DNA from: Candidatus Gastranaerophilales bacterium
GTDB lineage: Bacteria; Cyanobacteriota; Vampirovibrionia; Gastranaerophilales; Gastranaerophilaceae
Length of the DNA stretch: 47,877 nucleotides
Reading direction: 5' to 3'
Assembly (NCBI GenBank): GCA_944326465.1
Contig: CALVEB010000015.1
Location: 1-47,877 of the forward strand
Shown: positions 1 to 47,877 of the stretch, one piece after another
How positions within the stretch are numbered: the stretch's first letter is position 1
How the letters are laid out: each line of letters starts with the position of its first letter
Translations under genes and position numbers: made by a program
Notes under the pieces: model-generated
Told to the model about the DNA's origin: nothing
The model's input: the letters and a program-made list of their open reading frames with translations, nothing else
The model's database searches: none

Positions 1-77
1 CATTTCATTCGCTAACAAATTCTTTTCCTCCCCCTTGGAGAGGATTGTGTAATGGGTTCCGTTGCGTTTTTGCGGGT
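1..77. repeat. 77-bp direct repeat, copy 1
   Basis: Bases 1-77 recur exactly at 289-365, an offset of 288 bp. The unit contains a C-rich/G-rich palindromic part (CCCCCTTGGAG) and ends in TTTTTGCGGGT. It lies in non-coding DNA and may continue left of the window edge. Confidence 0.9.
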
Positions 78-92
78 ACCCAGTGTGTAAAA

Positions 93-120
93 GTGGACTT
101 CGTCCACCAGACTTCGTCTG
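93..120 (-). repeat. Paired hairpin repeats (GTGGAC-TTC-GTCCAC and CAGAC-TTC-GTCTG)
   Basis: Two back-to-back palindromes lie at 93-107 and 108-120. They belong to a family also found, in either orientation, at 252-265 (shortened loop), 14820, 15162, 28170, 28242 and 29652. In the other orientation the core reads GTGGACGAAGTCCAC or GCAGACGAAGTCTGC and is usually followed by CTYTTACA and a sequence like ACTGGACACCCGC. The function is unknown; it may act as a hairpin or REP-like element. Confidence 0.8.
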
Positions 121-288
121 CCCCTCTCCGAGGGGGAGGGCTGAATTTCTTAGTGAGCCTGCGAACTTAGAAATTCGGGTGGGGGTTAGTTCGTTGGATG
201 CGCACATTAGTCGGGCACCGTATTTCTTTAGCGACCCCCAAGAGTATAAGAGTGGACTTGTCCACCCCCCACCTAGAATTTGTAAGCT

Positions 289-365
289 CATTTCATTCGC
301 TAACAAATTCTTTTCCTCCCCCTTGGAGAGGATTGTGTAATGGGTTCCGTTGCGTTTTTGCGGGT
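289..365. repeat. 77-bp direct repeat, copy 2
   Basis: Exact second copy of bases 1-77. The 211 bp between the copies hold the paired hairpins at 93-120, a further hairpin at 252-265 and a C-rich/G-rich palindrome near 121-140. The arrangement looks like duplication within a composite repeat rather than a gene. Confidence 0.9.
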
Positions 366-855
366 GCCCCATATAAATTACTTCCTCTATCTGTTTCGCT
401 GTTGCTTGTTCTCGTATTGACAATTCGTACTTCCTTTTTTATGCTCTTAACGACTCGTAATATCTCTTTACATTTCTTTATGTAGTCATTTTAATATACA
501 TTAGGTAATATTGTCAACTCTTTTTATTATACTATGCTTTATAATATATCTCTTTTCGTTGCTTTCACCTATGCTTTTATATTATACAACATTTTTTTAA
601 ACACTTCAAGCGAATGAGTTAGGTGGAGTTTTTACTATTCTCATCTTTATGGATTGATTTTTGACTCTATGTATATTTTTCTTTTGAGATCCCGCAAGGT
701 GACGATGCCCGTTGGATGCACTCTTTCCCGTTGCGGGATGACGTAAAGATGTTGGTGGGATGCCACTGTGCCCTTATGACCCCTCATCCTAACCTTCTCC
801 CCAAGGGGAGAAGGAATATAGCGGGCGCCGTTGCAACTTAGCGGGTATTCAGTGT
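366..855. other. Non-coding stretch with dispersed repeats
   Basis: No convincing gene is seen. Bases 366-640 are AT-rich; the minus strand has a promoter-like TTGACA (516-511) with TAAAAT 18 nt downstream but no good start codon after it. Bases 691-754 match, inverted, the block at 15093-15160. Bases 793-814 form a perfect palindrome, CCTTCTCCCC-AA-GGGGAGAAGG. The stretch ends in a repeat remnant (GCGGGTATTCAGTG) just before the stop of the minus-strand gene at 856. Confidence 0.6.
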
Positions 856-2730
856 TTAACTATTCTTCAATGCCCAGTACAATCTTATAAAAAAGCATGC
901 TACGTGTTGAATAGAGTCAACCCTTACCCACTGGCGGGTTGCTTTAAATCGTATAGCGTTTGTTGAGCGCGCCGGATTTTTATGCGCATAAGTCATCTCA
1001 GGCGCATTAAACAATTGGAACTGGCAAGCCGCAACTTTCTTACATGCCTGCAGTAATTCCTGTGCAAAATCAGTATTACCAAGTTTTTGGGCAAGATAAT
1101 ATGCGGCTACAAGTCCTTCGGAACGGGCACCGTCAGGGTAATAATGGTCGCCGTAATCATAATAATATCCGCCTTCAAAATCTATAAACGGACTGTCATC
1201 CGCTCTATACGTCTTTGACATCATTGTTTTTGCATCGTCAAAAACAAATTTAAGATAATTGTCTTTAATAAATTCAGGGTCATTACACCATTCTTCAATA
1301 GCTTGCATTAACCATGCGTCAGAAGGCAGTGCCGTAAATAAATCTTTATAAAAATTCGGACGGTCGTCAACTATCCAATCCAGTGCTTTTTTGGCCTGTT
1401 TACGCACTTCTTGTATCAACTCTACATCATCGTTAAAATGGTTTGCAAACAGTGCGAGCCCGAGCAATGCCTCTCCGGGGTAATAAAAAGAAAAGGTCTG
1501 GCGGCGTTCTATTTCATCCAATCTGAGTAAAGGCTGGCCGTCATTGTATGCAGGGTGGATATAGTATCCGTAAAATTCACCGCTTTTATGCATTCTGCTT
1601 AACAGATGTCTTGCGTAGCCCTTAATATATTCATCATAACTCTTGTCGCCGGTTGCAATTCTGTATTGCATAAATGCGATTAATGCAAGACCGGTACCGC
1701 CGAGTTTTGCTTTCTGGTTATAAAATGTATAATATCCGGTTTTACCTTTAATATCCTGTTCATGGCTTATAGAAACAGTAAAATCAAGTGACTTTTTAGC
1801 TGCTTCAATATATTTTTTATCACCGGTTTGAGAAAAAGCCCTGACAAGAGTAATTGTACCGCCGCTATGACGTAAATCGTTATAATAAAGGTTATCCAGA
1901 GGTCTGGTTGGGTGTTCATGGTCTTTGAAATTATCTTCTTTACAGTCATAGTAATACAAGAAACGGCCGTCGTCATACATGTTTTCAATAAGCCAGTCTG
2001 CTGACTTAATAAACTGGTTAAGCAAAATATTTTCGTCAAATCCGTTGTACAAAATGTTGCCGCGGTATAAAGGCACGCATTCGTTTTTATAGGTTACAAA
2101 GGCACGGGTTCTGAATATAAACCATTTAAGCTTATAGGAAGCGTGCAAAATATGCAGGCGTTCGGAAATTTTGTTTGTCATTTTGCCGATAGGTGAACGT
2201 TTTGCAAGGGTTTCCAGCGCCCTGCGCAGCCCCATCTGGCTTTGAACAACCGCATCTGTCGGCATATAATAATAGGAAGCAGTACTATCTTGCAATTCAA
2301 GTCCTGTAATTCCGGGTTCAAAACGATTATGGTTAAAAATTTTTGTATGCAGTTTGTCTAAATCTGTTTGGCGCCGCTCTATTATAAATTCTATCATAAT
2401 ACGACATTTGCTAAAGTTGCCGACTTCAAATTTATGAAAATTTTTATTTTCTCTCAATTTTTCAATATCTCTGTTTAAAGTGTTGACAAGGGTTTTACGC
2501 CTGCTGCCGTATCGTATCGGGGTTAAACCTTCCTGAAACATAGTGATATAAGTAAAAGAAATATCAGGATTAAAATCGTATATGCCTTTCAGGTTAATAC
2601 CGTTTATGTCAAGCGTTTTACCTGTACGCAATGCCTGACGTATTCTGAAAAGCAGCTCTGTCATCGGTTTAAAATTCTGCTTAAAGTATTCTCTGTCTAT
2701 ATCATTTTGCTTCTTAAAATCCATTTTCAC
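856..2730 (-). CDS. Alpha/alpha-toroid-like protein of unknown function (624 aa)
   Basis: A 624-aa soluble protein with no signal peptide or membrane segment. From about residue 230 it has regularly spaced helical pairs rich in Tyr, Gly and Asp, with a Trp/Tyr-rich stretch (YYDYGDHYYPDGARSEGL) near the C-terminus. This is typical of (alpha/alpha)6 barrels such as glycoside hydrolases or sugar epimerases. The first 200 residues are a separate domain; its FEPGITGLEL segment followed by a three-residue hydrophobic run faintly recalls AMMECR1, but this is weak. No catalytic residue can be assigned. The start follows an AT-rich tract with no clear Shine-Dalgarno. It is divergent from the broken nitroreductase gene 90 bp away. 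The fold call is inference; the enzymatic role is open. Confidence 0.6.
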   Translation of the reverse strand: MKMDFKKQNDIDREYFKQNFKPMTELLFRIRQALRTGKTLDINGINLKGIYDFNPDISFTYITMFQEGLTPIRYGSRRKTLVNTLNRDIEKLRENKNFHKFEVGNFSKCRIMIEFIIERRQTDLDKLHTKIFNHNRFEPGITGLELQDSTASYYYMPTDAVVQSQMGLRRALETLAKRSPIGKMTNKISERLHILHASYKLKWFIFRTRAFVTYKNECVPLYRGNILYNGFDENILLNQFIKSADWLIENMYDDGRFLYYYDCKEDNFKDHEHPTRPLDNLYYNDLRHSGGTITLVRAFSQTGDKKYIEAAKKSLDFTVSISHEQDIKGKTGYYTFYNQKAKLGGTGLALIAFMQYRIATGDKSYDEYIKGYARHLLSRMHKSGEFYGYYIHPAYNDGQPLLRLDEIERRQTFSFYYPGEALLGLALFANHFNDDVELIQEVRKQAKKALDWIVDDRPNFYKDLFTALPSDAWLMQAIEEWCNDPEFIKDNYLKFVFDDAKTMMSKTYRADDSPFIDFEGGYYYDYGDHYYPDGARSEGLVAAYYLAQKLGNTDFAQELLQACKKVAACQFQLFNAPEMTYAHKNPARSTNAIRFKATRQWVRVDSIQHVACFFIRLYWALKNS

Positions 2731-2820
2731 ATAATAGCATAACTTTTAATAATTAATGTACATAGAATGGTCTATTTTTTCTCTAAAAAATGTTGTATAA
2801 TGGAAAAAAAGGAGGTTTAT

Positions 2821-3327
2821 ATGAATACAATATTTACAAGACGCTCAATAAGAAGATTTGAGAACAAACCGGTAGAGACAGAAAAGCTTGACAGAATAGT
2901 AAGGGCAGGCATGCAGGCGCCTTCTGCTCATAACAGGCAGCCTTGGGAATTTTTGGTCATTACTGATGAAGATGCCAAAAAGGCCGCAGGTAAAATGACA
3001 CCGTACAGCGGCATGGCGGCTCATGCCGGTGCTGTTATTATTATTTTGATGAATAAAAAAACAGGCGATTTTGAAAATAATTTGTTTATTCAACAGGATT
3101 TAGGCGCTTGTACTGAAAATGTTTTGCTGCAAATAGCGGAAGAAGGCCTTGGTGGCTGCTAGATTGGCACTTATCCTAATGAAGATAATGTACGCAATGT
3201 AAAAGAATATTTCAATCTGCCGGATTATATAGAGCCGTTTTCAATAATTGCGCTCGGATATTCGCCGGATGAAAACAGGTTTATAGACAGGTATAAACCG
3301 GAAAAAGTACATTATAACAAATGGTAA
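2821..3327 (+). pseudogene. Nitroreductase-family gene interrupted by an in-frame TAG
   Basis: The ATG at 2821 follows a good GGAGG (2811-2815). The reading frame encodes a nitroreductase-type FMN oxidoreductase: an early RRSIRRFENKPV, then MQAPSAHNRQPWEF, a classic family signature. Codon 114 is TAG (3160-3162), exactly where the family usually has Trp in a GLGxCWIG-like motif. The frame then stays open (IGTYPNEDNVRN to EKVHYNKW) and ends at TAA 3325-3327, giving about 168 residues, the usual family length. One G-to-A change from TGG explains the break. Many other genes here end in TAG (for example the one ending at 6724), so recoding is unlikely. It is a recent nonsense mutation, a sequencing error or strain variation. 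A TATAAT lies at 2796-2801. Confidence 0.85.
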
Positions 3328-3333
3328 TACAAA

Positions 3334-3360
3334 GCGCCCGCTAAATAATTTAGCGGGCGC
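3334..3360. terminator. Strong hairpin between convergent genes
   Basis: A perfect 12-bp stem, GCGCCCGCTAAA / TTTAGCGGGCGC, with a TAA loop. It sits between the broken nitroreductase gene (+) and the gene ending at 3380 (-). T-rich sequence follows on the plus strand after a short gap, so it probably ends plus-strand transcripts and may serve both directions. Confidence 0.75.
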
Positions 3361-3379
3361 AACACTTTTCTCTTCTTTT

Positions 3380-3730
3380 TTAACCTGCCAGAGCGTCGCA
3401 TACGTAATCTGACATACGGTCAAACATATCGTGGATAGGTTTTGAAATATCAAATGTAATCTCTTTGTTTATCTGTGCAAGTTTGTCATCTATAGATACA
3501 ACTTTTGCTTTTTGCGGTTCAACAACTGTAAATTGATTTTGTTCGATTTGTTTTAACAGGTTAATCGAAAAATCCTGAACGGCATCCACCATTTGCATAT
3601 TTTTTGCCGCCGTTGACAATAGAGTATCTCCTAATTCTTCACCGTACTCGTACTCTCTGATAATTTCCTTGCAGATTAAGTTTGACATTAAATTTGCATC
3701 GAGAGCCGTTTTTTCAGTTTGTGAACGCAT
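3380..3730 (-). CDS. Hypothetical protein, 116 aa
   Basis: A soluble, mostly helical protein that I do not recognise. The N-terminal half (LDANLMSNLICKEIIREYEYGEEL) looks like an amphipathic helix pair. The middle holds a short basic-hydrophobic stretch (VVEPQKAKVVSID) and the C-terminus is acidic-helical. Translation start is well supported by GGAGG at 3745-3741, about ten bases before the ATG. It is transcribed alone: xerlike gene upstream on the same strand starts from its own promoter and a strong hairpin lies downstream. Codon use matches the neighbours. No function can be given. Confidence 0.7.
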   Translation of the reverse strand: MRSQTEKTALDANLMSNLICKEIIREYEYGEELGDTLLSTAAKNMQMVDAVQDFSINLLKQIEQNQFTVVEPQKAKVVSIDDKLAQINKEITFDISKPIHDMFDRMSDYVCDALAG

Positions 3731-3862
3731 TTATTTATTACCTCCGTTTTACTAATCCCGGTAAAATATTAGTCGGAAGTCATGGTCAAAAACTTTAGTA
3801 TAAAACATCATTTGTTACAGTTTGTTAACAAAAATTTTTAAAAAAGCCGATTTTGCAATATT

Positions 3863-4777
3863 TTATGCCCTAGGGTGGGTTTCGTTATAAACTTCCTTTA
3901 AGTGCTGGCTTGATACATGGGTGTAAATCTGTGTATTAGAAATACTTGCATGGCCTAAAAGCTCCTGTACAACCCTTAAATCCGCGCCGTTTTCTATTAA
4001 GTGAGTTGCAAAACTGTGTCTGAATACGTGTGGAGTCACGTGTTTCGGCAGATTTATTTTTTCGACAACTTCATTAATAACATTTCGGATAGTCTTTGTC
4101 TGCAATCTATAGCCTGTATTATTAATAAAAACAGGGGAATCCTCCTGTTCCGGCGGCAATCCGTAACCTCTGGCGATTAATGGTCTTGCTGTTTCAATAT
4201 ACCGCTCCAGATAAGATTTTGCTCTGTCTGTCACAAGCACTATTCTTTCTTTAGCACCTTTACCAAAAACCCTTATTTCATTATTCCGCAGGTTCAAATC
4301 CCCGAAATTCAGACCTGACAATTCAGAAACACGCATTCCGGTTGCCCACAAAAGTTCCAGAATGGCGCGGTTGCGATATCCAGCCGGTGTCTCTATCTTT
4401 ATATTATTAAGAATTTGTTCGACTTCATCAGGGGTTAAAAACTTAGGTAATGTTTTCGGGCGTTTGGGAGCATTCAAATTCATTGCCGGATTGGCGTTGA
4501 CCTTGCGCTCTCTGTATAAAAATTTGTAAAATGTTCGCAAGGATGCCACTTTTCTCGCTATTGTTGTTTTTTTATAATTAAATTTCTGGATAAAGTGCAA
4601 ATATTCCCGAACTTTGGAAAAGTTTACATTTGCACAGTCTTCCTCATCCATCCAGACTAAAAAACTTAATATGTCTGAATGGTACGCTTTTGCCGTATGG
4701 CCGGAAAAATTACGTTCTACTATCAGGTATGTTGTAAAATCTTCCAGATCTTTTTTTGAATTTGTATTCAATCCCAT
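3863..4777 (-). CDS. xerD: Tyrosine recombinase, XerC/XerD family
   Basis: A 304-aa site-specific recombinase, the usual Xer length. An N-terminal SAM-like DNA-binding domain covers about residues 10-95, and the catalytic domain follows. The tyrosine-recombinase residues are visible: Arg in ATGMRVSELSGL, Lys in GKGAKER, the H-x-x-R pair in HVFRHSFATHL, His in LLGHAS and the nucleophilic Tyr in QIYTHVS. Xer proteins resolve chromosome dimers at dif during division. A second Xer is at 23922-24779, so the pair probably forms the XerC/XerD heterotetramer; which is C and which is D cannot be told reliably from sequence alone. The start has only a weak AAGG. The gene is divergent from the TPR gene, with an overlapping promoter at about 4808-4817. 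Confidence 0.88.
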   Translation of the reverse strand: MGLNTNSKKDLEDFTTYLIVERNFSGHTAKAYHSDILSFLVWMDEEDCANVNFSKVREYLHFIQKFNYKKTTIARKVASLRTFYKFLYRERKVNANPAMNLNAPKRPKTLPKFLTPDEVEQILNNIKIETPAGYRNRAILELLWATGMRVSELSGLNFGDLNLRNNEIRVFGKGAKERIVLVTDRAKSYLERYIETARPLIARGYGLPPEQEDSPVFINNTGYRLQTKTIRNVINEVVEKINLPKHVTPHVFRHSFATHLIENGADLRVVQELLGHASISNTQIYTHVSSQHLKEVYNETHPRA

Positions 4778-4807
4778 AATTTGCCTTGTTGCTTTTTTCT
4801 AATATGT

Positions 4808-4817
4808 ATTATACAAT
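4808..4817. promoter_or_regulatory. Overlapping divergent -10 elements
   Basis: The 81-bp gap between the Xer gene (-) and the TPR gene (+) holds TATAAT on the minus strand (4813-4808) and TACAAT on the plus strand (4812-4817). The two promoters probably compete or are jointly controlled. The -35 boxes are not clear. Confidence 0.45.
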
Positions 4818-4858
4818 ATTATCAGGTAGATGTGAATAATTTAATAGCAGGAGAAAAT

Positions 4859-6724
4859 ATGAATTATAAGAAACTTTTATTATCATCAGTTATCGTCACT
4901 GGTATGCTGTTGGTTTCATCACAAACTTTTGCAACCGAACTTCAAGCAGGTGTTGCAAAAAGCCAGACTAACAAAGCTCAAGTTCAGCAGCAAGCTGCAA
5001 AAAGAAAATACGGTGATATTGAAAAACTTATAGAATACAATCATTACAAAGAAGCAGAACAAAAACTTGAATATATCTTAGAACGTAATCAAAAAGATAT
5101 TGATGCTCTTGCTTTGCGTGCTGTTTCCTGGGCAAAACAACATAAACTGGAACCTGCTCAAAAAGAAATTGACAAGTTAATCAAAGACAATCCAAACAAC
5201 CCGATTTTGCACTACGCACAGGGTATTGTCTATATGAACCGTCAAACATCTTCCGACGTTGATTATATTAAATCAATAAGAAACCTGAACAATTCCGCTA
5301 TTAAAGAATTTGTAACAGCTGTAAATATTGATAATACTTATTACGCAGCATATAACGCAATGGGCGTTGCAACTTTGAAACTTGGAAACAAAGCAGATGC
5401 TAAAGATTTATTCACAATTGCAACCGACATAAACCCGCAATACGCTACGGCTTATGACAACCTTGGTGTTCTTGAAATGATGAACAACAACCTTGACGGA
5501 GCCGAAGAATATTTTCAAAAAGCTTTAAAATATAATACAACAAACCCGACATCCATGTATCACATGGGACAGGTAGAAGCAAGACGCGGCAACTATTCAA
5601 AAGCCTTAACATGGATTAACCACTCTGTCCATATTAACCCGAATTCCGCTCCTGCTTTGAATTTGCAAGGTGAATTATATCTTAAACAAGGTAACCAGCC
5701 GGCAGCGTTGAATTCCTTCAACAAAGCTGTTCTTGTTAAACCTGAACACTCTGCTTCATATTTAAACCTTGCTAATGTATACGAAAAAAGAGTTGATAAC
5801 GAACTTGCAATTGAAAAATTAAAGACTCTTATCGCAATTAACCCTAACTATCAGGAAGGCAAATTGAGAATTGCCGATATGTCTTTAATCGAAAGAAAAT
5901 ACGAACAGGCTCTTGATTATTATTCACAGCTTGTAGGTGATGATACTTACAATCAAGATGCAATAATCGGGCTTGCCAATACATATTACGAAATGTCAAA
6001 AGATCACGCTGACAGTTTTGAAGTGACTACAAACAAAGAATTATATATCGCTTATGAATATATAAATAAAGCTATTGAACAGACACCTGATGATTTAAAA
6101 CTTCACTTAGCAAAATTAAAACTTTCGCAGCTTGTTCACATGCAGGAAATGCCTAAAGAAAGTCTTGATTACATTATCAAATCAGCAGGTAATACTTTGA
6201 TGGATTCTGTTATCAAAGGCGAAGCATATCTCACTATGGGACGTGAATCTGATGCGGTTTATACTTTTGAAAATGCTATAAACTTTGCGCAGGATGTTGA
6301 TGATTGTTTATACTTAGGTGAAATTCTTGTTCACTTAAAACAATTCAGAACAGCAAGAACAGCGCTTAAAAAAGCGTTAATGAAAGATCCTGACAACCTC
6401 ATTGCTAAAAACGGCATTGGATACATTGATCTGTGTGAACTTAAATCAAATGAATTCTTTGATGTTGCAAAAAGACAGTTTAAAGAAAAGAATTACGCAT
6501 CTACAATTGAATACTGTAACAGAGCAATCGACTTTTATCACAACAATGCCGAAATCGCCAAGTTGAAAGCAATGGCTTATGAAGAAGAACCAAACTATCA
6601 GGGTGCTGTAAAATACTATACACAATACCTTGCATTCAGCCCTAATGCAGCTGACAAAGCCGCTGTTACTAAAAAAATAGAAAAATACAAACGTAAAGCA
6701 CTAAAACAGAACACTAAAAAATAG
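4859..6724 (+). CDS. Exported tetratricopeptide-repeat protein
   Basis: Read from the ATG at 4859, preceded by AGGAG, the protein has 621 aa and a clear signal peptide (basic MNYKK, hydrophobic core, likely cleavage after SQTFA). An in-frame start further upstream at 4781 would bury the signal and is disfavoured. Most of the mature chain is TPR helical pairs with the usual spacing of small and aromatic residues (for example AYNAMGVATLKLGNKADA, AYDNLGVLEMMNNNLDGAE and SAPALNLQGELYLKQGNQ), so it is likely a periplasmic scaffold for protein interactions. The C-terminus is Lys-rich. A small gene starts 6 bp after the stop and engB follows, so the three may be co-transcribed. The partner is unknown. 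Confidence 0.85.
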   Translation: MNYKKLLLSSVIVTGMLLVSSQTFATELQAGVAKSQTNKAQVQQQAAKRKYGDIEKLIEYNHYKEAEQKLEYILERNQKDIDALALRAVSWAKQHKLEPAQKEIDKLIKDNPNNPILHYAQGIVYMNRQTSSDVDYIKSIRNLNNSAIKEFVTAVNIDNTYYAAYNAMGVATLKLGNKADAKDLFTIATDINPQYATAYDNLGVLEMMNNNLDGAEEYFQKALKYNTTNPTSMYHMGQVEARRGNYSKALTWINHSVHINPNSAPALNLQGELYLKQGNQPAALNSFNKAVLVKPEHSASYLNLANVYEKRVDNELAIEKLKTLIAINPNYQEGKLRIADMSLIERKYEQALDYYSQLVGDDTYNQDAIIGLANTYYEMSKDHADSFEVTTNKELYIAYEYINKAIEQTPDDLKLHLAKLKLSQLVHMQEMPKESLDYIIKSAGNTLMDSVIKGEAYLTMGRESDAVYTFENAINFAQDVDDCLYLGEILVHLKQFRTARTALKKALMKDPDNLIAKNGIGYIDLCELKSNEFFDVAKRQFKEKNYASTIEYCNRAIDFYHNNAEIAKLKAMAYEEEPNYQGAVKYYTQYLAFSPNAADKAAVTKKIEKYKRKALKQNTKK

Positions 6725-6729
6725 CAAAA

Positions 6730-6987
6730 ATGAAAAAATTTGATATTCGCAAATCTTTTGAAGATTTTTGGAAAGAACCCTTGAGTATTTTAACCGAGGG
6801 TTTATTCCAACTTGTGAACATTCAGACAAACATTTTTTGCCAGAAGCCTTCTGTAACAGTTGATATGATAAATAAAAAAGCACAGATAACAGTTGTTAAT
6901 AACGAGAAAATGTACAACTTATTTCAGACAGTGCTTTATAAAAAGCGTTTAAAAGAGCAGCGTGAAAAGGCGCTGTCAAACAAATAG
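6730..6987 (+). CDS. Hypothetical protein, 85 aa
   Basis: A small basic protein between the TPR gene and engB, starting 6 bp after the former and ending 9 bp before the latter. It has no signal peptide or membrane helix. The N-terminal part (FEDFWKEPLSILTEGLFQLV) is a likely amphipathic helix, and the C-terminus (YKKRLKEQREKALSNK) is a charged helix. There is no Shine-Dalgarno of its own, so translation may be coupled to the upstream stop. It is not recognised as a known family, and the function is unknown. Confidence 0.6.
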   Translation: MKKFDIRKSFEDFWKEPLSILTEGLFQLVNIQTNIFCQKPSVTVDMINKKAQITVVNNEKMYNLFQTVLYKKRLKEQREKALSNK

Positions 6988-6996
6988 GCAGGTGTT

Positions 6997-7569
6997 ATGA
7001 CAAATCTGAAGTATATGCAGGCAAAATTTCTAATCAGTGCAGAAAAGCTTTCTCAGTGTCCGGATTATACTCTGCCTGAATATCCGTTACTCGGGCGCTC
7101 CAATGTCGGCAAATCATCTTTTATAAACGCTCTTGCCAACAACAAAAAGCTGGCCAAAACATCAAACACTCCCGGAAAAACCAGATTAATAAATTTTTTC
7201 AATTTTTCAGATAAATTTATGATAGCCGATTTACCGGGGTATGGCTATGCAAAAGTTTCAAAAGAAGCCCAGAACCGCTGGCAAAAATACTTAGAAGAAT
7301 ATCTGCTTGAACGTAAACAAATAAAATCGCTTATTCAGCTTATAGACGGCCGGCATGAAATCCAGAAAAACGACTATCAAATGCGTGAATGGGTTGCGGC
7401 GTATAACTTACCTGTAATGACTATTGTAACAAAAATGGACTATGTTCCGCACTCAAAAACTCTCAATGTCGTCAATTATGTGAAAAAAGAATTTGGCGGA
7501 GATGTTCTTCCTTTTAGTGCCGTCGATAACCGCTATAACGAAAAAATTCTTGAAACATTAGAATATTAA
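6997..7569 (+). CDS. engB: Ribosome-biogenesis GTP-binding protein EngB/YsxC/YihA
   Basis: A 190-aa small GTPase of the TrmE-Era-EngA-YihA family. The motifs are clear: G1 GRSNVGKSS, a Thr-rich G2 region (SNTPGKTR), G3 DLPGYGYA (diagnostic for EngB) and G4 TKMD in place of the more usual TKAD. EngB acts in large-subunit ribosome assembly in the cytoplasm and is essential in many bacteria. The start has a weak GGCAGG upstream. It is the last gene of the probable operon from 4859 and converges on the minus-strand gene ending at 7579, with only 9 bp between the stops. Confidence 0.93.
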   Translation: MTNLKYMQAKFLISAEKLSQCPDYTLPEYPLLGRSNVGKSSFINALANNKKLAKTSNTPGKTRLINFFNFSDKFMIADLPGYGYAKVSKEAQNRWQKYLEEYLLERKQIKSLIQLIDGRHEIQKNDYQMREWVAAYNLPVMTIVTKMDYVPHSKTLNVVNYVKKEFGGDVLPFSAVDNRYNEKILETLEY

Positions 7570-7578
7570 TGAAAAACG

Positions 7579-8103
7579 CTATTCCTCTTTACTGTCAGGA
7601 TAAATAACTCTGCAATAGCCTGTAGATGTTATATTTCTGTACCACATCCAGTTGTCCTGAGTACCATCCATAAAATATTCACCAGTTTTTGTGTTTATTT
7701 TTACTGTACGCATATGGTGTCTCACAGACCACTCCCACAGAGGATCGTATAACCGAAGAGTTTTATTATCACTCTGCAATCCCGCACGATCAACCTTTTT
7801 TAACTTATCCATTTTATGTGGTTTGTATATTTTGTGCATTGTGTTTGAATACAAACGACCGTTTCTCATAACAAAATAGTCATTGTATTCCTCAAAATCA
7901 TCAACACTTCCATCTATTCTTTTCGCATAACATTCAATAACAGATCCTTCCGGCAACGGATATGAGAATGATTGCCCTTTAGTCAAAACTGTTAAATCTT
8001 TTTTGGCAAGAATGTCATGAGGACATGTCAAATCTGTTCTCGCCTGCGCTGTACCACTTATAAATAACAAGCCTAAAAATGCCATTAATAAATATCTTTT
8101 CAT
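7579..8103 (-). CDS. Small exported protein of unknown function
   Basis: From the ATG at 8103 the product is 174 aa with a signal peptide (MKRYLLMAFLGLLFISGTAQA, likely cleavage before RTDL). The frame is open further upstream to 8202, but that would put 33 extra residues before the signal; AAGGAAA just before 8103 supports the shorter form. The mature protein has three Cys and several Trp/Tyr residues (LYDPLWEWSVRHHMR, NWMWYRN), as in a compact periplasmic or surface domain. It is not recognised. It converges with engB and diverges from the leaderless gene at 8223. Confidence 0.7.
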   Translation of the reverse strand: MKRYLLMAFLGLLFISGTAQARTDLTCPHDILAKKDLTVLTKGQSFSYPLPEGSVIECYAKRIDGSVDDFEEYNDYFVMRNGRLYSNTMHKIYKPHKMDKLKKVDRAGLQSDNKTLRLYDPLWEWSVRHHMRTVKINTKTGEYFMDGTQDNWMWYRNITSTGYCRVIYPDSKEE

Positions 8104-8186
8104 AAGTCTTTTTCCTTTTTCATATAACTCCAAACTTATTATAGCACAAATTCTGCCTTTGGTAAAATTTGTTAACATAAACAATA

Positions 8187-8215
8187 TTAACATTTCCTTC
8201 AACCTATGCTATAAT
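8187..8215 (+). promoter_or_regulatory. Near-consensus sigma-70-type promoter giving a leaderless transcript
   Basis: TTAACA (8187-8192), a 17-bp spacer and TATAAT (8210-8215). The predicted transcription start, about 7 nt after the -10, falls on or next to the ATG at 8223, and no Shine-Dalgarno is present. This is the best -35/-10 pair among the leaderless-type starts in the window. Confidence 0.7.
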
Positions 8216-8222
8216 CTGGTTG

Positions 8223-8723
8223 ATGTATGAGATTAAAAAGCAAATTTATTTGAATTTTACAAAAAACCAGAAGGCGGCTTTATGCAGCTTTTTGCGGGCC
8301 CTCGTTAAAAAAAGTCCGGAACTTTCCGCTGATGAGGTTTTTGACAAATTTATTGAAGATGAAACTTATTATCTTGAAATTAACAACTCCAGATTTGAAT
8401 TTTTGTCTGACATAATTGATGATGACTCTTTTATTAATGACACAAAATTATTTATAAAAGAATGCATAAAATACTATGAATACAAGAAAAAGCAGGAGCC
8501 GATAATTCAGGCACAAAAAGAGTTTGAAAAAAGAAAGCGGAAATTTTTACAGGAAGTTAAGATGAGTAAAGATGCTCCGACAAAAAAGCAACTTTACTAC
8601 TATGAAAAACTCTGCAAAAAATACAATCTTGAACAAAAAGAACTTACATCTAAACTTGAAGCACGCGATGAAATAGACAGGATTTTAAATGAGTATACAA
8701 GAGATTTTGAAAATATTGATTAA
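8223..8723 (+). CDS. Hypothetical charged helical protein upstream of prmC
   Basis: A 166-aa cytoplasmic protein very rich in Lys and Glu. An acidic N-terminal half is followed by a long basic coiled-coil-like helix (EYKKKQEPIIQAQKEFEKRK) and a C-terminal segment with KDAPTKKQLYYYEKLCKKYN. That last segment resembles short motifs seen in cyanobacterial and phage-related proteins, but no family can be named. The ATG lies 7 nt after a TATAAT, so translation is probably leaderless; a TTG one codon earlier is an alternative. The 3' end overlaps prmC by 35 bp on the same strand, implying co-transcription and coupled translation. Confidence 0.7.
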   Translation: MYEIKKQIYLNFTKNQKAALCSFLRALVKKSPELSADEVFDKFIEDETYYLEINNSRFEFLSDIIDDDSFINDTKLFIKECIKYYEYKKKQEPIIQAQKEFEKRKRKFLQEVKMSKDAPTKKQLYYYEKLCKKYNLEQKELTSKLEARDEIDRILNEYTRDFENID

Positions 8724-9522
8724 TGCAGGTATAGAGCCGAATGAGGCGGGTGTGGAAGTCAAAATGCTTATTGAACATTTTTGCGGCTACACACGCACAG
8801 ATATTCTTATGGGAAAAAAGTTAACCCCTGAAATGCTTGAAATAGTGAAAGAAAAAGCACAACTGCGCGCAAAGACACGAAAGCCAATACAGCACATTAT
8901 CGGATTTGCGGATTTTATGGGTGAAAAATTTATAGTAAACCCGCATGTTCTTATCCCGCGTGATGAAACTGAATTTCTGGTGCGAAAAGCTGTTGAAATT
9001 ATTAAGTCAAAAGGATACAAAATGGCTCTAGATGTTGGCACAGGCTCTGGCTGTATTGCATGTATGGTTGCAAAACTCACTGATTGTCAAATTATCGGGC
9101 TTGATATTTCTAACGAGGCTCTTAATACTGCTTTAGATAATGCTTCTCGCTTGAATCTTTTTAACAAAGCTATCTTTAGAAAGTCTGATATCTTTTCTAA
9201 TGTAAAACCGCGTGAAAGCTTTGATATTATTATATCTAACCCGCCTTATATTCCGCCTGCCGAAAAAGCAAATATACAAAAAGAAGTTACTTTTGACCCT
9301 GATATTGCTCTTTACACACAAGATGAAAAAGGGCTGGATTTTTATTACAAAATTACAGAAAAAGCTCCTGACATTTTAAATGCCGGCGGGTACTTACTTT
9401 TTGAACTCGGATTCAGGCAATCAAATGACGTAAAAAAAATTATGGAAAGCAACGGGTTTAAAGATATAGAAATAATCAAGGATTTAGCCGGAATAGATAG
9501 AGTTATTTGCGGTCACATTTAG
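8689..9522 (+). CDS. prmC: Release-factor glutamine methyltransferase PrmC (HemK)
   Basis: A 277-aa SAM-dependent methyltransferase that N5-methylates the glutamine of the GGQ motif in RF1 and RF2. Family marks seen: an N-terminal helical RF-binding domain (1-80), the VLIPRDETEFLV segment that opens the catalytic domain, the SAM-binding DVGTGSGCIA and the active-site SNPPYIPP. Length and order match the family. It overlaps the preceding gene by 35 bp and has AGGA upstream of the ATG. Its 3' end overlaps the convergent kinase gene by 20 bp. The prfA partner is not in the window. Confidence 0.93.
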   Translation: MSIQEILKILINAGIEPNEAGVEVKMLIEHFCGYTRTDILMGKKLTPEMLEIVKEKAQLRAKTRKPIQHIIGFADFMGEKFIVNPHVLIPRDETEFLVRKAVEIIKSKGYKMALDVGTGSGCIACMVAKLTDCQIIGLDISNEALNTALDNASRLNLFNKAIFRKSDIFSNVKPRESFDIIISNPPYIPPAEKANIQKEVTFDPDIALYTQDEKGLDFYYKITEKAPDILNAGGYLLFELGFRQSNDVKKIMESNGFKDIEIIKDLAGIDRVICGHI

Positions 9523-10912
9523 GCAGTGTAAAGGTAAATGTTGTATTCTCATCAGGCAGGCTTTTTACAAAAATTTTTCCGCCGTGCGCATCAATTATTT
9601 TTTTTGAAATGTACAGTCCGAGTCCTGTGCCGATACTTTTTTGTTTTTGAGCCAGACTTTCACATTTTTCAAATATCAAATTCGGGTTTTCAAGATTTAT
9701 TCCTATTCCGCTGTTTGTAATAGAAAAACATAAATTATTATCTTCTTCGTACAGGTTTACAAGAATCTTGGAATTCTTATTACTGTATTCTATAGCGTTG
9801 ATTAAAAGATTATTAATAACACGTTTTATTTCAAGACAATCAATATATGTTTCAATATTTTTAAGAGAAGATTTTATTTCAATATCTAAATTTTTATCCT
9901 GCAAAAGATATTTTACTTCTTCAACACATTGTATACTCAGCATTTCCAGCGAAAACAGTGTTTTGTGCAAAACCTGCTTGCCATTGTCAGAGCGGTATTT
10001 TTGCAGAATATTTTCAACCAGATTTTTCATATATTTGGCCGCCCCTAAGATATCGCCGATTATTTCGTTTTGAAAATCATCAAGAGAAGATTTTTGATTA
10101 TTTAGCAAAAGTTCAAGTGCACAAATTTCAGCGTTAACAGGACTCTTCAAATCATGCGTTACCATAGCGAGAAAAGTTTCTTTTTTATCTAATAAGGCAT
10201 CTTGAAGTCGTTTTGTTTTTAAGCTGTTGTAAATTTGAGAGCGTACAACATTTACATTAAAAGGTTTTTCTATATAAGCGCAGGAACCGAGATTAAACCC
10301 GAGAATTTTATTTTCAGGATCTGAAAGCGCTGAAATAAACATGATTTGCGCATCTGCATTAATAGTCGTACTTTTAATAATTTTAGCAAGATCAAAACCT
10401 GACATTTCAGGCATCATAATATCAAGCAGAAACAAATCGAACTTTTCAAGGTTAACTATTTTACTTGCTTCAATTGGTTTTATATAAGTTGTAAGTTCCA
10501 ACCCGAGCGGAGAAAGAGTTTCAACCAGCAAATCAATATTCATCCGGTTGTCATCTACAATCATTACTTTCATGCCTTTCAGGAATAGCGGAGAAATATT
10601 ATCAAACAATTCCGGCTTATGCTTATCTTTAAAAAATTCCTGAACAAGCCTTGCGTCGACCGGATAAGAAATAACGTTTTTAACACCGCAGGAGTTTGCT
10701 GTTAAAATATTTTTTCTTGAGATATCTTCAGAAGCAAGCCAGACTTCCAGATCAGGATTGTCGCGGCAAATTTTACGGATGAGATTTGTATCTGAAAAAT
10801 CTGTTTTAATAATACAAAGAGCCTTTTTAGAGAGGTCAACGCCTGACAGATTTTTAACATTTTCGACAAATATCAGATTTTCGTTTTCAACCCTGCTAGA
10901 TAGTTCATACAT
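9503..10912 (-). CDS. Receiver-histidine kinase with N-terminal receiver domains
   Basis: A 469-aa soluble two-component protein. Residues 1-100 look like a degenerate receiver without the phospho-acceptor Asp. Residues 113-230 are a complete receiver: acidic pair D120/D121, phospho-Asp D164 in FLLDIMMPEM and Lys216 in YIEKPF. A HisKA domain follows, with H253 in VTHDLKSPVNAE, then an HATPase with an N-box (NNLLINAIEYS), G1 (SGIGI) and G2 (GTGLGLYISKKI). There is no membrane segment, so it senses an internal or relayed signal. Receivers ahead of the kinase are the reverse of classical hybrid kinases. The ATG follows TACAAT by 6 nt with no Shine-Dalgarno, a leaderless-type start. It flanks the candidate oriC, which hints at, but does not prove, a cell-cycle role. 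Confidence 0.88.
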   Translation of the reverse strand: MYELSSRVENENLIFVENVKNLSGVDLSKKALCIIKTDFSDTNLIRKICRDNPDLEVWLASEDISRKNILTANSCGVKNVISYPVDARLVQEFFKDKHKPELFDNISPLFLKGMKVMIVDDNRMNIDLLVETLSPLGLELTTYIKPIEASKIVNLEKFDLFLLDIMMPEMSGFDLAKIIKSTTINADAQIMFISALSDPENKILGFNLGSCAYIEKPFNVNVVRSQIYNSLKTKRLQDALLDKKETFLAMVTHDLKSPVNAEICALELLLNNQKSSLDDFQNEIIGDILGAAKYMKNLVENILQKYRSDNGKQVLHKTLFSLEMLSIQCVEEVKYLLQDKNLDIEIKSSLKNIETYIDCLEIKRVINNLLINAIEYSNKNSKILVNLYEEDNNLCFSITNSGIGINLENPNLIFEKCESLAQKQKSIGTGLGLYISKKIIDAHGGKIFVKSLPDENTTFTFTLPKCDRK

Positions 10913-11006
10913 ATATCAATTGTACTAAACAACAGCCTAAAAACTATTCCCCTGTCAGGCTACTTTTAATGAAAATATTGCGGCTGGTTGTATTCCTTTT
11001 TTACAA

Positions 11007-11257
11007 TGTAGAAAACTGCATGAATTTTTGTAGAAAAAACATGAGTTTTCTACATTTTTCTATGAATATAGATTTTATAAATTGTTTTCTACATTTTTTA
11101 TAAATATTTTCTACAAAATATTCTACTTCCAAAAATCAATAATAACAATAGTTTCACAAGCTTTTCTACAAATAAATCGAGCTTATTACTACTATTATTA
11201 TTTAAATAAATAATTATTTTTATAATTAATATATAATAGTTTTTTGGCTGTAGAAAA
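11007..11257. other. Candidate chromosomal replication origin (oriC)
   Basis: Seven exact copies of the 9-mer TTTTCTACA, one base from the cyanobacterial DnaA box TTTTCCACA, occur in 251 bp: forward at 11046, 11085, 11107 and 11162; reverse (TGTAGAAAA) at 11007, 11029 and 11249. Near matches are at 11056 and 11119. After the box at 11162-11170 come a short GC-containing linker (TCGAGC) and six triplets TTA-TTA-CTA-CTA-TTA-TTA (11183-11200), the complement of the DnaA-trio motif, then an almost pure AT tract (11201-11240). This is the order of a bacterial basal unwinding system. dnaN begins at 11386; dnaA is not in the window. Confidence 0.8.
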
Positions 11258-11343
11258 AGTAGAATGCTTTTTTCTTACTTTTTACTTTTGTTTTCAAAGG
11301 TTACAATTTGTTTAATCAAAATGCTGCAATCTTTATTTTATAT

Positions 11344-11349
11344 TATAAT
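11344..11349 (+). promoter_or_regulatory. Probable dnaN promoter -10
   Basis: TATAAT lies 36 bp before the dnaN ATG; a strong AAGGAG follows at 11374-11379. The -35 is not clear. Confidence 0.5.
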
Positions 11350-11385
11350 TTAATTACAGAAACAATGATTGAAAAGGAGTGGATT

Positions 11386-12507
11386 ATGAAATTTCTGGTT
11401 AAAAAAGAAGATTTGTATAATGGAATAAAAATAGTAGAACGCGCAACAAGCATGAAAGCATTACAGCCTGTGCTTTTGAACATTCTTATTGAAACAATAG
11501 ACAACGCTACAATTAAACTGGTTGCAACAGACTTAGACCTGACAGTGATAGCATACGTTAATGCTCAGGTCGAAGAAGAAGGAAAAATTACACTGCCTTC
11601 AAAAACACTTAATGAAATTGTTTCAAAACTTGGCGATAAATTAATAACCTTTGATATGAATAACGATGAAACAACCGTTAATATAACATGCCAAAATTCA
11701 AAATTTGACATAATCGGTATTTCTGCAAATGAATTTCCTCCGGAATTTTCTAATATAGAAGTAAATGAAGAAGATTGCTTTGAAATAGCACTAAAACCTT
11801 TTGTAAAAGCTGTACGTCAGGCAGGTTTTGCAGCAGCAGGATATGAAACAAGCAACCTGCTTTCAGGTATAGTCTGCGATATTACGGGCAATACTCTTGA
11901 AATAGCTTCAACAGACGGAAACAGACTTGCCCGCGTTAGAGAAAAAATAGAAAATAATGAAAATAAAAACAGCCAGCTGATAATCCCTTCAAAAACCTTG
12001 AATGAATTTATCAAGATGAGCGCGTTTTTAGATGATGAATCAATTAAACTTTATACAGAAAAAACAAAATTGATAATAAAAACAAATACAACAACAACAG
12101 TTTCAAGATTGCTGGAAGGTCAGTTCCCAAAATATAACCAGCTTATTCCGGCAGAAAGCCCTAAAACTGCAATTATAAATGTTGCACAGATGATTTCTGC
12201 GCTTGATCGTGTATCTATTATGGTTAACGATAAAACAAGTATTGTTAAACTTGATTTTAGCGAAAATAATCTGAAACTTACAGCAGATACACCTGATTCC
12301 GGTAAGTCAGAAGAAAATCTTGATATTGATTATAAATCAGAAGATTTAACAATTGCATTCAATTACAAATATGTTCTGGAAGCTTTGAAAAACATAGAAG
12401 CAGATGAAGTAAAATTCGGATTGAATACAAGCCTTTCAGCAACTGTTTTGAAACCAAACAGCGAAGAAGATTTCGTATGCTTGATTATGCCGGTTCAAAT
12501 TAGATAG
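11386..12507 (+). CDS. dnaN: DNA polymerase III beta subunit (sliding clamp)
   Basis: A 373-aa beta clamp, the expected length, with three repeated clamp domains. Recognisable stretches include MKFLVKKEDLYNGIKIVERA at the N-terminus, KITLPSKTLNEIVSKL, GYETSNLLSGIVCD and the C-terminal LIMPVQIR, close to the universal MPxR-type ending. It forms a ring on DNA that tethers polymerase III. The ATG at 11386 is chosen because of AAGGAG ten bases upstream; earlier in-frame starts add 26 residues not expected in the family. It lies just right of the candidate oriC, as in some cyanobacteria. The C_GCAxxG_C_C gene follows after 11 bp. Confidence 0.95.
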   Translation: MKFLVKKEDLYNGIKIVERATSMKALQPVLLNILIETIDNATIKLVATDLDLTVIAYVNAQVEEEGKITLPSKTLNEIVSKLGDKLITFDMNNDETTVNITCQNSKFDIIGISANEFPPEFSNIEVNEEDCFEIALKPFVKAVRQAGFAAAGYETSNLLSGIVCDITGNTLEIASTDGNRLARVREKIENNENKNSQLIIPSKTLNEFIKMSAFLDDESIKLYTEKTKLIIKTNTTTTVSRLLEGQFPKYNQLIPAESPKTAIINVAQMISALDRVSIMVNDKTSIVKLDFSENNLKLTADTPDSGKSEENLDIDYKSEDLTIAFNYKYVLEALKNIEADEVKFGLNTSLSATVLKPNSEEDFVCLIMPVQIR

Positions 12508-12518
12508 GATTTTAATAA

Positions 12519-12917
12519 ATGAAAGAAAAAGCAGTAGAATATTATTTAAAAGGCGGCTGTTCATGCGCAGAAAGCATTATAAAAGCTGCTATTGATGCAG
12601 GTTTATGCGCAGAAAACATGCTGCCTTGTTCAACTACATTCTCAGGCGGCATGTCTTCCGGATGCCTTTGCGGGGCTGTCGCAAGCTCTCAAATAGTTCT
12701 TGGATATCACTTTGGCCGTGATAATAAATTTAATAACCCTGTTTGCGCCCGCGAAAAAGCAAAAGAGTTTGTGGATGAATTTAAAAAAAGGAATAAAGTA
12801 ACCTGCTGCCGCGTTTTATCAGCCGGCCTTGAAGGTATGGCAAGAAAAGAACACTGCTCAAAACTTGTTGCAGATGCGGCTGAAATATTGGAAAGTATGG
12901 TAACTGTAAAAGTTTAA
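12519..12917 (+). CDS. C_GCAxxG_C_C family redox protein
   Basis: A 132-aa protein with the conserved cysteine pattern of the C_GCAxxG_C_C family (putative redox-active proteins found mainly in anaerobes): GGCSCAESII near residue 13, then FSGGMSSGCLCGAVAS, then NPVCAREKAKEF, TCCRVL and EHCSKLV. Eleven Cys in so short a chain suggest a metal centre or disulfide chemistry. No signal peptide is present, so it is cytoplasmic. It starts 11 bp after dnaN with an AGGA upstream and is probably co-transcribed with dnaN and the endonuclease IV-like gene. The substrate is unknown. Its presence fits an anaerobic lifestyle. Confidence 0.85.
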   Translation: MKEKAVEYYLKGGCSCAESIIKAAIDAGLCAENMLPCSTTFSGGMSSGCLCGAVASSQIVLGYHFGRDNKFNNPVCAREKAKEFVDEFKKRNKVTCCRVLSAGLEGMARKEHCSKLVADAAEILESMVTVKV

Positions 12918-12931
12918 AACAGGAGTATTCT

Positions 12932-13780
12932 TTGCAAAATTTATATAAATTCGACAGATTAAATTTTTTGACAGCCGGAATGCCGCTTTCAACAGGTAAA
13001 GGCAGCTATAATGCGGCATTAGATATTTTGAATAATCTTGATTTGGACGGTATGGAACTGGAATTTGTCCACGGTGTCAGGATGACCGAAGAAACAAGAG
13101 GGTTGGTAAGAAAAAAATCAAAAGAAAATAATTTGTTGTTAACCGCACACGGCCCTTTTTATATAAATCTTAATGCAAAAGAAGAAGACAAAGTGGAAGC
13201 AAGCGTCCAAAGGGTTCTGGATACGGCCGTAACTGCGTATGAAGCAGGAGCATACAGTATAACATATCATGCTGCATATTATATGGGCGGCGATAAAGAA
13301 AGCGTTTATAAACAGGTTTTCCGTCAAACAGAAAAAATAATTTCTGTATTGGAACAGGCAAATATTAATGTCTGGATTAGACCTGAAACTACCGGAAAAC
13401 CTACACAGTGGGGAGATCTGGATGAGATAGTAAATCTTTCAAAAGAGTTTGAACAGGTGCTGCCTTGCGTGGATTTTTCACATCTTCATGCTCGTTCTGC
13501 AGGTAAATACAATACTTATGATGAATTTGCAAGCATTCTGGAAAAAATAGGCAAAGAATTGGGCAGCTACGCACTGGAAAACTTTCACGGTCATCTTGCA
13601 GGTATTGAATATACTGCAAAAGGTGAAAGACAACATCTTAATATGCTGGACTCCGATATGAATTACAAGGATTTACTCAAAGCACTCAAAGACTTTGATG
13701 TGCGCGGAGTTCTTGTATGCGAAAGCCCTAATATAGAAGAGGATTGTAAACTTTTCAAAGATTATTATATGTCACTGTAA
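12932..13780 (+). CDS. Endonuclease IV / xylose-isomerase-like TIM-barrel protein
   Basis: A 282-aa TIM-barrel protein of the AP endonuclease family 2 (endonuclease IV, Nfo-like). Metal-binding positions expected of the family are visible: His in LTAHGPFYINL, His in ITYHAAYYMG, Glu in IRPETTGKPTQWG, Asp and His in CVDFSHLHAR, His in NFHGHLAGIEY and Glu in VCESPNIEED. Such enzymes cut DNA at abasic sites using three zinc ions. The start is a TTG at 12932 with AGGAG (12921-12925) at proper spacing; no ATG fits. It is slightly closer to archaeal-type Nfo than to E. coli Nfo in length. A sugar isomerase is a weaker alternative. Confidence 0.83.
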   Translation: MQNLYKFDRLNFLTAGMPLSTGKGSYNAALDILNNLDLDGMELEFVHGVRMTEETRGLVRKKSKENNLLLTAHGPFYINLNAKEEDKVEASVQRVLDTAVTAYEAGAYSITYHAAYYMGGDKESVYKQVFRQTEKIISVLEQANINVWIRPETTGKPTQWGDLDEIVNLSKEFEQVLPCVDFSHLHARSAGKYNTYDEFASILEKIGKELGSYALENFHGHLAGIEYTAKGERQHLNMLDSDMNYKDLLKALKDFDVRGVLVCESPNIEEDCKLFKDYYMSL

Positions 13781-13869
13781 TATACATTATTTGCAGTATA
13801 TTTTAAAGTTTTATTTAAAGCCGGCCGTTATAATAACTATTGCAATTTATAAAAATTTTGAGGCATCCT

Positions 13870-14232
13870 ATGTTTAATTCTGTAAATAATCCATTTAACA
13901 GACCGATAGAGTCGTCAACTTCGTCTGACAGCAATCGGCAGCATCAGCAGGAGAAAAAAGAGAGTGAGAAAAAATATCTTGAACAGGAAGAAAATGATGA
14001 AGTTAAACTCGGCGGTTTGCCAATTTTAACAGAAGATGAGATTCTTTCTATGACAAGAGGGTATATAAATAATTTGAAACAAGAGCATGAAGCAAATGAG
14101 AAAACCATAAAAAAGCTGGATAAATATCTTGAAAAATTTGACGTGAAGAAGTTTATGAAGAAAAATCCGAATTTAACAAGTCCAGATTTTTATATGGTTA
14201 TGTATAATGAAACAGAAGGTCTGGTAAAATAA
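13870..14232 (+). CDS. Hypothetical protein, 120 aa
   Basis: A hydrophilic protein. Its first 45 residues are low-complexity (many Ser, Gln, Glu, Lys) and look disordered; the C-terminal half is helical. The ATG at 13870 has GAGG nine bases upstream. The C-terminal part (ITxMTRGYINNLK ... KFDVKKFMKKNPNLTSPDFY ... MYNETEGLVK) aligns by eye with the C-terminal part of the next gene's product (KARNYVANIL ... TFDAARFIKMYGPFSTTAEV ... MYAVTSHMVK), so the two are probably divergent paralogues sharing a small C-terminal domain. The function is unknown. Confidence 0.65.
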   Translation: MFNSVNNPFNRPIESSTSSDSNRQHQQEKKESEKKYLEQEENDEVKLGGLPILTEDEILSMTRGYINNLKQEHEANEKTIKKLDKYLEKFDVKKFMKKNPNLTSPDFYMVMYNETEGLVK

Positions 14233-14307
14233 CTTAATAAACCCTAAAGTTTTAAGTAAAAAAATCCGTAGAGAAGAATGAATACTTTAAATGAAAGGAT
14301 GGTAAAT

Positions 14308-14697
14308 ATGGAAATTAACAATGTATCAGGAGCTTACACATCAGCAGCAAAAGTAACGGAAACCGACGACGAAAAAGAAACGAAAAAAGCGCAGGAAGAA
14401 GAGGCAAAAGAAGCCAAAGTCGGTGAAAAAGAAGAGAAAGATACAGTTGATTTGTCACAGGATGATGATTACGGCGAGGATGGCATAGAAGATAAGGCAA
14501 GAAATTATGTAGCGAATATTCTAGCGAATACCCAGCTTACAGATGAATCAAGGGCATTAATCCAGCAGTACATGGCAACGTTTGACGCAGCGCGATTTAT
14601 AAAGATGTACGGCCCGTTTAGTACAACGGCAGAGGTTTCAGCAGCAATGTACGCTGTAACATCACACATGGTTAAATACCAGCAACAGGATGAATAA
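14308..14697 (+). CDS. Hypothetical protein, 129 aa, probable paralogue of the preceding gene
   Basis: The ATG at 14308 is chosen because AAAGGATGG lies just upstream; an earlier in-frame ATG at 14278 has no such site. Residues 15-60 are a strongly charged, Glu/Lys/Asp-rich, probably disordered segment. Residues 65-120 form a helical domain with conserved aromatic and Met positions (ARNYVANIL, FDAARFIKMYGPF, AAMYAVTSHMVKY) shared with the 120-aa protein encoded just upstream. There is no signal peptide or membrane helix. A clear terminator follows. The role is unknown; the disordered N-tail plus small C-terminal domain suggests a binding partner or adaptor. Confidence 0.68.
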   Translation: MEINNVSGAYTSAAKVTETDDEKETKKAQEEEAKEAKVGEKEEKDTVDLSQDDDYGEDGIEDKARNYVANILANTQLTDESRALIQQYMATFDAARFIKMYGPFSTTAEVSAAMYAVTSHMVKYQQQDE

Positions 14698-14726
14698 GTT
14701 TGATTGCGTGATTTTTGATAAAAAAG

Positions 14727-14756
14727 AGGCAACGTAGTTTATCTACGTTGCCTTTT
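14727..14756 (+). terminator. Rho-independent terminator
   Basis: An 11-bp stem, AGGCAACGTAG / CTACGTTGCCT, with a TTTAT loop, followed by TTT. It ends the two-gene unit 13870-14697. Confidence 0.85.
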
Positions 14757-14770
14757 ATGTATATACCGGG

Positions 14771-15210
14771 CACCCGCGAAAGTTCAACGGCGCCCGTTAT
14801 ACGTTCCTCTCCAAGGAGGGTGGACGAAGTCCACTTTTACACATGGGTAGCCGCTTACGAAAAACAGAGCCTGAAGAAATTCTAGGAAGGGGGTCAATTG
14901 TGCGCGTCCCACCAATACCTCTACGTCATGCTGAACTTGTTTCAGCATCTAGCCACCGTCGAATTTCACGGGTATTCGAAACGTCCCCCGCAGGGACGCA
15001 ACATGGGCCAGACCCTGAACCAAGTTCAGGGTGACATGAAAATGTTGGACTGTACACCCGCTAAGCCAGTGGAGCCTTCTAATTGTGTACGTCCAACATG
15101 CTTTTCTACGTCATCCCGCAACGGTAAAGAGTGGGTTAAGCGGGCATTGTCACCTTGCGGGGCAGACGAAGTCTGCTCTTACACACTGGACACCCGCTTT
15201 ACTGTTAATC
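14771..15210. repeat. Block of dispersed repeats
   Basis: A 440-bp non-coding block made of several repeat types. Hairpin cores lie at 14820-14834 (GTGGACGAAGTCCAC) and 15162-15176 (GCAGACGAAGTCTGC), the latter followed by the tail CTCTTACACACTGGACACCCGC-like sequence. Bases 14932-14958 (GTCATGCTGAAC...TTCAGCATC) form a palindromic unit. Bases 15013-15037 form a second palindromic unit (CCTGAACCAAGTTCAGG core). Bases 15093-15160 match 691-754 in inverted orientation. Short open frames across this block are repeat-derived and are not called as genes. Confidence 0.8.
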
Positions 15211-15287
15211 CTCTATTTAAAGGATTAAAAAAGTATCCGGATGCCTTAAAATATTAATGGGTTAGTAATAATTATTTGGGAGTGGAT

Positions 15288-15518
15288 ATGGAAGTTAAAG
15301 ATTATTTGTTTGAGGATGACGAATTTTTACCGCAGACTAACGGTGAAATTTCTGATTCTATTACTCAAAACTGGACTGAACAGGCGCTTGAATGTTACTC
15401 TATCGGTTGTGATTGCAGCAAGTGCTCTCTCGCAGGCGGAAAATACTCTTTCGTATGTCAGATGCCCAAAGTTATTGAACTTTTGCTTAAATCAAGCGGG
15501 CAGCCTAAACTCGCCTGA
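15288..15518 (+). CDS. Cys-rich mini-protein, 76 aa
   Basis: A small acidic protein with a compact cysteine cluster, CYSIGCDCSKCSL, and a further Cys in YSFVCQMPKV. The C-x4-C-x-C-x2-C spacing suggests a zinc or iron-sulfur site. The ATG at 15288 is preceded by GGGAG (15278-15282); the frame is open a few codons further but without benefit. No signal peptide is seen. I do not recognise a family. It stands alone between the repeat block and the TolC-like gene and has no clear terminator. Confidence 0.68.
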   Translation: MEVKDYLFEDDEFLPQTNGEISDSITQNWTEQALECYSIGCDCSKCSLAGGKYSFVCQMPKVIELLLKSSGQPKLA

Positions 15519-15611
15519 TATTTATTAAATACATGAATTTTAGTTTACAATATCTTGATTATAATTGTATTTTATTGCAAAATATTTTGCGCTATCAAAA
15601 AATTTTTTACT

Positions 15612-16883
15612 ATGAAAAAAATACTTACAATTATAATCTTAATGTTTGTATTTACACTGCCGTCATTTGCCAATGTCAAAAAAATATCAATGGATGACGC
15701 AGTTGATCTTGCCTTAAAAAACAATCTTGCGCTGAATGCCAAGCGCAAAGAAGCTGATATTCTTAAACAGGATATAAAAATCGCAAATGCTTTAAAAAAC
15801 CCGCAATTCCAGTCAAATTTCCTTATCGGTAAAGTTTCCAAAGGCAACTCCAGCCAGTTCGGTATCGCTTTGCCGCTTGAAATTGCAAAACGCGGACCGC
15901 GTAAAAAGGTTGCAGAAGCTAATTTAAAACTCGTTGAAAATGAAATCCATAAAGCAGAGCATGATCTGAAAATAGAAGTTATGGAAGCTTACTTCAATGT
16001 ACTTTACCTTAAATCCGTTGTATACATTATGCAGGAGCGTATGGATCTTCTGGAAGATATGCACGATATCTCAAAAAACAGGAAACCGGATAAGAATTAT
16101 AAAATAGATTTACTTCAATCTGACATAAGATGCAAAAAGCAGGCTATTCAATTAAATCAGGCAAAAGCTAACCTTATAAGTGCGCAGTTCCACCTGAACG
16201 ATACCTTCAACCTTGAAGATACATCTGTTATGTATGATACTGAAGAAAACACACTGTTTGAAGATCTGGCGATTCTGGATCTGGCATTACCGGAGTACGA
16301 TGCTTTGGAAAAAGTTGCGCTTGTATGCAGCTATTCACTGAAAATTGCAGACAGTAATCTAAACATATCAGAACAACAATTAACATTGGCAAAACACAAG
16401 GTTATACCGGATTTGACACTGGCAGGCGGTACTGCATACCAGACAGCACATCAGACGGGCGGAGAATCCATGCCGGGTGCTTTTGTAGGTGCTTTTTTTG
16501 ATATTCCGGTTCTTTATACTTACAGACCTGATGTCAGAAAAGCGAATTTGGTTCTCGACAGGGCTAATATGGACAAAAAATCTTTTGAAAGCAGGTTGAA
16601 AATAGCGCTTAAACAGGATTATAACGATTTTAAATACGCTAAAGAAAATATGAAGTATTACAAAGATATTCTGTCTTCATCTGATGAAATTTTACAGATG
16701 TCAAAACAGCGTTACAAAAAAGGCGATACATCGTTGATTAATCTAATGTATATAGAGAATTCACACCAGAGCATCTTGAATGAATATGTAAATGCAATGC
16801 AGGTTTATTATATGGCGTATCTGGATTTGATGCATAATGTGGGTAACGACATTCTGATTGATGAAGAAGTTTTCAATATGTAA
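15612..16883 (+). CDS. TolC-family outer-membrane efflux protein
   Basis: A 423-aa protein with a signal peptide (MKKILTIIILMFVFTLPSFA) followed by two repeated long-helix coiled-coil halves, the layout of outer-membrane efflux proteins (TolC/OprM/CusC family). Typical features: SMDDAVDLALKNNLALNAKR at the start of the first repeat, a mid-protein strand region (PDLTLAGGTAYQTAHQTGG ... VGAFFDIPVL) and a second helical repeat ending in ILNEYVNAMQVYYMAYLDL. Trimers form a channel through the outer membrane for efflux or type I secretion. No inner-membrane pump or adaptor gene is next to it. The start has no Shine-Dalgarno; an upstream in-frame ATG at 15555 would bury the signal peptide. It implies a diderm cell. 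Confidence 0.9.
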   Translation: MKKILTIIILMFVFTLPSFANVKKISMDDAVDLALKNNLALNAKRKEADILKQDIKIANALKNPQFQSNFLIGKVSKGNSSQFGIALPLEIAKRGPRKKVAEANLKLVENEIHKAEHDLKIEVMEAYFNVLYLKSVVYIMQERMDLLEDMHDISKNRKPDKNYKIDLLQSDIRCKKQAIQLNQAKANLISAQFHLNDTFNLEDTSVMYDTEENTLFEDLAILDLALPEYDALEKVALVCSYSLKIADSNLNISEQQLTLAKHKVIPDLTLAGGTAYQTAHQTGGESMPGAFVGAFFDIPVLYTYRPDVRKANLVLDRANMDKKSFESRLKIALKQDYNDFKYAKENMKYYKDILSSSDEILQMSKQRYKKGDTSLINLMYIENSHQSILNEYVNAMQVYYMAYLDLMHNVGNDILIDEEVFNM

Positions 16884-16914
16884 AAACACCTGCAAATTTC
16901 TTTACAGGTGTTTT
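16883..16914. terminator. Bidirectional terminator
   Basis: A 10-bp stem, AAAACACCTG / CAGGTGTTTT, with a 12-nt loop, so A-runs and T-runs flank it on both strands. It lies right at the stop of the TolC-like gene and downstream of the minus-strand gene ending at 16957. Confidence 0.85.
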
Positions 16915-16956
16915 ACTTCCTCGTTGTAGCTGTTCTTTAAATTCCTGAGTCTTTTA

Positions 16957-17163
16957 TTATACAAATCCTTCTTTGTTAAACTGTATTTTCTGATTGATAC
17001 GCCATTCTTTAGCCTTAAGTTCTTCTATCCTATTTTTTATACCTTCAAGTTCTTCTGTAAGAGTATCAAGGTCTTTGTACTGTCTTACAAAAGGTTTTGG
17101 TGGTAATTCACCCCAGCCCGGGGATAGACATAATTTATCAAATAATTCTTTAGCGTCTTTCAT
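16957..17163 (-). CDS. Hypothetical coiled-coil protein, 68 aa
   Basis: A small protein with an N-terminal segment rich in Pro and Gly (LSPGWGELPPKPFVRQY) and a C-terminal coiled coil with heptad-like Leu/Ile spacing (LTEELEGIKNRIEELKAKEW). GGAG lies upstream of its ATG. It follows the 71-aa gene by 24 bp on the same strand and is probably co-transcribed with it. No known family is recognised. Confidence 0.65.
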   Translation of the reverse strand: MKDAKELFDKLCLSPGWGELPPKPFVRQYKDLDTLTEELEGIKNRIEELKAKEWRINQKIQFNKEGFV

Positions 17164-17187
17164 AATTTGCTCCGTTTAATACAGTTT

Positions 17188-17403
17188 TTATGACTGTTTT
17201 TGCGTAATAAATGAGTGCAGCATATCCAGAAGATTAAAGTTGCCGTATTTAAATGCTGCCGGCTGATTAGCGTATTCACTGTCAATAATTCTTTGTAACT
17301 CTCTTGTTTCTTTATAGTCTAATGAATTGAAATCAAAGCTGGTCATTTCGCCATAATCAATCATTAGATCTTCCATATCTAAAACTTTTTTCTCTTCTGA
17401 CAT
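17188..17403 (-). CDS. Hypothetical acidic protein, 71 aa
   Basis: A small acidic protein without signal or membrane segments (MSEEKKVLDMEDLMIDYGEM...). GGAG lies at a good distance from the ATG. It is the first gene of a two-gene unit with the coiled-coil gene at 16957. A perfect inverted repeat at 17417-17442 lies just upstream and may be an operator. The function is unknown. Confidence 0.65.
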   Translation of the reverse strand: MSEEKKVLDMEDLMIDYGEMTSFDFNSLDYKETRELQRIIDSEYANQPAAFKYGNFNLLDMLHSFITQKQS

Positions 17404-17416
17404 AACACACTCCTTA

Positions 17417-17442
17417 GATTAACTGATAACAATTAGTTAATC
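17417..17442. promoter_or_regulatory. Operator-like inverted repeat
   Basis: A perfect 8-bp inverted repeat, GATTAACT / AGTTAATC, with a 10-nt spacer, 13 bp upstream of the start of the minus-strand gene 17188-17403. The symmetry suits a dimeric regulator, but no regulator gene is adjacent. Confidence 0.4.
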
Positions 17443-17508
17443 GGCAGGATGCCATAAAGACTTTAATAATTTCGGAGTAATTGTTACAAAACGAAACAAT
17501 AATAAAAG

Positions 17509-17529
17509 CGCCGGATAGTTAATCCGGCG
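17509..17529 (-). terminator. Terminator of the 982-aa pseudo-AAA/M41 gene
   Basis: An 8-bp GC-rich stem, CGCCGGAT / ATCCGGCG, with an AGTTA loop; on the minus strand it is followed by CTTTTATT. It lies just after the stop of the gene ending at 17536. Confidence 0.8.
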
Positions 17530-17535
17530 TAGTTG

Positions 17536-20484
17536 TTAATATATTATACCTTTTTTGGTTTTTGTAATAATTTCTAAAATCATATTTTCCATAAATTTAA
17601 TTTCGTCTTGTTTTTCTTTTGGCTGGCGTGCTTTCCAGTCTGCGAGTTCTTTACGGAAAATATCACCGTCAACAAGGCATTCGCCTGTTCCGACAAGGTG
17701 AGAGTATTTGTCTGTAAATTCGTTAATAAAATCCGCATAGGTTTCAGTAATTAAATCTGATGCAGTAAGAGCATTTTCAAGGATTACGTGTCTATCCTGC
17801 TCAATTTGTTCTTTCATTTTTTCTGAAATATTTGAGCCGAATACGTGCATTGCCTGTTTTCCGGTTTTTGCGCCCTGTCCCATGTTTTTAACCATTTTGT
17901 CAGCATAATTTGTTGCCATTTCAAGGTCACAGGTGATACCGAATGAGCCGTCTATATCATAAAAATATTTTTCTGCTGAATGTCCGCCGTAATCGCATAC
18001 TATCTCTGCAAACAGTTTTTCAAAAGACCATTCTTCATTACCGTCATCAACAGGATACATTGCGCCGCCAAAGTTACTGCGCGGATCCAGGGTTACAAAG
18101 TTGACTTTTGAGGACTTATGCCATGGTTTACCGTAGTCTTTTGCAATGTTATTCATAATTTCTGCATTAAGAGCATGCCCGCATTCATGGGATGTGACTA
18201 TTCGTTTTCTGTGCGGCTCAACTATGTTTGTAGACGGACGGCCGCTGGTTATTTGAAGGTAGGCTTCCGTAAAGTCTGATCTTGTGACTTCTTTGTGACC
18301 GCGTTCATTTGCTACTGATTGAGCTTTCTGAACTATATTTTTCATAAAAATAAACGGAAAACCTTCTGTTGTCTTAGCTACAGATTTAATGATTTTTTGT
18401 TTTTCTTCCGGAGTTTTAGCCGCAAGTTTTATTTTATTCTCTTTCAAGGTTAAATTTATAATATCTGCTCTTTCTTTTTCGTTGTAAGCAGGGGAAGAAA
18501 CTTCGATATTATCGGCAAACAGACATGATTTCATTGTTGCTTCGCCGATTAATTTAGGATCAGACACAGAACCGAGTACAAGAATATTTAACCCTTTACG
18601 CTGCGCGTTGTCCATTTCTCTCAAGAGTTGTGCCATTGCTTTCTGCTGGTATTCAGAAATAAGTTCTCCGATTGAAAAATATTCAAAGTTTTCAATAAAA
18701 AGCACAGCTGCTTTATGCGAATTGTTTTCAGCCTGAGTGGACACAAGAGAGAACATCTTTTTAATAGAATTTTCCGGTGATAAAAGGCTGCCGCCGAAGA
18801 TATCTACTTCTTTAGTCCCGAAATCCATGGCATTCATCTCTATATAAGGCACTTTAGCTTCACCGGCAATGGCTTTAGATACAAATCGGCGCCCGCTGCC
18901 TGCTGTACTGTCCTGTGAAGAGATTATTATACCTTTTGTGCCGATTTTATTTGATTTTATCTGTTTTACTATGGCTGCTGCTTCTTTTTGCGTTGCGTCT
19001 TTTCCGATAATATCTTTTACACGTTTGTCTGTATCAAATACAACATTCAAAGAACTGTCATTATCGTTTTTACGGAATAAAGTATCAGCTTCTTTTATAT
19101 AATTTGAAACATCATGTTCTGATATTTCTTTTTTGTCTATATAGTAAGATGCTATTTTTTTCATCAGTTTTTGACCTTTATCAGGAAACACACCGTCAAG
19201 CTGTGCTGATGTTTCTATTGTTTTTTCAATAGCCTTTTTGGAGAACGGTTTTTTGACATCTTTCATTAGCAAAGGTTCTTCTTTAAATGCTTTGACAAAT
19301 TTTTCCGTGCTCAAAACAGGAATTGAAATCTCTCCAAAATTCTCATACATTGCCTGAATTAACGGATTCTGCATGCTGCCAAAATAGTTATCTTTAGGAT
19401 CTACCATTATGAATTTTATATTTGACGGGATATTTTTCATCAAATTTTGAAAATCATTGGAATACGCGAATACGACATCATCATTGCCGGTATTGGCTAC
19501 AGAATTTACAACCATATTTGTCGGATAAAGTATTATTACGTGTTTTTTGTTTTTATCTTTTGCCAGTTCTTTAACTTTTTCAAATACATAAACTTCTTTT
19601 GCATTTAGTTTAAACTCAAGAATATCCGTATCTTCCGGGGCTGTTTTGTATAAACTTGTAATAAACATATTCGGGTTAACTTTTTTATGATCAAAAGTTA
19701 CAAACATATTTGTGCCTAAAGCCAGATTTTTCCATACATTGTTTGCTTTTGCATCGTAATCTTTTATGTAAGCCCTTTCATTTAACTGTGTATGTTCCAC
19801 CATTGTCAGGTCAAAGATTTTATTCATAAAATTATTAACAAATTTTTTAACGGAATCGTTTTCTGAATAAAGGGCAGCACCGAATATACTGAAATCATAA
19901 ACCCTTTCATTATCATCTTCACGCGGGTTCCAGATATCACGAACTACTTCTTCTGAAAGTTTAGGTTTTTCTGTTATTTCGTTTTTGGGCAATTGAGAGA
20001 TTATATCATCAAGTTGATTAATTTCTTCTTTGACTATTTTTTGAAACCCTTTTCTTATCTCCTCGTTTTTCAGAAGATCCGGCGAAGCTGTATCTTCAAA
20101 CAGTGACGGTATGCTGTCATTTTTTAAGTCGGAATAATTTTTGTCACCGCTATTTAAATCATCAATGGTTTTATCAAGTTTACTCAGTCCTGCACGCCAG
20201 ATGTGAAAATGTGTAACTTCACTATTTTTATTATCTATCGCGATTTGTGTTGCATCATTTACCAGATTTGACGCAGAGTTGGTGTAATAGTATTCAAGAA
20301 CCTCAAGAGGAGACATTTTTTGAACATTGCGTTTTTGTCCGGTAAAATTGACCGGATAATAATATGGCGGATTATATGTTTTATCTTCTTTTATTTGCGG
20401 TTGCGTAACCGGTGCGGGTTTATTAATTTCCTGTGTATTGTTTTTAAATTTTATACTGTAACTTAGTCCTACTTTATCTATCAT
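17536..20484 (-). CDS. Pseudo-AAA ATPase fused to an intact M41 (FtsH-type) zinc metallopeptidase
   Basis: A 982-aa protein related to FtsH only in its C-terminal half. No transmembrane segment is seen, so it should be cytoplasmic, unlike FtsH. Residues 1-60 are a disordered tail with VNFTGQKR. Residues 280-470 resemble a first degenerate AAA-like domain (VDPKDNYF, then a helical lid). Residues 510-745 align with an FtsH AAA domain, but Walker A reads SSQDSTAGSGRR (no GKT), Walker B reads LFIENF rather than IDE, and the arginine-finger region is changed. The peptidase (755-890) keeps its zinc site: HECGH at 766-770 and a third ligand D853 in ITCDLEMATNYADKM. It thus looks like a peptidase driven by a non-hydrolysing AAA scaffold. 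The start has GGAGT upstream. Confidence 0.85.
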   Translation of the reverse strand: MIDKVGLSYSIKFKNNTQEINKPAPVTQPQIKEDKTYNPPYYYPVNFTGQKRNVQKMSPLEVLEYYYTNSASNLVNDATQIAIDNKNSEVTHFHIWRAGLSKLDKTIDDLNSGDKNYSDLKNDSIPSLFEDTASPDLLKNEEIRKGFQKIVKEEINQLDDIISQLPKNEITEKPKLSEEVVRDIWNPREDDNERVYDFSIFGAALYSENDSVKKFVNNFMNKIFDLTMVEHTQLNERAYIKDYDAKANNVWKNLALGTNMFVTFDHKKVNPNMFITSLYKTAPEDTDILEFKLNAKEVYVFEKVKELAKDKNKKHVIILYPTNMVVNSVANTGNDDVVFAYSNDFQNLMKNIPSNIKFIMVDPKDNYFGSMQNPLIQAMYENFGEISIPVLSTEKFVKAFKEEPLLMKDVKKPFSKKAIEKTIETSAQLDGVFPDKGQKLMKKIASYYIDKKEISEHDVSNYIKEADTLFRKNDNDSSLNVVFDTDKRVKDIIGKDATQKEAAAIVKQIKSNKIGTKGIIISSQDSTAGSGRRFVSKAIAGEAKVPYIEMNAMDFGTKEVDIFGGSLLSPENSIKKMFSLVSTQAENNSHKAAVLFIENFEYFSIGELISEYQQKAMAQLLREMDNAQRKGLNILVLGSVSDPKLIGEATMKSCLFADNIEVSSPAYNEKERADIINLTLKENKIKLAAKTPEEKQKIIKSVAKTTEGFPFIFMKNIVQKAQSVANERGHKEVTRSDFTEAYLQITSGRPSTNIVEPHRKRIVTSHECGHALNAEIMNNIAKDYGKPWHKSSKVNFVTLDPRSNFGGAMYPVDDGNEEWSFEKLFAEIVCDYGGHSAEKYFYDIDGSFGITCDLEMATNYADKMVKNMGQGAKTGKQAMHVFGSNISEKMKEQIEQDRHVILENALTASDLITETYADFINEFTDKYSHLVGTGECLVDGDIFRKELADWKARQPKEKQDEIKFMENMILEIITKTKKGIIY

Positions 20485-20580
20485 CTACAAACTCCTTTTT
20501 CGGCTCGTGTGATAACAGATAAAGGCTTCTAATAAAATATTTTTGCTATTTGCGTAATAAAAATTAACACAAAATACAAC

Positions 20581-21525
20581 TTATATTTTGTAATTAACAA
20601 TCAATACTTCTTCAGTTGCCGATTTTTTATCTTTAACATGATAGCTGGCATGATTATAATTAAAAGTTAAATTTATTATGTTGTATATATCACTATTTCT
20701 GTCTAACCAATCTTTCAAAATACTGTTTTCTTTTCCTTTGCATTTAAGGACATTTGACATTGCAAATCGAATGTTTTTATTGTTTAAACAATCCAAAAAC
20801 TTCAACAAGTCCTTCTCGTCCTGACTTTTCCATCCGCCCTTGTCAGTATAAGCGGCACTTGTTATAAGATAAGGCGGGTCAAGATAAACAAAACTATTTT
20901 TCGTCAGCCGTGAAGTATCAAAATGTCTGAAATCACAACTCGAAAATTCATAATTGCTCCACGGCGGACACTCTATAAATCTTTTTAACTTTTCTTGTAT
21001 TGCTGCATTAAAATCTCTTTTGCCGGGAGGAAGATTAAACTCTCCGTTACGATTAAACCTGATTTGATTGTTAAATGCATATACAACCAAAACATAAAGC
21101 ATCATATAATACTTATTATCTTTAATTTCTGCCCTGTTAAAATCATTTCTTAACTTTAAATATTTATTTCTATTATAAACAGATAAACCTTTAGTTCCGG
21201 TTGTATTGTAATATTCAAAACCATATTTTGCACTTTGCGACAAACCGTATTCGGAAATTATTTCATCAATCAAATCAAATGCTGCCAGGCCAAGCTCTCT
21301 AAAGGTTTCCAGAAGTCTTACCAGATTACTGTTTATATCATTAAAAATAATTTTGCGGCTTTGAATATTAATCCCGACATTTCCGCCGCCGCAAAACAGA
21401 TCAACAAATATATCTATATTTCGGGGCAATAATGGTAAAATCTGCGGCAGCAGCTTGAATTTACCTCCTGTATAATTCAGCGGAGATTGAATATATTTAT
21501 TACGTTCCTCTAAAAGCATTTGCAT
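20581..21525 (-). CDS. D12-class DNA adenine N6-methyltransferase (first of a tandem pair)
   Basis: A 314-aa adenine methyltransferase of the Dam/D12 class. It has the family N-terminus PLNYTGGKFKLLPQI, the SAM-binding motif FVDLFCGGGNVG (residues 40-51) and the catalytic DPPY at 216-219. It methylates adenine N6 in a specific DNA sequence that cannot be predicted here. The ATG follows AAAGG. Its start overlaps the end of the second methyltransferase gene by 16 bp on the same strand, so the two are translated together. No restriction endonuclease is visible on either side; downstream lies the pseudo-AAA/M41 gene. Confidence 0.9.
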   Translation of the reverse strand: MQMLLEERNKYIQSPLNYTGGKFKLLPQILPLLPRNIDIFVDLFCGGGNVGINIQSRKIIFNDINSNLVRLLETFRELGLAAFDLIDEIISEYGLSQSAKYGFEYYNTTGTKGLSVYNRNKYLKLRNDFNRAEIKDNKYYMMLYVLVVYAFNNQIRFNRNGEFNLPPGKRDFNAAIQEKLKRFIECPPWSNYEFSSCDFRHFDTSRLTKNSFVYLDPPYLITSAAYTDKGGWKSQDEKDLLKFLDCLNNKNIRFAMSNVLKCKGKENSILKDWLDRNSDIYNIINLTFNYNHASYHVKDKKSATEEVLIVNYKI

Positions 21526-22556
21526 ATAAAAAGCCTTTCCTCATTTGCGGCGACTTCAGATTTACCTGTAGAAAATGTCTTGTAGTCCTGTTTAAACATT
21601 TTGACAGTACCTTTTGTGTGTAAAATACGTATAATGTCGCTGTCAGAAATCTTTGCATTTGAACGCCGGACACCCTTTTGCGCCATATTGTTATAGGATA
21701 ATACGATATATTTTGTATTAAGCGATTTTATTAAGTGCTCAAAAGCATACACCGCATTAGCCGTACAAAATTCACTTTTTAATCCCGTTCTGTCCATTTT
21801 TCCTGCAACACCATAAACTTGAGGCTTTTGCCATCGTGCAATATTTTCAAGCAGGTGATAAGCGTCACAATACTGTCGGGAATTATACGGCGGATCAAGA
21901 TATACAACATCGGCATTAATTACAGGGGCAAGTCCTGACGCGTCCTCATTATAAATTTTATTGGCTCTGTTTGTTTCACGAATTACAGGTATTTTCAGCA
22001 GTAATGTTTTTTCAAGATTGCCATTTTTTCGATAAGCATCATAATGCCCGCAGGTGTTTGCAATTTTGTCAAGGGCATATATTAAAGAAGTTATAAGAAT
22101 ACATCTTTCTCTGTGATTTATGTCGCCATTTGAATATTTTTCTTCAATATCACCGCGTATAAACCCTGCTTTTCTGCAATTTCTCAGGCTGAAATATGTA
22201 TCCGCATAATTTTTTGACCAGTAATTATCCTCCGTCACATTAATTTCGTTATATTTTCTTATGTAATCAACGATTTTATCAGGTGAATAGTTTTCAGTGC
22301 CAAACCATGTCTGATGACAAACGTAATTACTGTATAAAATATCATTTACAATCAGCTTTTTATCGTAAAAGACAGTTGCAACAGCCCCTGTTCCGGCAAA
22401 TAAATCCGCAAAAGTTTCAAAATACCCGCATTCATGTACAATATTCCGTCTTATAAAATCATTCAGCTTAAATTTATTACCCAGATAACGTCTGCTGTTT
22501 ATAGAAAACCGCATAACATCATCATTAAAGTTTACTTTTTGTTTTTCAACCGGCAA
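21510..22556 (-). CDS. D12-class DNA adenine N6-methyltransferase (second of a tandem pair)
   Basis: A second adenine methyltransferase of a different D12 subgroup, with YLGNKFKL near the N-terminus, the SAM motif FADLFAGTGAVA and VVYLDPPYNSRQYCDAYHLL. The start is uncertain: the TTG at 22556 has GAGG eight bases upstream and is used here (348 aa); a TTG at 22601 or an ATG at 22514 are alternatives. Paired D12 enzymes of two subgroups are known from type IIS systems of the FokI kind, where each methylates one strand of an asymmetric site. No nuclease gene is next to this pair, so it may be an orphan pair for regulation or protection. Confidence 0.87.
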   Translation of the reverse strand: MPVEKQKVNFNDDVMRFSINSRRYLGNKFKLNDFIRRNIVHECGYFETFADLFAGTGAVATVFYDKKLIVNDILYSNYVCHQTWFGTENYSPDKIVDYIRKYNEINVTEDNYWSKNYADTYFSLRNCRKAGFIRGDIEEKYSNGDINHRERCILITSLIYALDKIANTCGHYDAYRKNGNLEKTLLLKIPVIRETNRANKIYNEDASGLAPVINADVVYLDPPYNSRQYCDAYHLLENIARWQKPQVYGVAGKMDRTGLKSEFCTANAVYAFEHLIKSLNTKYIVLSYNNMAQKGVRRSNAKISDSDIIRILHTKGTVKMFKQDYKTFSTGKSEVAANEERLFICKCF

Positions 22557-22748
22557 ATTACTATCCTCATCAACATAAAATATAATATAACAGCCGGTCA
22601 AAAGTTACTATAATATTTCGCCGCATCTTAATATTTGTAAGCAATTTTTAAAACAAATATGACAGACTTTCTCTTTTGTCATTCCGGAGAATGCATTTTT
22701 TTGCCGCTCCTGATTAAATCAAATTAGTTAAAAAAGGAGGTTAAAATT

Positions 22749-23054
22749 ATGTTTTACAATGTATTAAAAGCCAAAAAACTTATTGATTTAGAGGAAGAAA
22801 AATTTCAACGAAAAGTCTTAATGGAAAACAACGACAGCAGCCTGTCAATAATAGCCATAAAGAAAAATGAAATTATAGATACACATACATCATTGTGTGA
22901 TGCAGCAGTATTTGTTTTGGACGGCAAAATAGAACTTCATTTTGATGCCGAACAATTTAAAGTTGAAAAGGGCGAAATTTTAATGTTTAAAAAAGACAGA
23001 GAACATAAAGTTGTTGCGCTGGACGACAGCAAATTTCTGCTGATTAAAATTTAG
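22749..23054 (+). CDS. Cupin-domain protein, 101 aa
   Basis: A single small beta-barrel (cupin_2 type). The first half carries IIDTHTSLCDAAVFVLDGKIE and the second KGEILMFKKDREHKVVAL, the two cupin motifs. The metal site is partly degenerate: one His in each half rather than the classic H-x-H plus E. A strong AAGGAGG lies upstream of the ATG. Such proteins bind small ligands or act as isomerases or oxygen/metal sensors; the role here is unknown. Its last 4 bp overlap the convergent exported-protein gene. Confidence 0.82.
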   Translation: MFYNVLKAKKLIDLEEEKFQRKVLMENNDSSLSIIAIKKNEIIDTHTSLCDAAVFVLDGKIELHFDAEQFKVEKGEILMFKKDREHKVVALDDSKFLLIKI

Positions 23055-23773
23055 TCAGAATTACACGGGCAGTCAGGCTGTTTGCAGAGTCCAAGGCTTT
23101 CACACAGGATAATTGTAACAGCCTCACCTGCTTTTGCGTGATATTTTAACCCCGGAGTAATAAGCCCTGTTATCAAACCTACAGTTGTACCGACAGGAAT
23201 ACCTATAGCATAACCGACACCCAGCTTAGCCGGATTTGGAATAAACGCAAACCCTGTACCGGCGCCGGCACCTACAATCCCGAATCCGAGTGTATAAGCA
23301 AAAAGTTTACCCGTTGTCATCCACGGGCCTTCTTTTAATGCCCCGTCTTTTGTACAGGGTTTTGCGGACATAGCAACAGTCGTTCCGTCAGGAAGTACAA
23401 GACACTCAAAATTCAGGTACACCCGTGCATTTTTATTCGGTACACGTTGTTTTTCTATCTTTATTACTGTGGCAACAATCTTTGAACATGCAGGTATTAG
23501 CAGAGTGCCTTCCTGTGTATAAATAGCTTCCGGTATATCAAAATTAACCCGCTCTCCTGCCTTTGCACAATCTGACCAGAATTTACATTCAAAAAGTATT
23601 TTAAAAGCATTACCTTCACAAATTATATTTCTTTTGTTTGTGATAAGAACCTGATTGTTCAAAGCTCCTTTTTCCTCAAACAAGTGTTCGCGTGCAAGTA
23701 TTTCTTCGCATTCAGCGGCAAATGTCTGCACTGCTGTTAAAATTAATATTAAAATTATAAATATATTCTTCAT
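23051..23773 (-). CDS. Exported protein, Cys-rich, with a Gly-rich hydrophobic segment
   Basis: A 240-aa protein with a signal peptide (MKNIFIILILILTAVQTFAA). The middle resembles a small beta-barrel of the VirB10/TrbI kind (LLIPACSKIVATVIKIE ... VLPDGTTVAMSA), but this is a weak resemblance. It is followed by a Gly/Ala-rich hydrophobic stretch (about 160-215) that could span or insert in a membrane, and a Cys-rich tail (CESLGLCKQPDCPC). Location is probably periplasm or outer membrane. It converges with the cupin gene. No function is assigned. Confidence 0.68.
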   Translation of the reverse strand: MKNIFIILILILTAVQTFAAECEEILAREHLFEEKGALNNQVLITNKRNIICEGNAFKILFECKFWSDCAKAGERVNFDIPEAIYTQEGTLLIPACSKIVATVIKIEKQRVPNKNARVYLNFECLVLPDGTTVAMSAKPCTKDGALKEGPWMTTGKLFAYTLGFGIVGAGAGTGFAFIPNPAKLGVGYAIGIPVGTTVGLITGLITPGLKYHAKAGEAVTIILCESLGLCKQPDCPCNSD

Positions 23774-23921
23774 AATATTAAAATGAAATAAATAAAAGTT
23801 TTTTTCTATAGCCCGTAAAGATAGACACTTGTATACAATTTTTAAACCATTAAAACTTATTAGTCACAAACTACGTCAAATAAAGCATTCCAATAATGGA
23901 CATATGTCTTATAATACTTTT

Positions 23922-24779
23922 ATGAGTATGCAGATTCTGGCACAATATCTGGAATATCTTGATGTGGAAAAAGGGCTTTCACAAAACACTCTGGAAGCCT
24001 ACAGAAGGGATCTTGGCAATTTTTTAGAATTTTGCGGCTGCGCCTTAAATGAGATTCAGCGATCTCAAATCAATGCATATATCCTGAAACTTCACGAACA
24101 AAAATATTCTGCGACAAGCGTTGCCAGAAAAATCGCATCTATACGCGGATTTTTTAAATGGCTCTGCGCCGGTGAAATATGCCAATCAGACCCGACATTA
24201 ACCCTTGAACTGCCAAAACTCCCGCAAAAACTTCCAAAAGTTATGACTGTTGAAGAAATAGAAACCATTCTCAAACAAAACCTTACCTGTGAACAAAAAG
24301 TAATCGTAGAACTGCTTTACGGCTGCGGTTTAAGGGTTTCTGAACTCGCCAATCTGGAAACAAACAACATTGATATTAACGGCAAATATCTTCAATGTAC
24401 GGGCAAAGGTTCTAAAGAACGCATTGTTCCGCTCGGCAAAAAAGCAATAAAAGCAATAAAAGAATATCTTCCGCAAAGAGATTATACTATTAATAAATAC
24501 CGCCTGACCACAAAAAAACTCCTGATTACAGAAACAGGACGCTCTGTAACCCGCCAGGATATTTATAATTTTATAAACGAACAGGGTAAAAAAATTCATA
24601 AACATATTTCGCCGCACACCCTCAGACATAGTTTTGCAACACATTTACTGGAAAACGGCGCTGATTTACGTATCGTACAAGAACTTCTGGGGCACAGTGA
24701 TGTTGCCACAACACAGCTTTACACGCACATAAGCAAAAAACGCTTGAAAGATGTTTATTTTGCAATAAACTCATCATGA
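23922..24779 (+). CDS. xerC: Tyrosine recombinase, XerC/XerD family (second copy)
   Basis: A 285-aa Xer recombinase from the ATG at 23922, which lies 6 nt after TATAAT (23910-23915) with no Shine-Dalgarno: a leaderless-type start. Longer in-frame starts (23829 onwards) would put the promoter inside the gene. Catalytic residues: Arg in YGCGLRVSELAN, Lys in GKGSKER, H-x-x-R in HTLRHSFATHL, His in LLGHSD and Tyr in QLYTHIS. The N-terminal SAM-like domain begins QYLEYLDVEKGLSQNTLEAY. Together with the Xer gene at 3863 it probably forms the dimer-resolution pair. It is followed by the BioD-like gene after 10 bp. Confidence 0.88.
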   Translation: MSMQILAQYLEYLDVEKGLSQNTLEAYRRDLGNFLEFCGCALNEIQRSQINAYILKLHEQKYSATSVARKIASIRGFFKWLCAGEICQSDPTLTLELPKLPQKLPKVMTVEEIETILKQNLTCEQKVIVELLYGCGLRVSELANLETNNIDINGKYLQCTGKGSKERIVPLGKKAIKAIKEYLPQRDYTINKYRLTTKKLLITETGRSVTRQDIYNFINEQGKKIHKHISPHTLRHSFATHLLENGADLRIVQELLGHSDVATTQLYTHISKKRLKDVYFAINSS

Positions 24780-24789
24780 AGGTACAAAC

Positions 24790-25515
24790 ATGTTAGAACT
24801 ATTTGTAACAGAAATAGAACCTGATTCAGATAAAATCTACATAACAGCAGCTCTGGCTGCTACAATGCAAGGACTGGGATACTACACCACAGTCTATAAG
24901 CCTGTGCAGACCGGCGCAATAGAAAATAACGGATACCTTCAATCTCCGGATCTTGTATTTGTCAAACTGGTTGATACATACATCCAAACATATTTCAGCT
25001 ATCTGCTAAAAAGTTCTGCAACTCCTTTTGTTGCCGCTGCTGAAGAAAACATGATTATAGATAAAGAGCTTATCCTGAAAGACTACGAAAGTATAATGCG
25101 TAGCCACGAATGCATAATTACAGACGGAACTTCCGGAATAAATACCCCTTTTGCGCCTAATTTTACAGAAAAAGACTTCATAAAAGAACTAAATCTTCCG
25201 GTAGTTTTTGTTATAAAACCAACAGTCTCTGCCGTAACAAATACTCTTATGACAATAAATCACGCACAAATTGAAGGCTTAAACATTCGAGGAGTCATTA
25301 TTAACGACTACGACGAAACCAACTGCCCGCCGGAGGTCAAAACCATGCCTGAATTAATTAAAAACTACACTGATACTCAGGTTTTAGGCCGATTTAAACA
25401 TATAGACAACATCCGGAATACTAATCCAAACGATCTCATCGCTAATATCCTTTCAGGCATTGATATAGAAAAAGTCTTTAATGTAAAAATAGCCAAGCTT
25501 AATCCTGATGTGTAA
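24790..25515 (+). CDS. BioD-like protein lacking the P-loop
   Basis: A 241-aa protein that follows the dethiobiotin synthetase (BioD) pattern along its length: FVTxxxxxxxKI start, YKPVQTGA, a central ITDGTSGINTPF in place of the usual EGAGG, and VVFVIKPTVSAVTNTL. The ATP-binding loop, normally GTDTxVGKT, reads EIEPDSDKI, keeping only the Lys; the EGAGG motif is also changed. ATP-dependent ring closure is therefore doubtful and the protein may be a non-catalytic relative or use another chemistry. An AAGG lies upstream. It is probably co-transcribed with the Xer gene. No other biotin gene is in the window. Confidence 0.75.
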   Translation: MLELFVTEIEPDSDKIYITAALAATMQGLGYYTTVYKPVQTGAIENNGYLQSPDLVFVKLVDTYIQTYFSYLLKSSATPFVAAAEENMIIDKELILKDYESIMRSHECIITDGTSGINTPFAPNFTEKDFIKELNLPVVFVIKPTVSAVTNTLMTINHAQIEGLNIRGVIINDYDETNCPPEVKTMPELIKNYTDTQVLGRFKHIDNIRNTNPNDLIANILSGIDIEKVFNVKIAKLNPDV

Positions 25516-25600
25516 CAGAATGTAAAAATATATATTTAATATATATGAATTTGTCAATTTTAGTTCAATAATCTTTTTAATATAAATATAGAGGCTTTGT

Positions 25601-25771
25601 ATGGACGAGAGAAAAAACAAAAACTTAACAGTAATTGAAAGTACAAAAACAGATGAAGTTAAAAAAACATCATCTGCAATTCGTCACACAAATCCAATTA
25701 TGAAAAAGGTGTTGGAATTTCATCAGGAAAAAGCGGGTAAATTTAGCGTTAATGACTTATTCAAGCCCTAA
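25601..25771 (+). CDS. Small hypothetical protein, 56 aa
   Basis: A short hydrophilic frame starting at ATG 25601, with GAGG six bases upstream. The product (MDERKNKNLTVIESTKTDEV at the N-terminus, GKFSVNDLFKP at the end) has a basic start, a Thr/Ser-rich middle and a helical end (NPIMKKVLEFHQEK). Its 3' end overlaps the convergent glycosyltransferase gene by 15 bp. It is short, but the ribosome site, composition and convergent-overlap pattern match other genes here. Confidence 0.5.
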   Translation: MDERKNKNLTVIESTKTDEVKKTSSAIRHTNPIMKKVLEFHQEKAGKFSVNDLFKP

Positions 25772-27442
25772 TGCTCCTTTTTGTCCGTCTTTTTTGCCAC
25801 GGATGAGAAGATATTTGCGGCCGGTTTTGAGTATTTCAAAATCGTCCTCATTTTTTGCTATTTCATGATACTCTTTTTTCTTAATTATAAAAAGTGTGTT
25901 TTTATTTTTAAGGGCTTCATCAAGGTACGGATAATTATTAGCAACCTCAAAAGTTACATGCCCGCCATAGTAATACAACAGTGAATAACGGCGCCCATGC
26001 CCGAAGATTACAACATTATTGCCGTTTTCTCTGGCAATTTTTGCATATTCCATAATATCATTCTGACCAAACTTATAATCAATATTGAATAATTCCTTTG
26101 TGCCAAAAGCAGACAGTAATGTCATAAAAATAACGTATGTATAAAAAACACCGCGTTTTTTATCCTTAACAGCACAAATTATGCTCGAAATACCAAGGAA
26201 TAGCACAAGTATTATACAAAGCCATTTAGCATTCAGAATATCGTTATAAAGCTGTTCCGGAAGGTAATATTTTGTAAACATTGCCGCAATACCGGTAAAT
26301 ATCATCAATCCGCCCCATATATAAACAGATAAATTAATTGCTTTTTTGTTTGAATCCTTATTTATATACTCGTTCCACGCATAACCGAGAATATTTGCGG
26401 TAAAGAAGAATATCGGAAGAATATATGTAATAAGTTTTGTCTTTGATATGGAAAAGAAGATAAAAGTTACCAGAAATCCAATCCAGTTAAAAAGCATATA
26501 TTTCTGCGGCAGAGAAAGCGCATCATAAGAAAACTTTTTAATTGATTTAAATTTTGCAATCGCAAGCGCTATTGCAGAGAATATCCATGGAATCAGTCCC
26601 CACAACAGAGTAACTATGTAGAAATAAAACGGTTCTGCTCTATGAATTTCAGATGATGAGAAAAATCTGTTTATATGATGTTTAACAATATATTCGTTAA
26701 AGAATAACGGATCATGTATTTTAAACATTATTAAATGCCACGGTAAAACAACCAGCAGGAATAAAATCATGCCGACAACAAAATATTGCGGTTTAAAATA
26801 AGCCTTCAATTTTTTTGTTGCAAGCCCGATAAAAAACATCGTACCAAAAGGCAGGACAAATCCCGGAATACCTTTAGCCATAACCGCAAGACCTGAAAAA
26901 ATATAGAACATCCACCAGTAATACTTTCTGCGGCTTTCGCGGCAAAAATAAGTTATAAACCCGAACATAACAGCAAAAGCAACGCAGGTTGAGACAACAA
27001 TATCAAGAATAGCGAATTTAGCCAGAATAGTAAATTCCATACTTGTTGCAAGAATTAGTGAAGATATAACTCCAAATTCTCTTGAAACAATCTTTTTACC
27101 GGTAAAATAAAGCAAAAAGCAGGACATCATCCCGTAAAAAGCAACCGGAAATCTTGCCGTAAATTCATTGATTTTCCCGAATAAAGCAAAAGAAAGGCAT
27201 TCCCCCCAGAAATATAACGGCGGCTTTTCAAAAAAGTATTCACCGTTCAAATGCAAAGTAAGAAAATCCTTTGTCTGAAACATCTCACGCGCCATAGAGA
27301 CATAACGTGTTTCATCAACATCCATCAGCGCATAGTTCCCGATATTATAAAAAAATATCAGGTAAAACAATATACATAAACCCAAAAATGTGAATATATC
27401 AGCGTGATTTTTAACGAAAGTTTTTATCGGAGTAAAATTCAT
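25757..27442 (-). CDS. ArnT/PMT-family membrane glycosyltransferase
   Basis: A 561-aa integral membrane protein with about a dozen hydrophobic segments. The first loop has the family's acidic motif DVDETRYVSMAREM and then FFEKPPLYFWGECL, as in ArnT/PMT (GT39/GT83) enzymes that move a sugar from a lipid phosphate carrier onto lipid A or protein on the outer face of the inner membrane. The C-terminal part after about 470 is a soluble periplasmic domain. The ATG at 27442 is preferred because the upstream extension would place 16 non-family residues before the first loop helix. Donor and acceptor cannot be told. It is divergent from the carbonic anhydrase gene. Confidence 0.87.
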   Translation of the reverse strand: MNFTPIKTFVKNHADIFTFLGLCILFYLIFFYNIGNYALMDVDETRYVSMAREMFQTKDFLTLHLNGEYFFEKPPLYFWGECLSFALFGKINEFTARFPVAFYGMMSCFLLYFTGKKIVSREFGVISSLILATSMEFTILAKFAILDIVVSTCVAFAVMFGFITYFCRESRRKYYWWMFYIFSGLAVMAKGIPGFVLPFGTMFFIGLATKKLKAYFKPQYFVVGMILFLLVVLPWHLIMFKIHDPLFFNEYIVKHHINRFFSSSEIHRAEPFYFYIVTLLWGLIPWIFSAIALAIAKFKSIKKFSYDALSLPQKYMLFNWIGFLVTFIFFSISKTKLITYILPIFFFTANILGYAWNEYINKDSNKKAINLSVYIWGGLMIFTGIAAMFTKYYLPEQLYNDILNAKWLCIILVLFLGISSIICAVKDKKRGVFYTYVIFMTLLSAFGTKELFNIDYKFGQNDIMEYAKIARENGNNVVIFGHGRRYSLLYYYGGHVTFEVANNYPYLDEALKNKNTLFIIKKKEYHEIAKNEDDFEILKTGRKYLLIRGKKDGQKGALGLE

Positions 27443-27540
27443 AATATTATAAATCCCAAGTTCTTTTACCAACAATTTACATCTTAGCACGATTATGTTA
27501 AATTTTTGTTAGTTCTAATATTTTATGATAATATAATGAT

Positions 27541-28146
27541 ATGGAAAACATATATAATCTACCGGCTAATATACCGGAAAAAGCAAAAAAAGAGTTAATA
27601 AAACTGCTGGACGGAAACCGGAACTTTGTCAACGGCCGTCCGACAGCGCAGAATATGACTCTTGAAACCTTGCAAAAGTATGCGTTTCATCAAGAGCCTT
27701 ATGCTGTTGTATTAAGTTGTTCTGATTCGCGTGTCGTGCCGGAAATAATATTTGATTGCGGAATCGGGGAGCTTTTTGTTGTGCGCGTAGCCGGGATTAC
27801 AGCGGGCCCGAACGTTATAGAGAGTATAGAATATGGCGTAAAAAAACTACAAGTACCGCTTTTGATACTACTTGGTCACGATGATTGCGGGGTTATGAAA
27901 TATGCAAAAGAGCATTATCCCGAACTTGACGGCAATTTTACATCTATACTGAACTGTGTTTATCCTGTGTTGGATAAGGAAGAAGATATAAACTGCCATA
28001 ACTATTTTGCACAACAGCATACTATCTGGGTGGAAGATGTTTTATTAGAAAGATCTAAAATTATTCGAGAAGCAGTAGAGACGAAAGACTTGTATATAGC
28101 GAAATGCCACTTTGACCACTCCACAGGACTGGTAAATCTAATTTAG
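27541..28146 (+). CDS. Beta-class carbonic anhydrase
   Basis: A 201-aa enzyme, CO2 + H2O to bicarbonate. The zinc site of beta-carbonic anhydrases is complete: C60, D62 and R64 in VVLSCSDSRVVPE, and H113 and C116 in LLGHDDCGVM. The flanking ELFVVRVAGITAGPNVIESIEYG is typical. It is cytoplasmic. There is no Shine-Dalgarno; the AT-rich stretch before the ATG contains TAATAT ending 6 nt upstream and TATAAT ending 3 nt upstream, so leaderless translation is possible. Repeats begin immediately after the stop. Confidence 0.93.
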   Translation: MENIYNLPANIPEKAKKELIKLLDGNRNFVNGRPTAQNMTLETLQKYAFHQEPYAVVLSCSDSRVVPEIIFDCGIGELFVVRVAGITAGPNVIESIEYGVKKLQVPLLILLGHDDCGVMKYAKEHYPELDGNFTSILNCVYPVLDKEEDINCHNYFAQQHTIWVEDVLLERSKIIREAVETKDLYIAKCHFDHSTGLVNLI

Positions 28147-28356
28147 GTGGACGAAGGTGGACAGGTCTGGTGGACGAAGTCCACTCTTACATGCTGGATG
28201 TCCGTTGCAATCCAACATGCCCCGTTGGTCATACCGCAGCGGCAGACGAAGTCTGCTCTTATACACTGTACACCCGCTAGAATTCAACGGTGCCCCAATA
28301 GAGATACCGCAAGGCATCGGTTTCCTCAAGCTGTAATGAAACTGCTGCGGTATGAC
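28147..28356. repeat. Repeat block with hairpins and a 129-bp inverted-repeat element
   Basis: Hairpin cores GTGGACGAAGTCCAC (28170-28184) and GCAGACGAAGTCTGC (28242-28256), the latter followed by CTCTTATACACTGTACACCCGC-like tail. Bases 28228-28240 (GTCATACCGCAGC) and 28344-28356 (GCTGCGGTATGAC) are perfect 13-bp inverted repeats bounding a 129-bp element that carries one of the hairpins. It looks like a small non-autonomous mobile element. The remaining bases to 28439 hold no gene; 28415-28423 and 28444-28452 form a 9-bp inverted repeat around the end of the pseudopilin gene. Confidence 0.75.
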
Positions 28357-28439
28357 GGATAAAAATCAGACAACGCTTAAATTTTGCATTGCCTGTTTTT
28401 GAAATCCTCTTAATCACGTCCAACTAAGAGCCAAGCCTT

Positions 28440-29708
28440 TTAATTGGACGTGCATACTACGCGACGGTTATTATAGTTTTTGCCGTAACTATAATCCCCC
28501 CAACCCGTAGAGGAAGCACTAAAATCTCTATTATACGCAGAGTAAGCATTGTACTCCTCGCTGGACCAATAGTTAGCGCCATCACATTTGATAGGGGTGT
28601 TATCTTTGTATTGCTCCTTAATTTTTAGATTATCTTTATAATCTTCTTTGTTTATTGTTACAGGGCTGCCATCACTTGAGTTCACATAAATTTCACTTGC
28701 TAATTGCGCTAATTGATCGCCGTTTGGCAAACTCATCCTTTTTTCTTGACAGCTTAATTTTGCTCCTGCCCAATAATTTGTATCGCAGTTTGAATTACTT
28801 GAGCCGTAGCTATCTAAATCTTCATATTCACTTCCGTCGCATGTGTTGATTGCACGGTTTGCTTGGAATTCCGTTGACCAGCACATGTCGCCTATCGGGT
28901 TATCGCAAGTTGAAAAGGCTACGCCTGATGATAATTCAATATCTTTACCAACTCTATTAGGACCTTTTTTACCGTTAACATCTACCATATATGCCATGCA
29001 TGATACTTGAGAACCTGTATCCTCTATAGGATCAGCGTAAGGGCATTCCGGCTGGTATGCCATAATTACTGTTGTTCCGTCTGCAACCACAAAGCTCATG
29101 GTATTTGTATTAGTTTGCCATTCCTTTAAGCCCATGCTAGATGCGGAAGTGAGACCGTTTGTTTCGATTTCTTCCAACGCATCGTCTTTACCTGTTGTTA
29201 CGATTTTAGGTGAATAGCATTTGTTAATATCGCTGTTATCACAGGTTTTGATTACTTTCATGTAGTTTTTGAAAGTGTTCATGAAGTCCTCTGTTGTATC
29301 GTGACCTGTCATGACACCGTCTACGTTCATTCTGCGTACGGTTTCAGTGAGTTTCTTTTCCCATAGATCCTTAGCCGTAGTCCATGCTTTTTCATTGTGG
29401 TTTTGGATGAGACCCGGAAGGGTTAACGCGGCAACGATGCCGATAACCGCGAGGGTGATTAATACCTCGGCTAACGTAAAGGCGGAGCGTTTACTACAAG
29501 GGAATAAGGGATTAAGGAAATAAGGGAATAAGTTCTTTACATGAATTAGTCCCGTATTCTGTTGTTCTAATCCCGCTTTTTCAATTGGCTGGATTGTTTC
29601 GACTAGGTGGTCTTGGATTTGTACACCTTTAGCGGTACCCCGAGTATTAAAGTGGACTTCGTCCACCCTGCCCTCGGTAAGTGTAGACGGTCTTAATTTT
29701 TTCATCAT
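28440..29708 (-). CDS. Type IV pilin-like protein (pseudopilin) with a long leader containing a dispersed repeat
   Basis: A 422-aa protein with a prepilin N-methylation motif at residues 73-95: KRSA, then FTLAEVLITLAVIGIVAAL with Glu at +5. Cleavage would fall after A76 (Ala instead of the usual Gly). The 76-residue leader is unusually long, yet the start has an excellent GGAGAAGG upstream. The leader codes across a dispersed hairpin repeat (29652-29666, read as RVDEVHF), so a mobile repeat has become coding sequence. The mature protein (about 346 aa) has many Cys and ends in a Trp/Tyr-rich domain (GANYWSSEEYNAYSAYNRDF, YNNRRVVCTSN) like other pseudopilins of this lineage. It is probably exported by a type IV pilus or type II-like system that is not in the window. 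Confidence 0.85.
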   Translation of the reverse strand: MMKKLRPSTLTEGRVDEVHFNTRGTAKGVQIQDHLVETIQPIEKAGLEQQNTGLIHVKNLFPYFLNPLFPCSKRSAFTLAEVLITLAVIGIVAALTLPGLIQNHNEKAWTTAKDLWEKKLTETVRRMNVDGVMTGHDTTEDFMNTFKNYMKVIKTCDNSDINKCYSPKIVTTGKDDALEEIETNGLTSASSMGLKEWQTNTNTMSFVVADGTTVIMAYQPECPYADPIEDTGSQVSCMAYMVDVNGKKGPNRVGKDIELSSGVAFSTCDNPIGDMCWSTEFQANRAINTCDGSEYEDLDSYGSSNSNCDTNYWAGAKLSCQEKRMSLPNGDQLAQLASEIYVNSSDGSPVTINKEDYKDNLKIKEQYKDNTPIKCDGANYWSSEEYNAYSAYNRDFSASSTGWGDYSYGKNYNNRRVVCTSN

Positions 29709-29818
29709 ATACCTTCTCCTGTGCTTAATAAATAATGATATTTATTCATGTGTTATGAAATATATTCATGATTATATAAATATTTTCATATTTTGTCAAT
29801 AAAACTTATAATAACGTC

Positions 29819-30043
29819 ATGAATGTACGTGAAGAAGTGAAGATTATGCTCGGTTCTAAATGTATGACTCTAACTGAGCTTGCAAAAAAAATGACTGAAC
29901 TTAGCGGGAAAAATTATTCTCAAAGTCTGCTATCTCATAAATTAGCCAATGAATCTCTTAAATATACTGAAATGAAAATGATTTGTAAGATTTTAGGCTA
30001 CAGAATTTATATTGATATAGATCAAATTCAATTAGGCCGTTAA
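29819..30043 (+). CDS. Small helix-turn-helix protein, 74 aa
   Basis: A single HTH domain covering almost the whole protein: MTLTELAKKMTELSGK, then NYSQSLLSHKLANES as the recognition part and MICKILGYRIYID as the end. The pattern matches the small Cro/cI-like HTH proteins common in Firmicutes and phages. The ATG lies exactly 6 nt after TATAAT (29807-29812) with no Shine-Dalgarno, a leaderless-type start. It is divergent from the pseudopilin gene, so it could control it. It may be a phage remnant. Confidence 0.75.
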   Translation: MNVREEVKIMLGSKCMTLTELAKKMTELSGKNYSQSLLSHKLANESLKYTEMKMICKILGYRIYIDIDQIQLGR

Positions 30044-30114
30044 AATAGAATAAAAACTACCGTCATTGTTATACTAATTTTTTGTCCTCAATGTTTTCAT
30101 GTTATAATAATTCT

Positions 30115-31917
30115 ATGAAGTACAGAGAAAATGTAAGAAACTTTTGTATCATTGCCCACATTGACCACGGTAAATCCACTCTGGCCGACAGATTATTGGA
30201 ATTTACGGGTACTGTTGCGCAGCGCGATATGCAAAATCAGATACTTGATTCAATGGATATTGAGCGTGAGCGTGGCATTACAATCAAACTCAACGCCGCA
30301 AGAATGAACTACAAAGGTAAAGACGGCAAAGATTATATCCTTAATCTTATTGATACTCCGGGGCATGTGGATTTTTCTTATGAAGTTTCCCGTTCTCTTG
30401 CGGCTTGTGAAGGTGCTTTACTAATAGTCGATTCCACTCAGGGCGTTGAGGCGCAAACACTTGCTAATGTTTATCTCGCAGCTGAGCAAAATCTTGAAAT
30501 TATCCCTGTTATTAACAAAATTGACCTGCCATCCGCTGATGTCGAGCGCGTTAGAGAAGAAATAGAAGAGGTTCTCGGAATTGATGCCTCTATGGCTATT
30601 CCTGTCAGTGCAAAAGCAGGTATAGGAATAGAAGAAGTTCTGGACGCTGTGGTAGATTTTATCCCGCCGCCTCAGGATACCTCTGACAAACCTTTGCGCG
30701 CACTCGTTTTTGACAGTGCCTATGACCAGTATTTAGGTACTTTATGTTTCTTTAAAATCATCGACGGAAAAATGAAACTTGGCGACAAAGTAAAATTTAT
30801 GGCTTCCGGTAAAGAATACGAAATTGTTGAACTCGGATATCTAACCCCGAACAGAGTTCAGGTAGATGAGCTTGTTTGCGGTGATGTAGGTTACTTTGCA
30901 GGCTCAATAAAAGAATTGACACGCTTTGTAGGGGATACAATTACACATGTAGATGCGCCTGCTGCTGAACCGCTTCCGGGCTACAAAGAAGCTTTGCCTA
31001 TGGTTTTTTCAGGGCTTTATCCGGTTGATAATGACGACTATCACAATCTTAAAGAAGCTCTTGAAAAACTTAAACTCAATGACAGCAGTATAACTTTTGA
31101 GCCGGAAACTTCAAGCGCATTGGGATTTGGGTTTAGATGCGGATTTCTGGGTATGCTACACATGGAAATTGCGCAGGAAAGGCTTGAGCGTGAGTACAAC
31201 CTTTCTCTTGTGACAACAGCGCCGTCTGTAGTTTATAAGGTGTACAAGACTAACGGCGAAATGGTGGAAATCGACAATCCGGCAAACCTTCCGCCGGCTC
31301 AGGTGCGCGATTATATAGAAGAACCTTATGTAAAAGTTCAAATAATAACCCCGAATGACTATGTCGGTACATTGATGGATCTGGCACAGACAAAACGCGG
31401 GATATTTGTTAACATGTCTTATCTTGACAAAATTCGTGCAAGTCTGGAATATGAAATTCCTTTGAGCGAAGTCATTACAGACTTTTACGATCAGTTGAAA
31501 TCGCGTTCAAAAGGTTATGCAAGTATGGATTATGAATTTCATGATTACAAGCGCTCTAACCTTGTTAAACTGGATATTCTGCTTGCAAACGAGGTTGTAG
31601 ACGCGCTTTCTGTAATCTGTCATGCTGATAGTGCTTTTTATATAGGACAAAAATTAACCGCAAAACTAAAAGATATAATTCCACGCCAGCTGTTTGAAGT
31701 TCCGATACAGGCCGCAATTGGCGGACGTGTAATCGCACGTACCAATATCAAAGCTTTACGCAAAAATGTACTTGACAAATGTTATGGCGGTGACATTTCC
31801 CGTAAGCGTAAACTTTTAGAAAAGCAGAAAAAAGGTAAAAAGCGTATGAAATCAGTGGGACGCGTAGAAGTGCCGCAAGAAGCATTTATGGCCGTTCTAA
31901 GTCTTGATGATGAGTAG
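30115..31917 (+). CDS. lepA: Elongation factor 4 (LepA)
   Basis: A 600-aa translational GTPase, the expected length. GTPase motifs: AHIDHGKST (G1), DTPGHVDF (G3) and NKID (G4), followed by domain II, EF-G-like domains III and V, and the LepA-specific C-terminal domain ending [20 protein letters not shown] and [10 protein letters not shown]. It back-translocates or rescues stalled ribosomes. The start [10 protein letters not shown] is the usual LepA start; it lies 6 nt after TATAAT (30103-30108) with no Shine-Dalgarno, so the transcript is probably leaderless. Its 3' end overlaps the convergent LuxR-type gene by 32 bp. Confidence 0.95.
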
Positions 31918-32140
31918 CGTTTCTTTTCTCTAATCCTATTCTGGCTGCTGCTGTTCTTGATTTTACACCTAATTTTCGCAGGATAGAACTTACATGTGCC
32001 TTTGATGTAAAGTAGGTAACTGTTAATTTCTCTGCTATTTCTTTGTTGCTAAGTCCTTGTATAATATAGTCCAGTACTTCATCTTCTCTTTTTGTCAATT
32101 CGTTGTTGAGTTTTTTGTCGCGATGTTCCTTTTTAGCCAT
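31886..32140 (-). CDS. LuxR-type (GerE) HTH protein without a sensor domain
   Basis: An 84-aa protein consisting of a charged N-tail and one GerE/LuxR DNA-binding domain ([48 protein letters not shown]). No receiver or ligand-binding domain is present. The ATG at 32140 follows GGAA; an upstream extension to 32179 lacks support. Overlaps lepA by 32 bp at the 3' ends. A cluster of TGTAAA/TTTACA sites lies upstream (32263-32406) and could be its operator. Such solo HTH proteins may act constitutively or by dimer control. Confidence 0.85.
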
Positions 32141-32262
32141 TCTTAGTTCCTTTCCAAAATTATATATAAATGTTATCAAAAGAGTATCGCTATTGTATAT
32201 TAGCCAAGAGTCTAGTCTTTATATATGACAGGGTTTAGAACAGATATCAATTTAAGACAAAA

Positions 32263-32406
32263 TGTAACAATATGTAAAGTTTTATTTACAAAATATATAC
32301 TGTTTACGCAATTCTTCAATACAAAAATACTTTATATAAATATGGAAAGTCAATTTTCTATGAGAGGTATAAAAAACAGGAAAAACATATTGTAAATTAT
32401 TGTAAA
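32263..32406. promoter_or_regulatory. Cluster of TGTAAA/TTTACA motifs, possible operator region
   Basis: Between the LuxR-type gene and the gene at 32493 the motif occurs repeatedly: TGTAA at 32263, TGTAAA at 32273, TTTACA at 32285 (the last two forming an 18-bp palindrome with 6-nt spacer), GTTTAC at 32302, TGTAAA at 32391 and again at 32401. The rest of 32141-32492 is AT-rich with no gene; TTGACA at 32420-32425 has no good -10 partner. Confidence 0.4.
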
Positions 32407-32492
32407 CAAAAGTGATTATTTGACAAAAATCATTAAAGTTTCCAATAGACAAATACGTTAACAATAATGTGAGTAAATAAAGGAGAACCGAA

Positions 32493-32927
32493 ATGGGTAT
32501 CGAAGATTTAAAATTCAGATTAGCAAGCCAGTATGTACCATCAACAAATACAGGCAAAACTGAAGAAGGAAAAGGTAAAAAAGAAGTTAAAACAGAAGAA
32601 GCTCCAAAACAGCAGCAGACAACAGAAGTTGGCGACAAACTGTTGACTGAAGATCCTAAAATGGCAGTTATGCGTGACTTAGGTTTTATTAAAGCAGGAC
32701 AAGTCAATACCTCACCTGAAGCCACAATGCAGAGAGCACAAACATATTTTGAAACAGCTCCTGAAATGGCAGCTTTGAATAGAATGTTTGGTATTGAAAC
32801 AGAAAGACCATACACTGTAAGAGGTGTGGATAATGACAAATTAGATAAATACCTTGCTAAAGGTTTATCAGATGAATCCAGTGCCGGTGTATTACAATTT
32901 ATGGATCAATTAGTCGCTTTAGGTTAA
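32493..32927 (+). CDS. Hypothetical protein, 144 aa
   Basis: A soluble protein with a Lys/Glu/Gln-rich disordered stretch (about residues 20-50: GKTEEGKGKKEVKTEEAPK...) and a helical C-terminal domain (AVMRDLGFIKAGQV, AQTYFETAPEMAALNRMFGI, DKYLAKGLSDESSAGVLQFM). AAAGGAG lies at a good distance before the ATG. A clear terminator follows at 32969. It is not recognised. An antisense open frame (32282-32839) covers it but is judged a shadow. Confidence 0.72.
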   Translation: MGIEDLKFRLASQYVPSTNTGKTEEGKGKKEVKTEEAPKQQQTTEVGDKLLTEDPKMAVMRDLGFIKAGQVNTSPEATMQRAQTYFETAPEMAALNRMFGIETERPYTVRGVDNDKLDKYLAKGLSDESSAGVLQFMDQLVALG

Positions 32928-32968
32928 GCGAAAACTTATAAATAACATTTACTCACACATTTTAAAGT

Positions 32969-32995
32969 GGCTGACACGTACTGTCAGCCCTTTTT
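32969..32995 (+). terminator. Rho-independent terminator
   Basis: An 8-bp stem, GGCTGACA / TGTCAGCC, with a CGTAC loop, then C and TTTTT. It ends the 144-aa gene and lies immediately before the leaderless-type start of the phosphatase gene. Confidence 0.9.
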
Positions 32996-33011
32996 ATGTT
33001 ATATTAATATT

Positions 33012-33668
33012 ATGATAGAAGCTGTAATTTTTGATTTGGACGGGACATTATTATACACACTGGAAGATTTGAAAAACAGTACTAATTTTGCCCTGCGTGA
33101 ATTCGGCTATCCGGAAAGAACTCTGGAAGAAGTCCGGCAATTTGTCGGAAACGGTGTGAGAAAGCTTATAGAGCGGGCCGTGCCTGATGGAACAGACACC
33201 GGAATAACAGAAGAGGTTTTGCGTGTATTTAAGGAAAATTACGGGCAAAACATGTATAATTGCACTAAACCCTATAATAGTATCGAAAAGTTACTATTGG
33301 AATTAAAACAAAACGGGCTTAAAACAGCGGTTGTGTCTAATAAATTTGATCTTGCGGTAAAAGAGCTTTGTAAGAAGTATTTTGGGGATTTGATAGATGT
33401 TGCAATAGGCCAAAGAGATGATGTGCCGAAAAAGCCTGCGCCGGACGGAGTTTTGACGGCAATAGAGGAATTAGGTGTTAAGCGGGAAAATTGCATCTAT
33501 GTCGGCGACAGTGATGTGGATGTTTTGACGGCAAAAAACAGCGGTTTGCCTTGTATCGGGGTTATCTGGGGATATCGTGATAGAGAGTTGTTAGAAAGCA
33601 AAGGAGCCGATTACATTGTAAACGACCCCCTTGAAATTCTTGATTTGATAAAAGCGCTTAACCGATAA
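33012..33668 (+). CDS. gph: HAD-family phosphatase, phosphoglycolate phosphatase type
   Basis: A 218-aa HAD hydrolase. Motif I FDLDGTLL (nucleophile Asp), motif II VVSNK, and motifs III/IV KKPAPD and VGDSDVDVL are all present, with a helical cap between motifs I and II (Gph/PGMB-like). It probably removes phosphate from phosphoglycolate or a similar small molecule in the cytoplasm. The ATG lies 6 nt after TATATT (33000-33005) and has no Shine-Dalgarno. Its last 11 bp overlap the convergent ferritin gene. Exact substrate is uncertain. Confidence 0.88.
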   Translation: MIEAVIFDLDGTLLYTLEDLKNSTNFALREFGYPERTLEEVRQFVGNGVRKLIERAVPDGTDTGITEEVLRVFKENYGQNMYNCTKPYNSIEKLLLELKQNGLKTAVVSNKFDLAVKELCKKYFGDLIDVAIGQRDDVPKKPAPDGVLTAIEELGVKRENCIYVGDSDVDVLTAKNSGLPCIGVIWGYRDRELLESKGADYIVNDPLEILDLIKALNR

Positions 33669-34167
33669 CCGGAGCAACGAAAGTTCTTGTTGCGAGTTCT
33701 TTATCCAGAAGAAGCAATGCATTGGCATCGTTTCCGATAAGTTTTAATGTAGCAAGAACACCGCCGACATTTGATTCTTCTTCAACCTGTTCTTTTAAGT
33801 ACCAATCCAAGAAAGATAAAGCAGCGCGGTCTTTAACTTCATCTGCAACATCCATTAAAGCGTTGATGCGTGAGGTGACATATTCTTCGTGTTCAAGAAC
33901 CTGTTCAAAGCAAGCCAGAGGAGATTCCCAGTTGGTTTCCGGTTTATCAATAGTTTCAAGTTCAACTCTACCGCCGCGTTCGTGGACATAATTGAACATA
34001 CCCATAGCGTGCGCGTGTTCTTCCTGAACCTGTACCGTAAACCAGTTTACAAAACCTTTAAGGTTAAGTCTTTCAAAATATGCCTGCATTGATAAGTATA
34101 GATATTCAGAATAAAGTTCTTTATTTATCTGGTCATTGAATGCTTTTTCTAATTTTTCATTAATCAT
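33658..34167 (-). CDS. ftnA: Bacterial non-heme ferritin
   Basis: A 169-aa four-helix ferritin. Ferroxidase ligands sit where expected: E17, E50 and H53 (QVQEEHAHAM), and a Glu pair in the third and fourth helices (LEHEEYVTSRI, KEQVEEESNV). It assembles as a 24-mer that oxidises and stores iron. The ATG follows GGAG at proper distance. It lies next to the AT-rich methylase/ATPase cassette and overlaps the phosphatase gene by 11 bp. Confidence 0.94.
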   Translation of the reverse strand: MINEKLEKAFNDQINKELYSEYLYLSMQAYFERLNLKGFVNWFTVQVQEEHAHAMGMFNYVHERGGRVELETIDKPETNWESPLACFEQVLEHEEYVTSRINALMDVADEVKDRAALSFLDWYLKEQVEEESNVGGVLATLKLIGNDANALLLLDKELATRTFVAPVIG

Positions 34168-34293
34168 AATTTCTCTCCTTTCAAATTAACCTTTCGATTA
34201 AAGTTTAGCACGTAAAAAAAGAAATGAAAGAGAATAAAAATTTAAATATAGCAAGTTAAATATTTAGAGTGTAAAAAATATTTCTAAATGATA

Positions 34294-35136
34294 TTAACAT
34301 ATAGCACAATTAGGAATTATAGATTGTTTTGAGATGAACATTATTTCTTTGCCGTTTTTGTTTTTCCCTGCAGAGTAATTGATATTAAACTCTATAGGAT
34401 TTTCAACAAAACTATATAAATTTACTATCTCCGGTGTATTGTCATAACTGACAATCCATTGTCCCTTTAACTTTTTTATCATGTTTGCTATTTTTACATG
34501 ATCATCTTTTTTATAGTGGTTATTATATAGTTGATATCCTTTATTGAAATACGGAGGATCAAGATACAACAAACATTTTTCAAAATATCTACAGTGTTTT
34601 TTTAAAAGTAATAAAGTATCTTCATTATACAGTTTTATAGAGTTTTTATATTCTGCTATTTTATAAATTCTTTCAATCAATTCTTTTTTATTAAATCTAG
34701 CATCTATTTTCCATACACCTAATTGAGATTTTCCTCCAATGGGTCCCCCTTTTATTACACCTGAATAATTACATCTATTAAGAAAGAAGGTTGCAAATCC
34801 AATTTCCGTTATAGAATAATCTTTCATATTGTTATGTATATGTTTTTGGATTTGCCAATTATTTATTGTTATAGGTGTTTCTTTAATATATTTTATAAAA
34901 GTTTCAGTATGTTCTAATACTGATTTCCAAAAACAATAAATGCCATAATCACTATCATTTATGTATATTTTTTTTGCATAGCCATCTATTAACAAGGAAA
35001 GTGCGACAGAAGCCCCTCCTGCATATGGTTCCACATATATAGGTTTATCACTATAATTTAATTCTATGAATTTTTTCATAAAATTAATAATTTTAGCCTT
35101 TCCGCCCGGATATCTTAATGGTGAATAATGTTTCAT
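34294..35136 (-). CDS. D12-class DNA adenine methyltransferase of an AT-rich cassette
   Basis: A 280-aa adenine N6-methyltransferase. It has the N-terminal PLRYPGGKAKI, SAM motif YVEPYAGGASVALSLL, the FFLNRCNYSGVIKGG region typical of D12 enzymes and the catalytic DPPY at 193-196. No Shine-Dalgarno is seen. The gene starts 40 bp after the ATPase/Toprim gene on the same strand; both are much richer in A+T than the neighbours, which suggests transfer as one unit. It is the third D12 methyltransferase in this window and is of a different subgroup from the pair at 20581-22556. It likely marks self DNA for the neighbouring protein. Confidence 0.9.
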   Translation of the reverse strand: MKHYSPLRYPGGKAKIINFMKKFIELNYSDKPIYVEPYAGGASVALSLLIDGYAKKIYINDSDYGIYCFWKSVLEHTETFIKYIKETPITINNWQIQKHIHNNMKDYSITEIGFATFFLNRCNYSGVIKGGPIGGKSQLGVWKIDARFNKKELIERIYKIAEYKNSIKLYNEDTLLLLKKHCRYFEKCLLYLDPPYFNKGYQLYNNHYKKDDHVKIANMIKKLKGQWIVSYDNTPEIVNLYSFVENPIEFNINYSAGKNKNGKEIMFISKQSIIPNCAIC

Positions 35137-35176
35137 ACTTATACTCTAACACAGAATTTAATGTTTTTCCAGATTA

Positions 35177-36751
35177 TTAAACTATTTCTTCAATATTTTT
35201 TCGTTTTGCAATATAATTGTAGGTTTTCTTAAAATTCTGTAAAAAATTATCTACTAAATCTTGATTTTCAGCTTTCCAATATTTTACAATATTACTATCT
35301 TCAAATAATTTTTTATGAATATTGAACCATTTTTTATATTTATCTCTTTCCTTGAGAGAATCATCCGTAGGTAAATCGTGTTCTCTAAAATATTCTATTT
35401 TAATTCGTGCATTTTTTTTATTTTCTTCTTCAAAATACTTCTTTGATTTATCAGAAAATATAAAATCACGTAATAATTTTTCAGGTGAACAGAAAGTCTC
35501 AGGATATGTAGGTAGTTTAATGTAATTATTTTTACAATTTTTTATCCTTTTTTCATCTGTAGCTTTTAAATCACCATCAAAAACAACTAAATAATCTTTA
35601 AAAATTGGTTCAGAATTCATCAAATCAATAATACATTGACAACCAATAGATACATTTCTATACTCCAACTTCCTGACATACCCTTCGATTAATTTTTTTA
35701 ATAACCATCTATTTTCTTCATCTTCTGTATAAACTACTATTTTGGGACTTTTATTATTTCTTTGATATAGAGATACTAATAAATCTTCTTCAATATCTTT
35801 GTAATCATAATTTTCATATATTTTTAAAGTGTTATTAACCTTAGTAAAGTAATAGTGTTTTAAATTTGGATTCTCTTTACTGTTTTTCTCACAAAATTTG
35901 CTAATTAGAGTCAAACTATGTGTAGTAAATAAAATTTGTATATTATTACTACGAGCCTCTTTAATAAATAGTTCAAGCAGTTTTTCTTGAGCTTTAGGAT
36001 GTAAAGATGCTTCCAGTTCATCAATAATCAATAGTCCACCTTTGTAACTATCCTGCATTTCTCTTTTTATTTTCTTAAATGATAAAATAGATAATAAAAT
36101 TTGTCCTAGATTATCTTGTCCTGATGAATTGGTTTTCCAATCGTATCTGTTAGTACTTACTCCCGACATTTTTTTCTTTGTCGATCTTAAACTAACGTCA
36201 GATACATCAGTGATCTTATCGTTATTAGATAAAATTTCCATATGTTTATTAATAAACCAATTCTTATCCTCATCATTATCAAACTTTAAGCTCGTATTTG
36301 ATATAAATTTATCATCTATTTCTCCTATAGGATATAACCTTGATAAACCTAAATATATAACCGGAAACTCATATTTAGCTTCTGTTATTTTGCCTCCTTC
36401 AAGCTTTTCTTTAGGAATTACCCTGTATCTGGTATTATTTTCTTGCCATGCAGTTCTAAAAGATTTTGTTCTAATTTTATCACCATCAACATGCAAAATT
36501 TGTAATTTATCACTTTCTGTCGGATCAAATTTTAAGCTGCCTTTTAAAATTTCGCTAAATTCAGCTTTAAATGGTTTACCATTATACGTTACTCCATATT
36601 CTCTTTTTAATTCTGTTGAGTTTGCCATTAATGCTAAAATTGTTGACTTGCCTGTGGCATTCCATCCTGCAAACATTGTAATATATTTACCTAAATTAAA
36701 AGTCTCTTTTTCAATAGCTCTGAATTTATTAATTTTTATTGTTGTAAACAT
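35177..36751 (-). CDS. ABC-type ATPase with C-terminal Toprim-like domain (OLD-like), candidate defence nuclease
   Basis: A 524-aa protein (ATG at 36751; a GTG four codons earlier is possible). Walker A GWNATGKST (29-37), an ABC-signature-like SSGQDN (about 209), Walker B LLIIDELEASLHP (240-252) and the H-loop TTHS (276-279) define an SMC/OLD-type ATPase. A second domain follows with YTEDEENRWLLKKLI (acidic Glu at 343), VVFDGDLKA (D-x-D at 392-394) and a LPTYPETFCSPEKLL segment, the pattern of Toprim nucleases in OLD, GajA and PARIS-type proteins. It is co-directional with an adenine methyltransferase 40 bp downstream, forming a possible two-gene restriction-like system. Very AT-rich. Confidence 0.82.
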   Translation of the reverse strand: MFTTIKINKFRAIEKETFNLGKYITMFAGWNATGKSTILALMANSTELKREYGVTYNGKPFKAEFSEILKGSLKFDPTESDKLQILHVDGDKIRTKSFRTAWQENNTRYRVIPKEKLEGGKITEAKYEFPVIYLGLSRLYPIGEIDDKFISNTSLKFDNDEDKNWFINKHMEILSNNDKITDVSDVSLRSTKKKMSGVSTNRYDWKTNSSGQDNLGQILLSILSFKKIKREMQDSYKGGLLIIDELEASLHPKAQEKLLELFIKEARSNNIQILFTTHSLTLISKFCEKNSKENPNLKHYYFTKVNNTLKIYENYDYKDIEEDLLVSLYQRNNKSPKIVVYTEDEENRWLLKKLIEGYVRKLEYRNVSIGCQCIIDLMNSEPIFKDYLVVFDGDLKATDEKRIKNCKNNYIKLPTYPETFCSPEKLLRDFIFSDKSKKYFEEENKKNARIKIEYFREHDLPTDDSLKERDKYKKWFNIHKKLFEDSNIVKYWKAENQDLVDNFLQNFKKTYNYIAKRKNIEEIV

Positions 36752-36997
36752 ATTCTGTCTCACTAATTGAATTACTATATAAGTAATTATATATAAAATA
36801 TGATATTATAATATTAATTATAAAGCAATCTTTACAAAATTATTTAAACATTATTAAATTGTAATAAACAATATTTTAAGGAGATTTTTTATAATTATTT
36901 TAGTTTTGTTAATTTTCAGTTAAATAATATTTTATAATTCTTAACAAACATCTTTTTTTGCGCAATAAAAAGTTTGTGCTTTTTTAATATAACTACT

Positions 36998-37621
36998 ATG
37001 AAGATTAATACGATACAAGCAAATTATTATTGTGGACAGCCGCAATCACTTACCCCGAAGAAGCAAAATAGTCCCTCATTTCAAGGAAACGGTGTTCAGC
37101 GTTTGACGAATATGAATGTCGGTATGATGCCGCAAGGTTTTATCGGTGAAGTCGCTCTTTTTAACAAGACTTTGAACAGAAATGTCTTTGTAAATGTGTT
37201 TAAAGATTTCAATTGCGGCGATGAAATATATCGCCTGAAAGATGATAACGACCGAATTATTGGTGAACTTGCGCTAAGGATTAAAAAAGCTTTTAATTAT
37301 GATAAATATATTTACAAGGACGATCCGAGCCATGTTTATGTTACAGATTTGTACAATTTTTCTCGCAAAGATACCCCGTTTGCAAACAAAAATGTCGATG
37401 ATTACAGCCATGTCGGCATAAGGCTTTTGCAGATAGCGCAAAGAAGAAGCGATGAGGCTCAATGCTGCGGCAATATCAAGCTTAACGCAATGCCTGAAGC
37501 GTTGTCTTTCTATTGCGGCAAAATTGGAATGCAAAAAGACCCTGAATCTTTTAACAGGAATTTTCTTTACTTGCCGTGGGATAAAAAAGAACCGCTCTCC
37601 AGAATGTATGACGGATTATAA
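36998..37621 (+). CDS. GNAT-like protein with N-terminal FQG motif
   Basis: A 207-aa protein. Residues 1-40 are a disordered tail with NSPSFQGNGVQ, similar to the FTGQ motif of the 982-aa protein. The rest resembles a GNAT acetyltransferase: VYVTDLYNF (beta4), HVGIRLLQIAQRRSDEAQ in the position of the acetyl-CoA-binding R/Q-x-x-G-x-G/A loop and helix, KLNAMPEALSFYCGKIGM (beta5 and the A..FY.k.GF end). The acetyl-CoA loop lacks some glycines. The substrate is unknown. The start has no Shine-Dalgarno and a TAATAT ends 7 nt before ATG. Confidence 0.68.
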   Translation: MKINTIQANYYCGQPQSLTPKKQNSPSFQGNGVQRLTNMNVGMMPQGFIGEVALFNKTLNRNVFVNVFKDFNCGDEIYRLKDDNDRIIGELALRIKKAFNYDKYIYKDDPSHVYVTDLYNFSRKDTPFANKNVDDYSHVGIRLLQIAQRRSDEAQCCGNIKLNAMPEALSFYCGKIGMQKDPESFNRNFLYLPWDKKEPLSRMYDGL

Positions 37622-37686
37622 TACTCTATCTGACTATTATTTCGGATAATGAAATTTAGGTATTGTTTTCTTTTAATAAAATTACT

Positions 37687-39030
37687 ATGAAAGAAAATAA
37701 TACAGTGTATTCACCTGTAAATAAATTATTGCAGGCGTTAGGCGAAAATACAAAACTAGAAGTAAATGAATGGGCAAAAAACTCCGCATATCACGGACTT
37801 AATTCAGCTTTTAATAAAAAATGGATGGCAAATATTACGCCGGTAGAACTTTTGCGGCTCTCTGTAAAAGACGCTGTAAATATTATTGCAACCTTGAGTG
37901 AAAGCGGAATTTTTTATGAAGAATTTCCAAAACTGATTGAAACGCCAAATTACGGAGACAAATGGGGCAGACTTGCAAATTATATTGAAATAAATGACAG
38001 GGCAATTGCAACAATGGATAATGGCTGCACCTGTAAAGGTATTTTAAGTTGCATAAAACTGCTCGCAGCAATTCCGCCTTCTGCAAAAAGTTGGGCAAAT
38101 TGTGTGATTTTATCCCAGATATGGCCGAATATTTATGGCGATGCTTATGAAAAAGGCCCGTTTGAAGAAAACTCAATTTATGGTTTGCGCCTGAATACTT
38201 CTTATAGTGATAATATTATAGATTATTCAATTGCTGATAAAATATCGCCGGAAGAACAATTAAAAGCCTTTGTTGATTTAGCGCATTTTAGAGGAATAAA
38301 GGTTGGTTTTAGACAGGTGATTTCGGCAGACCAGATAAAAGTTGCATATCCTGACCATGAAGAAACTTTTAACTGGTGCAATCCGGAACACGTTGAAATT
38401 TATATTAATGAGAATGTAAAATTGATGAATTTAGGGTTTGAATGCATGTTTATAGATTCTGCCAAACACATTGGCGGGTATGATTGTGCAAATTATACAG
38501 GAGTTGGAGACTTGCCTGAATACCCGCAAATGCAGTATATCTTAAATGAAATTCGAACCCGCTCCGGCAAAACAGATATAAGTTTTGTAGGTGAAAAAAG
38601 TTCTGATGATTTTGAACGATACAGGTTAATGGGACTGACTGCAGGTACTGATTTTATAACCGGAGACGATTTTTATGCGGTAAGACAATTATCTGAACGT
38701 CTGAAATACTGCCGTGATTATGCTCCTGGAGTGGAAGTTTCAAATGACAACAATGAGGGCGGAATGAGTTATGAACAACGCTTAAACAGAATTAATACAG
38801 CACTTTTTGCATTTTATCTGGCAAGCGATAAACTCCCCGGTTTTATGCAGATGAATGATTTATTCCCGCTGCGTTATGACACAAATACACATCATCTTAT
38901 GATGACAAACCCGTCATATTCTATTGACGGCACGGCCGAAAGTCACTGGGAAAATCTTTTCGCAAAAGACGACGGCAAATATTACAACCACAGAGTAGGC
39001 GAGCTTTTTGCACACGCATTAAGCCTTTAA
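37687..39030 (+). CDS. GH13-like (alpha-amylase superfamily) protein
   Basis: A 447-aa protein with a TIM-barrel pattern like GH13. GFECMFIDSAKHIGG (Asp257) matches the GFRxDAaKH nucleophile strand, SFVGEKSSDD (Glu303) the acid/base strand and VEVSNDNNEGG (Asp354) the third Asp strand; spacing fits. Upstream, FRGIKVGFRQVIS resembles the GxxVxxD-type strand but without the NH pair. The first 130 residues are a helical domain not seen in standard amylases. There is no signal peptide, so the substrate would be intracellular glycan. The start at 37687 has no Shine-Dalgarno. The 434-aa gene follows after 23 bp. Confidence 0.66.
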   Translation: MKENNTVYSPVNKLLQALGENTKLEVNEWAKNSAYHGLNSAFNKKWMANITPVELLRLSVKDAVNIIATLSESGIFYEEFPKLIETPNYGDKWGRLANYIEINDRAIATMDNGCTCKGILSCIKLLAAIPPSAKSWANCVILSQIWPNIYGDAYEKGPFEENSIYGLRLNTSYSDNIIDYSIADKISPEEQLKAFVDLAHFRGIKVGFRQVISADQIKVAYPDHEETFNWCNPEHVEIYINENVKLMNLGFECMFIDSAKHIGGYDCANYTGVGDLPEYPQMQYILNEIRTRSGKTDISFVGEKSSDDFERYRLMGLTAGTDFITGDDFYAVRQLSERLKYCRDYAPGVEVSNDNNEGGMSYEQRLNRINTALFAFYLASDKLPGFMQMNDLFPLRYDTNTHHLMMTNPSYSIDGTAESHWENLFAKDDGKYYNHRVGELFAHALSL

Positions 39031-39053
39031 AAACAAAAGAAAGGACTAGAAAA

Positions 39054-40358
39054 ATGACATTTAATCCATTACAAGAAAAAGGTATACCTTTAGAAAAACA
39101 AATACGCTCCTGGCATGATATTGTCAAAAGACCATTTAATAAATATGAAGTCGACTGCTATTCAAGAACGCGTCAAATATTGATGAACGGTATTGAAGTC
39201 GAAGCATGGAACTTTAAACATAACTTGAGCAGAACATGTTCTGACCCTGAAACCCGAAAAATTATTGCTTTATCAAGACGCATAGAAGATATGCAGCAAA
39301 CAACAGTAAACTGGTTAACACCGGCATGCCAGACTGTTCTTGAAACAACTTTAGGTTATGAACAGGTTGCTGTTGATTTGACAGCATGGCTTGCACAGAA
39401 TGAACCTGATGATTATGTGAGAGAAACTTTTAACTTTGGTTTGCTGGAAGATTTTGACCATTTGTACAGATATAGCCAGTGGGCTTATATGATGGACGGT
39501 ATTGACCCGAATGAGATTTTGCAAGGAATGACAGATGTTGTAGTAAGCCGTCCGACACAAAATCATCATAACTGCAACGCTCTGCGTCTGAGAAGACATT
39601 ATGACAGAATGACCGCTGAACCGCAGACAAAAGTTAATATTTATACTCTTGTTTCCGGCGAACAGCAAACACATAACTTCTACGCAGAACACGGTATGAT
39701 GTATCCAAATGACGATTTGAGAAGAACGTACGGTGAAATTTGCGACGTAGAAGAAGAACACGTTACAATGTATGAATCTTTAATAGACCCTGCCGAAACA
39801 CCTTATGAAAAACTTCTTCTTCACGAATTTACTGAAGTTTGTAACTACTACAACTGTTATAAAGATGAGGAAGATGACAAACTTAAACAGGTATGGGAAG
39901 AATTCCTCGGATTTGAATTGGGCCATTTGCAAATTGCAGTAGAACTGTTTAAAGAAAATGAAGGCCGCGATCCGGAAGAAGTTATCGGTAATAAAGTAGT
40001 TCTTCCGTGCCACTTTGAAAGCCAGAAAGAATATGTTGCAGATATTCTGGAAAACGAGATAGACAAACGACTGGCACCGGATGATGAAATGTCATATACA
40101 ACAATAGATAAACTGCCTGATGATTGGAAAAGTTATAATGTACAGGAAAAAGTAGGACTTGAAGGGGCGCCTACAGAAGAAACAATCCGTCTTATCAGAG
40201 AATCCATAAATCGCGATATTGTCTCTGCTGATATGAAATTAATCCATAAACAGCCTGATTTAATCAAACGCGGTCTGGAAATAATTGCTCAGGCACCGAA
40301 TACTGTTGACTATGAAGACTACAAACAAATGGATAAAGTTGATTTAATGCAGTTCTAA
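39054..40358 (+). CDS. Hypothetical E/H-rich helical protein, possible diiron ferritin-like fold
   Basis: A 434-aa soluble, largely helical protein. Several E/D-x-x-H pairs occur on predicted helices: LLEDFDHLYRYS (about 131-142), VEEEHVTMYESL (232-243) and FELGHLQIAVELF (287-299), with further Glu at 103 and 258. That is the spacing of carboxylate-bridged diiron proteins such as rubrerythrins and ferritin-like proteins, but I cannot name a family. GAAAGGA lies upstream of the ATG. It is the first of a two-gene unit with the small anchored protein 24 bp later. Confidence 0.65.
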   Translation: MTFNPLQEKGIPLEKQIRSWHDIVKRPFNKYEVDCYSRTRQILMNGIEVEAWNFKHNLSRTCSDPETRKIIALSRRIEDMQQTTVNWLTPACQTVLETTLGYEQVAVDLTAWLAQNEPDDYVRETFNFGLLEDFDHLYRYSQWAYMMDGIDPNEILQGMTDVVVSRPTQNHHNCNALRLRRHYDRMTAEPQTKVNIYTLVSGEQQTHNFYAEHGMMYPNDDLRRTYGEICDVEEEHVTMYESLIDPAETPYEKLLLHEFTEVCNYYNCYKDEEDDKLKQVWEEFLGFELGHLQIAVELFKENEGRDPEEVIGNKVVLPCHFESQKEYVADILENEIDKRLAPDDEMSYTTIDKLPDDWKSYNVQEKVGLEGAPTEETIRLIRESINRDIVSADMKLIHKQPDLIKRGLEIIAQAPNTVDYEDYKQMDKVDLMQF

Positions 40359-40382
40359 ACTTTTCCGGAAGAAAGGGAAAAT

Positions 40383-40679
40383 ATGTTGAAAAAATTACTA
40401 AAAGCTACAGTATTTGCGGGTATTGCGGCATTGGGCATAACAGCTTTGATGAGAAGTAAACTTTTGCCTGATTTAAAAGAAAAGTTTCATGATTTTGACG
40501 TAGAATACGAGAAAAATAATTGTATTAAACGCCGTCTGCAAATAATTGCAGAGGTTTTGAAAAAACGTATGTCAGAAACAGAATGCCGTATCAGCGAAGA
40601 AAACCACCGTAAAAAACAGGAAGAATACGATAAGATGAATTGGGATGAAAAAACAGTGTCCCGTAAAAACTTTTCATAA
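40383..40679 (+). CDS. Small membrane-anchored protein, 98 aa
   Basis: An N-terminal hydrophobic helix (LLKATVFAGIAALGITALM) followed by a basic/acidic helical tail (EVLKKRMSETECRISEENHR) facing either side of the membrane. The anchor is not followed by a clear cleavage site, so it likely stays in the inner membrane. GAAGAAAGGG lies just upstream. It is co-transcribed with the 434-aa E/H-rich gene and ends before a strong terminator. It may localise its partner. The function is unknown. Confidence 0.65.
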   Translation: MLKKLLKATVFAGIAALGITALMRSKLLPDLKEKFHDFDVEYEKNNCIKRRLQIIAEVLKKRMSETECRISEENHRKKQEEYDKMNWDEKTVSRKNFS

Positions 40680-40689
40680 AAATATGAAA

Positions 40690-40713
40690 GAGGCCGGCAA
40701 TTCTGCCGGCCTC
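40690..40713. terminator. Strong terminator hairpin
   Basis: A perfect 10-bp GC-rich stem, GAGGCCGGCA / TGCCGGCCTC, with an ATTC loop followed by TTAT. It lies between the convergent small membrane protein gene and the acetyltransferase gene. Confidence 0.85.
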
Positions 40714-40732
40714 TTATATCTTGATTTAAATT

Positions 40733-41311
40733 TCAGCCTGTAGTTTTTTCTATTGATTTTATAACTCTGCAAGGATTGCCCGCTGCAATACAGTTTGGCG
40801 GAACATCTTTTGTGACAATACTTCCGGCGCCTATAATTGAGCCTTCACCAATTGTTACTCCCGGTAAGATGGTTGAATTTGAACCTATCCAAACATTCTT
40901 GTTAACTTTTATGGCTGCCGGCAATAAATGTGCACGCCGCTGCGGATTAAAATCATGGTTTAAGGTGGCGAAAGTAACGTTATGACCGATAAGACAGTTG
41001 TCATCAATCGTAATTCCGCCCTGATCTTGAAATTTGCAACACATATTTATAAAAACATTTTTACCTATTTTTATATTCTTGCCGCAATCCGTGTAAAATG
41101 GCGGAAATAATCGAAAACTTTCATCAATTTCTCTGCCGGTTAATCTTGAAAATAAATCCCGTAATTCTTCCGGAGAGTGGTATTTGTTGTTCATCTCAAA
41201 AGTTATCTTTAATGCTTCCTGTGCAAGCTGATTAAACATCGGAAATATTTCTGTTCCTTCTTCTACCGGTTTGCCGCTGTCCATATATGTAAGAAATTCA
41301 TCTATATTCAT
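40733..41311 (-). CDS. Hexapeptide-repeat sugar O-acetyltransferase (maltose/galactoside type)
   Basis: A 192-aa left-handed beta-helix acetyltransferase of the LacA/Maa/NodL group. An N-terminal helical domain is followed by hexapeptide repeats (IKIGKNVFINMCC, ITIDDNCLIGHNV), the catalytic His in TLNHDFNPQRR, then VWIGSNSTILPGVTIGEGS and VIGAG-like coils, ending in AAGNPCRVIK. It transfers acetyl from acetyl-CoA to sugars as trimers in the cytoplasm. The exact sugar is unknown. It stands alone, 64 bp from the flavoprotein gene. Confidence 0.9.
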   Translation of the reverse strand: MNIDEFLTYMDSGKPVEEGTEIFPMFNQLAQEALKITFEMNNKYHSPEELRDLFSRLTGREIDESFRLFPPFYTDCGKNIKIGKNVFINMCCKFQDQGGITIDDNCLIGHNVTFATLNHDFNPQRRAHLLPAAIKVNKNVWIGSNSTILPGVTIGEGSIIGAGSIVTKDVPPNCIAAGNPCRVIKSIEKTTG

Positions 41312-41375
41312 AATTTTTAATCCTCAACAATCTTACGCTGCCTGATTTGTATCCTAACTTTATAGCGCTGCGGGC

Positions 41376-41915
41376 TTAAATTTCTTTGCCGAGATTGTAC
41401 GCTTTTTCAAGTAATTGCTGATTTTCGTTTACAGCAGCCGGACTATCCACACCGCCGCCGCTGACATACCCGCAGAATTTAACTCCGTTAAAACATGCTA
41501 TCCAGCCGTTTAAACCATTAATTACAGGTTTAATTGATTCATCGCCGTCCGCGGAAGTCGTAATCAGATACACTTCTTTGAATTTATAATCTGACGCAAA
41601 GAGTGCATTTGCTCTGTCAATCATAGTTTTCATCTGGCCGCTCATTTCATAATAATAAACCGGTGTTGCCCAGACGATTACATCCGCATTTTTAATTTTT
41701 TCAGTAATTGCGTTTGCATCGTCATCTATTACGCAGTGCCCGAGTTTTTGACAGGCAAGACAGCCTTTGCAGAATTTTATTTCTTTATCTTTTAAAGAAA
41801 TAAATTCGACATTATGACCGGCTTCTTTTGCGCCTTTTTCAGTTTCTTTGGCAAGAATTTCAGAATTGCTGTTGTTGCGTAAACTTGTGGATATAATTAA
41901 CACATTTTTAGCCAT
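41376..41915 (-). CDS. Flavodoxin-fold NAD(P)H-dependent oxidoreductase (iron-sulfur flavoprotein-like)
   Basis: A 179-aa FMN protein. The N-terminal phosphate loop STSLRNNSNSEIL, then the Cys cluster FCKGCLACQKLGHCVIDDD (C-x2-C-x2-C-x4-C), then WATPVYYYEMSGQMKTMIDR, are the marks of the NADPH-dependent FMN reductase / iron-sulfur flavoprotein family. It probably reduces quinones or other small acceptors in anaerobes. The ATG at 41915 follows GGAGG; an upstream in-frame start has no support. Confidence 0.9.
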   Translation of the reverse strand: MAKNVLIISTSLRNNSNSEILAKETEKGAKEAGHNVEFISLKDKEIKFCKGCLACQKLGHCVIDDDANAITEKIKNADVIVWATPVYYYEMSGQMKTMIDRANALFASDYKFKEVYLITTSADGDESIKPVINGLNGWIACFNGVKFCGYVSGGGVDSPAAVNENQQLLEKAYNLGKEI

Positions 41916-42030
41916 TTTAATCCCTCCTGTTAATAAAAATTGCACACTAATTTAACAGGTTAATTTTACATAAATTAACCTGTCTTTGCAAATACTTGTA
42001 ATGAATAGACAAATATGCTTTAAGCGTATG

Positions 42031-45000
42031 TTATTTTTTATCTATTTGTTGATACATATTTTCCAAAATTTTCAATTGCTTGGCTGTTTCCGGTTTTGTT
42101 ATAAAAGTATTCAATTGTGAACGGATATAGTCTGTTAATTGATAACTGTAGGCTGCTGATTTTAGATTGCCGTGAACTTTTAGCATTTCAGCAATTGAAG
42201 ATGATAAAAGTGACATAAAATCGGTACTTTCAAGGGCTTTTCGGTCTATGAATAATCCGTCATATTTTTGATCTTTTACAAGCGCGTGGAACGGGGTGTT
42301 CTTGCTTGATTTTGCATTAAATACATATTCCTGCTTGCCGCTAAGATCCGGAATAGAACCAGTTCTGTCGTTTTTAGCAAACAAGTCTAAGGCTTCTCTT
42401 AATATTCTCAGTTTTTGAATTTCTTCATTTGTAGGTTTAAGAGAGTGCGGCTTGTGTTCAAGATCATAAACCTCTTGAGCACTTTTCATACCGACATTTC
42501 TACAATCTGAATACGCAAATCTATAACCATTATCTTTAAGATAATTTTCTATTTCTTCATCAAGTATATTACCGGCACGCCAGTTATAATCCGGAACATA
42601 TACGATTTTTGCGTCAGAAAAGTCTATTTGGAGTCCGCGTCTTCGCGCTTCTTCAATCAAACCTCTTGCGAATGCAATTGATGTATCTTTTGTTTCGAAT
42701 AAAAGTTTAGGGTCATTTGTTGATTTTGCGGTCAAAACAGGTTCTAAGGATGCTATTGCCTGTGTTAATTCTTCATCGGACATTGTTTTTCCGTAATAAT
42801 TAGCCAGATCATATAATTGGGAATTATTTATAGCCATTCTGTCACGACCGGAATTTAGATTATAATATCCGGATATTTTTCTTAATTCAGGGTCATCTGT
42901 CGTGCGTTTAAATGCAATACTTAAATTTTTAAGTCCGCCTGATATTTTGCCGTTTTCTGTTTCATAACGCTGTACATAATAGAGGTTTCCTTTTGCGTCT
43001 TTGTTATCATCTACTTTGAATGCAAAATATTTGTTTTCAAAAGTCGGATTCTGGAAATCCTTGTTGTAAGGATGTTTAAAGTAGTCTTTTGCATCAAGAA
43101 TTGTTTTGACTAAATCTTTGTCAGAGGTCTTAAATTCTATGTAATTTCCTTTTACAGGAGTATTATTTTTAGAAAGTGTCTGGGTCATGTGCGCTGTTTT
43201 TATATCGTCAGATGAACGTCCGAAAGTCATAGTCCAGTCACCACATGCGTATTTAACTGACGGTGTATCTTTTGCAAGAAGGTTAACAGCAACGATACGC
43301 GTTCCTTCACCGAAAGCTCCGGCATTGGCGCCGTCACCGTCTTTGGTACTGTCACCGAGAGCTTCCAGATGTGAATAATCATAATGACCGTCACCTGTTA
43401 CTCTTACTCTGTAGCTTCCGTCTGCTTCCGGAATAATTTCTATACCGACGCCTTCCATAGTGTGACCGTTGCCGTCATAGAAGTTTTGCATGATATCACG
43501 GGCTATTTTGTCATTGCTCCAGTTAGTTTTGGCGCCATAAACGATTTCTATACGTGCATGTTCTGTTTTACCCAGTCTGGAAACGTCTTCCGGATGAATT
43601 GCAGGAACTTCTGAGCGTGTCGGGTTCATGTTACCGGTGTCAGGAATTGTAAATCTGACAGGTTCGCCCTGATTAAACAGTTTGTCAGTATATTCTGATG
43701 TTGCAGGTAAGGTAAGAGTTTCGGTCACTGTTGTTGTTTGCGGTAATTTTTCATAGCCGAATGTTTTTGGTTTAGTATTTGTGACAGCATCAGATATTTG
43801 CGATACTAAGTTAGATTTTTTATCGCGTATTTTATGTATTAAAGTTTTCAATAAAGAAGTCGGGGTTTGTTTTGTCAACATGTCACCGAGTTTTTTATTG
43901 TTGTCAAAAGATTTTACAGTCGTACGTCCAAGTGTAACGCCTTCTTTTTTCGGCGTATTAACTTCTTCAATATATTCTTCATATTTGAAAGGAGAATTAA
44001 GTTTCTGCTGAACATTTGTTGTATATGCAGCAGTATCAAATTGCTGTAGTGGTTTAGTTGATTTACCTGCATATAAATCAGCCAGTACCTGCATTTTTTC
44101 TAAAGCGGCAGGGTTGTTTATCATAACATCGGTTATGTATTTCTGGATATCAATAAGCCTGTTACTGAAAGCTTCTGAGGTATCTCCGCCGACTTTATGT
44201 GAAATTTCATGAATCCAGGTAGCGAGATTCTGAACAAAGTCTCCAAACTCAATAGACGGAAGTTTTACCCAGTGTCCCAGATACTCACCATTGCTTGTTA
44301 TTGCCTCTGCTGCTTCATTAGGGCAGCCGCCTTCGTCAAAAATAAGTGTAGGTTTTTTCGTATCAGTTTTTGTAATAAATTTGGCTGAATTGATATCAGA
44401 ATTTTCCTGTAATATTTTAACTGCTTCATCAAGAAGATGAATTTTAGCTTCCTGTTCAGGAGTAGGAGTCAGAGGTTTTTTCTTGCCGTTAGAGAAGCTT
44501 TCAAAAGATGACATGCCTGTATCTTTCATTACAGGATTAGCTATTTTGTATCCCATAAGTTCTGCCATTTCAAAATCTTCAGGTGTTGAATTTTTATCAA
44601 GCCATACATATTTTTGTGAATTAAAATCTATACCCAGAGATCTTGAGCGTGCCTCACGGACAAATGCTCCAACTAAATTAAGTTGATTTTGGTCAATCTT
44701 TTTACCTTTTGTGGCACGCCAAACATCTTCAAGAGATGATATCACCTGTGTTAATTCAATATCTGACATTGTTTTTGCATACCGTGCGATAAGATCTGCT
44801 ATCTGGTAATTATAAAGCTGAACCCTGTCACGCCCTGTACCCAGTTTGTATCCAGAACCGGCAATTTTGACAAGCTCTTCATCATCCGGCATTTTTTTGA
44901 ATATCATGCTAAAACCAGGCAGACCGTTATCGACATTACCGTCAGTTTCATAACGCTGTACTATATACACATTGCCTTTTTCGCCTTGCGGCAGGAGTTT

Positions 45001-47877
45001 AAACCCAAAATAATCATTTTCAAAATCCAGATTACGGAAATCTTCATTACGCGGATGATAGAAATAGTCTTTGGAATTGAGAATTTCTCTTACAAGACCT
45101 TCATTTTTTGTTTGAAATTCAATATAGTTGCCTTTTAGAGTTTCAGGATTTTTAGAAAGAGTCTGGGTCATATCGGCTGTCTGTAGGTCATTGGAAGAGC
45201 GTCCGAAAGTCATAGCCCAGTCGCCGCAGGCGTATTTAACAGACGGTGTATCTTTTGCCAGAAGGTTAACCGCAACAATACGTGTTCCTTCGCCAAAAGC
45301 TCCTGCATTTGAGCTATCGTCTGCTTTGGTACTGTTGCCTAAAGATTCAAGGTGTGAGTAATCATAATGACCGTCACCGCTTATACGTACATTATATGTG
45401 CCGTCATTGTTTTTTACGATATTAATATCAACGCCTTCAAGTGTATGACCGTTACCATCGTAGAAGTTTTGCATAATATCACGGGCTATTTTTGTGTTGC
45501 TCCAGTTAGTTTTAGCACCGTAACGGATTTTAATACGTGCATTTTCAACCTGATCCAGACGTTCAATATCTTCAGGATGTATAACAGGATTTTCTGCACG
45601 GGTCGGGTTTAGTCCGCCTTCATCTTCTATTTTTAGACTTACACTGCCGTTTTTCTTTAGATCTTTCATCAGATCTGTAGTTGACGGTAATTTTTCAATT
45701 GCTACTTTACTTTTTTCAGGCAGCTTGCCAAATGGCAGCGTTCTGTTTGGTTGATAGCCGCCACCGCTTGACCTCAGGAGATCTCGTATGCTTGCATTGG
45801 TTAGCGCTGCTGAAATATCCTCCTGATTATAATTCAAAGGAGTTTTAATCAAGGCTTCCATTTCTTGTCTATATGCTGCGATATCTACCTGCTCCGGCTG
45901 GCGTTGTGCAACCGGCGTTGTCATCTTTTTATATTCATCCTCAGGCAGGTCAAACAGTCTTTTCCATTCTTCAAAATTCATGTATCTTGCCTCAGAGCCC
46001 CTGAGGTACGGACGTTTTTCTAATGTATCAAGCTTTTTGAAAAACTCATCTTCACTACAGAACAGAAATTCTGCAATTATATTATTTCTTTCATTTAGAT
46101 TAGTTCCAAGTCTTGTTAAGAGATCTCTTTTAGAAAGAAGTGTATAATCAAAATTTAATCTTTTAATAGCTTCATCGTTTCCAAAATAACCACCGTTCAT
46201 GCTAATAAGGTTTTTAACAGTAGAAAGTTCCTTTGTAGTAAGTTTTGGCGCTATATTGTCACGGAAATTCTGCATAATTTTTTCATGGTTATACAGATTT
46301 TTATCAAGTCGATTGTTGCTAATCAGGCAGTCTACACTCCAGCTTATGTCATTAGTATTTCCATATCTAACGTACTCAATACCGTATATAAGCTGTTTAG
46401 CTTGTTCAAGCAGATTTGCATCTTCTGAATATTTAGGATTTGTATAAAATTTTTGGTCTGTGCCCTTGTATTTATCTATAAACTCCTGAACCTGCTTGCG
46501 CTCAATATCTGTCAAGGAGGCATCTTTGGGCACACGGATATCCCTGATCATGTCTAGATGATTATCTTCATACCATTTTTTTATTTCTGCAAGATTATCA
46601 GGGTCAAGTTTTGAATAAACAATATCTTTAATACCGTTACTTTCTTCATTAAATATCTCATATTTTGACCTGTGGTATACTCCGGATTTGATTTTTTGAA
46701 GAATTTCTGTAATATTATCTTTTGTGACAGAATTTATTACATCAAACTTCAAATCCTGCGGGAAATATTTATCTGCGGCAATAGCTTTTACAACATCTGC
46801 ATTCGTTTCATTCAAACCGCGTCGCATACGCCAGTCAAGATCTTTTATAAAATCCAGATTTTCCCGCAAAAATTCTTCGCTGCATTTTTGTGAATATCCT
46901 TTTGTATTCTCAAGTTTTGTCAGAATATTGTATACCTGTTCCGGATTTAAACCTTTTTCGACAAGTTCTTTTGCAAAAGCAAGATTCTCCTGATTGGTTA
47001 CATTAATAAGGGATGAAATATTCAATTTATCGTCTGATTTATCATTAAATAACTTATAAATCTCAAGCTTAGCCGGCACATCTTCCATTTTGGAAACATT
47101 TGTGAACATCAAAGGTGAAAGAAAATCTTCAGCATGCAATAATTCTTTATCGTGTTTTAATGCATTATAAAGCTGTTTTATGCCTTCCGGCGTACTATCA
47201 TCTATGTTTAATACAATACGGGAAATATATTCATCATCTAAATCTGATTCCTTGCTAAAGAATTTATATAATTCCATCATATTGTTTATATTATTTGCAT
47301 TAACCTTGTCCAGAGCCTCTCCTATGCCATAGTGGCCAAACTTCTCAGGATTGCGTAATGTAAATTCATACATGGTGATTTTCGTAGAAAGTTCATCAGG
47401 ATCTGTAATTTGTTCAAAATTTTCTATGTAATATTTTAGATCTTTGTTGTAATCTTTATCATTCTTTAATGTTTCCAGAAATTCAGCTTTCTTTTGCTCA
47501 AATTCTTCCGGCTTGATTTTTACAACCTGAATTTCGTCCTCAGATTTAGCTGTAACATCGGTAGCTTTTGAGGTTTCAGGTGTGTCAGAAACTGGGACTT
47601 CTTTTGTTGTAATATTGTCTGTTTCTGTTTTAAACGGATTATTTTCATCCACATATCTGGCAAAAAGATTGTTTTCTTCAGGCATGTCAAATTCAGGTTT
47701 AGATCCGTCGTTAATTTTGGGAGTTTCAATAGTACTATCTAAAGCCTTAGCAGCCTCATGCGCCTCCGGTGTAACCGGTACATCTTTCGTATTCGGGGTA
47801 TCGTTATGCAGCTTGCTACCCAATTCATGTCCAGCTTTACCCACGGCCTTCATACCTCCGCCTATAAGTGGTGACAT
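42031..47877 (-). CDS. Giant protein with two GHKL-ATPase units and one HExxH metallopeptidase-like motif (N-terminus at window edge)
   Basis: The frame runs to the window edge, giving at least 1948 residues; the ATG at the very edge may be internal. Residues 1-720 are helical repeats after a disordered Thr/Pro/Glu-rich tail. A GHKL-type ATPase domain follows: N-box ARDIMQNFYDG (N804), GDGHYDYSHL (834) and lid GAFGEGTR (859). After a linker comes a zinc-peptidase-like HEISHKVGGDTSEAF (H1223, E1224, H1227). The unit then repeats 661 residues later: N1465, G1495 and G1520 motifs nearly identical, but the HExxH position (about 1884) has become SSIAEMLKVHG. The ATP sites look intact in both copies. 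There is no membrane segment. The function is unknown; a roles in DNA or protein remodelling, or in an effector, are only guesses. Confidence 0.8.
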   Translation of the reverse strand: MSPLIGGGMKAVGKAGHELGSKLHNDTPNTKDVPVTPEAHEAAKALDSTIETPKINDGSKPEFDMPEENNLFARYVDENNPFKTETDNITTKEVPVSDTPETSKATDVTAKSEDEIQVVKIKPEEFEQKKAEFLETLKNDKDYNKDLKYYIENFEQITDPDELSTKITMYEFTLRNPEKFGHYGIGEALDKVNANNINNMMELYKFFSKESDLDDEYISRIVLNIDDSTPEGIKQLYNALKHDKELLHAEDFLSPLMFTNVSKMEDVPAKLEIYKLFNDKSDDKLNISSLINVTNQENLAFAKELVEKGLNPEQVYNILTKLENTKGYSQKCSEEFLRENLDFIKDLDWRMRRGLNETNADVVKAIAADKYFPQDLKFDVINSVTKDNITEILQKIKSGVYHRSKYEIFNEESNGIKDIVYSKLDPDNLAEIKKWYEDNHLDMIRDIRVPKDASLTDIERKQVQEFIDKYKGTDQKFYTNPKYSEDANLLEQAKQLIYGIEYVRYGNTNDISWSVDCLISNNRLDKNLYNHEKIMQNFRDNIAPKLTTKELSTVKNLISMNGGYFGNDEAIKRLNFDYTLLSKRDLLTRLGTNLNERNNIIAEFLFCSEDEFFKKLDTLEKRPYLRGSEARYMNFEEWKRLFDLPEDEYKKMTTPVAQRQPEQVDIAAYRQEMEALIKTPLNYNQEDISAALTNASIRDLLRSSGGGYQPNRTLPFGKLPEKSKVAIEKLPSTTDLMKDLKKNGSVSLKIEDEGGLNPTRAENPVIHPEDIERLDQVENARIKIRYGAKTNWSNTKIARDIMQNFYDGNGHTLEGVDINIVKNNDGTYNVRISGDGHYDYSHLESLGNSTKADDSSNAGAFGEGTRIVAVNLLAKDTPSVKYACGDWAMTFGRSSNDLQTADMTQTLSKNPETLKGNYIEFQTKNEGLVREILNSKDYFYHPRNEDFRNLDFENDYFGFKLLPQGEKGNVYIVQRYETDGNVDNGLPGFSMIFKKMPDDEELVKIAGSGYKLGTGRDRVQLYNYQIADLIARYAKTMSDIELTQVISSLEDVWRATKGKKIDQNQLNLVGAFVREARSRSLGIDFNSQKYVWLDKNSTPEDFEMAELMGYKIANPVMKDTGMSSFESFSNGKKKPLTPTPEQEAKIHLLDEAVKILQENSDINSAKFITKTDTKKPTLIFDEGGCPNEAAEAITSNGEYLGHWVKLPSIEFGDFVQNLATWIHEISHKVGGDTSEAFSNRLIDIQKYITDVMINNPAALEKMQVLADLYAGKSTKPLQQFDTAAYTTNVQQKLNSPFKYEEYIEEVNTPKKEGVTLGRTTVKSFDNNKKLGDMLTKQTPTSLLKTLIHKIRDKKSNLVSQISDAVTNTKPKTFGYEKLPQTTTVTETLTLPATSEYTDKLFNQGEPVRFTIPDTGNMNPTRSEVPAIHPEDVSRLGKTEHARIEIVYGAKTNWSNDKIARDIMQNFYDGNGHTMEGVGIEIIPEADGSYRVRVTGDGHYDYSHLEALGDSTKDGDGANAGAFGEGTRIVAVNLLAKDTPSVKYACGDWTMTFGRSSDDIKTAHMTQTLSKNNTPVKGNYIEFKTSDKDLVKTILDAKDYFKHPYNKDFQNPTFENKYFAFKVDDNKDAKGNLYYVQRYETENGKISGGLKNLSIAFKRTTDDPELRKISGYYNLNSGRDRMAINNSQLYDLANYYGKTMSDEELTQAIASLEPVLTAKSTNDPKLLFETKDTSIAFARGLIEEARRRGLQIDFSDAKIVYVPDYNWRAGNILDEEIENYLKDNGYRFAYSDCRNVGMKSAQEVYDLEHKPHSLKPTNEEIQKLRILREALDLFAKNDRTGSIPDLSGKQEYVFNAKSSKNTPFHALVKDQKYDGLFIDRKALESTDFMSLLSSSIAEMLKVHGNLKSAAYSYQLTDYIRSQLNTFITKPETAKQLKILENMYQQIDKK

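Follow-up and report, generated by a model that had tools for sequence, protein, structure and literature searches.

The interval upstream of dnaN at 11007-11257 in a Candidatus Gastranaerophilales bacterium is best read as an origin of replication (oriC) whose DnaA box changed from TTTTCCACA to TTTTCTACA because the DnaA proteins of its class lost Asp-433, a reading to which we assign a probability of roughly 75%. That this interval is the oriC of the chromosome is very likely. Clustered boxes and DnaA-trios at an origin close to dnaN are ordinary, and the interest lies in the apparent rewiring, across a whole class, of a textbook contact between protein and DNA rather than in the origin itself. 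The closest named dnaN sequences come from Candidatus Gastranaerophilales MAGs (97% identity), an order within Candidatus Melainabacteria, and from the names of these dnaN relatives we infer that the class under study is Melainabacteria. Throughout, "class" refers to genomes marked as belonging to the same class or closer, and f1, f2 and so on are anonymous family labels.

The window, that is, the whole 47,877-nt stretch of DNA analyzed, contains seven exact copies of TTTTCTACA within 251 bp, all at the places given by the first-pass annotation (11007, 11029 and 11249 on the minus strand; 11046, 11085, 11107 and 11162 on the plus strand). One extra copy lies at 21567. The chance expectation for the whole window is 1.0, and the maximum reached in 100 shuffles was 4. 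The two near matches that had also been claimed proved weak: the best sites within the span carry two mismatches (e.g. 11119), and the sole one-mismatch site nearby, at 10997, falls just outside it. Scanning for the motif with one mismatch allowed, against shuffles, was discarded as too noisy in such AT-rich sequence. Genome-wide, TTTTCTACA occurs 95 times in 2.07 Mb (48 + 47), equal to the reversed-word control (44 + 51), indicating that the 9-mer is at chance level outside the cluster; the cluster by dnaN is a unique density within the genome. The box differs by one base from the cyanobacterial box, with T replacing C at position 6 of TTTTCCACA, as had been annotated, and TTTTCCACA itself has no copies in the 1.2 kb searched upstream of dnaN. 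The dnaA gene of this genome sits on a separate contig (G000:C20), and no TTTTCTACA was found in the surrounding 3.5 kb locus, which was considered as an alternative origin site.

Table 1 Features of the putative origin region.
Feature	Position	Strand	Remark
Putative oriC: seven exact TTTTCTACA DnaA boxes	11007..11257	.	four forward, three reverse
Trio-proximal DnaA box, proposed start of unwinding system	11162..11170	+	layout recurs in family
12-nt linker AATAAATCGAGC	11171..11182	+	
Six DnaA-trio-like triplets TTA TTA CTA CTA TTA TTA	11183..11200	+	
AT tract, probable unwinding element	11201..11245	.	11183-11250 = 10% G+C
dnaN, DNA polymerase III beta clamp, origin-side marker	11386..12507	+	PF00712, PF02767, PF02768

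Several other loci in the window, all on the minus strand, were observed alongside the origin region. A block of about 25% GC (34294-36763) encodes a D12 adenine methyltransferase matching PADLOC PD-Lambda-5_B (E 1e-111) together with an AbiLi/GajA-like AAA ATPase, a putative anti-phage defence pair. Two tandem D12 methyltransferases at 17536-22601 adjoin a protein of 982 aa that carries AAA as well as M41 (FtsH-type) protease domains, an odd gene neighbourhood for type II methylases. At 42031-47877, a 1948-aa open reading frame without a Pfam match runs into the contig end.

The cluster is conserved among relatives. TTTTCTACA is the top enriched 9-mer upstream of dnaN in about 50 relatives, with at least three copies in 25 loci. 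Tandem TTTTCTACA pairs (separated by at most 30 bp) are present in 19 of the 79 genomes searched, all within the class and mostly at the dnaN-side place, while the 14 sister-class genomes contain tandem TTWTCCACA in nine cases and tandem TTTTCTACA in none. Several relatives show no cluster near dnaN, and follow-up of three seemingly cluster-less genomes (G008, G028, G033) found no tandem pair. The box is "lineage-specific", as first described, with a scope of much of a class and not one genome. Conservation upstream of dnaN across the order, combined with the chance-level occurrence of the 9-mer elsewhere, upholds the annotated origin reading.

A position directly upstream of dnaN, as seen in most relatives, would also be expected of an operator bound by a regulator of dnaN. 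We regard this explanation of the cluster as highly improbable. In G006 (L310) and G012 (L311) the cluster is intact although about 5 kb of other genes intervene before dnaN, and it retains the box, the spacing of about 12 nt and the triplets, which are less regular in G006. That the cluster holds together at this distance argues against a dnaN operator, and both the layout of the trios and the minimum of the skew are in keeping with an origin. The intervening genes in G006 include an apparent recA. Skew was examined in two relatives, the contig containing the window being too short and skew within the window uninformative. Cumulative GC skew over 400 kb in G046, from another family of the order, traces a clean V that bottoms out at 263,000, next to the dnaN start at 263,115. 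For G104, from the same family as the genome studied here, the agreement is approximate: the combined skew gives 307 kb with dnaN at 313.7 kb, but GC skew taken by itself reaches a slightly lower point at 491 kb.

Consistent with an origin, the order of box, linker, trio and AT tract proposed in the first-pass annotation is present, with the triplets at exactly 11183-11200, and its box-linker-trio part recurs in relatives. The linker is short, as claimed, and its GC-richness turned out to be only slight (CGAGC). Published spacers between DnaA box and trio peak at 10-13 bp with a limit of 16 bp (PMC8287927), a range that includes the spacing found here. For basal unwinding, which calls for a spacer of at most 16 bp and at least three trios, the site offers 12 nt and six triplets. 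Of random positions in the region, 0.55% show a trio run as long as that at 11183-11200. In the relatives, a box followed by TTA/CTA trios at 11-17 nt was found in 25 of 27 cluster-bearing loci, compared with such triplet runs at about 0.4-3% of positions drawn at random from the regions concerned. The 12-nt spacing prevails within the family, in most genera. The arrangement shares with the B. subtilis basal origin unwinding system a box, an in-range spacer, an AT tract and TTA/CTA triplets that lie on the same strand as the box. It differs in the weakly GC-rich linker and in having no clear tandem high-affinity second box. Tandem DnaA boxes ahead of the trios are the commonest arrangement of this system, whereas here the sole exact trio-side box, at 11162, is preceded at 3 bp by a degenerate site, AGTTTCACA (11150-11158). 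In the proposed mechanism, DnaA, encoded elsewhere on the chromosome, would bind the seven boxes via domain IV. As in B. subtilis, an ATP-DnaA oligomer would then run from the 11162 box across the linker onto the trios, and the trio-bound protein would hold one strand, open the AT tract and allow helicase loading.

Asp-433 (E. coli numbering) is a base-contacting residue of the recognition helix that is nearly invariant in other bacteria. Aligned on 1j1v, the DnaA of this genome reads NKKHTTM against GRDHTTV in E. coli, placing Lys at the position of Asp-433. Comparison of domain IV with cyanobacteria, which the first-pass annotation had suggested, revealed a difference in a base-contacting residue, a concrete correlate of the altered DnaA specificity suspected there. 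Among 110 DnaA proteins of the phylum, Asp occupies position 433 in 0 of 84 from the class and in 26 of 26 from outside it (sister classes). The 84 class proteins carry Lys (62), Thr (7), Arg (6), Gly (4), Gln (3) or Asn (2). From these alignments, 433 appears as the one contact residue that tracks the class boundary without exception. A tree calculated without domain IV separates the Asp proteins from the rest at a single branch (support 99/82), and all residue-433 states together require 13 changes on the tree. In f11 genomes (L294-L297), the recognition helix reads GRGNS, with both Asp-433 and the neighbouring His-434 changed. No DnaA box was recognizable upstream of dnaN in f11 and f12, which have Gly or Thr at 433. 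Eight class genomes that are 86-96% complete (G058, G060, G075, G093, G106, G113, G129 and G155) gave no DnaA domain IV match, reflecting either missing contigs or loss of DnaA.

We called the box of each genome as the TTWTNNACA word found most often upstream of dnaN, provided that three or more copies were present there. All 14 Asp genomes have CC at positions 5-6 (TTWTCCACA). The Lys genomes comprise 32 with CT (TTTTCTACA), five with GA, one with AT, one with TT and none with CC. The Fisher test for Asp/Lys against CC/CT gives 4e-12, a value that overstates the association because the shift from Asp to Lys and from CC to CT is close to one tree event.

This near-single event, and a region of 18% G+C in which C-to-T is the expected direction of change, would also suit AT-biased drift at an oriC whose DnaA tolerates the substitution with its specificity unchanged. 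We consider drift improbable. Every exact copy has T at position 6 but retains C at position 5, a position reported to be unimportant to E. coli DnaA (PMC5043019). Furthermore, TTTTCTACA is also present beyond the order, in families f8 and f10, and in no Lys genome is CC the commonest box. Specificity might instead have been altered by domain IV changes other than that at residue 433. Several domain IV positions are unlike those of cyanobacterial DnaA and more than one box exists among the Lys-433 lineages, so that this explanation retains a modest, minority share of our belief. However, the DnaA of this genome retains R399, H434, T435 and L438; P423 is conserved in f2-f4, f7 and f8, among them several families with TTTTCTACA; and Tyr at 439 is found in cyanobacterial DnaA too, which nevertheless goes with a CC box.

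We therefore favor loss of Asp-433 as the probable cause of the box change. On this model, the class DnaA lost Asp-433, mostly to Lys, and with it the base favored at position 6 of the box (or the step from 5 to 6) would have shifted. Chemically, the amino group of C6 could donate a hydrogen bond to Asp, and Lys could donate one to the oxygen of T6. Since the published contact of D433 is with base pair 7 (PMC8235120) and not 6, the partner base of residue 433 awaits a structure.

Other residues occur with other boxes. On the trio side, Asn is found with GC (G030) and AA (G007), Arg with AT (G021) and Gln with CA (G059), and Arg accompanies TG in the f15 loci; the Arg genome G006 keeps CT. A search for further Arg-433 genomes (f15) added one, which had no dnaN match. 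Box positions 1-4 and 7-9 remain canonical in the Asn, Arg and Gln genomes. There is about an even chance that loss of Asp-433 on the class stem unlocked box positions 5-6, and that DnaA and its boxes then repeatedly co-diversified into a putative code of Lys-CT/GA, Arg-TG/AT, Gln-CA and Asn-GC/AA, with TTWT and ACA fixed. Counts beyond Lys and Asp are small, making the finer code a lead only. The simpler idea that residue 433 alone sets CT versus GA was dropped, as Lys genomes carry both. TTTTGAACA is the commonest TTWTNNACA near oriC in the Lys genomes G010, G017, G022, G023 and G055 and is found within TTTTCTACA arrays as well (G013), perhaps as a second class of DnaA site.

A class-wide residue loss with a matching box shift amounts to a natural experiment in which an essential initiator and many sites change together. 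If true, the co-diversification would constitute a naturally evolved recognition code for a replication initiator that nearly all bacteria share. The analysis also indicates where the origins of an uncultured gut group probably lie, information that growth-rate estimates based on metagenome coverage require, and it suggests that origin finders keyed to TTATCCACA or TTTTCCACA would overlook such origins.

Clade-specific DnaA boxes are already known from Thermotoga, Epsilonproteobacteria and cyanobacteria. Within the open-access literature, we found no report that describes the box of Melainabacteria or the loss of Asp-433 across a class, and no paper pairing "DnaA box" with TTTTCTACA. The cyanobacterial oriC, from the sister lineage, likewise lies beside dnaN, has clustered boxes (TTTTCCACA) in both orientations and often has dnaA elsewhere; the origin described here differs in having T and not C at box position 6, and its DnaA in having Lys and not Asp at the position of E. 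coli 433. Thermotoga maritima also combines a divergent box, ACCTACCAC (PMC10316083), with a DnaA that has no Asp at 433 (Ser in 2z4r). It is an independent parallel from an unrelated lineage, with a different box and a different residue. Epsilonproteobacteria similarly exhibit a clade-wide box shift at one position, accompanied by changes in the DnaA contacts (PMC5043019). Their shift concerns position 5, with Asp-433 retained and suspicion falling on residues 435, 438 and 439, whereas the shift in Melainabacteria involves box position 6 and, on our reading, residue 433.
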